A stretch of DNA of 40,589 bases, taken from Candidatus Melainabacteria bacterium (GTDB taxonomy: Bacteria > Cyanobacteriota > Vampirovibrionia > LMEP-6097). This document shows, in pieces, positions 1-40,589 of this stretch (its first letter is position 1; every line of letters starts with the position of its first letter). The notes under the pieces are model-generated. The model was given only the letters and a program-made list of their open reading frames with translations, did not search any database and was not told the DNA's origin. Position numbers and translations under genes: made by a program. The stretch covers positions 1 through 40,589 of the forward strand of contig JABHOV010000081.1 in the NCBI GenBank assembly GCA_018695135.1, written 5' to 3'.

Positions 1-1
1 A

Positions 2-196
2 GCTGCCGCTGATAAAGCTGCCGCTGATAAAGCCGCTGCCGACAAAGCCGCTGCCGATAAAGCCGCCGCAGACAAAGCCGCCGCAGACAAAGCTGCCGCC
101 GATAAAGCTACCGCCGATAAAGCTGCCGCTGATAAAGCAGCCGCTGATAAAGCTGCTGCCGATAAAGCCGCTGCTGATAAAGCTGCCGCCAAAAAA
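2..196 (+). repeat. 15-bp coding tandem repeat, about 13 units
   Basis: Thirteen units of 15 bases, in frame with the gene, each encoding AAADK or a close variant (ATADK in unit 8, AAAKK in unit 13). The units differ almost only at third codon positions. The array runs off the left edge of the window, so its full copy number is unknown. The length is likely to vary between strains by slippage, as usual for such arrays; that is inference. Confidence 0.9.
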
Positions 197-541
197 CCTA
201 CCTCGAAATTATTTAGAAACCCAATCAAGTCAGACGAAACAGTACTAGGAGAAATAATTATATCTAAAAGAACTAAGCAATCAATACCACTTCAGCAAGA
301 TACCAATCAAGAGATTATTGAAAATATTTTTAATCTAGTTGACAGTAACAATAACGATATTTTAGAAAAAGAAGAACTTATGTATTCTTATATAGAGAGT
401 TTTCTTGCAAGAAAGAATCAAAACCTTGTTTATGATTTAAATGAAGACGGTATAGTCGATGCTAAAGATAGTCTCACAATGTATAGGCTTTATTCTAGTC
501 TGATACCAGGATTACGTTTACAGTTTGAAATTGTTGAATAG
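2..541 (+). CDS. AAADK-repeat protein with C-terminal EF-hand pair (5' end missing)
   Basis: Open from the window edge to TAG at 539-541, 179 residues visible; the true start lies upstream. Residues 1-60 are twelve tandem five-residue units, AAADK with one ATADK, followed by AAAKK. The codons vary (GCT/GCC/GCA, GAT/GAC) while the peptide does not, so the repeat is kept at protein level. The C-terminal part holds two EF-hand-like loops, DSNNNDILEKEE near residue 112 and DLNEDGIVDAKD near residue 148, spaced like a dockerin or calmodulin-type pair; acidic residues sit at loop positions 1, 3, 5 and 12. The repeat should form a long charged helix or stalk. I infer a calcium-binding, perhaps surface or secreted, protein; the missing N-terminus would show whether there is a signal peptide. 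The repeat is clearly GC-richer than its surroundings. Confidence 0.8.
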   Translation, partial: AAADKAAADKAAADKAAADKAAADKAAADKAAADKATADKAAADKAAADKAAADKAAADKAAAKKPTSKLFRNPIKSDETVLGEIIISKRTKQSIPLQQDTNQEIIENIFNLVDSNNNDILEKEELMYSYIESFLARKNQNLVYDLNEDGIVDAKDSLTMYRLYSSLIPGLRLQFEIVE

Positions 542-568
542 CCTAATTTACGAAAATAGGCTTATTGT
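540..568 (+). terminator. Probable terminator after the EF-hand gene
   Basis: Inverted repeat AGCCTA (540-545) and TAGGCT (557-562) with an 11-base loop, followed by a short T-rich tail (tattgtt). It begins on the stop codon of the gene. The stem is short and the T-tract is broken, so it may be weak. Confidence 0.5.
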
Positions 569-734
569 TCTCAGACTAGCTAAACAAAATCTCTATTATA
601 AATTTCGACAGTAACTTGTCAGACGCATTAACTCTGTTATCTCGTTGAAATCATATGCTGAGTGTTTCTCTTTAGTAATTTTGCCTACCTTTACTTACTT
701 GGGAGCATGCATCCTATTTATTTGATTAAAGCAC

Positions 735-763
735 TTGATTTAATTAGAGCAAGGGTTTAAGAT
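735..763 (+). promoter_or_regulatory. Promoter, leaderless type, for the 770 gene
   Basis: TTGATT (735-740), 17-base spacer, TAAGAT (758-763), then six bases to the TTG start at 770. Transcription would start at or next to the start codon. There is no Shine-Dalgarno site, so this box also supports the TTG as the start. Confidence 0.55.
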
Positions 764-769
764 AAAGAC

Positions 770-1915
770 TTGTCAATAAGACCTGTCTATTTCAAGATTC
801 CCGCTCGAACTGTTGTTTTACCAAGGCCAGTTAACAATAGACTTGGTCGCTTTGAGCTTAACAAGTCTAAGAATCATATTACTGAGACGACTAGTAGAAT
901 CGGTAGTCGTATACCAAATATATTTCGCAAGCAATCTAACCCCAAAGATCCTTTTAGAACTTTATTAACTAACTTAAAATCCCAGGATTATTACAAAGCA
1001 TTGTCCGCTGTACCAGAAGCACAACAAGCAGTTCTTGATTGGTTTGTTGATCTCATTAATCATGAGGATAATCTCACTCGTAGAATTGATCTTGATTTTA
1101 CTTATAAGGAAACTCAGGTGCATACCAGTATTAGTCCCTTTGAATGGTTTAATTTATTAATTAGCAATGTTCATAGTTCTGTGCAAAAGCTGCAGCTACA
1201 TGGATTGAAATCCTTAGATCAAAAAAAGAAATCTCAAATTGATGAACAAGATCTTCGATATACTCGTGGTAATTTTTTTGAACAACGTTTTGATTTAGTT
1301 GCTTCTATACTTAAGCCACTTGGATTAATTGAGAAACTGGAATCCTTTAATAAAAGCCATTGGCAAGATAGAGCTGGTGTTGATAAGTTCCTTCATTTTA
1401 AAGTTGATGACAGGATTTATGGTTTACCAATCCAGCTCAAGCCCACCGTTGAAGCGGCAAAATCTTTTTTTAGAAAAATCATTAGCACAACAATTAAACA
1501 GTCAGATACGACACAAAGATCCTTAAGCCGCCACAAAATTGACGAATATATTTTATGGCAAAATCTTTGTTGTATTAATTCTAAGCCCAAGAGTCCGTTT
1601 ACTGGTGATGAGCCAGAGATCTTGGCAAAACGCAAAAATATTTTGCGTTTGCCCATGCAAGAGTTTTCTATTGAGTATTTAATCAAGTTTTTTTCTGCTT
1701 TAGTCAATCTTGATTCATCTATCTGCTCTGACTTGAAATTGCGTGATAGTGCTTCTGCCGGTCATTCATCTATGAATATATGTTTAAATAGTTCTGCAAA
1801 ATCACTTAAGAGCCAAGAAGTAAAACTGACAAATACAGTTGATTTTGATCAATTGAGCTCAGAAACAGCTAGACAAAGGGTATTTGGTGAATTATATATT
1901 ACTGGTCTTCATTAA
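770..1915 (+). CDS. Unknown protein, possible PD-(D/E)XK nuclease-like fold
   Basis: 381 residues starting at TTG; the start is supported by a -10 box six bases upstream. I do not recognise a named family. The middle region looks like a PD-(D/E)XK core: a helix with RGNFFEQRF near residue 166, then GVDKFLHF near residue 204, and after a short strand the tripeptide QLK in IQLKPT near residue 223. The order E, D, QxK with a strand-turn-strand between is typical of that superfamily, but the fold is very diverse and chance is possible. The N-terminus is basic and has no signal peptide. It stands alone between a terminator and an 86-base repeat element. Function is not assigned; a nuclease or nuclease-derived protein is an inference. 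Confidence 0.7.
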   Translation: MSIRPVYFKIPARTVVLPRPVNNRLGRFELNKSKNHITETTSRIGSRIPNIFRKQSNPKDPFRTLLTNLKSQDYYKALSAVPEAQQAVLDWFVDLINHEDNLTRRIDLDFTYKETQVHTSISPFEWFNLLISNVHSSVQKLQLHGLKSLDQKKKSQIDEQDLRYTRGNFFEQRFDLVASILKPLGLIEKLESFNKSHWQDRAGVDKFLHFKVDDRIYGLPIQLKPTVEAAKSFFRKIISTTIKQSDTTQRSLSRHKIDEYILWQNLCCINSKPKSPFTGDEPEILAKRKNILRLPMQEFSIEYLIKFFSALVNLDSSICSDLKLRDSASAGHSSMNICLNSSAKSLKSQEVKLTNTVDFDQLSSETARQRVFGELYITGLH

Positions 1916-1935
1916 GATCCACTGAAAAATGCTAA

Positions 1936-2021
1936 GTCTCAACCCTTATCTGTCACCTGCGTCTCACGGACAGAAACTTTTTCATGGACCCGACTAGAAA
2001 AACTTTGTTTTTCAGCGTGTC
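1936..2021 (-). repeat. 86-base dispersed element, copy A
   Basis: Matches 13441-13526 in inverted orientation, about 75 of 86 bases identical by hand alignment, with no gaps. Contains the hairpin GAAAAAC-TTT-GTTTTTC (about 1997-2013) and the shared core tggacccgactag. Lies between genes, as does copy B. The differences do not follow a codon pattern, so it looks like a non-coding element, not a gene. Confidence 0.8.
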
Positions 2022-2080
2022 ATTAATGCCAGTTGAATATTTCTGAAGTCTACTGAACAACAAAATTGTTTCATAATTAG

Positions 2081-2086
2081 TATAAT
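2081..2086 (+). promoter_or_regulatory. -10 box of the rhodanese gene
   Basis: Consensus TATAAT eight bases before the ATG at 2095. No good -35 and no Shine-Dalgarno site are visible. The spacing suggests a leaderless transcript. Confidence 0.5.
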
Positions 2087-2094
2087 TATGTTTG

Positions 2095-2616
2095 ATGCTA
2101 GAGAAAACATTAAAAGCCAAAGAATTGTATGAAGAGATTGAAGCAAATCCTGATTCATTTTGTATTATAGACGTGAGGTCTGATGATGAGTATAATTCGG
2201 GCACTATATCAGGCGCTCGTTGTATACCATATAATTAATTGAAATCAAAAATAGAATCGATACCGAAAGACAAAAAAGTAGTTTTGTTTTGTAAGTCAGG
2301 AGCTCGCTCTGCTAAAGCACATAAACTGTTCTCTAATTTTAATAATGTACATCAACTTGAAGGTGGTATTAGTTCATGGATCATTGATAAACTACCTATC
2401 TTAAAAAGAAGACCGTCTAGCATTTCTATTCAACGACAAGTCATGATTCTTGCTGGTAGCATTGTTGCTATTGGTACTTTGCTGGCAATTACTGTTGATA
2501 AACAATTCTATCTAATTCCTTTACTTGTTGGTTTAGGTCTTTGCTTTGCTGGCATTTCGGATTTTTGTGGTTTGGCTTTATTGTTAGAAAAAATGCCTTG
2601 GAACAAACTAGATTAA
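2095..2616 (+). pseudogene. Rhodanese domain plus membrane hairpin (YgaP-like), interrupted by in-frame TAA
   Basis: Read from ATG 2095, one frame encodes a whole single-domain rhodanese followed by two membrane segments, except for TAA at 2236-2238 after 47 codons. Before the stop: the rhodanese N-half with CIIDVRSDDEY and SGTISGARCIPYN. After it: the active-site loop LFCKSGARSA (catalytic Cys near residue 66), QLEGGISSWI, and a C-terminal pair of helices (about residues 116-168) ending in KMPWNK, as in DUF2892/YgaP membrane rhodaneses. The family moves sulfur from thiosulfate or persulfide donors. The stop sits in the linker between two strands, where GAA (Glu) would fit, so a single nonsense change is the simplest reading. 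A TTG directly after the stop could restart translation and give a 125-residue piece with the catalytic Cys. Downstream sequence has not decayed, so the change is recent, or restart or readthrough keeps some function. Confidence 0.75.
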
Positions 2617-2619
2617 TTT

Positions 2620-2988
2620 ATGTCAACAAATGTAATAGTGTTAGGCGCATCTAATAAACCAGAAAGGTATTCCTATCAAGCCGTTAAATTATTAAAAGAG
2701 CTAGGGCATAATCCTTTAGCAGTGCATCCCAAAATAAAGGAAATAGATTCTTTGCCTGTTTACTCGAGTCTCAAAGATATCAAGGATATTAAAATAGATA
2801 CTATTACAATCTATGTTAATCCAGAAATTTCTTCTGGCTCTTATGAGCAAATTCTTGCTCTAAAACCAGCGAGAGTGATTTTTAACCCAGGAGCTGAAAA
2901 TCCTGAGCTTATTCATAAACTAGAAGGAGCCGCTATTCATACGTTAGAGGCTTGTACTTTAGTTTTGCTGCGTACCGGGCAGTTTTAA
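2620..2988 (+). CDS. CoA-binding domain protein (YccU-like)
   Basis: 122 residues, start ATG three bases after the rhodanese stop, so probably the same transcript. The fold is the CoA_binding_2 Rossmann type: VIVLGASNKPERYSYQ at the N-terminus (glycine turn for the nucleotide), then VHPKIKEIDSLPVYSSL, the strand IDTITIYVNP, and the C-terminal FNPGAENPEL and EACTLVLL. Length agrees with the YccU family (about 120-140). Members bind CoA or a related nucleotide; the cellular role is not settled. Pairing with a rhodanese gene hints at sulfur or thiol chemistry, which is inference only. Confidence 0.85.
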   Translation: MSTNVIVLGASNKPERYSYQAVKLLKELGHNPLAVHPKIKEIDSLPVYSSLKDIKDIKIDTITIYVNPEISSGSYEQILALKPARVIFNPGAENPELIHKLEGAAIHTLEACTLVLLRTGQF

Positions 2989-3030
2989 TCAGATTTGCCG
3001 AGCTCTGCTAGTTAATATTCTGAGATATTA

Positions 3031-3059
3031 TTGTAAAATCTTATGATTGTTGATAAAAT
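3031..3059 (+). promoter_or_regulatory. Promoter, leaderless type, for the 3066 gene
   Basis: TTGTAA (3031-3036), 17-base spacer, TAAAAT (3054-3059), then six bases to ATG 3066. Start of transcription should coincide with the start codon. No Shine-Dalgarno site is present. Confidence 0.55.
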
Positions 3060-3065
3060 ATAAAC

Positions 3066-4112
3066 ATGGGAAAAGTCTACTCAATTAACGAGCATGCACG
3101 GTTAATTGCAAATTCTTTCAGAAACGATCGTGAACTTGCTTTCACGGGTGATGCTGTTGCCCTTAAAGAATATCAGGAATTATATGGTTCAGATGATTTT
3201 AATGCTAGACATGTGATGTTTTTAGATCGTTGCCTAGTCCTTGCTGAAATTGAAGCTGCGAGACGAGAACACGAAATGCTCGCAAATACATCTACTCAGT
3301 TAGGTTTACCAGCTTATTGGGATACGAATGCTGTTCACCCCGTTACACTTGCCAGAGAACTAGCTGGGAGAAGACAGAAACAACGTCCAATCAAGATCCA
3401 TCAAACTAGCATGAAAGTCAGGCGTGAAACTAATATCACTCCTGATATGAGGTTAGAGTTTAAATTACATACTGCTGCACGCGGCGATAGATTAGTCAAA
3501 TTATCAAAATCACATATCTTTGGCATGGTTGTTGCAAAGCAAATCAATGAGCTGATTGCAGGGACTAAAGATCAGCAAGAACTTAGAGCTGTTGCTCGCT
3601 TATTGATAAAATATTTTCACCCAAAATTAATTAAAGAGTTATTACAACAATTTGGTTTAGACATCCCAACAAATTTAATGCAGAAAATTATTAATTCAAA
3701 GTCAATGCTTTCTGATGATCATAATTCTGATTCTCAGGATAAACATGAATTGATGGAATTATCTACTCTTGTACAAAGTCATATAAATGATATTTCAATC
3801 GGTCTTCATTTTGACTTGAAAGAAGCGCTAGCACAAGATTTTAGAGAAGCTTTTGCAAATAAAATCAGTAGATCTTTTGCTCATTCTCTTTTTGCCGAAC
3901 TCAATATCACGGAGACTATGCCAACGAGAATTAGTTTAAAGCCAGAGCTAAAATTGCTCTCTGATTGTTTTTATAAACAGAGACTAACTCCGCTTATTGA
4001 ACGTAATATTGTGTTATTAAGGAAAGAATTGGATAATCAAATATATAAAGCATCAACAAAGCCTTTTGAGAGAGATCTTTACGCTCATGCCTTGAAATCC
4101 ATGGTTGCTTAG
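3066..4112 (+). CDS. Unknown mostly helical protein
   Basis: 348 residues, ATG preceded by a good promoter with almost no leader. No family recognised. It is soluble (no signal peptide or membrane segment), rich in Glu, Lys, Arg and Leu, and predicted by eye to be mainly helical. The segment around residues 105-140 is basic (GRRQKQRPIKIHQTSMKVRR), which could bind nucleic acid or be a linker. Residues 215-230 form an acidic, Ser/Asp/His-rich loop. The next gene (NUDIX) follows after 20 bases, so the two may be cotranscribed, but nothing ties their functions together. Confidence 0.75.
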   Translation: MGKVYSINEHARLIANSFRNDRELAFTGDAVALKEYQELYGSDDFNARHVMFLDRCLVLAEIEAARREHEMLANTSTQLGLPAYWDTNAVHPVTLARELAGRRQKQRPIKIHQTSMKVRRETNITPDMRLEFKLHTAARGDRLVKLSKSHIFGMVVAKQINELIAGTKDQQELRAVARLLIKYFHPKLIKELLQQFGLDIPTNLMQKIINSKSMLSDDHNSDSQDKHELMELSTLVQSHINDISIGLHFDLKEALAQDFREAFANKISRSFAHSLFAELNITETMPTRISLKPELKLLSDCFYKQRLTPLIERNIVLLRKELDNQIYKASTKPFERDLYAHALKSMVA

Positions 4113-4132
4113 TTTTCTGCTAAATTTGTAAG

Positions 4133-4543
4133 ATGTCTACAGAGAAAATTCAATTTGAAGTAGTTGCTGGCATCATAATCAAAGAGCACAAGATTTTAAT
4201 GTGTCGCTCGCGTGGCAATGAGCTTTATTACTGTCCTGGCGGCAAGCTAGAACCGGGTGAATCAGAAATAGATGCAATTATTCGTGAGTGTAAAGAAGAG
4301 ATTGATATTGATTTAATTCCTGAATCTATTAAGAAGCATTGTTGCTTTGAAGCTGAGGCTTATGGTTTCTCTGAGCCGCGAACTGTGGTTATGAATTGTT
4401 ACCAGTTTCAATACACTGGTGAGATTAAAGCAAGTGCTGAGATTGATGATGTTTTCTGGGCTAGCTCGAAAGATAGTGAGAGGCTTGCGCCTGCTGCAAG
4501 GGTTTTATTAGATAGATTAATTAATGATTCTCTAGTACTCTGA
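4133..4543 (+). CDS. NUDIX hydrolase
   Basis: 136 residues, ATG start. The complete Nudix box lies at residues 36-57: GGKLEPGES, then RECKEEI, matching GX5EX7REUXEEXGU except that the last Gly-containing turn is EIDID. The Glu pair binds the metal. The family cleaves nucleoside diphosphates linked to another group X; MutT-like cleaning of oxidised nucleotides is possible, but the substrate cannot be read from sequence. The gene ends four bases before the convergent stop of the next gene, with no clear terminator between. Confidence 0.9.
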   Translation: MSTEKIQFEVVAGIIIKEHKILMCRSRGNELYYCPGGKLEPGESEIDAIIRECKEEIDIDLIPESIKKHCCFEAEAYGFSEPRTVVMNCYQFQYTGEIKASAEIDDVFWASSKDSERLAPAARVLLDRLINDSLVL

Positions 4544-4547
4544 TTTA

Positions 4548-5381
4548 TTAGTCTTTAACTGACACAATATTTTCTGGAATGATAGTGAAGAGTCTTCTTT
4601 TATTACTGGGACCAGGTTGTTTATTTATTGGTGATATAAACCCTTCTTGACCTTTTGATCTGCGATCATCTCGGTCATTCGGTTTAACATGTACTTTAAT
4701 TGCTGTATGATTATCGGTTCCCTTTGCATTGTTTACCTGCTTAACTATTCCTATTACAACAGCTTCTCTATCCCCATTGTTTTCAAGGTGCTGGACCCCT
4801 GTGTTTGCACGTGCTTCACTTATCATGATTGTGCTCCCTTCTGGATAAAGACCGTTTAATAATGCTTTAGATAAACCTTCGTTCTTGTTATATTCTGCTG
4901 TTGTGTTTTTTCCACTGTTTAGGATTGTTAATAATTTAATATCATGCTCAATTGCTTCGAAATTTAAGTTTTTACGCTTCTTATAAATAAGTTTGAGGGC
5001 ATCAATATCAAGTTCTTCTTTCGTTACTAGTATCTCTGAAGCATTGATTAAGTCTACGAGTTTAGTTAATTTTGCTTCTCCATTGCTTTCTTTTTTTGGT
5101 TCAGCGGCTCTTGCAGCTATCATTCTACTAATTTCAGTTGCAGGTTTTCTGCTAAGTTGCTCTTCTGTATAACCCAGCTCTAGTGCTGTTTTCAATTGTT
5201 CTTGTGTGGGCATCTCACATGCTACTAATGACTTGCTTGCTCTAGTTACTAATATGCCAATTAGCCTTGAGTGTGTTCCAAGTGCCCCCCTTGTTATTAG
5301 ACCTGCCTGACCATTTCTGCTTCCAGAAGACATGTTTCTCTCTGCTGGTATATGTTTTGTACTTACTAAATCTGCACTCAT
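4548..5381 (-). CDS. Unknown protein
   Basis: 277 residues from the ATG at 5381. A longer reading from TTG 5420 is possible, but a TATTAT box lies seven bases upstream of ATG 5381, which favours this start with a leaderless mRNA. No family recognised. Residues about 60-100 form a short helical module (LGYTEEQLSRKPATEISRMI) that resembles a small UBA- or HTH-sized bundle. The C-terminal third is rich in Asn, Asp, Lys and Arg (IKVHVKPNDRDDRRSKG) and ends in strands. No signal peptide or membrane segment. It converges on the NUDIX gene. Confidence 0.7.
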   Translation of the reverse strand: MSADLVSTKHIPAERNMSSGSRNGQAGLITRGALGTHSRLIGILVTRASKSLVACEMPTQEQLKTALELGYTEEQLSRKPATEISRMIAARAAEPKKESNGEAKLTKLVDLINASEILVTKEELDIDALKLIYKKRKNLNFEAIEHDIKLLTILNSGKNTTAEYNKNEGLSKALLNGLYPEGSTIMISEARANTGVQHLENNGDREAVVIGIVKQVNNAKGTDNHTAIKVHVKPNDRDDRRSKGQEGFISPINKQPGPSNKRRLFTIIPENIVSVKD

Positions 5382-5499
5382 ATTCCAAATAATAGCCCAG
5401 TGTCGCACGATTATCACCAAATTTTAGCTTTTTATCATTTATGAACAAAGCTTAACATTATTTAATCCGTAATACTAATCTTAAGACATGATTAAGATG

Positions 5500-5505
5500 T
5501 ATAAT
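5500..5505 (+). promoter_or_regulatory. -10 box of the rpoD transcript
   Basis: Consensus TATAAT about 155 bases before the sigma factor start. The -35 is poor. Because of the distance the mRNA would carry a long leader, unlike most genes here. The leader contains a hairpin, TCAGTTGAG (5576-5584) with CTCAATCTGA (5608-5617), and a 19-codon open frame at 5571-5630. Confidence 0.45.
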
Positions 5506-5570
5506 AGTACACCCCTTGCAGGAACGAAACTAGTTACAATTACTACTATATATATAGATTAGTACGCAAT

Positions 5571-5630
5571 ATGGCTCAGTTGAGCAAAATTTATTACACG
5601 CGGGCCACTCAATCTGATATCAAAGACTAG
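5571..5630 (+). CDS. Possible 19-residue leader peptide upstream of rpoD
   Basis: ATG to TAG, 19 codons, ending 30 bases before the sigma factor ATG. The open frame overlaps the leader hairpin at 5576-5617, so translating it would open that stem. No strong ribosome-binding site is visible. It could be a regulatory upstream frame or chance; the overlap with the hairpin is the only reason to list it. Confidence 0.25.
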   Translation: MAQLSKIYYTRATQSDIKD

Positions 5631-5660
5631 AACCAATTAACTTTATATAAAGGAGAGTAT

Positions 5661-6710
5661 ATGGCAAGAAAACGAGCTGTTGCAAACAAAAGCATGTTAG
5701 ACGACGAAACTATAACTTATGACGCGGAAACTTCAGACCTTGATGAGGCTGGCAATTTTGATTCATTGGCGTTTGTATCAGTTGATACGGACATAATTTC
5801 ATCTGCGGCTTCAAGAATTAAGCAACAAAACGCAAGCAACAGTAATGCTGTTGCAGAAAGTGTTTCCCCTCTTTCAGATGATTCAGTGAAGATGTATCTT
5901 CGCGAGATCGGTAGAGTCCCACTTTTAACAGCTAAAGAAGAAATTGAATTAGCTAGAAGAATTGGCGAGGATGATATCGTTGCCAAACGTAAACTAGTTA
6001 GACACAACCTGAGATTGGTTGTATCTATTGCAAAAAAATATATCAATAGAGGACTACCTTTCCTTGATTTAATTCAAGAAGGCAATCTTGGTTTGATCCG
6101 TGCCGCTGAGAAGTTTGATCCTGAACGTGGTTACAAATTCTCTACTTATGCAACATGGTGGGTTAGACAAGGGATCACAAGATCACTCTCTGACAAGTCT
6201 AGAACTATTCGTGTACCAGTACACATGGTTGAGACTATCAACAAATTCAAAAAGATCGCTCGTAAGTTAGGTCAAGAACTTAACCGTAGACCGACTGAAG
6301 AAGAACTTGCAAAAGTAATGGAAGTCTCTGGGCAAAAGATTAAAGAGATCGTTGCTGCTATGAGAACTCCTGTGAGTCTTGAGTCTCCGATTAATAACGA
6401 AGACGACGGCAAGCTAGAGGATTTCATTGCTGATTCAAATCAATCAATCAGACCGGAGTTTGCTGCTACTGAGAACTTGTTAGCTGAAGATATTTTGCGT
6501 GTGCTTGATACTCTTACTCAAAAAGAGAAAGCAGTAATTCAATTACGTTTTGGAATTGATTCTGGACAAGAACGTACCCTTGAAGAAGTTGGTCGTATGC
6601 TCCGTATTACTCGTGAGCGTGTTAGACAACTTGAGTTTAGAGCACTCAAAAAACTCAGACATCCTGAGCGTGCTATCAAACTTAAGGACTATCTAGAACT
6701 AGCTCTTTAA
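5661..6710 (+). CDS. rpoD: RNA polymerase sigma-70 factor, RpoD-type
   Basis: 349 residues; the ATG is fixed by a strong AGGAGAG site seven bases upstream. Domains in order: a variable acidic N-terminus (1-72) with no recognisable region 1.1; region 1.2 at [15 protein letters not shown] (about 74); region 2 at about 110-180 with [20 protein letters not shown] and [14 protein letters not shown], the part that reads and melts the -10 box; region 3 at 190-260; and region 4 with the helix-turn-helix [20 protein letters not shown] at about 309-328, which binds the -35. All core regions are intact, so it is a group 1 or 2 sigma factor, most like those of cyanobacteria and relatives. It directs core RNA polymerase to promoters. 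It stands alone, not in an rpsU-dnaG operon, with its own long leader and a strong terminator. Confidence 0.92.
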
Positions 6711-6757
6711 CTGAACTTTTCTTAGACTCTTAATTGAGACACTAAAATATTTCGGAG

Positions 6758-6783
6758 AAACCGCCCCCGGGGGCGGTTTTTAT
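6758..6783 (+). terminator. Strong terminator after rpoD
   Basis: Perfect palindrome AAACCGCCCCC (6758-6768) and GGGGGCGGTTT (6769-6779), followed by Ts. It is one of the most GC-rich pieces of the window and lies about 50 bases after the sigma factor stop. Confidence 0.92.
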
Positions 6784-6785
6784 TC

Positions 6786-7117
6786 TGAGCAAAGACGAAT
6801 ACCGCGAAGCTTGCTTTGGCGGATGAGTTGGCGCGAAGAACCGCCACGTAGCCGGTGCCCGAAGGGTAAAAAATCGCGTAGATTGATACCTCGTCAGCTT
6901 TGCTGCGAGGAATATCACGGTTGTCAGAAAACTAAAGTCAATAATGCCAAAGTTAGTCCCGTGATGGGATCCTCTGGTTTTTAGGCGGAGTGTAATTTGT
7001 TATGGTAAAACTTCCTGACTACTCAGGTTACCGTGCTGTAAAGTAGCTGAGATTGCTCACCATATTACTTTACGATACGACAAAAAAAACCGAGCATTAG
7101 AACTCGGCTTTTTGTTA
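6786..7117 (+). ncRNA. Candidate structured RNA between rpoD and rpmE
   Basis: About 300 bases without a gene, GC-richer than the flanks, full of nested stems. CCTCG-t-CAGC / GCTG-CGAGG (6889-6910); a competing stem GAGGA..ATCACGG (6907-6920) with CCGTGAT..TCCTC (6959-6974); GGTAA (7004-7008) around CCTGA-ctac-TCAGG (7014-7027) closed by TTACC (7028-7032); and GTAAAGTA (7038-7045) with TACTTTAC (7066-7073). It ends in a terminator at 7090-7113. I compared it by eye with RNase P RNA, tmRNA and SRP RNA signatures and found none. The first two stems share bases 6907-6910, so they exclude each other. Strand is uncertain; the plus strand is chosen because a terminator closes it. Confidence 0.4.
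7082..7113. terminator. Two-way terminator between the RNA region and rpmE
   Basis: CCGAG (7090-7094) and CTCGG (7103-7107) with an eight-base loop. On the plus strand five Ts follow (7109-7113); on the minus strand eight Ts follow (complement of 7082-7089). It lies 19 bases after the rpmE stop, so it certainly serves rpmE and may also end the plus-strand RNA. Confidence 0.8.
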
Positions 7118-7131
7118 AATTGTTTTGGCTA

Positions 7132-7338
7132 TTACTTAGCTGCTTTGTTGTATTTTTTCTGGAATTTGTCGATTCTACCAGCTGTATCAATAACTTTGTC
7201 AGTGCCAGCATAGAAGGGGTGACATGCAGAGCATATCTCAACTCTTAGTGACTCAAGTGTTGTTTCTAATTCAAATTCACCGCCGCAAATACAAGTAGCA
7301 GTAATTACATTAGTTTTTGGATGAATGTCTGTTTTCAT
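7132..7338 (-). CDS. rpmE: 50S ribosomal protein L31
   Basis: 68 residues from ATG 7338 (an in-frame ATG further up at 7356 adds six residues that do not belong to the family). MKTDIHPK is the classic L31 start. Cys16, Cys18, Cys36 and Cys39 form the zinc site, so this is the zinc-binding (C+) form, with the motif SACHPFYAGTDKVIDTAGR that follows. L31 sits on the large subunit and bridges to the small one. It is a single gene, with a terminator behind it and a TAATAT box nine bases ahead of the ATG. Confidence 0.95.
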   Translation of the reverse strand: MKTDIHPKTNVITATCICGGEFELETTLESLRVEICSACHPFYAGTDKVIDTAGRIDKFQKKYNKAAK

Positions 7339-7357
7339 GATTATCAATATTAACATA

Positions 7358-7386
7358 TTGGAGCTAAATCTTCAGGCGTTTATAAT
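7358..7386 (+). promoter_or_regulatory. Promoter of the 7407 small gene or RNA
   Basis: TTGGAG (7358-7363), 17-base spacer, consensus TATAAT (7381-7386). The only thing downstream on this strand is the short open frame at 7407. It is one of the best-matching promoters in the window. Confidence 0.55.
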
Positions 7387-7406
7387 GCTTTAAGGATCCA
7401 CGGGAA

Positions 7407-7538
7407 ATGGCTTTTATTAGAGTTCCTGCGAAAGTTCCCTTTATCTTTACTAACGGAACTAGTGCGCCGCACCGTTCCGACCTTCTTTGTGTCGACATCA
7501 CTAGCAAAACAGGGTTTTGCAGGATGTCTATTAGTTGA
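7407..7538 (+). CDS. Possible 43-residue small protein, or a small RNA
   Basis: ATG to TGA, 43 codons, behind a good promoter and an AAGGA site (7392-7396) ten bases before the ATG. The peptide starts MAFIRVPAKVPFIF and contains two Cys near its end; nothing recognised. Inside the frame is a hairpin, GGAAC (7455-7459) to GTTCC (7474-7478), with an inner GTGC-GCC-GCAC stem, so the transcript might act as RNA. The frame overlaps the convergent stop of the next gene by eight bases. Both readings stay open. Confidence 0.35.
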   Translation: MAFIRVPAKVPFIFTNGTSAPHRSDLLCVDITSKTGFCRMSIS

Positions 7539-7938
7539 AATTGGGTAATTGAGGTTCTACCATTGCATCTGGATCTAGGCTTAGCATCTCTATTAATGCC
7601 TCTTGCTTAGAGCTGAGCTGTTCAAAATCTACCAATTGACTATTGAGCTTTTTGTTGAGCTCTATAAGCTTGTGAAGCTCCTCATATAGGTTTTTAAGCT
7701 CTTTTTCACGTTCAGTAAGCTGCCAGCTAAGTCTTTGAACATCAAAGTTTTTGTTTTCAAGCTCTTGCGAAACCAGCTCTATCTCTGAGTTATCCTGGTC
7801 TTTACGGCTTTTGCGGTATTGAATAAAATCACGGGTTTGTTCATAATCAGCATTCCAGAGATCGTCAAATCCCATAAGATCAAGTTCTGTAGGTGTTTCT
7901 ACGGCTGCTTTGCCTATTGGTATATGCTTATTGTCCAT
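7531..7938 (-). CDS. Unknown coiled-coil protein
   Basis: 135 residues. Residues about 45-115 are a long heptad coiled coil (ELENKNFDVQRLSW, then repeated Glu/Lys/Leu heptads), with a short N-terminal segment DLMGFDDLWNADYEQTRDF that looks like a binding motif. No signal peptide or membrane segment. It is transcribed away from the larger coiled-coil gene at 8047, with about 110 bases between, so the two may be related in job, perhaps partners in a filament or division-linked structure; this is inference. Its promoter is leaderless in type. Confidence 0.75.
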   Translation of the reverse strand: MDNKHIPIGKAAVETPTELDLMGFDDLWNADYEQTRDFIQYRKSRKDQDNSEIELVSQELENKNFDVQRLSWQLTEREKELKNLYEELHKLIELNKKLNSQLVDFEQLSSKQEALIEMLSLDPDAMVEPQLPNFN

Positions 7939-7946
7939 CTGCCTAT

Positions 7947-7974
7947 ATTTTATCTGATTAATCTATTAAGTCAA
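7947..7974 (-). promoter_or_regulatory. Promoter, leaderless type, for the 7938 gene
   Basis: On the minus strand: TTGACT (complement of 7969-7974), 16-base spacer, TAAAAT (complement of 7947-7952), then eight bases to the ATG. The -35 matches consensus in five of six bases. It is the clearest case in the window of a start codon directly behind a promoter. Confidence 0.7.
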
Positions 7975-7993
7975 GGATTTCAAGTTCATCTAC

Positions 7994-8024
7994 TTGCACA
8001 CTCTTGCAAATCTTCCTGTATAAT
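7994..8024 (+). promoter_or_regulatory. Promoter of the 8047 coiled-coil gene
   Basis: TTGCAC (7994-7999), 19-base spacer, TATAAT (8019-8024), ATG 22 bases further. It lies back to back with the promoter of the 7938 gene. Confidence 0.5.
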
Positions 8025-8046
8025 TGATTACTAGAGTTAATTATTT

Positions 8047-8973
8047 ATGCACGAAGAGGGAATATCAGAGACTAATATAGAAATGAAGCCAACTGTAAAA
8101 ACAGTAGCTCGCAAAAAGCCGGTTATTACCGAGCCGATAATATCTGAAACTCATAATTTACCAGCGATTTTAAGTGAAAGTCCTGATGCACTAGAAGCGA
8201 GCATCAAAAAAATTGAAAAACACCTTAGTTCTTTAATGGAACAACAATCAGGTGTTTCTGCAGAATTCAATGCTTTAATGGATGGCTATGTTAACAAAGC
8301 TAATGAGAGTCAGGAATTCAAAGTTAGATACGAAGGTCTTAATTCTCAAGTTGAAGATCTTAAAACTGAATACAAAACTCTTAAAGTAAACAATAAAAAA
8401 TACAAAGATGAGCTTGAAGCTGCCAAGGAAGCTCTTCGTGCTTCTGAGTCTGATTTACAGAGAAGTCACAAAGATCTATTAACTCAGAAAAAACATTATG
8501 ACGAACAAATTTCTGATTACACAGAAGAACGAGAGAGACTGAAAACAAGGCTCAAACAATTAACTGATTACAAAGACAAAAGTACTGCTGAATATAACAA
8601 ACTTAAAACTGAGTTTCTTGAACTACAATATCAAGCAAAACAAAATCAACAAGAGAAAGACGTTGCCACAGAAACTGCTGATCGAGCGGTTAAGGAGTCA
8701 CACAAGATTGTTGACGAGCTTAAAGACAAACTTGAACTTAGAACTAGAGAGATTGAATATAAAGATGCGCTATTGAATCAATTGATTAAGCAAATCTCTG
8801 CAGATGATTCAATCAAAGATGCTATGCGCGGTGACATCAAAAATATTAAACAAGAAAGACCAAGACCAGAGACTCGCAGCACTGAACCTATTGCTGACTT
8901 TGGTGCTGAAACTCCTAATGGACTCAAGATTAAAGATCCAGCGTCTCGGACTTGGGGCTCTTTTCGTAACTAA
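8047..8973 (+). CDS. Long coiled-coil protein
   Basis: 308 residues. Residues about 50-265 form one nearly unbroken coiled coil rich in Lys, Glu, Leu and Gln (SMC- or kinetochore-like in look), with flexible ends: an N-terminal Thr/Pro/Lys segment and a C-terminal basic, Pro-rich tail ending ASRTWGSFRN. No signal peptide. No named family recognised; such proteins often act as scaffolds or filaments. The amidase gene starts nine bases after its stop, so they form an operon, which points to a link with cell-wall splitting or cell shape. Confidence 0.8.
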   Translation: MHEEGISETNIEMKPTVKTVARKKPVITEPIISETHNLPAILSESPDALEASIKKIEKHLSSLMEQQSGVSAEFNALMDGYVNKANESQEFKVRYEGLNSQVEDLKTEYKTLKVNNKKYKDELEAAKEALRASESDLQRSHKDLLTQKKHYDEQISDYTEERERLKTRLKQLTDYKDKSTAEYNKLKTEFLELQYQAKQNQQEKDVATETADRAVKESHKIVDELKDKLELRTREIEYKDALLNQLIKQISADDSIKDAMRGDIKNIKQERPRPETRSTEPIADFGAETPNGLKIKDPASRTWGSFRN

Positions 8974-8982
8974 TTAAATTAG

Positions 8983-10107
8983 ATGGGATTGATCACCTAC
9001 CCTCCTAATAAACACGAGACTGATAGCAAGTCTATATTTTTTATTGGCTCTGCTGATGAGACTTGCCGTATTAATGATCAGAGAGTTGATCTTGCTGACA
9101 ATGGCAATTTTGCATATGTAGTGAGCCTCAAACTCGGTAATAATCAATTTAGGATCGATATAGACGGTGAGAGTCAAGAATATACCATTGTTGGTGTCAA
9201 GCCTGATGAGCCGCATCCTATTGCATATGGTCGTATCTATGACTCGTTTCCAGCGAAGCAACCAAGTAAAAAAAATATACTACGGAGTATTTTAGTTTCT
9301 GAAAATCAAATAGAGATTCCGCTTAATCGCGCTCCAATGTGTAACTTGGAGAGACTTGGTAAGTACAAATATTTTCTGGATTTGCCTGATACTGACATGG
9401 ATCTAGATTGGGTTCATTATCAAACTCAATCAGGTTCAATTATTATTGGAGAGGTGATTCGCTCTAAGATTCCTATTATTTTCAAAAAGCCTGTTGCTTC
9501 TATTAATGAAAAATGGGAAAATAATTCACTGGTTCTTGAGATTGAATATTACCAGCAAGACTTTGCAGTATGCATAGACCCTGGTCATGGAGGCGAGCAA
9601 ATGGGCTCACGCTCTCCCAAAGGTATCTGGGAAAAAGAACTCAACTTGAGTTTTGCACAATTGCTTAAAGAAGAACTTATCAATCTCAATGTGAGTACTA
9701 TAATGACTCGAGATGAGGATGAGTTTGTTAGTCTTGATGAGCGTGTTAATTACGCAGAAGAGGAAGATAGTTTATTGTTTTTATCGATTCATCATAACGC
9801 CTTGCCTGATGCACGTGATCCCAATTTAGAGCGCGGTGCTTCTTGTCATTATTTTCACGAACAAAGTAAACCCTTCGCTAATTATTTACTCAACAAAGTT
9901 GTTGAACATACTGAATTAAGTTATTCGGGTTTGTTTAGACAAAACCTCCATGTACTTAGAGAGAATCCAGATAGGATTTCTGTGCTCCTTGAGCTTGGTT
10001 ATTTAATTCATCCTCTTGAGTCTGAATTGATTAGTAGTGCTGATTTTCAGGCTAAAACAGCCAGAATAGTAGCGAAGGCTATTAAAAACTTCTTTTTACA
10101 AGACTAG
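8983..10107 (+). CDS. N-acetylmuramoyl-L-alanine amidase (Amidase_3)
   Basis: 374 residues. N-terminal part (1-75) is a beta-rich, Ig-like module with FFIGSADETCRINDQRV. The catalytic Amidase_3 domain covers about 190-372: DPGHGG (zinc His, about 200), GIWEKELNLSF (zinc Glu), SIHHNA (zinc His, about 269) and LLELGYL (catalytic Glu, about 337). The enzyme cuts the bond between N-acetylmuramic acid and the stem peptide. All four key residues are present. No signal peptide or membrane anchor can be seen at this start, odd for an enzyme acting on the wall; another export route or a wrong start is possible, but no upstream start would add a signal. Confidence 0.9.
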   Translation: MGLITYPPNKHETDSKSIFFIGSADETCRINDQRVDLADNGNFAYVVSLKLGNNQFRIDIDGESQEYTIVGVKPDEPHPIAYGRIYDSFPAKQPSKKNILRSILVSENQIEIPLNRAPMCNLERLGKYKYFLDLPDTDMDLDWVHYQTQSGSIIIGEVIRSKIPIIFKKPVASINEKWENNSLVLEIEYYQQDFAVCIDPGHGGEQMGSRSPKGIWEKELNLSFAQLLKEELINLNVSTIMTRDEDEFVSLDERVNYAEEEDSLLFLSIHHNALPDARDPNLERGASCHYFHEQSKPFANYLLNKVVEHTELSYSGLFRQNLHVLRENPDRISVLLELGYLIHPLESELISSADFQAKTARIVAKAIKNFFLQD

Positions 10108-10128
10108 ACCTGTCGGCTGAGACAGGTC
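10107..10128 (+). terminator. Hairpin after the amidase gene
   Basis: Perfect stem GACCTGTC (10107-10114) and GACAGGTC (10121-10128), six-base loop, starting on the last base of the amidase stop codon. No T-run follows, so it may protect or mark the mRNA end instead of ending transcription itself. Confidence 0.5.
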
Positions 10129-10171
10129 GCTTAAAAAGGTGTGTCACCATGCTGAATGAGGTGTTACTCCT

Positions 10172-10261
10172 TTGAAAAATTTCAATTTTAGTAACAAATC
10201 TAGCAACAAAAGCAACAAAAGCAACAAAAGATTAAAAAATGATTCTGGATACACGTCATGA
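10172..10261 (+). CDS. Possible 29-residue Asn/Lys/Ser peptide before nadB
   Basis: TTG at 10172 to TGA at 10259-10261. It holds three tandem nine-base units gcaacaaaa (10203-10229) that read as repeats of Ser-Asn-Lys. The stop overlaps an ATG (10258) that is in frame with nadB, the ATGA arrangement of coupled genes. No Shine-Dalgarno site is visible and the start is TTG, so this may be just repeat DNA in the leader. Confidence 0.2.
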   Translation: MKNFNFSNKSSNKSNKSNKRLKNDSGYTS

Positions 10262-10326
10262 TATATAATTATGGTGATTGCAGGCAGGATAAAGCAGTTT
10301 GTCATTTACCTGTAATTCAATTTCTT

Positions 10327-12003
10327 ATGCAAGAATACGTTAATCATTTTGATACTGTTGTTATCGGTTCAGGTTTGGCTGGTCTCAACTTGGCTCGCAA
10401 GCTTGCTGCTGCTGGACAAAATGTTTTTATCTGCTCCAAACACGCAATTACTGAAGGATCGAGTAAATATGCCCAGGGTGGTGTTGCTGTTGTTAATCCA
10501 GCTAACTTGGAAGATAGTTTAGAGAGTCATATTGCTGACACTCTCAAGTCTGGTCAGGGGCTTTGTAATGAGTCTGTTGTTACGTCGATACTTAGCCGTT
10601 CTTGGGCTCAAGTAAATGAGTTGATTGAACTTGGAGTTCAATTTGATGATGGTTTTAATTTAGAAGGTTCACATAGCTATAACCGCATTATGCATGTTGG
10701 CGATGCTACTGGTAGAGCTGTTATTAAACCATTGATTGATGCTGTTTCTCGTGATAACAAGATTTTTGTTTCACAAGGCTATGAAGCTATGAGTTTAATT
10801 AAAGTCAAAAATGGCTCTAAAGTCATCGGGGTCAAACTTGAAACCCTTTCAGGACAGGATATGGAAGACATTAACCAACGTGTTATGGCTATTGATGTTT
10901 GGGCTGATAATGTAGTACTTGCTACAGGCGGACTTGGAGCATTGTTTCAAGAAACTACTAATCCTGAACTACTGCGTGGTGATGGAATTGCACTTGCTTA
11001 TGATGCTGGTGCCAAAATAGAAAACTTGGAGTTTGTTCAGTTTCACCCCACCGTTTTTAAGGCTAAATCAGGGAAGAACTTTTTGATCTCGGAAACACTT
11101 CGAGGTGCTGGTGCTCAGTTACGCAATTCCAAAAAAGCGCTTTTTGCAGAGAACTATCATCCTGATGCTGAAATGGCAACCAGGGATATAGTCAGTAGAG
11201 CAATCGTCTCTGAGATGCGCAAGACCGATTCTGATTTTGTTTATGTAGATGCAACTAAATTATCTAAAGAGTTTTTGGAAAAAGAATTCCCTACTATTTA
11301 TAATTATTGTTTAGCGGTGGGATATGACCTTGCTACTGACCTGCTTCCAGTAAGGCCAGCTGCTCATTATAGTATAGGCGGTATCAAAACTGATATTAAT
11401 GGTAAAACCAATGTCGATGGCTTATATGCAATTGGTGAGTGTGCCTCTAATGGTTTTCATGGTGCTAATAGATTAGCTAGTAACTCTTTACTTGAATGTA
11501 TTGTTTGTGCTGATTTTATTGCTGAATCCATTCTTGGTCTTGAAGTGGATGGAGAAGTTAATCAAAAACTAACAGATAGTATTGTGCAAATGGAATCTAC
11601 TCGCTCGCTTGATGAAAACGAGTTTGATGAAGATGAAGAGATTGAATACTGTTCTGATTACCAGTTGACTAATATTTTTGAAGAGCAAGAAGCTCTAGAT
11701 GCCAACTTTGATTTGATTAGACAAGTAATTTCAAAGAATCTTGGTGTCGAGAGAAGAGAAAAATCCATTCGTTCTACTTTAAAATACCTTGAATCACTTG
11801 ATGACTGTAAAGAGAAGACAGTTGCTACTTTACTTACCAACTCTGCCTTACAACGTAAAGAAAGTCGAGGTGCACATTATAGGGTTGATTCACCGAAGAG
11901 CTTGAATGCACAGGCGAGGTCTACTATTTTGTCTAAAGATTCAATGACAATCAAGGACTCGGATAGACCAAGAAGAATTGTACAAAAGGTTGCTGCCAAG
12001 TGA
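10327..12003 (+). CDS. nadB: L-aspartate oxidase
   Basis: 558 residues from ATG 10327; an upstream in-frame ATG at 10258 adds 23 residues not typical of the family. The FAD-binding GSGLAGLNLA begins about 14 residues in, as usual in NadB. Further family marks: SKYAQGGVAVV, GATGRAV-type region (GDATGRAVIKPL), RPAAHYSIGG and GFHGANRLASNSLLE (about 375-390). The enzyme oxidises L-aspartate to iminoaspartate, the first step of NAD synthesis; nadA and nadC are not in this window. A long acidic insert (ENEFDEDEEIEY) precedes the C-terminal helical domain. The stop overlaps the gltX start by the four bases GTGA, so the two genes are coupled. Confidence 0.95.
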   Translation: MQEYVNHFDTVVIGSGLAGLNLARKLAAAGQNVFICSKHAITEGSSKYAQGGVAVVNPANLEDSLESHIADTLKSGQGLCNESVVTSILSRSWAQVNELIELGVQFDDGFNLEGSHSYNRIMHVGDATGRAVIKPLIDAVSRDNKIFVSQGYEAMSLIKVKNGSKVIGVKLETLSGQDMEDINQRVMAIDVWADNVVLATGGLGALFQETTNPELLRGDGIALAYDAGAKIENLEFVQFHPTVFKAKSGKNFLISETLRGAGAQLRNSKKALFAENYHPDAEMATRDIVSRAIVSEMRKTDSDFVYVDATKLSKEFLEKEFPTIYNYCLAVGYDLATDLLPVRPAAHYSIGGIKTDINGKTNVDGLYAIGECASNGFHGANRLASNSLLECIVCADFIAESILGLEVDGEVNQKLTDSIVQMESTRSLDENEFDEDEEIEYCSDYQLTNIFEEQEALDANFDLIRQVISKNLGVERREKSIRSTLKYLESLDDCKEKTVATLLTNSALQRKESRGAHYRVDSPKSLNAQARSTILSKDSMTIKDSDRPRRIVQKVAAK

Positions 12004-13403
12004 TTAAAACAAGAATCGCACCAAGTCCAACAGGTAACCTGCATCTAGGTACCGTAAGAACAGCACTTTATAATCAATTACTAGCAAAGTCATTAGCTGG
12101 TAAATTTTGCTTCCGTTTGGAAGATACTGATAGAACCAGAAGCAATGAGGATTTTACTAAAGAAATTATCGAGGGCTTTAAATGGCTCAATATTGATTGG
12201 GACGGAGACATGGTTCGTCAGTCTGAAAGAGGATCACATTATCAGGAATATGTTGATCAGTTAATTGCTAATTCTAAGGCTTACAAGTGTTATGCCAATG
12301 CCGAAGAGTTAGAGGAAATGCGCAAAGCACAAAGAGCCAAGAAACTTCCCGAGGGCTATGACAATCGTGGACGCAAATTAAGCACTGAGCAGATTAAGCA
12401 ATATGAAAGCGATGAGCGCAAATTTGTTATTCGCTTGAATTTAGGAATTGATCGTAATATTGAATGGAATGATGTTGTTAGAGGTCCGATGTCTATTAAT
12501 ACCAAAGATATAGGTGGTGATCCAATCATTCAAAAGTTTGATGGTCAAGTACTTTACAATTTTGCTGTTGTTGTTGATGATCATGCTATGGAAATGACGC
12601 ATGTTTTTAGAGGTGAGGATCATTTAACCAATACTGCAAAACAAATTGCAATTTACCAAGCTCTTGATTTTCAACAACCTATTTTTGGACATCTGCCTTT
12701 GATTTTTACCAAAGACAAACAAAAATTGTCTAAGCGCAAACACGGTGATATAGCGGGTGTAGACAAATATCGCAAAGAGGGTTATTTACCTGAGGCTTTG
12801 GTTAATTATTTAATTGCTACTAGTTATAGTGCGATTGACGATACTGAGATTTATAGTCTTGATGAATCTGCTAAGACTTTTGACCCACATCGAATAAGTA
12901 AAAGCCCAGCGATTTATGATATTGCCAAGCTCAATTGGTTTAATAGAGAATATATCAGCAAGTTTAGTCATGATGAGTTGATGGCTCATTTGAAACCCTA
13001 TCTCAAATATGATTTGTCTGTTTTTACTGAGACTCAACAAACTGATTTGATTGATGCAATTAGAGGCAACCTAAACAAGTTTGATGAAATTAATAACAAT
13101 GTTTCTTACTTCTTTGATGACGAAGAAATTGAAGAAAAACAAATCAAGTTTGTAGATGAAGGTAAACCGGTTTTAAACAAACTTCTTGATGTTTTATCTG
13201 CCGATGGTTTTGACTTTAGCAACGCTAGTCAAATCAAAGAAGAAATTAACAAGATTGGTGAAGAACTTGGACTCAAGGCTAAGCAATTATTTTGGCCTAT
13301 ACGCCTTGCACTTAGCTCAAGATCACATGGTCCTGACTTGGGATTTGTTATATCCTTATTGGGCAAAGACAAGTCTCTGGCTAGGCTCTCTAAGCATGTC
13401 TAA
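12000..13403 (+). CDS. gltX: Glutamyl-tRNA synthetase
   Basis: 467 residues, GTG start overlapping the nadB stop. Class I synthetase: HLGT (HIGH motif, residue 15) in RIAPSPTGNLHLGT, and KLSKRKHGD (KMSKS motif, about 241). The catalytic half is followed by the helical anticodon-binding domain. It loads glutamate on tRNA-Glu, and in organisms without glutaminyl-tRNA synthetase also on tRNA-Gln; which applies here cannot be told. Length fits the family (460-500). The 86-base repeat copy B follows in the downstream gap. Confidence 0.97.
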   Translation: MIKTRIAPSPTGNLHLGTVRTALYNQLLAKSLAGKFCFRLEDTDRTRSNEDFTKEIIEGFKWLNIDWDGDMVRQSERGSHYQEYVDQLIANSKAYKCYANAEELEEMRKAQRAKKLPEGYDNRGRKLSTEQIKQYESDERKFVIRLNLGIDRNIEWNDVVRGPMSINTKDIGGDPIIQKFDGQVLYNFAVVVDDHAMEMTHVFRGEDHLTNTAKQIAIYQALDFQQPIFGHLPLIFTKDKQKLSKRKHGDIAGVDKYRKEGYLPEALVNYLIATSYSAIDDTEIYSLDESAKTFDPHRISKSPAIYDIAKLNWFNREYISKFSHDELMAHLKPYLKYDLSVFTETQQTDLIDAIRGNLNKFDEINNNVSYFFDDEEIEEKQIKFVDEGKPVLNKLLDVLSADGFDFSNASQIKEEINKIGEELGLKAKQLFWPIRLALSSRSHGPDLGFVISLLGKDKSLARLSKHV

Positions 13404-13440
13404 GTTTTAGACCCCCGTTTTCTTGTTTTATCCTAGAAAG

Positions 13441-13526
13441 GACACGGTGAAAAACGAAGTTTTTCTAGTCGGGTCCATAAAAAAGGTTCTGACCGTGCGC
13501 TGCACGTGTCAGATAAGGGTTTAGAC
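13441..13526 (+). repeat. 86-base dispersed element, copy B
   Basis: Inverted relative to copy A at 1936-2021, about 87% identical over 86 bases without gaps. Hairpins: GAAAAAC-GAA-GTTTTTC (13449-13465) and CGTGC-GCT-GCACG (about 13494-13506). It fills the gap between gltX and the next gene, ending 30 bases before that ATG, so the next gene's promoter sits at or after its right edge. Confidence 0.8.
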
Positions 13527-13556
13527 ATTAGATTTTTTAGTGTATCCTTAAAGTAG

Positions 13557-14135
13557 ATGCCAGGTTTAATGACTAAAAAAACAGATTTAGTTGCAAAGAA
13601 ACAAGAAATTCGCAGAGCTGCTAGAGCTCAGTTAGAATTAGTTGCTGCTGACCGAGAAGATTTTTATGCAAGACAAGCTGACTTGATTAATCAAATTGAA
13701 ATGTCTGCTGAGTTTAAAAAAGCCAAAGTGATTTTGACTTATTACCCAATCGGTAATGAATTTGATTTAAGTTCGATGATTATTAGTAATCCCGACAAGA
13801 GATGGGTTTTAGCTAGAGCTATTGGAGCATCTCGGATGCTTTTGTTTGAAGCTGGTGAATTATTTGATTTGATTGAGACTAAGTTCGCTGTTAAAGCGCC
13901 TCCGGCAAACAATACTTTAGTCAATGTCTCTGACCTTGATTTGATACTTGTACCTGGTTTAGCTTTTTCCAAAACCAAACAAAGAATTGGTAGAGGTGGA
14001 GGTTATTACGATAGATTGTTGTCTACTGTAAAACCTAGTTGCAAAACAATTGGTATTTGTCCTAAAGAACTTGTCTTTGATACTTTATCCGTTGAGAAGC
14101 ATGACAAAAAAGTCAAGAAATTACTGGCTGTTTAA
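13557..14135 (+). CDS. 5-formyltetrahydrofolate cyclo-ligase
   Basis: 192 residues (an ATG at codon 5 is an alternative start). Family marks: the basic N-terminal helix with KKQEIRRAARAQL, YYPIGNEFDL in the substrate region, DLILVPGLAFSKTKQRIGRGGGYYDR (split here: LVPGLAF and GRGGGYYDR at about 144-152) for ATP and folate, and the C-terminal GICPKELVF. It converts 5-formyl-THF to 5,10-methenyl-THF using ATP. A TATCCT box eight bases before the ATG suggests another leaderless start. Its last 23 bases overlap the end of the convergent aroE gene, so no terminator fits between them. Confidence 0.93.
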   Translation: MPGLMTKKTDLVAKKQEIRRAARAQLELVAADREDFYARQADLINQIEMSAEFKKAKVILTYYPIGNEFDLSSMIISNPDKRWVLARAIGASRMLLFEAGELFDLIETKFAVKAPPANNTLVNVSDLDLILVPGLAFSKTKQRIGRGGGYYDRLLSTVKPSCKTIGICPKELVFDTLSVEKHDKKVKKLLAV

Positions 14136-14976
14136 AACCAGCACGCATTGCTTTAATTAAATCATCAGTGATTGCTTCACCGGTCCACAATGACAATGAT
14201 TGCACTGCTTGAAGAATCAACATCTCTGAACCATTGATAGTTACAAGCTTACATTTCTGTGCTTCTTGAATCAAACATGTGTCTTGGTAAATTAAATCAT
14301 AAATTATAGTACCTTCTCTTAGAAGTTCTAATTGAGCAATGCTGATTGGCATACCATTAGCTAGCCTGCCCTGCCCGACTGGTGTTGCGTTAATAATTAT
14401 TGCCGTGTCCTTAAGTTCAATATCTTCAGTGTAGAGTTTTAAATTCAATTTAGCTTTTTTGATTTGAGGTAGTGTACCTTCAACTTTGTGTACGTTTCTT
14501 ACATAGACATTAATCTCTTCCAGCCCCATATCATTAAGTGCAATGATGATTGCTCTAGATGCGCCGCCTGCTCCAATGATGCTGGCTTTTTTGCCCTTGA
14601 GCTCATGAGCATCTAGTGATTTGATAAAACCCCAGTAATCAGTGTTGTAGCCATGTAACTGACCATCTTTCATGACGAGAGTATTAGTTGCGCCGATTTT
14701 TTCTACTAAATGATCTCTATGATTTAGATACTTGAGAATAGTTTCTTTGTAAGGAATAGTTACATTGAGTCCATCAAGTTGTGAAGCTAAGACATTAACC
14801 TTGGATGCAAAGTTGGATGGATCAATTTCAAACTTGCTATATTCTCCATCAATGCCTAGATGTTTGAGACCTGCAAGTTGAATTTCTGGTGATTTACTGT
14901 GAGCTAAGCTGCAACCTATAAGACCAAGCTTGAAAAATCTGGACATGTAATCTTTATACCCTATTTTTACGCTCAT
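14113..14976 (-). CDS. aroE: Shikimate dehydrogenase
   Basis: 287 residues from ATG 14976; ATG 14946 would give a start (MSRFFKLGLIG) closer to most AroE proteins. Substrate-binding SLAHSKSP near residue 24, catalytic Lys in NVTIPYKETI, NTDYWGF with the catalytic Asp, and the NADP-binding GAGGASRA. It reduces 3-dehydroshikimate to shikimate in the aromatic amino acid pathway. A TATCTT box lies eight bases ahead of ATG 14976, which supports the longer form. The end overlaps the formyl-THF ligase gene by 23 bases. The start region is shared with the divergent gene at 14999, only 22 bases away. Confidence 0.94.
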   Translation of the reverse strand: MSVKIGYKDYMSRFFKLGLIGCSLAHSKSPEIQLAGLKHLGIDGEYSKFEIDPSNFASKVNVLASQLDGLNVTIPYKETILKYLNHRDHLVEKIGATNTLVMKDGQLHGYNTDYWGFIKSLDAHELKGKKASIIGAGGASRAIIIALNDMGLEEINVYVRNVHKVEGTLPQIKKAKLNLKLYTEDIELKDTAIIINATPVGQGRLANGMPISIAQLELLREGTIIYDLIYQDTCLIQEAQKCKLVTINGSEMLILQAVQSLSLWTGEAITDDLIKAMRAGFKQPVIS

Positions 14977-14992
14977 ATCATGATAAGATAAT
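14976..14992. promoter_or_regulatory. Shared divergent promoter region, aroE and 14999 gene
   Basis: GATAAT (14987-14992) lies six bases before the GTG at 14999 on the plus strand, and TATCTT (complement of 14985-14990) lies eight bases before the aroE ATG on the minus strand, so the two -10 boxes overlap. A perfect palindrome TATCATGATA covers 14976-14985. Polymerase cannot use both at once, so the genes may compete. Confidence 0.45.
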
Positions 14993-14998
14993 CCACCT

Positions 14999-15565
14999 GT
15001 GCGTGTAAGACATATTCAGCAATTTATCTCTCAAGAACATGCTTCTTGTAATTATAGGCATCATTTTACTGGTGACTTTTATCAAACTTGTTCAAGTGAG
15101 ATAATAGCTCGAACTTTATGTTGTGGTCATAAAACTGACCCAATTAATCCAAATGGTATAGCTAGTATTCATGATGCAATTGATGAATTATTTAACTCAG
15201 TGCTGATTGATTCTAATCAACGAGATATTCTTAAAGCTTTTACTCAAGAGATAGTCTCCAGTAATAAGATTAGAGATCTTGCTGCAGTTAGTGCTTCTTT
15301 GCATCTTAGAAAAAATAGCTGGATAGCTGATACTCATCTTTATAACTTAGGTTTGAGCTCTGTAGATGAGCTTGATCAACTTAGTTTAACAGAGCTTGAA
15401 AACTTGGTTGGTCAACAACAAGTTGAAGCAAATCGTGGATTAGTTGCTTTAAAAATGACAGTTATGAATGTAGCTAATGACCTGCAATTTAGTAATTTGC
15501 ACAAAGCCAAAGAGCGGATGAAGAGATTTACTGATAGATGGACAAAGTCTCATGCTCTTAGTTGA
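14999..15565 (+). CDS. Unknown protein
   Basis: 188 residues, GTG start six bases behind a GATAAT box. No family recognised. The first 45 residues contain three Cys and several His (HASCNYRHHF, YQTCSSE, TLCCGHKTD), which could bind a metal, but no standard zinc pattern is complete. The rest is helical and ends in a basic helix (AKERMKRFTDRWTK). No signal peptide. It is divergent from aroE and convergent with the phosphatase gene. Confidence 0.65.
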   Translation: MRVRHIQQFISQEHASCNYRHHFTGDFYQTCSSEIIARTLCCGHKTDPINPNGIASIHDAIDELFNSVLIDSNQRDILKAFTQEIVSSNKIRDLAAVSASLHLRKNSWIADTHLYNLGLSSVDELDQLSLTELENLVGQQQVEANRGLVALKMTVMNVANDLQFSNLHKAKERMKRFTDRWTKSHALS

Positions 15566-15625
15566 TATTTATTCTAATAACTTTCTTGTTTTGTTAACCG
15601 ATGCTTGCACCAATGTTCTTGATTT

Positions 15626-16423
15626 TTACTGAAATATTCTTATCAGTGAATCAAGATGTCCGCCTATTGTAGCTGGTAGGCTGGGATTTACGTTGTTGTA
15701 GATTAATTCTTTACCAGTTGCTGCATTCAGTATGTCTCCGCCTGCAGCTTTGAGTATGGCATGAGCTGCAGATAGATCCCAGTATGCAAAGTTGTCATCA
15801 GTATAAGAGAGGTGCGCATCGCCTTCAGCTACTCTTAGTAAGCGCCCTCCACCTACTTCAGGAATTGCTTGGTAATGTTGCCCTCTAATAGTTTCAGGTC
15901 TTTGATGTGTGTCCCATGGTACTGCTGCTTTGATTTCACCTGATATTGGCGAAGCCATAATGACTTGTGGATTTGTTTGACCAACTTGTTTATATGCTTT
16001 GCCGTCATCACCTGTGTAATATAGTGTTCCACCATCTTTTGCCGGATAATAGACTACACCTTGTATTGGTTTGTGATTTTTCAGTAATCCAATATTGACA
16101 GCAAAGCCTGTATGATCTTTTTTACCATTTGCATAGCTAACCATTGTTTTAGTGCCATCAATAGGATCTACAGACCACATTAATTCTTCAGTTGCAGCTA
16201 ATTTATGTGAAGCTGGATCTTCTTCCGTTAAGATTGGAGTACCTGGACTCACTCTATTCAAGTCTTTCATGACAATTCCATTTGCTTCCAAATCAGCATT
16301 TGTTACTGGTGAATTATCTTTTTCTTTGTATTGAACTTCAAGACTGGTTTCTATACACTTCATTGCCGCATTTCCTGCTGTTCTTGCGATGTCAATTATC
16401 TGTGTGATATTAAACTGTGGCAT
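15626..16423 (-). CDS. CysQ-like 3'(2'),5'-bisphosphate nucleotidase / inositol monophosphatase family
   Basis: 265 residues, ATG start. Family metal and phosphate sites: SPVTNADLEAN near residue 37, ILTEEDP near residue 65 (metal Glu), WSVDPIDGTKTM near residue 84 (metal Asp, Asp and the DGT loop), and the C-terminal YWDLSAAHAILKAAGG near residue 218. This arrangement is shared by inositol monophosphatases, fructose-1,6-bisphosphatases and CysQ. The PIDGTKTMV form and the length are closest to CysQ/PAP phosphatases, which remove the 3' phosphate of PAP left after sulfate assimilation; the exact substrate is not proved. The next gene (carB) ends 15 bases before its ATG, so carB and this gene share direction and perhaps a transcript. 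Confidence 0.85.
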   Translation of the reverse strand: MPQFNITQIIDIARTAGNAAMKCIETSLEVQYKEKDNSPVTNADLEANGIVMKDLNRVSPGTPILTEEDPASHKLAATEELMWSVDPIDGTKTMVSYANGKKDHTGFAVNIGLLKNHKPIQGVVYYPAKDGGTLYYTGDDGKAYKQVGQTNPQVIMASPISGEIKAAVPWDTHQRPETIRGQHYQAIPEVGGGRLLRVAEGDAHLSYTDDNFAYWDLSAAHAILKAAGGDILNAATGKELIYNNVNPSLPATIGGHLDSLIRIFQ

Positions 16424-16438
16424 TATATAATAATAACA

Positions 16439-19400
16439 TTAAATAATTGTTTTTGAGTCTTGCTTCAGATAACTCTGCAATGACTTCACTCTTATTTCAG
16501 TACTATTGACTGCTGCAACTGCTTCAACTGTGGCTTCTGAACCTGAGGCAGTGGTGATTACCGGGATGTTTTTAGCTTGAGCTATATTGGTGATTATTTG
16601 ACTATCTTCATAGGCTTCTTTACCCCAAGGTACATTAAGGATCAGGCTAATCTCGCCATTTTTGAGTAAGTCAGTGATATTTGGTCTACCTTCATTGACT
16701 TTGAGTACTTTCTCTATTTCAAGCCCGCTTGCTTGTAAAAACTTGGCTGTACCACTAGTTGCAACAATCTGAAAACCCAGATCAATTAAGTCTTTGGCTG
16801 TCTTGCTTGCTGAGTCTTTGTCTCTATCGTTATAGCTCATAAAGATCTTGCCTGATTTTGGTAAATTGAGTGAGGCAGCGATTTGAGCTTTGGCAAATGC
16901 CATCGGAAACTTGTTACTGATACCCATGACTTCACCGGTACTCTTCATCTCAGGTCCAAGGAAAATACTACTACCATCAAACTTGTTAAATGAGAATACT
17001 GCTTCTTTGACCGAAACTTGGTTCTTGGGAATCTTGGTTATAAGTTCTCTTACTTTCAATTTTTCAATTGTTTTTCCAACCATGATTAAAGCAGCTAGTT
17101 TTGCCCAAGCTATGCCAGTGGCTTTTGAAATGAACGGAACGCTACGACTTGCACGAGGATTGACTTCTAGGATATACAGTTCTTCATTCTTGACAGCAAA
17201 TTGAATATTCATCAAGCCAATTACATTGAGTGACTTAGCAAGTTTGATAGTTGCAGTTTCAATTTCTTCTAAAATATTGTCAGAGAGTGTTTGCGGTGGA
17301 TAGCTACATGCCGAGTCGCCGCTGTGAACACCAGCATATTCAATATGCTCCATAATTCCAGCAAGAACAGTCTGCTGACCGTCAGAGATAGCATCAACAT
17401 CAACTTCAATTGCATTATCTAAGAATTTATCAATAAGAATCGGGAATTGATCATCTTCTAGAATCACTCTTGCAAGCCAGTTCTCAACTTCTTTTTCGCT
17501 ATAAACAATCTCCATGCCTCTACCACCAAGTACATAACTTGGTCTCATCACTAGCGGGAAACCTATTGCTTTGGCTTGAGCGATTGCTTCATCAGAGCTA
17601 TTAGCAATTGCATTGCTTGTTTGTTTGAGTCCAAGCTCTTCAATTAATTTACCGAAGCGATCTCTATCTTCAGCAAGGTCTATCATATGCGGGCTGGTAC
17701 CAATGATAGTCACACCGTGGCTTTCAAGTGCCTTGGAGATATTGAGTGGTGTTTGTCCACCAAGCTGTACTATTACACCCTTGAGTTTATTACCAAGTGA
17801 TTTTTCTTTGTTCCAGATTGATAGTACGTCTTCAACGGTTATAGGTTCAAAATATAGTTTGTCACTGGTGTCATAGTCTGTAGACACAGTTTCAGGGTTG
17901 TTATTGACCATGATACTTTCATAACCTGCGTCTCTAAGAGCGTGCGAAGCGTGAACACAACAATAATCAAACTCAATACCTTGCCCAATTCTATTTGGTC
18001 CACCGCCAAGTATGATTACTTTCTCTTTATCGCTAGTGGTAATTTCATCTTCTTGGTCATAACAAGAATAGTGATAAGGTGTGTAGGACTCAAACTCACC
18101 AGCGCAAGTATCTATAGTTTTGTAGACTGGTTGTATATTGTAGCTGTCTCTTAGTTCACGAATATCTCTTTTGCGTACCTTAAAGCTAGATTCTATAATC
18201 ACTGCTATCTGTTTATCAGAGAAGCCTGTTGACTTAAGATGATGTAATTTCTCTTCACTTATAAATGATTTGAGCTTGTCTTGGATTGAATCACCGTGAG
18301 CTTTCTTGGCAGCTTTTTCAAGTGCGATAGTTTCTTCGACGATTTGATTTAAGTGACACAAAAACCATCTGTCTATTTTAGTTAGTTGATGAAGTTCTTC
18401 AATTGTTACTCCAAGGTAAAGAGCATCAAAGACTTGGTAAATCCGTTGTGAGTTTGCTGTAGTGGCATCGCGTTTAGATTTTTCTTTGAGTGCTTCTCTG
18501 TCATCAGCTGACATCGTGTGTACTTTTCTGAGTAAGGACTTGTTAATAAAACCAATTGGTCCTTTGCTCTCTAGCCCTCTAAGAGCTTTTTGAAAGCTCT
18601 CCTTAAAGCCTCTACCAATAGCCATAGTCTCGCCTACTGATTTCATTTGAGTGCCTAGTATATCTTTTGTCTCAGGAAATTTTTCAAAAGCAAATCTTGG
18701 GATTTTGGTAACAACATAGTCTATGCTCGGCTCGAAACTAGCCATTGTTTTTTTTGTAATGTCGTTAGGAATTTCATCGAGTGTGTAACCAATAGCAAGT
18801 TTGGCTGCAATTTTTGCAATCGGGAAGCCAGTTGCTTTTGAAGCTAAGGCACTTGACCTTGATACTCTTGGATTCATCTCAATGATTAGGATTTCGCCAT
18901 TCTCTGGGTTCAAGGCAAATTGAATATTGCTACCACCAGTTTCAACACCAACGGCTCTAATGATTTTGATAGAGGCATTACGCAGTGCTTGATATTCTTT
19001 GTCACTGATTGTTTGAGTTGGAGCAACTGTAATACTGTCACCAGTGTGTATACCCATTGGATCAAGATTTTCTATTGAGCAGATGATAACCACGTTGTCA
19101 GCAAGGTCACGCATCACTTCAAACTCAATTTCTTTCCAACCCATGATTGATTGTTCTACTAATACTTGATCTACTGGACTTGCTGAAAGTCCTTTGACAA
19201 GGATTGCATCTAGCTCGTCATAGTTATATGCAATACCACCACCGTAACCACCAAGTGTAAAAGCAGGTCTCACTATTACTGGAAAGCCGATTCGTTCCGC
19301 TATTTTGTGACCTTCCAAGACAGTATTGGCAATTGCAGAAGTTGGTGTTTTTAAACCAATAGTCTCCATTAGGTCCTTAAACTTTTCTCTGTCCTCAGCA

Positions 19401-19774
19401 ACCTCTATGGCTGGCAATTTGGCTCCAATGAGCTCTACGTTGTATTTGTCAAGAACTCCTCTCTTAGCCAATTCTACGGCTGTATTAAGACTAGTTTGAC
19501 CACCCATTGTAGGAAGGATTGCATCAGGTCGTTCATTCTCTATTACTTTCTCAACATAGTCAGCAGTAATCGGCTCTATATAAGTTTGATGAGCAAATTC
19601 TGGGTCGGTCATGATAGTTGCAGGATTACTGTTCACTAAAATGACTTCATAGCCTTCGTCTTTAAGGGCTTTACAGGCTTGAGTACCGGAGTAATCAAAT
19701 TCGCAAGCTTGTCCTATAATAATTGGACCCGCACCAATAATAAGTATTTTACGGATGTCAGTTCTTTTGGGCAC
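16439..19774 (-). CDS. carB: Carbamoyl-phosphate synthase large subunit
   Basis: 1111 residues, GTG start with a TAGTAT box nine bases ahead. Full-length two-halved enzyme: N-terminal ATP-grasp half (1 to about 400) with [21 protein letters not shown]; an oligomerisation segment (about 400-550); the second ATP-grasp half (about 570-935) with [19 protein letters not shown]; and a C-terminal methylglyoxal-synthase-like allosteric domain (about 940-1111). The first half makes carboxyphosphate and carbamate, the second carbamoyl phosphate, used for arginine and pyrimidines. Ammonia comes from the small subunit carA, not in this window. Slightly longer than the usual 1060-1080, mainly in the middle and at the C-terminus. 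Confidence 0.98.
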
Positions 19775-19912
19775 TAAAACTAAATACTAGCAGATATTAC
19801 TATCTATGAGAAGCTTCTAGAGCTTTGAATATAATAAAGTTCTTCCTGCTTCAACTCCTTTCTGTTAAATTACTAGATTCGTCTCTGGTCCATATCTAAT
19901 ATGGAATGAGCG

Positions 19913-20183
19913 CTAATAATTCAAGCTCATAATTGCAAGAGTTAAACCTAACCAATAAGAACCGATAAGCAATTTAAACACAGGTCGCCCGTCTGTTGGT
20001 ATATTGCTGATAAGTGCTTTATAACTATGCAATATCCGGACTCCTGCTAATGAACATAAAGAACAAATCAAAGAGGCTTAACTCTTTTTTGTTACAAGTA
20101 TCAATCCTTGAGCGAAAGCAAAACCATGCTATCGTCCAAGTGATAAGTGAAGCAGCTATAAGAAAATGATTTAAACTATCCAT
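19913..20183 (-). pseudogene. Small membrane protein gene, frameshifted
   Basis: From ATG 20183 the first frame runs 52 codons to TAG at 20025-20027: MDSLNHFLIAASLITWTIAW is a clear membrane helix, then a basic turn. From about 20070 the +1 frame continues in the same style (SLAGVRILHSYKALI, TDGRPVFKLLIGSYWLGLTL) to TAG at 19913-19915. The length from start to that stop is 271 bases, so one base too many separates the two halves. Joined, they would make a protein of about 90 residues with two to three helices. The likely shift point is in the A- and T-rich stretch 20060-20090, near a run of six A. It may be a broken gene, a sequencing error or a shift used by the cell. Family not recognised. 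Confidence 0.45.
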
Positions 20184-20500
20184 ATCTTTATACTAGCATA
20201 TAGATGTATGGGTATCAAGTTAAATATACTTAATTTTGTAAGATAGGTCATTTAGACTAGGTACAGTTCAAACTAACTCTTAATTATCTTGACTTTGAAC
20301 CCACGTTTTAAGCCACTTTCTTTTATTAAAACACAAACCTGCCTAGTTATTTTAAGTTCATAAGGGATATTTTTTAATATTGAGCACTCTAATATGTAGT
20401 ACAATTTCCTGCGTGCGCGTAAAGCGTGTATACACAATCTTGTGAAGTTCAAAGATCGAATTTTGCATGATTAGACTATGTCGTGAGGAAACCATAATCA
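20184..20500. other. Intergenic region before the 20501 gene
   Basis: No gene seen on either strand. AT-rich. It holds a perfect 10-base palindrome GTGTATACAC (20426-20435), operator-like, 66 bases before the GTG start, and a GAGGAA ribosome site (20485-20490). Promoter boxes on the plus strand are weak. Confidence 0.6.
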
Positions 20501-21541
20501 GTGTCTGCTGAAATAGTAAATCTCAATAATCCAAACAACTTTGCTTCTGGTCTTGGGCTCTTGACTGCTGAGAAGACAGTGCCGCTCCGCCCTGCGCACG
20601 AGTCGAGATTTACTGAAGATATATTGGCGTTAATGACTAATAAAGATAGAAATCGAGGCTTCTCCGATAAGCCACTTAAATCGAAGAATATAATATCGCG
20701 TAATTACTGGAAACAATGGTTAAAGCTCATTCATTGGGCAGATCACTACTCGTGTATATCTAACATAATTGCAAATGCCCTGGGTGCATTTTCGATGCTA
20801 ACAGCTTTACCAAAAGCAGCCAAGAAAAAAATAGAATCCGCTGTCAATTTCGTTACGACCTTGAGCTATGTCCCATATGGACTTAGTGGAATGAATCAAG
20901 GCATAGAAAAGAAAAACCTCTTTCAGTTAATTGGTTTTGCTGGTGAGGTGGTAATGCCTTGGTTTGGAACTTTAAAGGATATTTATTTAATACGCGGTTT
21001 AGACGCTGGTATCAACCAAGTATGGGAGTATTGCGATAGGAACTCTAGTGGCAAATACAAGGATGGTTATTTCCCTGGTTATATTGAAGGTGCCAAAGAA
21101 ACAATGTCCATTTGCTGGAAGCTTCTCAAAGAGTCCGTCTTAAGCCCTATTAGTAGTATAAGCCCAGTCAAATACGACAAAGTAGAGCAGAAATGGAATT
21201 TTGATCCTAGTGGACACAACGGTCTGATAAGTAGTTTATTAGATATTATATCTTCGCTTGGATATCTTGCCACAGGCAAAGAACAACTCTTTGGACCACT
21301 CAGAGACTTAGCTTCAAGCCTATTTGATTTCGAGCTTGCCTGTCAAAACAACACCAAGAAGCGAAGTGCAGGTATCCTTTTCATTGTTGAATCTACTTTT
21401 GATTTTATTGCTCGTTATCTAGATAGCGATAATACCAGACTATTTATCAATATGTTATCTCATGCAGCTGGTCGCGTAGCTCTAATGCTATATAAAAACT
21501 CAGATAAAGCCGCTGAAGCTATCGCCTCAACTGATAAGTAA
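20501..21541 (+). CDS. Unknown protein with hydrophobic helices
   Basis: 346 residues, GTG start chosen because GAGGAA lies ten bases upstream. No family recognised. N-terminal 65 residues are polar. From about 85 onwards there are several amphipathic or hydrophobic helices (IIANALGAFSMLTAL, FVTTLSYVPYGLSG, LIGFAGEVVMPWF) that are shorter or less hydrophobic than normal membrane spans, so it may be a peripheral or weakly inserted membrane protein. Two helical stretches near 250-300 and 320-340 repeat that character. It converges on the acidic 22054 gene across 51 bases with no clear terminator. Confidence 0.7.
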   Translation: MSAEIVNLNNPNNFASGLGLLTAEKTVPLRPAHESRFTEDILALMTNKDRNRGFSDKPLKSKNIISRNYWKQWLKLIHWADHYSCISNIIANALGAFSMLTALPKAAKKKIESAVNFVTTLSYVPYGLSGMNQGIEKKNLFQLIGFAGEVVMPWFGTLKDIYLIRGLDAGINQVWEYCDRNSSGKYKDGYFPGYIEGAKETMSICWKLLKESVLSPISSISPVKYDKVEQKWNFDPSGHNGLISSLLDIISSLGYLATGKEQLFGPLRDLASSLFDFELACQNNTKKRSAGILFIVESTFDFIARYLDSDNTRLFINMLSHAAGRVALMLYKNSDKAAEAIASTDK

Positions 21542-21592
21542 TTTAATTACCGTTTGCGCAGAAAGATATATTATTTAATGCACTTATCGGAG

Positions 21593-22054
21593 CTAGTCTG
21601 CTTGATATCGTTTTAAGCTGAGGGGACTCATTGATGCCTCTTTACCAATCTTGACATTAGTATTTGAATAGCTTCTAATGCGATTGTCGCCAGATTGTCT
21701 GACTTTCTTTTTATGATTAATAAACAGATTTTTCTGTAGCTCATTTCTTGCTTTGCCAGTCATGCAACCCAAGTCAAGTTCATCTAATTCCAATATCTCA
21801 TCTTCCATACCAATTTCCTTTTCTAAATCATCTAATAGACCAATTAATTTATTTGTAACCGTTTTGATTTCCGTTACTTCTTCTTCTGGGGTACTAATAC
21901 TCAAGTACTCTCCCAGACTTATATCCTTATCAGAATTGCGCAAAAGATCAGTAACGAATTTCTCCGCAAATTCTGACTTTTGCTCTGTAGGTTTATCTAC
22001 TTGTCGTTTTTTTAATTCTTGATATATTTCATCAATACTTGAATCATCTTGCAT
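21593..22054 (-). CDS. Unknown acidic protein
   Basis: 153 residues. Acidic and helical over residues 1-110 (DDSSIDEIYQELKKRQ, TNKLIGLLDDLEKEIGMED, ILELDELDLG), then a basic tail (NHKKKVRQSGDNRIRSYS) ending near KRYQAD. No signal peptide, no known domain. A switch from acidic to basic halves is often seen in adaptor or anti-activator proteins, but no role can be named. It lies 52 bases upstream of trpF in the opposite-facing block, separated only by its own leader region. Confidence 0.65.
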   Translation of the reverse strand: MQDDSSIDEIYQELKKRQVDKPTEQKSEFAEKFVTDLLRNSDKDISLGEYLSISTPEEEVTEIKTVTNKLIGLLDDLEKEIGMEDEILELDELDLGCMTGKARNELQKNLFINHKKKVRQSGDNRIRSYSNTNVKIGKEASMSPLSLKRYQAD

Positions 22055-22106
22055 ATGTTCTATATGCGTAACTTCGAGATATTTTCACTACTCCAAATCG
22101 ATGAAT

Positions 22107-22766
22107 TTATGATTCTAGTCTAGCTAGACTAGTCAATTCAAACAATGCTTTCATTTTGTTAAAAGACTTGATTCCAGGGCAAGATTCTAAGCCACTTGAA
22201 ATGTCGATCATATAAGGCTTACAGCGACTAATAGCTTCACCAATATTGTCTAAATCAAGACCACCAGCAAGTGCTAATTTAACCTGGCAGTTTGCTTGAG
22301 CTTTAATATAAATATCCCAATCAAATGTCTCACCAGTTCCACCTAATACTTCAGGGTTACTTGATTTAGTATCAAGAATTACCACTTCAACACTTGTTTG
22401 ATAAGTATCTATTGTTTCAATATCTTCTTCTACTTCAACATGTAGTGGCTTAAGAATCCTATAGTTCATTAGCTTTAATCTATCCAACTCACTATTGGAG
22501 AAAGATCCATAAGGCTGGACAAATTTGATTCCAATACTAGTACAAAGATCCATGATCCCATCGATCGTGTCAAGCTCGGTCAGGATTACCGCTTTGAGGC
22601 GTTCCTCATCTGTCAACTCCACAAAAATTTCTTCGATTTCTTGACTAGTGATAAAGCGTGGTGAGTTTTTGATATTTACAAAACCAATATAATCAGCACC
22701 AAGTTGAAGAGCATTCTTTGCATCAATCAAGTTGGTAATTCCACAAATTTTAATTTTGAGTTTCAA
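22107..22766 (-). CDS. trpF: Phosphoribosylanthranilate isomerase
   Basis: 219 residues from TTG 22766 (TTG 22772 is also possible; no ATG is available near the conserved start). Family marks: KIKICGITNLIDAKNA at the start (catalytic Cys), ADYIGFVNIKNSPRFI, GGTGETFDWD and the phosphate-binding LALAGGLDLDNIGEAI and MIDISSGLESCPGIKS. It turns phosphoribosylanthranilate into the carboxyphenylamino form in tryptophan synthesis. The usual QLHG motif reads QPYG here. The TTG overlaps the rimM stop (TTGA), so the two are coupled, an unusual pairing; the other trp genes are not here. Confidence 0.93.
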   Translation of the reverse strand: MKLKIKICGITNLIDAKNALQLGADYIGFVNIKNSPRFITSQEIEEIFVELTDEERLKAVILTELDTIDGIMDLCTSIGIKFVQPYGSFSNSELDRLKLMNYRILKPLHVEVEEDIETIDTYQTSVEVVILDTKSSNPEVLGGTGETFDWDIYIKAQANCQVKLALAGGLDLDNIGEAISRCKPYMIDISSGLESCPGIKSFNKMKALFELTSLARLES

Positions 22767-23260
22767 TAGCAAAGCTCCAGTAAATCCTTATCCAGATTGA
22801 TTTTAATGTGATCCCCAGCGACCACTTCTAATATATATTCATCCACGAAAGGCAAGATCAACTCACTCTTGGCTGCGTATTCTTCATTTAATTTAATGAA
22901 AATATGGTCTTGAGCCTCTGAAGAATAGTTGCTAACCATTCCAATTGATTTGCCTGTTTCATCCTGCACTGGTAAATCAATCAAATCAGCAATGTAGTAA
23001 TCACCTTCTTGTAGATCCTCTTGAATATCAGCTTCTACATGTCCATTGAGTTTTTCTACAGAACTTAAATCATTAAATCCCTCTAGCTTAACCATAATTG
23101 TATTTTTGTGAGGGCGAGTAGCAAGCAACTTATAACTTTGACCTTCAATAAAAATCTCATCAATTTCTTTAAATATTTCAAGATTGTCTATTAAGGGGAA
23201 GATTTTAATCTCTCCCTTCAATCCATGAAATCCTGCAATTTTGCCAATTATCCGTTGCAC
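22763..23260 (-). CDS. rimM: Ribosome maturation factor RimM
   Basis: 165 residues from GTG 23260, which lies four bases after the stop of the upstream gene; a longer frame from ATG 23299 would overlap that gene by 35 bases and add residues foreign to the family. The start MQRIIGKIAGFHGLKGEIKI fits RimM (split: IGKIAGFHGLKGE). N-terminal RimM barrel (to about 85) then a C-terminal PRC-barrel with EGDYYIADLIDLPV, GMVSNYSSEAQDHIFI and LILPFVDEYI. RimM helps fold the 30S head with protein S19. trmD and rplS, usual neighbours, are absent. Confidence 0.93.
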   Translation of the reverse strand: MQRIIGKIAGFHGLKGEIKIFPLIDNLEIFKEIDEIFIEGQSYKLLATRPHKNTIMVKLEGFNDLSSVEKLNGHVEADIQEDLQEGDYYIADLIDLPVQDETGKSIGMVSNYSSEAQDHIFIKLNEEYAAKSELILPFVDEYILEVVAGDHIKINLDKDLLELCY

Positions 23261-23264
23261 AAGT

Positions 23265-24455
23265 CTATAATAGCCCAGATTGGTAGTCAGATTCAGCATC
23301 TAAATCAATATCACTGTCTTGAATAGTTTCAAGAACCGAGTTACAAGCCTTGAGGATAATTGGGTTTAATTGACCTCTGCCACTGACTTTCAAGACCCTT
23401 TTCTCAGTGACACGGACTATATTATCGTCCCATATTTTAATCAAATAATCAATATCCTTAAGATCATCACCAATCAAATCATCGAGATTAGACTCAACAG
23501 GGATGGCAATTTCCATAGCCGAAGGGTCACCATTGATATTAACAATCAACTGAGAATTACTAGCTTTATAACAAAGCAAAACATGAATCTTATTAAAGTT
23601 GATCGTTTTAATAGACAATGATGCTATCGAATCAAACTGCTCCTCATCTTCGGTGTTACTTTCTTTACGACTTTGATCTTCTTTGGTTTCTTCTTCATCT
23701 TCTTCAAACTCTTCGTCAGGTTCACTAAATTCAAACTCAAAAGGCACTGGCAGAAACAACTGCAAAAGAGGTACTAAGTAATTACTATAATTGAGATTAA
23801 TTTCTTGTATTTGGAAAACTATATTTTGCAAGATCAGTTTCAACTCAGGTACATCAGCAAACTCTTTTTGTTTTGATTCAAACAAATCAAGTAATTGATC
23901 CCTGTCCATATCGGCGACACTCTCATCAATCCCAAATAAAGTAGCAAGACTATCAAAGCTTCTCATATTACCGACCCCATAGGATTCAAGCATTCCTCTA
24001 GCATATTCGTTAATGAGTTTCATTCCATCTTCGCCACGAACCAAGGCATCACCAAGCTTGGTAATCTTGTCAACATGATCATCATAAGTAGGTTGCAATC
24101 GTTTTGGGATATGCGGCATCACTTTGCGAGGATTAATAGCCCGACCAGCTTGCACTTGCACAGTTGGTTTTGGTGGTATGGTTTTGGTTTTTTTATTGGT
24201 GATCCGGACATTGGATTTTTGCTCAAGCTTGGCAGCCAGGATTGGATTTTGAGCTCGCAAGTCAAAATCCTTATTGACTTTGTTTTTATCAGCCTGAATA
24301 GATTGCTCTGCTTGAGAATCAGCTGGAGCTTTATAAAGTGAGTTATCACCGGTTTGTTTTGGCGCAATCTCATCTGATTTTTGACTTAAGTCAAAAACTT
24401 GGTGTTTTGGATCGTTATTTGGCAAGCCCTGATTGGGATTTATGTTTTCAGCCAT
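23265..24455 (-). CDS. Unknown acidic protein with disordered N-terminus
   Basis: 396 residues from ATG 24455 (TTG 24479 would add eight). No named family. Residues 1-110 are disordered, rich in Gln, Asn, Lys, Ala and Pro, ending in a basic Pro/Lys stretch. Residues 120-225 are helical (PTYDDHVDKITKLGDALVRG onward). A hydrophobic patch LVPLLQLFLPVPFEFEF (about 225) is followed by a very acidic, Glu/Asp-rich linker to about 270. The C-terminal 120 residues look beta-rich (FNKIHVLLCYKASNSQLIVNI). The layout, helices, acid linker, C-terminal beta domain, recalls export-linked length-control proteins, but I see no diagnostic motif. rimM and trpF follow in the same operon. Confidence 0.7.
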   Translation of the reverse strand: MAENINPNQGLPNNDPKHQVFDLSQKSDEIAPKQTGDNSLYKAPADSQAEQSIQADKNKVNKDFDLRAQNPILAAKLEQKSNVRITNKKTKTIPPKPTVQVQAGRAINPRKVMPHIPKRLQPTYDDHVDKITKLGDALVRGEDGMKLINEYARGMLESYGVGNMRSFDSLATLFGIDESVADMDRDQLLDLFESKQKEFADVPELKLILQNIVFQIQEINLNYSNYLVPLLQLFLPVPFEFEFSEPDEEFEEDEEETKEDQSRKESNTEDEEQFDSIASLSIKTINFNKIHVLLCYKASNSQLIVNINGDPSAMEIAIPVESNLDDLIGDDLKDIDYLIKIWDDNIVRVTEKRVLKVSGRGQLNPIILKACNSVLETIQDSDIDLDAESDYQSGLL

Positions 24456-24617
24456 ATTATCAATGTGTTCAATGAGCAAGGATAAACCCTTAGCTAATTA
24501 ACAATTCTAGCGATATTATTCCACAATAACCAAGTCTTAACCAAGTTATGTTCTTTTATCAAATGTAGACCTGTTTCAAATCAAAACAGATACAAAATAT
24601 AGTAAAGAAGATAAGTC

Positions 24618-25526
24618 ATGGCACAAACCGGAGCCACACCTGCCATTAGTGCAGTAAATAGCAAAACGATAGTAACAACAGCAGCTGCTGCTGATGCACC
24701 AGAGGCTAGTGGCAGCAAAAAGAAAGGTGTCAGCATTGGTGATATAGCTGCTGATTTAATTGATCCAAGAACAGGCAAGAAATCACAGCTTGCTGCTAGA
24801 TTTGGAGACACAACGCTTGGTACAAATCCTGGAGTCGTCAAAAGACGAATTGGTAGAGCCGTTAATGTAAATGAGGGTGTACCAAATAAATATTCAACCA
24901 AAACAGTTATACCTCCCTTTAGTGATCCATTTGGCGGGACTGTAGACCCGCGTGCTCTTGATGAACAATTACAGGCATCTGGTCTCAATCTGGCAGCGCC
25001 AGGTAGTCAACCATTTCCACCATTCTTTCCAAGCTTTGGCAGTCAAGGTAGTGTTGGTGGTGGACCAAGCCCAGGTGGTGGTAGAGGTGGTTCTGGTAGA
25101 GACAGTGGTAGTTCTGGTGGCAGTGGATCAAGTGGCGGTTCTTCAGGGTCTAGTGGTAGCACTGGAGCTAGTGAAGCGGAGCTTGCTATTGCTAGAGAAG
25201 AAGGTAGACTAGAAAAAACCAGAGACGATATTATAGATGAGTACCTGGATACAAGAGGTGATGGAACGAATGACGATAATGTTAAATCATCAAACGAATA
25301 TTTGAAAGGTGAATTAAACGAAAAACTCAAACTTAAATCTGGTGGAAAAGATGCTGACTTTACAAAAGCCATTGATAGTCTAATTGAAGAATTAAATACA
25401 CCAAAACTATCTAATGAAGGAAGAAGAACCAAAATTCAAGAATTCATAGATGATCATGGACTTAAATCAATAGAAGAGATAAATCAAATCAAGAGATTAA
25501 CTAGTAGAAATACAGCTGTCACATAG
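24618..25526 (+). CDS. Unknown Gly/Ser-rich low-complexity protein, first gene of a four-gene operon
   Basis: 302 residues. N-terminal 40 residues are Ala/Thr-rich; 40-120 hold a compact region (ADLIDPRTGKKSQLAARFGD); about 140-190 is an almost pure Gly/Ser linker (SQGSVGGGPSPGGGRGGSG and more); 190-302 is a charged helical domain (EAELAIAREEGRLEKTRDDI). No signal peptide. The long Gly/Ser tether between two small folded parts is typical of extended or assembling proteins. It starts an array of four unknown genes in one direction with 62, 3 and -1 base gaps. Ribosome site is weak (AAGAAGA). Function unknown; an assembly or export apparatus is a guess. Confidence 0.7.
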   Translation: MAQTGATPAISAVNSKTIVTTAAAADAPEASGSKKKGVSIGDIAADLIDPRTGKKSQLAARFGDTTLGTNPGVVKRRIGRAVNVNEGVPNKYSTKTVIPPFSDPFGGTVDPRALDEQLQASGLNLAAPGSQPFPPFFPSFGSQGSVGGGPSPGGGRGGSGRDSGSSGGSGSSGGSSGSSGSTGASEAELAIAREEGRLEKTRDDIIDEYLDTRGDGTNDDNVKSSNEYLKGELNEKLKLKSGGKDADFTKAIDSLIEELNTPKLSNEGRRTKIQEFIDDHGLKSIEEINQIKRLTSRNTAVT

Positions 25527-25587
25527 TTATAACCTCATCTTAACTTATATATGTATCAATAGATACAGAATCTAAGGAGATTTTGAT

Positions 25588-26055
25588 ATGGAACGCGCAG
25601 TAGGAGTACCCAGAAACATACCAAGAGACTTGAGCCTCAACAATGTAGTTGCTCAACGCAATGCAAGTTTTGGTGTTGCTAACAATAACCAAACTATACA
25701 AGAATTAGCAGATCAATCTGTTGCAAATAAATTCACCTCACCACTAAATTCTAATTCTCAAATTGATCCAAATCAATCACTTCAAAATGATTACATGGAA
25801 GCATATTTTGAAAATGCACGTAATCAAATTAAATTACAGACATCTTATGCGTTTATTCAAGCAGGTGCTCAGCTTGCAAAAGAAGGATTTGGCTTCTTAA
25901 CAAATTTAGCTAGCAATAAATCAAATAAAGACAAAGGCAAAGAAACTAAAGATTCAGAGAAAGAGAAAGAAGCAAAAGAATTATTAGCCAAGAATGATGC
26001 TAAAGAAGCTGAGAAAAAGAAAGATGTTAACGAAACACAAAAGGCAACAGGCTAA
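25588..26055 (+). CDS. Unknown protein, second gene of the operon
   Basis: 155 residues with a strong AAGGAGA site seven bases before the ATG. N-terminal 60 residues are Asn/Gln-rich and likely disordered. Residues 65-110 form a helix with hydrophobic face (YMEAYFENARNQIKLQTSYA, FIQAGAQLAKEGFGFLTN). The last 45 residues are almost only Lys, Glu, Asp and Ala (a charged single helix). No signal peptide or known family. Gap of 61 bases to the previous gene holds a small hairpin TGTATC-aata-GATACA (25552-25567). Confidence 0.7.
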   Translation: MERAVGVPRNIPRDLSLNNVVAQRNASFGVANNNQTIQELADQSVANKFTSPLNSNSQIDPNQSLQNDYMEAYFENARNQIKLQTSYAFIQAGAQLAKEGFGFLTNLASNKSNKDKGKETKDSEKEKEAKELLAKNDAKEAEKKKDVNETQKATG

Positions 26056-26058
26056 ACA

Positions 26059-26346
26059 ATGTCAGGACAATCACTACCAGAAACGCGTAAAATAGCACAA
26101 CAACTTAGTAACAATGCTAAATTAGCTCGTACTGGGCCTCGTGAAACAGCATTAGCATCTGTACGTGACGATAATCCTTCAACAGCACTTGTCGCCAATT
26201 TTGGAACAGGAGTTAGACCAGAAATTAAAGCAGACACTAAAAATCAATTATTCTCAAACTATAAACCCAAAGGTAAAAATCCCAGTGCAGCAAGTTTAGG
26301 CAATATCTTTGGTTTCATGAATGGTGATGAGGAGATGTTTGGATAA
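26059..26346 (+). CDS. Unknown small protein, third gene of the operon
   Basis: 95 residues. Starts three bases after the previous stop and shares its last base with the ATG of the next gene (TAATG). Polar, Asn/Thr/Ala/Lys-rich, probably disordered, ending in a short hydrophobic-acidic tail GNIFGFMNGDEEMFG. No family, no signal peptide. The tight spacing on both sides shows that it is translated as part of the operon. Confidence 0.7.
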   Translation: MSGQSLPETRKIAQQLSNNAKLARTGPRETALASVRDDNPSTALVANFGTGVRPEIKADTKNQLFSNYKPKGKNPSAASLGNIFGFMNGDEEMFG

Positions 26347-27161
26347 TGGTTGGAAGATTTTCACCAAGACCACCACCGAGTAGTGCTGCACAATACGCTC
26401 TATCATCTATAAAAACGCCGATTCTAGATGGTCATCCAGCAGGTAGAAGTTTTGGTGTAGCAGGAAGAGCACCACTAGTAAGTCTTCCACCAAGAGTAGA
26501 TTTTATCCCGCCAATCGGTGGCGCAAGACCCCTAGGTTATGCTGGAGGATTTAGTGGTAGTGGAATTGGCTCGAGTTATTCACCAAATGACAGTTATGAA
26601 CCACATGATTCTGGACCAAATTTATCAAGTTCTGAGTCAGATGAAGAGACCTTAACTGATTTGGAAAGGCTTGTTAAAGAACAGGACAAATATAATAAAG
26701 CTGCTGAGGCGAAGAAAGAAAAATTAGAAAAAGAAAAGTCAATATTGGAAAATCAATCAGAAGATTATCCCGAAGATACCTCTGAGATACAAGAAAAAGA
26801 AGACGAAATTCAAAAAATAGAAGAAGAACAAAAAGCATACAACGAGAAAGTCAACGAAACTCTTGAAAAAGCCACAGAGTCAATTAATGCCAGCAACAAA
26901 GACGGTGAAGAAGCACTCACCGTAGATCAACTCAAAGAAAAAATCCTCAATGGTGATACTGTAGACATCAAAGCAAGAGTCAATGGTCTAGCACCAGAAA
27001 GTAGAGCAGAGCTTAATGAAATGATCCAAGCAATATTACAAAAAGAAAGAGAAGAAGAAAACAGAAATCAAAGCAAAGCAGCTCAAAAAAGTCTTGCCAT
27101 GTCAGCTCCCCCTTCAAATATCGATCCAAATAGTTTAGACTTTAATACAATGTTCAGCTAA
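26346..27161 (+). CDS. Unknown Pro/Gly-rich plus coiled-coil protein, fourth gene of the operon
   Basis: 271 residues, ATG overlapping the previous stop by one base. Residues 1-95 are Pro, Gly, Ser-rich and disordered (FSPRPPPSSAAQYALSS, LGYAGGFSGSGIGSSYSP). Residues 100-190 are a strongly acidic/basic coiled coil (EEQKAYNEKVNETLEKAT). Residues 190-240 form a further helical part (LKEKILNGDTVDIKARV, EMIQAILQKEREEE). The tail DPNSLDFNTMF ends near a hydrophobic cap. No signal peptide. Like gene one, it joins a low-complexity N-terminus to a helical C-terminus. Its stop abuts the stop of the convergent DUF433 gene with no gap. Confidence 0.7.
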   Translation: MVGRFSPRPPPSSAAQYALSSIKTPILDGHPAGRSFGVAGRAPLVSLPPRVDFIPPIGGARPLGYAGGFSGSGIGSSYSPNDSYEPHDSGPNLSSSESDEETLTDLERLVKEQDKYNKAAEAKKEKLEKEKSILENQSEDYPEDTSEIQEKEDEIQKIEEEQKAYNEKVNETLEKATESINASNKDGEEALTVDQLKEKILNGDTVDIKARVNGLAPESRAELNEMIQAILQKEREEENRNQSKAAQKSLAMSAPPSNIDPNSLDFNTMFS

Positions 27162-27935
27162 CTACAAAGCCCTACCACAAGTCTGATCCCCATCTCTCTG
27201 CATAAATATTTTGTGTTGCCTGTCTGTCGTCAAGTAACCTTCAAAGATAGCCTTTTTGATTAAGCCATTATGTGAGTAAGTTACCATAAGGTTCCTGCGC
27301 ATAGTTTGATCGATTTCGATATTGTCATTAGATGAATAACAAAGCCAAGTCTTAGCATCTGCTCTTGTTTCAAAAACATAGTTATCCAAACTCATATCAA
27401 GACCTTGTTCAAAGTGATCAGCTATAGTAAAGATCCTGGTTTTGGGTTCACCAGAAATATCAATTAATAAATCATAGGCACGTTCTTTGGGGGCAGGTTG
27501 TTTGTCTATTTGAATTGGTTGTTTAGTTTTCTTGGCTTTTTTGGCTTTGACTTCTGCGATCTTTTCTTTGGTGAGATCTTCTTGGATTGCTGCTTGCATT
27601 GCAAGAGCTTCAGTGAATTTGTCTTCTTCTTTTACTACAAGCTCTTGTTCTTTGTTTTCAAGTTCTTGTTTGCCAGTATCAAAGGCAGATCCGATATTGA
27701 GCTTAATGCCATCACTCTTGCAAAATGCGTAGGCAAGTGCTGCTTGGACATCTTCAATTTGCAGCCCTCTATTGCTTCTTAGTATATCTGTTTGAGACAT
27801 GCCCTCCGCAAAACTCAACAGCAGATCAGCAACCGTAACCCTGGTTCCTTTAATACGTGCTTTGCCAGAACATACATTCTGATCAATAACAATTCTGTCT
27901 TCTGCTATTTTTTTTAAGTCCATAGACGTGCGCAA
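27162..27935 (-). CDS. DUF433 protein with long C-terminal extension
   Basis: 257 residues from TTG 27935, chosen because AGGAGG lies nine bases upstream; ATG 27923 is 12 bases in. N-terminal DUF433 domain (about 10-72) with DQNVCSGKARIKGTRVTVAD and ILRSNRGLQIEDVQAALAYA, the fold seen in VapB-type antitoxins. Standard DUF433 proteins have about 75-110 residues; this one adds a Lys/Glu-rich linker (about 75-150) and a C-terminal domain of about 100 residues (RAYDLLIDISGEPKTRIF, FEGYLTTDRQHKIFMQRDG) that I do not recognise. No toxin gene of the usual PIN type is adjacent. Promoter side faces the inverted-repeat cluster at 27978-28166. Confidence 0.8.
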   Translation of the reverse strand: MRTSMDLKKIAEDRIVIDQNVCSGKARIKGTRVTVADLLLSFAEGMSQTDILRSNRGLQIEDVQAALAYAFCKSDGIKLNIGSAFDTGKQELENKEQELVVKEEDKFTEALAMQAAIQEDLTKEKIAEVKAKKAKKTKQPIQIDKQPAPKERAYDLLIDISGEPKTRIFTIADHFEQGLDMSLDNYVFETRADAKTWLCYSSNDNIEIDQTMRRNLMVTYSHNGLIKKAIFEGYLTTDRQHKIFMQRDGDQTCGRAL

Positions 27936-27939
27936 AACT

Positions 27940-27957
27940 GGTAGCCTCCTAGCTACC
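27940..27957 (-). promoter_or_regulatory. Hairpin holding the ribosome site of the DUF433 gene
   Basis: GGTAGC and GCTACC (27940-27945 and 27952-27957) form a six-base stem. On the minus strand the loop is TAGGAG, the core of the AGGAGG ribosome site. When folded, the site is held in the loop and stem foot, which could limit or time translation. Confidence 0.45.
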
Positions 27958-27977
27958 TCTTATTATATTCTGCCCAA

Positions 27978-28016
27978 GATTAAAAATGGCGATCCCGGGT
28001 ATCTCCATTTTTAATC
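27978..28016. repeat. 12-bp perfect inverted repeat around CCCGGGTATC
   Basis: GATTAAAAATGG (27978-27989) and CCATTTTTAATC (28005-28016) with 15 bases between that hold cccgggtatc. Each side ends in an A- or T-run, so it could stop transcription in both directions, but its core matches the repeats just downstream. Confidence 0.75.
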
Positions 28017-28036
28017 CCCCGGCAACAATTATCTTC

Positions 28037-28175
28037 CCAAGCCCCAGCCCGGCTATCACAAAAAGCACAGCCCGGGTATCACAAATAAATTCAAAAACAG
28101 TATATTTTTAGCCAAAATATTGTTGAGTTCTTTTAAAAGTATACAAAATTTGTGATACCCGGGCTGGGGTTTGGC
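28037..28175. repeat. Inverted repeat cluster, CAGCCCGGGTATCACAAAT
   Basis: Arm B (28068-28086) and arm C (28148-28166) are 19-base perfect inverted copies of CAGCCCGGGTATCACAAAT, 61 bases apart with an AT-rich spacer. Arm A (28037-28062) is a nearly exact third copy in the orientation of B, matching extended C in about 24 of 26 bases. All sit in a region with no gene between DUF433 and ndhG. It resembles a small palindromic mobile element or a protein-binding array. Confidence 0.8.
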
Positions 28176-28373
28176 AAGAATTTGCGTTATTGCGAAATTA
28201 GACTAGATTTGTTATGAAAGGTTCAAGAGCAAGGCATGCAAGCCCCGAAGGGGTTTATTCGAAGTTTATTCTGACTAGAGAGAACACCCTGAAGCTTGCT
28301 TCAAGGGTTGAACGGCAGAAAGAACGACGCACAGCGCCATTAGTCATAAATGAGAACTTGCATAACATAGCTA
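28176..28373. other. Intergenic region with two hairpins before ndhG
   Basis: No convincing gene. Holds CCCC-GAA-GGGG (28242-28252) and CCCT-GAAGC-tt-GCTTC-AAGGG (28288-28308). A 62-codon open frame crosses both hairpins and has no ribosome site or family. Probably leader or repeat DNA. Confidence 0.6.
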
Positions 28374-28403
28374 TTGGACCTTTCCTGATAAATCTACTAT
28401 AAT
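28374..28403 (+). promoter_or_regulatory. Promoter of the ndhG-ndhE operon
   Basis: TTGGAC (28374-28379), 18-base spacer, consensus TATAAT (28398-28403), ten bases to the ATG at 28414. Very short or no leader; no Shine-Dalgarno site. Confidence 0.65.
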
Positions 28404-28413
28404 TTGTTTGCTT

Positions 28414-28995
28414 ATGGATTTACTTGCTCAGTTTTCGCACATACCCTTCTATATATTAGCTGCAGCTGCAGTTATATGCTCACTCGGGATGCTTTTTTTA
28501 AATAATCTAGTAAGGGCTGGCTTCTTACTAATTGGAGCCTTCTGCGCGATTGCAGGAATATACTTCCTCTTAAACGCCAACTTCGTTGCAGTCTCGCAAA
28601 TACTAATTTATGCAGTCGGAATAGTCCTGGTCATTATCTTTGCAGTAATGCTCTGTAATCTGAAACAAAAACCAAGTGATGTTGATGATACAGAAGACAA
28701 AGTCGAACTGAACACAAGAAACATATTGGCACTAATAGTTTCAACAGGATTATTTACATTAATGGTCAAAGTCATCACTTCACAAGACTGGGATGCAATA
28801 TCAGAACTAACAGGAGCAAAAGCCAACCTTGCATATTTAGACCAAGTCACTGGGCTTTATACAGCAAGAATAGGTCAACTAATGCTTAGTAACTATATAG
28901 TGGCTTTTGAATTGATCTCAGTATTATTACTGATCGTACTCGTTGGAGCGATCATACTTTCAAAAAAAGAATTAGACACAAAGGAAGCCGCATAG
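28414..28995 (+). CDS. ndhG: NADH dehydrogenase (complex I) subunit J / NdhG
   Basis: 193 residues, ATG chosen over a TTG six bases upstream. Five membrane helices: FYILAAAAVICSLGMLFLN, AGFLLIGAFCAIAGIYFLL, QILIYAVGIVLVIIFAVML (helix 3, with the family's pi-bulge region), LALIVSTGLFTLMVKVI and FELISVLLLIVLVGAIIL. The family is the NuoJ/NdhG subunit of the proton-pumping arm. ndhE follows after 21 bases with a good ribosome site. In cyanobacteria these two lie behind ndhA and ndhI, which are not here; instead the inverted-repeat cluster is upstream. Confidence 0.92.
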   Translation: MDLLAQFSHIPFYILAAAAVICSLGMLFLNNLVRAGFLLIGAFCAIAGIYFLLNANFVAVSQILIYAVGIVLVIIFAVMLCNLKQKPSDVDDTEDKVELNTRNILALIVSTGLFTLMVKVITSQDWDAISELTGAKANLAYLDQVTGLYTARIGQLMLSNYIVAFELISVLLLIVLVGAIILSKKELDTKEAA

Positions 28996-29016
28996 GCAGA
29001 TCAAAAGGATATAACA

Positions 29017-29328
29017 ATGGAAATCGGACTAAATCACTACTTAATACTCTCAGCACTTTTGTTCTCAATTGGTATCTATGGCTTGATCACAAGGAACAAC
29101 GCCTTCCGCGTACTCATGAGCATCGAAGTAATTCTAAACGCAATCAATATCAACTTTGTAGCTTTTGCACACTATATCGATCCAATCATGGTCAAGGGAC
29201 AAGTCTTCAGCTTGTTTGTCATGGCAATTGCAGCTGCAGAAGCAGCCATCGGTCTTGCCCTACTGTTATTAATATACAGAAACAGGGTAAACATCAGAAT
29301 GGATAGCTTTGCTACCATGAAATGGTAA
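29017..29328 (+). CDS. ndhE: NADH dehydrogenase (complex I) subunit K / NdhE
   Basis: 103 residues; ATG behind AAAGGAT (29004-29010). Three helices: [35 protein letters not shown] with the conserved helix-2 Glu of the proton path, and [19 protein letters not shown] with the second conserved Glu. Length 103 is standard. It is translated directly after ndhG. The aminotransferase gene follows with a tail overlap or a 2-base gap, so the enzyme may share this transcript. Confidence 0.95.
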
Positions 29329-29330
29329 TT

Positions 29331-30629
29331 ATGTCTGAGACACTAAAAAGAGATGCTGAATATCTGTCCCCAGCTTTGGGACGTGCCTTTGATCTTGTAG
29401 CCGTAAAAGGCGAGGGATCATTTTTGTATGGTGAGGATGGCAAAAAATACCTTGACCTAACAAGTGGTATTGCCGTAAACCAGCTAGGGCACTGTCATCC
29501 AGAAGTGGTTGAGGCAATCGCAAAACAAGCAGCTTCATGCATTCACACGAGTTGTGTAGTTCATTATCCAGCCAATATTGACCTTGCCGAAAAAATAGCA
29601 AGCATCACTCCAGGTGATCTCAACAATACTTTCTTCTGTAACAGCGGAGCAGAGGCTGTTGATGGCTCAATCAAGTTTGCCAAAAAACTTAAACCAGGAC
29701 GAACTAACTTCATCGCATTCAAGGGTGCGTTTCACGGACGTTCTCTTGGTGCAACTGCATTTACAAGCTCGAAGTCAGCTTACCGCAAGTTTTATGATCC
29801 ACTAATTCCAGGAATTCACCATCTCAGTTTCCCTAATATTTATGAAGCTAAAACTCAAGAAGCCAGAGACAAATTAGTAGAACATCATGAAAAGATCTTC
29901 TTGAGCTATTTTGATACAGTAGTTCACCCTGAATCTGTTGCAGCAATTATAATTGAGCCAATGCAAGGAGAAGGTGGATATATTCCAGCTCCTGGTTTAG
30001 ATGGCAGTAAGAACTATCTTCAATTCCTGAGAGATTTTTGTGACAAACATGAAATACTTTTGATTTTTGATGAAGTACAATCTGGGATTGCTAGAACTGG
30101 TAAATGGTTTGCCTCAAATCATTATGGAGTAGTTCCTGATGTTCAATTAATGGCAAAAGGTCTCTCTGGCGGGCTTCCACTAGGAGCATTCTCCAGTCGT
30201 AAAGAACTAATGTATGAAATGCCACCTGGCTCACATGGTACTACTTTCGGTGGTAACCCTATTTCCTGTAGAGCAGCTTTGAAATTACTAGAGATTATAG
30301 AACGCGATAATGTGATGGACAATGTTAACGCAAGATCAGAGCAAGTATTTAAGTTCTTTGAATCGAAGTTCCCTGGTTCTGACAGCCGCAAACCACGTGA
30401 AGACCTTAATGACAAAATCAAAGTTAGAGGTTTAGGTTTGATGATTGCATTAGTTTTCCCTGATGCCGAAACAGTTACTAAAGTCAAAAACTATGCCTAT
30501 GACAAAGGCGTACTCTTACTTGGTTGCGGTACATATGGCAATATCATTCGCCTGGCACCAGACCTTACAATCACAGCAGAGAACCTGCAACAAGGTCTTG
30601 ATATAATTGCTGAAGCGATTGCAAAATAA
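29331..30629 (+). CDS. Class III aminotransferase, 4-aminobutyrate (or lysine/acetylornithine) type
   Basis: 432 residues from ATG 29331 (ATG 29322 overlaps ndhE). PLP enzyme: FFCNSGAEAVDGSIKFAKKL (phosphate loop), FKGAFHGRSLGATAFTS, FDEVQSGIARTGKWFA (Asp for the pyridine N, near 248) and AKGLSGGLPLGAF (Schiff-base Lys near 276). It has the long form and the RTG and GGLPLG motifs of GABA transaminases. The product of GABA transfer, succinic semialdehyde, is what the next gene (an aldehyde dehydrogenase) could oxidise, so the pair looks like a GABA shunt. A lysine 6-aminotransferase with an alpha-aminoadipate semialdehyde dehydrogenase is the other reading. Confidence 0.85.
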   Translation: MSETLKRDAEYLSPALGRAFDLVAVKGEGSFLYGEDGKKYLDLTSGIAVNQLGHCHPEVVEAIAKQAASCIHTSCVVHYPANIDLAEKIASITPGDLNNTFFCNSGAEAVDGSIKFAKKLKPGRTNFIAFKGAFHGRSLGATAFTSSKSAYRKFYDPLIPGIHHLSFPNIYEAKTQEARDKLVEHHEKIFLSYFDTVVHPESVAAIIIEPMQGEGGYIPAPGLDGSKNYLQFLRDFCDKHEILLIFDEVQSGIARTGKWFASNHYGVVPDVQLMAKGLSGGLPLGAFSSRKELMYEMPPGSHGTTFGGNPISCRAALKLLEIIERDNVMDNVNARSEQVFKFFESKFPGSDSRKPREDLNDKIKVRGLGLMIALVFPDAETVTKVKNYAYDKGVLLLGCGTYGNIIRLAPDLTITAENLQQGLDIIAEAIAK

Positions 30630-30632
30630 ATT

Positions 30633-32081
30633 ATGCCTAAAATAATCAACTATAATCCAGCAAATATCAAAGAGATAGTTTCAGAACACGAGGTTTCAAC
30701 TAGTCAAGAGCTTGATGCGATGCTGGAAAAGTCAACTAAGGCATTTAAAATTTGGTCAGTGATGCCAGCTCCCAAACGCGCTCAGTACCTAATGAAGGCA
30801 AATGCAATCTTTACCGAACGTAAGGAAGAACTATCCTTGGCTCTACATAAAGAAAACGGCAAACCACTTGAAGAAGCTCGTGGTGAAATTCAAGAGATCA
30901 TAGATGTCTTTGATTTTTTCAATGGAGAAGGTAGAGCGATCTATGGCATGACCGGACAATCTGAGATGCCTGACAAAGCGATAATGACAATTCGCCAGCC
31001 TATTGGGCCGGCTGTTTTCATCACTGCCTGGAATTTTCCAGCAGCTGTACCATCATGGAAAGCAGCTCCAGCATTGATTGCCGGCAATACTTTTATACTC
31101 AAGCCTTCGGAGCTTGCTCCTCTATCAGGCAAACTATTTGTTGACGTTCTTAATGAAGCAGGGCTGCCTGATGGCGTAGCTCAAGTTGCCATGGGTGCTG
31201 GTGAAGTTGGTGAATACCTAGCCAAATCAGATCACACCAAGATAGTTAGTATCACTGGTTCTGTAGCTGTGGGAAGACACGTCGCAGGAATTGCAGCAGC
31301 TGGCTTCAAAAAATGCGCACTTGAACTTGGTGGCAAAAACAGTACTATCGTACTTGCTGACGCTAATCAAGAACTTGTGGCAGATGGCATACTCTGGGGC
31401 GCTTATGGCACTGGCGGACAACGTTGCACTAGCACCAGTAGATTGATTATTGACAAAGCGATCTCAGGGCCTATATTAGAGAAACTAAAAACTCAAGCAG
31501 CAAAGTTCTACGACAAAGACAAAAAGCAATCAGCGATCAACTACGCGCCAATTATTAGTCTCAAACAATTAAACAAAATACATGGCATGGTTCAAGCAGC
31601 ACTAGCTGAAGGAGCCGAATTGGTTTGTGGTGGAGAGATTCTTGACGATGGTTCTCATCAAGGCTATTTCTACGCACCAACGATCCTCAAAACCAAACAT
31701 GGCATGAAGATCACCAAAGAAGAAGTTTTTGGTCCGGTACTTGCTGTAATGGAAATTGATTCAACTAATAAAACTCAAGAAGAAGTACTTGAAGAAGCTT
31801 TGGCAATATCAAATGATGTTGATTACGGTCTCTCAAATTCAATCTACACCAAAGATGTAAATCTCGGCATGAAAGCCGTTCATAGATTCGAGTCTGGCTT
31901 AGTCTATCTCAATGCACCAACTATTGGAGCAGAGTGCGGCGGCGCTAGTTTATTTGGTGGCTGGAAAAATACCGGCAACGGTTCTAGAGAATCAGGAGTG
32001 GCTGCTTTTGAGACTTATACACAGTATAAGACTATTGCAATTGACTACTCAGACTCCTTACAACGTGCACAAATAGACTAA
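30633..32081 (+). CDS. Aldehyde dehydrogenase, probably succinate-semialdehyde or aminoadipate-semialdehyde
   Basis: 482 residues, three bases after the aminotransferase. ALDH superfamily: ITAWNFPAAVPSWKAAPAL with NAD-binding Asn (about 132), ILKPSELAPL, SITGSVAVGRHVA, LELGGKNS with the catalytic Glu (about 230) and GGQRCTSTSR with catalytic Cys (about 265). It oxidises an aldehyde to an acid with NAD(P). The GQRCTST form and the neighbour enzyme fit SSADH or the ALDH7-type lysine route. The TAA stop at 32079-32081 is followed in frame by 59 more sense codons with no stop; see findings. Confidence 0.9.
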   Translation: MPKIINYNPANIKEIVSEHEVSTSQELDAMLEKSTKAFKIWSVMPAPKRAQYLMKANAIFTERKEELSLALHKENGKPLEEARGEIQEIIDVFDFFNGEGRAIYGMTGQSEMPDKAIMTIRQPIGPAVFITAWNFPAAVPSWKAAPALIAGNTFILKPSELAPLSGKLFVDVLNEAGLPDGVAQVAMGAGEVGEYLAKSDHTKIVSITGSVAVGRHVAGIAAAGFKKCALELGGKNSTIVLADANQELVADGILWGAYGTGGQRCTSTSRLIIDKAISGPILEKLKTQAAKFYDKDKKQSAINYAPIISLKQLNKIHGMVQAALAEGAELVCGGEILDDGSHQGYFYAPTILKTKHGMKITKEEVFGPVLAVMEIDSTNKTQEEVLEEALAISNDVDYGLSNSIYTKDVNLGMKAVHRFESGLVYLNAPTIGAECGGASLFGGWKNTGNGSRESGVAAFETYTQYKTIAIDYSDSLQRAQID

Positions 32082-32258
32082 GAACCTTCTCCCAAATCAC
32101 CTACTACTGCGTATGTATTTCCGTTGTATTACGGGGGACCCAGTTCCACTTGTATAAACTATGCGTATTCAGCAACCCTGAACAATGGCGGCTCAGCCAA
32201 ACAGCCTTGTAAGAACTTCGCAAGCCTTGCATCTGGAAGCTTTTCGAATAGGCTCTAT
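32082..32258 (+). pseudogene. 59-codon open frame directly behind the aldehyde dehydrogenase stop
   Basis: Same frame as the dehydrogenase, from the codon after its TAA to TAA at 32259-32261. The peptide is polar with Tyr, Gly, Ser, Asn, and two Cys (SSTCINYAYS, KQPCKNFASL), unlike an ALDH end. It has no ATG; the only start-like codon is a TTG. It could be the tail of a lost secreted or pilin-like gene fused by decay, or chance. The dehydrogenase is complete without it. Confidence 0.2.
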
Positions 32259-32265
32259 TAAACCT

Positions 32266-33012
32266 CTACGTAACAACATTAAATAACGAAGTATTGTGTT
32301 TTTTAAATTCAGACACGTGGTCTTTAGTAATCCCTAGACTCTCAGCTATTGTACGCATCGCTTCACCAGTCTCCTTCAAATCTCTTGCTAAATTAAAAAC
32401 TTCAAAAACTGACCCTTGTTGAATCGGTTTAATTTCCCGCATATATAGATCTTTATAAGTAACTGAATTAACATCATCCAATTCATTCAGTTCTCTGCCA
32501 TTAAGTCCTTCAGGCAAATCAACATCCAAACGCAATGCAACTGCTTGCTTGCGTGCCTTAAAATCATCAAGCACAGAAGATAGTGCACTATTGCCTGGAT
32601 AACGTCCTGCATATGATTTAAGTTGATCCTCTGTCATCGTACTCATCTCAGACTTGAGTGAGTCTGCTACTTTGTTAGCTATTAAATCTAAATACTCTGG
32701 AGTCAATTCTGGCTGACCACTAGCATTGAGTGGCGGATTGTTTCTATAAATACTTTCAAGAACAGCTGTTGAGCTTGTAGACATTTCAAGCATCGCTATC
32801 AGGTTCTCGCGTTTCATGTTCTTGTCAAAAGTCTCAAGTTCCTTAATGGCACTGCCGCGCTCACCTGGTCCAAAATAGACACTGTGTCCGCTAAACTTGC
32901 TTGAAATGCTACCACCAGCACTATCATTGATTTTATAACTGTGATTATCCTTGACTGCTCTACTGAGTGTCAAACTTGGATCAATTTGTAGATTAGAATT
33001 ATCTCTGCCCAT
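32266..33012 (-). CDS. Unknown protein
   Basis: 248 residues from ATG 33012, with AAGGGA just upstream. A much longer frame upstream is only the reverse of argH and is not real. No family recognised. It is polar at the N-terminus (NLQIDPSLTLSRAVKD) and helical from about 65 onwards, rich in Leu, Glu, Lys and Ser (KELETFDKNMKRENLIAML, TPEYLDLIANKVADSLK). No signal peptide or membrane segment. It is divergent from argH with a 73-base gap. Confidence 0.7.
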   Translation of the reverse strand: MGRDNSNLQIDPSLTLSRAVKDNHSYKINDSAGGSISSKFSGHSVYFGPGERGSAIKELETFDKNMKRENLIAMLEMSTSSTAVLESIYRNNPPLNASGQPELTPEYLDLIANKVADSLKSEMSTMTEDQLKSYAGRYPGNSALSSVLDDFKARKQAVALRLDVDLPEGLNGRELNELDDVNSVTYKDLYMREIKPIQQGSVFEVFNLARDLKETGEAMRTIAESLGITKDHVSEFKKHNTSLFNVVT

Positions 33013-33072
33013 AATGTCCCTTGTCCCTAGCAATACAAGGCAGCACGGCATGGCTATTTGATAGCAACATGA

Positions 33073-33078
33073 TAGAAT
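33073..33078 (+). promoter_or_regulatory. -10 box of argH
   Basis: TAGAAT seven bases before ATG 33086, with no Shine-Dalgarno site. The -35 is weak. Same leaderless layout as several other genes here. Confidence 0.4.
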
Positions 33079-33085
33079 TGGCAAA

Positions 33086-34465
33086 ATGGCAGCGAAAAAG
33101 CAGAATTTATGGTCATCTCGGTTTGAAACAGAGCCTGCAAAGATTCTCCAAGAGTTTAATGCCAGTATTGGTTTTGATATTGTGATGTTTGAGCAGGATA
33201 TTGCTGGATCAATTGCACACAGTAAAATGCTTGCAAAACAAGGGATTATTAGCAAAGCTGAATCTAAATCAATAATTGAAGGTCTAAACAGCATCAAAGC
33301 AGAGATTGCGATGGATCCACAAGAATGGGCAGCAGAACGAATTGCTGATGAGGATTTACATATGGCAATAGAAGCAAGACTCACGACGCTTATCGGCGAT
33401 GATGCTAAGAAATTACATACTGCAAGAAGCAGAAATGACCAAGTTGCAACAGACCTCAGATTGTATCTAAGGATTCAATTGGCGCAATTACAAGAAGTCT
33501 TGAAGCAACTAAGATCCTCACTGATTAAAAGAGCCAAAACAGATATAGATGTAATTATGCCAGGCTACACTCACCTGCAGCAAGCACAAGCAATTTCACT
33601 TGGTCATTTTTGGATGGCTTACCAAGAAAAGTTCTCAAGAGATAGTGCAAGACTTGAAGATGCGTTGAAGAGAATCAATGTCAATCCACTTGGTTCAGGC
33701 GCACTAGCTGGATCTACTTTTGATATAGACAGAAACCTTACAACAAAAGAATTAGGCTTTGACTCAGCTTCAACTAATAGTCTTGATGCAGTTTCTGATA
33801 GAGACTTTGTACTTGAGTATGAGTTTTGTTTATCAACTATCATGCTTCATCTCTCGCAACTCGCTGAAGAGATGATAGTCTGGAACTCACAAGAATTTAA
33901 CTACATAGAAATCTCAGATGGTTTTGCAACTGGCTCAAGCATGATGCCACAGAAAAAAAATCCAGACATCCCAGAACTACTTAGAGGCAAGGCTGGTAGA
34001 GTGATTGGAGTACTCAACGCACTTATGATCACAGTCAAGGGACTGCCACTTTCTTATAACAAAGACCTGCAAGAAGATAAAGAACAGCTCTTTATGGCAA
34101 ACGAAACTACCATCAAGTGTGTTGCAATTGCAACTGAGTTTATTAACAACATCAAAGTCAACAAAGAAGCAATGTACCAAGCAGTTGCAAACAGCTACTC
34201 AGCAGCAACAGACATTGCTGAATACTTAGTCAAACAAGGACTAGCGTTTAGAGATGCTTACTCTATCGTTGGACAAATAGTCAAATACGCAATAGAACAA
34301 AAAAAATATCTCAAAGATCTTAGTCTTGGAGAACTGCAAAAGTTCTCTGATAAATTCACCAAAGAGCTTGATCTAAGTCCAGAGGCTTGCGTTGATGCTA
34401 GAGATGTTTTTGGCGGGACGGCAAGGAAGAGAGTTAGAGAAGCTATTAAGAATGCACAAAATTAG
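33086..34465 (+). CDS. argH: Argininosuccinate lyase
   Basis: 459 residues. N-terminal WSSRFETEPAKILQEFNAS, HTARSRNDQVATDLRLYLR (substrate loop), the fumarase/aspartase-superfamily signature GSSMMPQKKNPDIPELLRGK at about 284, and the C-terminal GTARKRVREAI. Catalytic His and Ser regions are intact. It splits argininosuccinate into arginine and fumarate, the last step of arginine synthesis. Length is standard. Overlaps hemB by 14 bases, so the two are translated from one mRNA. Confidence 0.97.
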   Translation: MAAKKQNLWSSRFETEPAKILQEFNASIGFDIVMFEQDIAGSIAHSKMLAKQGIISKAESKSIIEGLNSIKAEIAMDPQEWAAERIADEDLHMAIEARLTTLIGDDAKKLHTARSRNDQVATDLRLYLRIQLAQLQEVLKQLRSSLIKRAKTDIDVIMPGYTHLQQAQAISLGHFWMAYQEKFSRDSARLEDALKRINVNPLGSGALAGSTFDIDRNLTTKELGFDSASTNSLDAVSDRDFVLEYEFCLSTIMLHLSQLAEEMIVWNSQEFNYIEISDGFATGSSMMPQKKNPDIPELLRGKAGRVIGVLNALMITVKGLPLSYNKDLQEDKEQLFMANETTIKCVAIATEFINNIKVNKEAMYQAVANSYSAATDIAEYLVKQGLAFRDAYSIVGQIVKYAIEQKKYLKDLSLGELQKFSDKFTKELDLSPEACVDARDVFGGTARKRVREAIKNAQN

Positions 34466-35456
34466 ACCAAGACGACTACGACTCAATGCAATGCTTCGTG
34501 ACTTAGTTCAAGAAACTAAAGTCACTGCAAATGATTTAATCTACCCACTATTTATTAAAGAAGGTGAAGACTCTAAAGAAGCAATAAAATCAATGCCTGG
34601 AATCTATAGATGGGGGCTCAAAACCATTCTCACAGAAATCCAGTCAGCAACAGAACTTGGCATCAAAGCAATTGCTTTATTTCCTGTCATTGACCCAAGT
34701 CTCAAAACAGAACTAGCAGAAGAAGCAAGCAACCCAGAAGGTTTAACTCAAAGAGCAATCAAAACTATCAAAGCCAAATTCCCAGAATTATTAGTCATCT
34801 CAGACATCGCTCTTGATCCCTACACTAGCCATGGACACGATGGATTAATTCAAAACGGTAAAGTCATCAACGATGAAACAGTCGAAATACTAGCTCAAAT
34901 GGCAGTTGTGCAAGCACAAGCTGGTGCAGACATTGTCGCTCCATCAGATATGATGGATGGCAGAGTTGGAGCAATAAGACATGCATTAGATGAAGCTGGC
35001 TTTCAAGATACTTTGATCATGTCATATACAGCAAAATATGCGTCATGCCTCTATGGTCCTTTCAGAGATGCTTTAGAAGCAGCGTCATTGCGAGCCACTG
35101 AAAGTGGCGCGGCAATCTCCCAGGTGGTGCCGGCTGACAAAAAAACCTACCAAATGAATCCAGCAAATTCAACAGAAGCAAACAAAGAACTAAACCATGA
35201 TTTACTTGAATCAGCAGACATAGTCATGGTAAAACCAGCTTCTTGGTATCTTGATATAGTCAAAAATTTCAAAGAACAAAGTCATGTACCAGTAGCAGCT
35301 TATCAAGTAAGCGGCGAGTATGCAATGATCCATGCAGCAGCAGCAGCTGGCTATATAGATTTGGACCAAGCCATCAAAGAATCATTAACGTCAATTAAAC
35401 GAGCAGGAGCTGACTTGATTTTGACTTATTTTGCAAAAAACTACTTAGAGATCTAA
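34452..35456 (+). CDS. hemB: Porphobilinogen synthase (ALA dehydratase)
   Basis: 334 residues from the ATG at 34452, which overlaps the end of argH. Motifs: RPRRLRLNAMLRDLV, IKEGEDSKEAIKSMPGIYRW, ALFPVIDPSLK, ALDPYTSHGHDGLI (about 120-131), DMMDGRVGAIRHALDE, YTAKYASCLYGPFRDA (substrate Lys about 193) and MVKPASWYLD (Schiff-base Lys about 261). It joins two 5-aminolevulinate molecules to porphobilinogen for haem. The metal site has Asp/His residues instead of the cysteines of zinc enzymes, so it is the zinc-free, magnesium type. A terminator follows. Confidence 0.97.
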   Translation: MHKIRPRRLRLNAMLRDLVQETKVTANDLIYPLFIKEGEDSKEAIKSMPGIYRWGLKTILTEIQSATELGIKAIALFPVIDPSLKTELAEEASNPEGLTQRAIKTIKAKFPELLVISDIALDPYTSHGHDGLIQNGKVINDETVEILAQMAVVQAQAGADIVAPSDMMDGRVGAIRHALDEAGFQDTLIMSYTAKYASCLYGPFRDALEAASLRATESGAAISQVVPADKKTYQMNPANSTEANKELNHDLLESADIVMVKPASWYLDIVKNFKEQSHVPVAAYQVSGEYAMIHAAAAAGYIDLDQAIKESLTSIKRAGADLILTYFAKNYLEI

Positions 35457-35494
35457 TCATCTACTATAACGTTTTGCTTTGATTTTGCTCACTC

Positions 35495-35516
35495 GGGAGC
35501 AAGCTCCCTGGTTTTT
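35495..35516 (+). terminator. Terminator after argH-hemB
   Basis: Stem GGGAGC (35495-35500), loop AA, GCTCCC (35503-35508), then tgg and five Ts. The loop AA is short, and the stem is GC-rich. Confidence 0.8.
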
Positions 35517-35558
35517 GGCTACTTTCTAATAAAACATGAAATACTGTCGTTTATCTTG

Positions 35559-35564
35559 TATACT
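35559..35564 (+). promoter_or_regulatory. -10 box of the 35571 small gene
   Basis: TATACT, six bases before ATG 35571; a TG directly precedes it. No Shine-Dalgarno site. Leaderless layout. Confidence 0.45.
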
Positions 35565-35570
35565 GTCACT

Positions 35571-35690
35571 ATGCCAATAAAGATGTTAACTAAACTATCT
35601 AAAAATTCATATCTGCTTGATCTAGAAAAAGAGGCAGTCAAAACTAGATTTAAAGACAAAATGGACAATCTGATTAATGGTTGGAGATAA
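35571..35690 (+). CDS. Small 39-residue protein coupled to the next gene
   Basis: ATG to TAA. The peptide is basic and helical (MPIKMLTKLSKNSYLLDLEK at the start, then VKTRFKDKMDNLINGWR). It follows a promoter box by six bases, and its last 14 bases overlap the ATG of the 731-residue gene at 35677, the arrangement of coupled genes. Not recognised. I think it is real because promoter, start and overlap fit together, but peptides this short cannot be proved from sequence. Confidence 0.5.
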   Translation: MPIKMLTKLSKNSYLLDLEKEAVKTRFKDKMDNLINGWR

Positions 35691-37872
35691 TCAAAGATTC
35701 AACAGAAGAGTAGTTCTGGGGGCACAAAACGAAGAACTGTTAAGCAATGTAACAGCTGATAATAAAACCAATCGTGCAAACAAATTAGCTGCTAGAAAAG
35801 CTGCTAAGAAATTAAGATCATCCACACCAACCCCTCAAGAATTAGTTATTGAAAAGCATCAAGTTGCCGGCTCTGGTCTAACCGTCTCCACTCTTGCAAC
35901 GGATAAAATCAACGGAGAAGTAACGAGATCACTAATTGACCTCAAAAAAGACTTGCCAGCAATATTAGGAGAATTAGTAGAAGACAAAATCCAAAGTATC
36001 AATGGTAAAAAGGATGTCAAATTTGGTTATGGTAGGTTATTACAATTACAAAAACAATTCCACACTAGTGCTAAAGATAGCAATGAACTAAGACAAATAG
36101 AGTTGATTAACAAGGTAGAAGACCAACTTGAATATTTCTTCAGCACACAACGAAATAAAACAAAAAATGTTCAAGTAGACTATACACACTATCAAACAGC
36201 CAAATCAAATGACAAAGGGACTGAAGATGCCAAAGCAAAATATCTAAATAATGTTAAAGATTTGTATCAATGGATAAACTCATGGTTTCAAAATTTTGTT
36301 ATAAATATAATGAAGCAAGAATCAAATAATCCACAAATTAAAGTATTGCTAGATTTTGTTGAAGATACAACTACTGAGCTTGTCGCTAAACATGCTGAAG
36401 AACTACCTATCTATGAAACAAATTTAACTAAACAAGCACTGGTAGATTATATTTTCAAACACACATTACCAATCTTGCTTGGTCAATATGGACTTGTAAC
36501 TACCGTGGATAATGAGGGCAAAAGTATATACTCTATCAATATCCCTCAAACACAAGAAACAATCTCCAAATCTGGTATCGATATTTCATTGAATAGACAA
36601 ATACCTGCTAGTGCAATTGTGAGTCCATATACTTTATTCAATAGTCACGGCAATCTCATGGTTGATCTAATTCAATTTAAATATGAAACAGCTGCAAGCT
36701 TTAAACAAGGTAGTCTTTTATTGGATGAACTTATTGAACACATGAAATCTATTAAGCAATTAGACTTTATTAGCTGTCCTGCTATCTCTCAATATTGGTT
36801 CTTAGCAAATTCTACTAGGTTGGCAACAGGAGCACTTGGGCGACTCAAAACTAATTCAGATACAAAAACTGCATCAAAAGTATTCAATACAAACTTAGAA
36901 AAAAAATCTATTGATATTGAATCAAGCAATATAGCCAACACTGCATTAATAGAAAGCCTAGCAAGACTAGAACATGGTAGTGGAGATATTTATAAACAAC
37001 AGAATGAGATCTACTATAATGGCATAGATACATTACTCACTGAACAATCAAGCTTAAGAAACTTCCTTGACATGTTTTTTCCTAAAGGAATTGAGATACC
37101 ATTATCAGAGTTTGAAAATAATTTCACAACTACAAAAACAGATGATGCAGAGATTGAAGAAGAATTGATAGAATACCTAGATAGAAAGTCCAGAGAATTC
37201 ATAAAGCAATATATTCAAAACATAGACTTACAACTTATTCTTAGTGTCTTCCCTAGAGTAGAAGCTTCGATAAGATCAATGCAAACTATTAGCAATAATC
37301 CAATACAAGACTTGATGGACAACATAGCTGGGATCGTTATCCCAAACACTGTCAATAATGCTTATAAATCAAATGCAGACCAAGTAGGCAAGAATTATCC
37401 ATTACCAGGTGTAACTCAAAAAGTCCTTATCACTAGATTATTAACAGAGAATCTAATTCCAAACGGAAAAAGGATCTCAGAAGCTGTTGACTGGGAAGCA
37501 TTAAGCAAAATTGATTTTATGCAAATATCAAGCTCTGCAGATTTTGATTATAGATGGAAACAGTATCAAGCAACAAAAACTGATCCAACTGGCTTATGGC
37601 AACTTAGAGCAGCTTGGTATCAATATATGAATGACAATCTCAATAATTTTCAAAAAGTAGATAAATTTGTACGCAACCAAACTCTCAAAAAAGCAGCAGA
37701 TCAAATATTGGACAAAGAATTTGTGGCTAATAGTCAAAAGCAATGGGTTTTTGATCAAATAAAAGCCAAAGCTCATATTGAAATAAAAAATCAATATGGT
37801 TCAAATCTGGATTTATTAAAATGGCAAGATTTTTATAAAGGAAGTGGCTTGTTTAGTCCAATGACCTGTTAG
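35677..37872 (+). CDS. Unknown 731-residue protein
   Basis: 731 residues, ATG inside the end of the 35571 small gene. No family recognised, no signal peptide and no membrane segment. The first 45 residues are basic and likely disordered (NKTNRANKLAARKAAKKLRS). From about 90 to 240 it is helical. Residues 255-420 form a mixed region (TKQALVDYIFKHTLPILLG, ISLNRQIPASAIVSPYTLF). The C-terminal half, 420-731, is helical with several long amphipathic segments. Large, cytoplasmic-looking; it may be a structural or lineage-specific protein. It ends at a hairpin ACATCTAA/TTAGATGT (37888-37917) shared with the convergent gene. Confidence 0.75.
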   Translation: MVGDNQRFNRRVVLGAQNEELLSNVTADNKTNRANKLAARKAAKKLRSSTPTPQELVIEKHQVAGSGLTVSTLATDKINGEVTRSLIDLKKDLPAILGELVEDKIQSINGKKDVKFGYGRLLQLQKQFHTSAKDSNELRQIELINKVEDQLEYFFSTQRNKTKNVQVDYTHYQTAKSNDKGTEDAKAKYLNNVKDLYQWINSWFQNFVINIMKQESNNPQIKVLLDFVEDTTTELVAKHAEELPIYETNLTKQALVDYIFKHTLPILLGQYGLVTTVDNEGKSIYSINIPQTQETISKSGIDISLNRQIPASAIVSPYTLFNSHGNLMVDLIQFKYETAASFKQGSLLLDELIEHMKSIKQLDFISCPAISQYWFLANSTRLATGALGRLKTNSDTKTASKVFNTNLEKKSIDIESSNIANTALIESLARLEHGSGDIYKQQNEIYYNGIDTLLTEQSSLRNFLDMFFPKGIEIPLSEFENNFTTTKTDDAEIEEELIEYLDRKSREFIKQYIQNIDLQLILSVFPRVEASIRSMQTISNNPIQDLMDNIAGIVIPNTVNNAYKSNADQVGKNYPLPGVTQKVLITRLLTENLIPNGKRISEAVDWEALSKIDFMQISSSADFDYRWKQYQATKTDPTGLWQLRAAWYQYMNDNLNNFQKVDKFVRNQTLKKAADQILDKEFVANSQKQWVFDQIKAKAHIEIKNQYGSNLDLLKWQDFYKGSGLFSPMTC

Positions 37873-37887
37873 ACCTGGCATCATTGA

Positions 37888-37917
37888 ACATCTAAAGAGC
37901 AAAGCAACATTAGATGT
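37888..37917. terminator. Hairpin between convergent genes
   Basis: Perfect eight-base stem ACATCTAA (37888-37895) and TTAGATGT (37910-37917), 14-base loop. No T-run on either strand, so terminator activity is uncertain, but it is the only structure between the two stops. Confidence 0.4.
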
Positions 37918-37918
37918 A

Positions 37919-38551
37919 TCAAGCCAAAAAACTAGCTCTTAGACTCTCAATCATAGTTGCTGTTGCAAGATTGGATGTAGAACCAGGAGCAAAAGCTTTG
38001 AGCATATGTTCAAGGCTATTAATCTTGGATTTAATAGAATCATTGTATTTGTATTTTGCATGACGAGCAGCTTCTTTAATAGCCGCATTTATAAGTCCAC
38101 GTTGCTCACTAGCTTTTAAATCTTTGACAGTTGTCATCCAGATCTCTTCAAGCTTTGCTAGCTCATTTATAAATTCAAGTTGTTTTTCATTATGAACAAT
38201 TTTGGCTTCTAGGTCTTTAAGCATTTGAGTCGTCACTGGGTCTGAATTTAATTTAGTTAAAAACTTCATTAGTTTATCTATGTCTTTGGTTATAGATTTT
38301 TTAGATTTTTTGATTCGTTTTTCCAAGTTAGCAATTTCTTTACCGATTGATTTGTAATAATTAGAATAATCACTAAGATCATTCTCAATTTCAAAATCAG
38401 TAGAAGATTGAATATCTTGAATGTGTTCGCTACTTGATCTATCAAAGGCAATATCAATTTGCTCAAACAAAGTATTAATTTCAGAACTAAGTCCAGAACC
38501 TATATGTTCTTTAAATGCCTTAATTTCTGTAAATAGTGTTGAATTATGCAT
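37919..38551 (-). CDS. Unknown coiled-coil protein
   Basis: 210 residues, ATG seven bases behind TATTAA. Helical almost throughout: an N-terminal amphipathic helix (FTEIKAFKEHIGSGLSSEIN), then a long Lys/Glu coiled coil at about 65-145 with IGKEIANLEKRIKKSKKS, and a C-terminal Ala/Ser-rich tail. No signal peptide or membrane helix. Not recognised. It is close to the tRNA-derived repeat, which begins about 75 bases upstream of its start. Confidence 0.7.
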   Translation of the reverse strand: MHNSTLFTEIKAFKEHIGSGLSSEINTLFEQIDIAFDRSSSEHIQDIQSSTDFEIENDLSDYSNYYKSIGKEIANLEKRIKKSKKSITKDIDKLMKFLTKLNSDPVTTQMLKDLEAKIVHNEKQLEFINELAKLEEIWMTTVKDLKASEQRGLINAAIKEAARHAKYKYNDSIKSKINSLEHMLKAFAPGSTSNLATATMIESLRASFLA

Positions 38552-38625
38552 ATATACATTAATAGGCTAAGAAATCAAAGTTATCATTTGATTAAACAGA
38601 TAGAAAGTCAATAAATATTGTAAAA

Positions 38626-38833
38626 GTGGTGGTCAGAGGCATGGACATGAGCGCTAGCTCATGACAGACAAAAGGTCTACTGCATGGCAGTTCAATCCGG
38701 TATTAAGTAGTTTGTGAATAAGTGGTGGTCAGAGGCATGGACATGAGCGCTAGCTCATGACAGACAAAAGGTCTAATGCATGGCAGTTCAATCCTGTATT
38801 AAGTAATTTGTGAATAAGTGGTGGTCAGAGGCA
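38626..38833. repeat. 96-bp tandem repeat made from tRNA-Phe pieces
   Basis: Two full copies, 38626-38721 and 38722-38817, differ at three positions; a third copy starts at 38818 and after 16 bases runs into tRNA-Phe. Those 16 bases (gtggtggtcagaggca) are the complement of the tRNA 3' end with its CCA. Each copy also holds GGCAGTTCAATCC, the tRNA T-arm, on the opposite strand from the tRNA, and CATGAGC-gcta-GCTCATG, which matches the DNA next to the tRNA 5' end in inverted form. The unit is thus a chimaera of forward and reverse pieces of this tRNA gene. Confidence 0.85.
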
Positions 38834-38894
38834 GGATTGAACTGCCGACACGTGGATTTTCAGTCCACTGCTCTACCAACTGAGCTATCTGACC
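38819..38894 (-). tRNA. tRNA-Phe (anticodon GAA)
   Basis: 76 bases on the minus strand. Acceptor GGTCAGA pairs with TCTGACC, D-arm GCTC/GAGC, anticodon stem GTGGA/TCCAC with loop CTGAAAA (anticodon GAA), T-arm GGCAG/CTGCC with loop TTCAATC, discriminator A and an encoded CCA. All stems are complete, so it should be functional. It decodes UUC/UUU. The tandem 96-base repeat lies directly behind its 3' end. Confidence 0.95.
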
Positions 38895-38941
38895 ATGAGC
38901 TTAAAAATATTATCACAGAAAGAAAAACATCACCCTGAAAC

Positions 38942-38947
38942 TATAAT
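38942..38947 (+). promoter_or_regulatory. -10 box of ndhD
   Basis: Consensus TATAAT 36 bases before ATG 38984; -35 weak. The short leader carries the ribosome site. Confidence 0.45.
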
Positions 38948-38983
38948 TAAAATCCACCTGTATTACGTGATGAGGTGACGATT

Positions 38984-40528
38984 ATGCAATATTCTGCTAA
39001 ATTGTTAATGATGGAATTTATATACAGTCATTCGTTAAGCACAATACTCATTCTTTTGAGTTTAGCTGCGGCAAGCATTGCGATCTTTGAGATGAAAGAG
39101 GACAGAGCTAGACATATATCACTTGGGGCAAGTATTTTAGTTTTGCTTATCACCCTCAAGCAATATTTTGGACTATTTAATCCAGAAAACACGAATCCAC
39201 AATTAGCAGAGTCCTATCATTGGCTTGGACCAATCAATTTCTCTATTGCAGTTGATGGTTTATCCTTCTCAATGGTTTTACTAACAGCGATCCTTTTACC
39301 TTGTGTAATCATTGCAAGTAAGCCAATCGCACAAAAACGTCAACCAAGACTTTATTACTCACTTATTCTAATCCTGTCACTGGCAGTGATGGGAGTATTT
39401 ATGGCAAAAGACATGTTCTTGTTTTTCTTGTCTTGGGAACTAGAATTAATCCCAATGTATTTCTTGATAGCAATTTGGGGTTCCAAAAATCGCAACTACG
39501 CTTCAATGAAATTCCTACTTTATACATTTGCAGCAGGTATCGCCTTATTGCTTGGTCTCTTCTGGTTATTAACAGCCACTGGTTTTTCTAGCTTTGATAT
39601 GGTAGAAATTTCTAAGCTCACATCAACTCTTAGTGACGGAACTCAAATGGGTATCTTCTTACTTTTTGCAACATGCTTTTTAATCAAACTACCTTCTATA
39701 CCTTTCCACACTTGGTTGCCAGACGCTCACGTAGAGGCGCCAACCCCTGTCTCCATGCTGCTTGCTGGTATTCTTCTCAAAATGGGTTGCTATGGTCTAA
39801 TTAGATTTGGACTTGATTTCTTCCCAGCCGTGATAATCAAATTGGCTCCAGCATTAGCGATACTTGGAGCAGTGAATATTATCTACGCAGCTTATACGGC
39901 ATTAATACAAACTGACCTCAAAAAAGTAATCGCATATTCATCTATCTCGCATATGGGCTTTATTTTATTAGGACTTGCAAGTCTTAATACGGCTGGTTAC
40001 AGCGGTGCAGTTTTTCAAATGTTTTCTCATGGTTTAATTTCAGCAGCTCTATTCATGATTGTCGGAATGCTATATGAAAGAACTCACACTCGTGAAATTG
40101 AAGAACTTGGTGGACTAGCTAAAGTCATGCCAACAACATTTTATTTGTTTGTACTTGCTGCAATGGCCAATCTTGCCCTGCCAGGACTTTCTGGCTTTGT
40201 TGGTGAGTCATTAATTTTCTATGGTGTCTTCAGTGCTGACAGTCCGGCAAGTGGCTTTGATCCAGTGAAGATCTCAGCAGCTGTTGCTGCACTTGGAGTG
40301 ATTCTCACAGCAGCTTATATGCTTTGGGTAAATCAAAGAGTATTTTACGGAGAGATCAAAGACAAGTGGCTTAAACTAACTGACGCAAGAGGATCAGAGC
40401 TGACTGTACTTGGAGTATTGCTTGGTCTGTCGATTGTCTATGGTTTATTTCCAAGTTTTATCAACAATATTTATGAGGCACAACTAGATACTTTGGCTTA
40501 CTTTAGTTCCAAGTTTGTAATTTCATGA
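38984..40528 (+). CDS. ndhD: NADH dehydrogenase (complex I) subunit M / NdhD
   Basis: 514 residues; ATG 38984 is set by GAGGTG six bases upstream, against a GTG at 38975. About 14 membrane helices. Key sites: LSWELELIPMYFLIAIWGSK (functional Glu about 153), FLLYTFAAGIALLLG, IKLPSIPFHTWLPDAHVEAP, MLLAGILLKMGCYGLIRFG (helix Lys), and YSSISHMGFILLG with the conserved Lys/His half-channel. It is one of the antiporter-like proton-pumping subunits. Its stop overlaps the next start by four bases (ATGA). The ndhG-ndhE pair lies about 10 kb away, a split typical of cyanobacterial ndh genes. Confidence 0.95.
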   Translation: MQYSAKLLMMEFIYSHSLSTILILLSLAAASIAIFEMKEDRARHISLGASILVLLITLKQYFGLFNPENTNPQLAESYHWLGPINFSIAVDGLSFSMVLLTAILLPCVIIASKPIAQKRQPRLYYSLILILSLAVMGVFMAKDMFLFFLSWELELIPMYFLIAIWGSKNRNYASMKFLLYTFAAGIALLLGLFWLLTATGFSSFDMVEISKLTSTLSDGTQMGIFLLFATCFLIKLPSIPFHTWLPDAHVEAPTPVSMLLAGILLKMGCYGLIRFGLDFFPAVIIKLAPALAILGAVNIIYAAYTALIQTDLKKVIAYSSISHMGFILLGLASLNTAGYSGAVFQMFSHGLISAALFMIVGMLYERTHTREIEELGGLAKVMPTTFYLFVLAAMANLALPGLSGFVGESLIFYGVFSADSPASGFDPVKISAAVAALGVILTAAYMLWVNQRVFYGEIKDKWLKLTDARGSELTVLGVLLGLSIVYGLFPSFINNIYEAQLDTLAYFSSKFVIS

Positions 40529-40589
40529 TATATATTTGGACACTTGCAATAATTCTTTCAACAAGCTTGCTTGGTGCTCAAGCTTATTA
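40525..40589 (+). CDS. Start of the next gene, membrane protein (3' end missing)
   Basis: ATG overlaps the ndhD stop (ATGA) and the frame is open to the window edge, 21 residues: MIYIWTLAIILSTSLLGAQ then Ala-Tyr. The first 18 are hydrophobic, a membrane helix or signal. By position the next complex I subunit (NuoN/NdhB) is the natural guess, but too little is visible to say. Confidence 0.6.
   Translation, partial: MIYIWTLAIILSTSLLGAQAY

Follow-up and report, generated by a model that had tools for sequence, protein, structure and literature searches.

The tRNA-Phe gene in our window (the whole stretch of DNA analysed, 40,589 nucleotides long) is followed by two tandem units, each carrying an inverted copy of the tRNA's T-arm and closing with a direct copy of its 3′ end, which we regard as rtT-like tRNA-trailer units. 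On balance we lean towards the array encoding a trailer RNA that would be co-transcribed with the tRNA and carry a tRNA-like CCA end. The same anatomy recurs at other tRNA genes, its complementarity is specific to the tRNA which it flanks, and compensatory changes have occurred within it. The rtT-like design is far commoner in this bacterial class than would be guessed from E. coli alone, and the array represents a variant form within a known but little understood kind.

The tRNA is an intact tRNA-Phe(GAA) with an encoded CCA (38819..38894, minus strand; ARAGORN, and Rfam RF00005 at 71 bits), and as it lies on the minus strand the 96-bp units are its downstream flank. Unit 1 follows immediately (38723..38818) and unit 2, its tandem copy, lies beyond (38627..38722), both on the minus strand and detected by TRF and a repeat finder. 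An earlier note on this DNA had described two near-identical 96-base units, which is borne out by TRF (tandem repeat at 38624-38833, period 96, 2.2 copies, 97% match) and by the repeat finder (95% identity between units), whilst the third start of the repeat described there is tRNA-Phe's own 3′ end. Read along the tRNA strand, unit 1 consists of a 22-nt AT-rich linker (38797..38818), the inverted T-arm CAGGATTGAACTGCC (38782..38796), which is the exact reverse complement of tRNA-Phe nt 49-63, two hairpins, AGACCTTTTGTCT (38762..38774) and CATGAGC-TAGC-GCTCATG (38742..38759, predicted by folding and identical in sequence in genomes G001 and G004), and a closing direct copy of tRNA-Phe nt 62-76, TGCCTCTGACCACCA (38723..38737, 15/15 match). 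Unit 2 repeats this order on the same strand, with its inverted T-arm at 38686..38700 (one change, 14/15 match), the counterpart of AGACCTTTTGTCT at 38666-38678 (sequence and fold), the second hairpin at 38646..38663 and the closing copy at 38627..38641 (15/15 match). Counted from the tRNA, the exact 15-nt 3′-end copies, including CCA, occupy downstream positions 82-96 and 178-192. The inverted 15-base match between 38782-38796 and the tRNA at 38832-38846 is perfect, as had been claimed, with the distal unit matching 13 nt of it; with up to two mismatches allowed, the tRNA and the two units are the only places in the 40.6-kb window where this 15-mer occurs, against 0.06 occurrences expected by chance.

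Other parts of the earlier description fared less well. The 3′-end pieces with CCA are real, yet on the strand that encodes the tRNA (minus) they read as direct copies and not as complements, the T-arm alone being inverted. The supposed inverted 5′ acceptor and flank reduces to ca. 8 nt (AGCTCATG) matching the leader, and G004 conserves the hairpin bearing these leader-like letters although its own leader contains no such sequence. Reading the unit on the plus strand as a shortened tRNA was ruled out by the absent tRNA score, as neither ARAGORN nor the Rfam tRNA covariance model (E ≤ 5) found a tRNA in the unit; across the Rfam scan, only tRNA and tmRNA reached the cut-offs. The units thereby also differ from tRNA pseudogenes and tandem tRNA duplications, with which they share pieces copied from a neighbouring tRNA, in having no tRNA score and in containing inverted pieces and shared non-tRNA hairpins. 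The suggestion of an element able to multiply fits the tandem copy number alone; a dispersed element was rejected as the genome holds no second locus: matches to the 96-nt unit outside the tRNA-Phe locus were at chance level. The remaining suggestion, a source of tRNA-like RNAs, came closest of the three options offered, since the anatomy is like that of the E. coli tyrT/V repeats which release rtT, and since one design reappears at many tRNAs with changes that preserve its structure; any such function here is putative.

In E. coli, 178-bp repeats follow tyrV. The tRNA 3′ end recurs there exactly, over 19 nt, at 160-178, 338-356 and 516-534, and each unit runs from an inverted T-arm GGAAGGATGAGAAGC through AAGGTTCGA, an insert with TCGAGCGnnAGCGAG and AATCC to the acceptor strand. 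Like the Phe array, the tyrT/tyrV repeats are tandem units directly behind a tRNA, on the same strand, in which an inverted T-arm is followed by an inserted hairpin domain and an exact 3′-end copy with CCA closes the unit; the common block order is linker, inverted T-arm, direct T-stem piece, inserted hairpins and 3′ copy. The units differ in length (178 nt in E. coli, 96 nt here) and their hairpins are unrelated. The annotated E. coli rttR RNA (1287066-1287236, with tyrV starting at 1287244) terminates precisely at the first copy's CCA, and this, together with the shared block order, supports a trailer RNA behind tRNA-Phe. The likeness is one of design, a lesser claim than membership of the RtT family or common descent. 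The RtT model RF00391 matched nothing in G000, G001, G003, G016, G152 or G044 at E ≤ 10, where the E. coli control was matched, nor in the Phe array at E ≤ 5, which counts against a trailer RNA of this type. So far rtT has been regarded as an oddity found in the tRNA operons of E. coli and a few relatives, and its role in the stringent response is tentative. Two papers, both citing Bosl and Kersten (1991), call it a tRNA-operon by-product that may take part in that response (PMC4986893, PMC2965389).

At the tRNA-Phe locus of related genomes the structured parts are conserved whilst copy number varies, a different picture from the equal copy number with random drift that the earlier note had proposed as a refutation. 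G001, from the same genus, has one intact unit behind tRNA-Phe and a second split by an insert; the insert (L117) is ca. 110 nt long and holds two hairpins. G004, from another genus of the same family, retains the hairpin and the 3′-end copy with a different middle, and at the expected position of its inverted T-arm (L118) lies TCATTGAGAGGAGCTATGCGACGAAGCAATCC, which looks like a dispersed repeat. In G002, of the same genus, the downstream copy is absent and partial copies of the tRNA 5′ half occur upstream of tRNA-Phe (L119, two copies spaced about 240 bp apart). Assembly error, also raised earlier, is excluded because the pattern is present in several independent genomes. Unit 1 is identical at 92 of 96 positions between G000 and G001, compared with ca. 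50% identity in a gappy alignment of the DNA beyond the array, and this difference argues for a trailer RNA; the patchy presence of units among related genomes argues against it. Perfect matches to the motif GAGCTAGCGCTCATGTCCATG are confined to the tRNA-Phe loci of G000 and G004; the G001 locus has it with one mismatch, and matches elsewhere have three. Nothing resembling the Phe unit was found in viral contigs. Matches of the 18-mer GGATTGAACTGCCATGCA in Extibacter and a Verrucomicrobium were taken as chance, ARAGORN finding no tRNA-Phe in either 8-kb locus.

The array is one instance of a pattern found throughout the sampled part of its family. Searching the flanks of every tRNA for copies of that tRNA, with all others masked (in most genomes the tRNAs were sampled rather than all read), we found a 3′-end copy downstream or a 5′-end copy upstream at 46 of 123 tRNA genes in six genomes of the window's family; these make up most of the 51 loci with approximate end copies in the whole sample, for which permutation expects 0.62. 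Exact self-copies of at least 12 nt within 400 bp occurred at 54 of the 123 tRNAs (ca. 1.7 with permuted tRNAs), and in other families at 3/23 and 2/9 (f6), 0/17 (f3), 0/16 (f4, genome G011) and 0/7 (f2). Three other families gave 0/40, one G010 locus excepted, and sampled true cyanobacteria had no self-copies (0/24). Of the tandem arrays with a period of at least 50, 11 lay near tRNAs and 3 in the remaining DNA, which was about twice as extensive. Copies of the 3′ end lie downstream (R units) and copies of the 5′ end upstream (L units); the latter mostly extend to nt 17-19, many lie 74-92 nt upstream of the tRNA, and L units resemble mirror images of R units, an arrangement not predicted by a trailer RNA.

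One order of blocks is common to the short R units at six tRNAs (Phe, Trp, Asp, Ala, Cys and Arg) in three genera; the blocks were named by eye before testing, and their boundaries carry some observer choice. The order is linker, inverted T-arm, short direct T-stem piece, U-rich tract, hairpin and 3′-end copy, with CCA-to-CCA distances of about 90-101 nt. That the same anatomy occurs at all six tRNAs in several genera supports a trailer RNA. A hairpin GCGACY/RGTCGC is common to the Trp, Cys and Arg units. Long R units (G000 and G001) hold larger inverted tRNA parts and lie behind a terminator-like hairpin, so that co-transcription may be lacking at these other tRNAs, a point against a trailer RNA. 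Seven family genomes contain the sequence GACCCCCGATA four times in all, always in long units at tRNA genes (two at His, one each at Ser and Ala; L275, L276, L277 and L278). The tRNA-Cys trailers of G000 (L105) and G001 (L140) look like a degenerate full-length tRNA-Cys copy and do not exhibit the inverted-arm design.

The inverted T-arm and the short direct T-stem piece could also form an intrinsic terminator built from tRNA sequence, as in short units a hairpin such as AACCCgaGGGTT precedes a U-rich tract like CTTTTTTGT (Trp, with similar tracts in Arg, Ala, Cys and Asp). We consider this unlikely: the Phe stem is short and its tract is only CTTTTGT, a terminator scan between tRNA-Phe and the array was empty, and both the 3′-end copy and the units of sister family f4 would be left unexplained. 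As no terminator-like site parts tRNA-Phe from the array, the scan instead favours a trailer RNA.

In f4, a pattern derived from three units matched 31 of 60 genomes, with no matches for the reversed control. Most loci read lie ca. 130-330 nt behind a tRNA, many then followed by that tRNA's 3′ end; other loci have no tRNA nearby, one of them following tmRNA. Alignment and folding indicate an element of ca. 150 nt (L336-L365, L388-L416) with a helix of repeated GA/AG steps, in which 14 of 20 predicted pairs show two-sided changes. A covariance model (R1) detected 1-24 copies per genome in 32 of 117 genomes of the class, all of them f4. Of 19 covariance-model matches with an upstream tRNA (a few of which repeat loci of the earlier f4 set), 16 end in the 3′ end of that tRNA, compared with 2.4% for other tRNAs. 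The element has no Rfam family and looks like a structured RNA family missing from Rfam; a covarying structured version in a sister family supports a trailer RNA at the Phe array. An ATGAGAA loop and the TCGAGCGnnAGCGAG insert are common to the f4 element and E. coli tyrV. Against the same reading, R1 matched neither the window nor any of nine genomes of the window's family, and scored a non-significant 9.9 bits in E. coli.

The complementarity between trailers and tRNAs is specific. Of the 27 family units that have a downstream copy, 16 have a trailer whose best complement, out of all tRNAs sampled from the same genome, is its own tRNA (ca. 1.2 expected), a result in favour of a trailer RNA. 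Pairing was retained between orthologous units of tRNA-Lys in G000 and G001 (92% of pairs, against 37% for slid pairs, with nine pairs changed on both sides) and of tRNA-Cys in G003 and G006 (83% against 32%, with three two-sided changes), and the keeping of these hairpins likewise favours a trailer RNA. The Asn units exhibited 11 two-sided pair changes in an alignment in which only 62% of pairs survive, and the predicted pairs of Val and Thr L units were unconserved between orthologues. The compared genomes have different tRNA-Asn and tRNA-Cys sequences, and in each genome the inverted arm and 3′ copy track the tRNA found there. Such maintenance of pairing fits selection on pairing, and would also fit correction by gene conversion or fold-back copying.

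Fold-back copying is also the basis of the strongest rival to a trailer RNA, that the units are mutational scars, for which a function need not be assumed: on leaving the tRNA, a polymerase would fold back, copy one arm in the reverse direction and switch forward again, after which slippage would multiply the blocks. As single-stranded DNA, tRNA genes form hairpins, and only events sparing the tRNA would survive, leaving 3′ pieces downstream and 5′ pieces upstream. Its standing as the strongest rival comes from the mirror symmetry of L and R units and their patchy presence; the direct-inverted-direct order of blocks and the one tRNA-Cys trailer that is a degenerate full-length tRNA copy also agree with it, and its hairpins could stay paired by fold-back correction. 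Template switching of this kind would not readily account for non-tRNA motifs common to different tRNAs (the GCGACY hairpin, GACCCCCGATA at tRNA units only, and the f4 core), for the narrow spacings, or for 46/123 tRNAs in one family against 0/40 in three others bar the single G010 locus. We regard such scars as a possible but less probable origin; shared motifs and maintained pairs count against pure scars.

If the array does encode a trailer RNA, it would comprise a small structured RNA domain right behind the tRNA, with a copy of that tRNA's 3′ acceptor strand, CCA included, at its far end. The array would be transcribed with tRNA-Phe, the tRNA would then be cut out, and the tRNA-like end would mark the 3′ end of the leftover trailer, releasing a discrete RNA as for E. 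coli rtT. The inverted T-arm may permit an alternative fold of the precursor, in which the tRNA T-arm pairs with the trailer and the 3′ copy serves as acceptor strand, and slippage or unequal exchange between identical tRNA 3′ ends could alter copy number. In computed folds of tRNA-Phe with one unit, this alternative, in which the inverted copy is the T-arm's partner and the D and anticodon arms stay intact, lies 17.4 kcal/mol below the cloverleaf fold; shuffled spacers give a gap of 3.8 ± 2.2, and the larger gap of the real sequence supports a trailer RNA. The f4 units exhibit no excess fold-energy gap. The alternative acceptor pairing was dropped as evidence, as the shuffled-spacer control yields the copy-strand choice in 34.2 of 38 cases; taken alone that choice is uninformative, which weighs against a trailer RNA.

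Extending this to both flanks, tRNA genes of the class might carry cis elements on either side that copy one acceptor strand and an inverted arm of their own tRNA, coevolve with it and switch between the mature fold and a larger, alternative tRNA-like RNA, rtT being the single earlier example; we hold this general form only tentatively, and think it rather improbable. Having rtT-like anatomy at many tRNAs in an unrelated bacterial class provides dozens of natural variants for comparison, which reveal the parts changing together with the tRNA and make function or mutational origin directly testable. The occurrence of the design at many different tRNAs and the mirror-image form upstream set the window's family apart from E. 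coli rtT. We know of no report of the mirror-image form, and a literature search found no paper on tRNA-flanking repeats in this class.

A further proposal of the earlier note was an attachment-site array; the Phe array shares direct repetition of a tRNA 3′ end with tRNA-targeted integrative elements (attL/attR). On this view integrative elements would have inserted at the 3′ end, left the tRNA restored and later disappeared, with repeated 3′ ends as their scars. Another common integrase target is tmRNA, behind which one f4 copy lies, and some f4 copies retain a CCA missing from the tRNA gene. Direct repeats of this kind are the classical mark of integration (PMC4383910). This proposal accounts for the 3′-end repeats, but leaves unexplained the tandem period of 96, the conserved and shared hairpins, the tRNA-specific inverted T-arm and the 5′ copies that lie upstream of other tRNAs. 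The array holds no element and no nearby integrase: the genome's two integrase genes are on contigs C46 and C96, and the array's contig, C82, has no PF00589 match (in G001, G002 and G004 the locus was read over short flanks, so that relatives are partly covered). We therefore consider an attachment-site array quite unlikely.

Some smaller features were recorded alongside. In the window, a 210-aa reading frame without a Pfam family (37919-38551, minus strand) runs in the same direction as tRNA-Phe and starts 75 bp past the array, and a 15-bp tandem repeat of 12.7 copies (consensus AGCTGCCGCCGATAA) occupies the contig edge at 1-190. At f4 loci L361, L341 and L363 the 3′-end copy carries CCA and the tRNA gene does not, as though the copy were the older of the two. 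Three tandem units follow tRNA-Thr in G167 (L377, spacing 293 bp), and three follow tRNA-Arg in G152 (L379), where the spacing of 178-181 bp is near the 178-bp period of E. coli tyrT.
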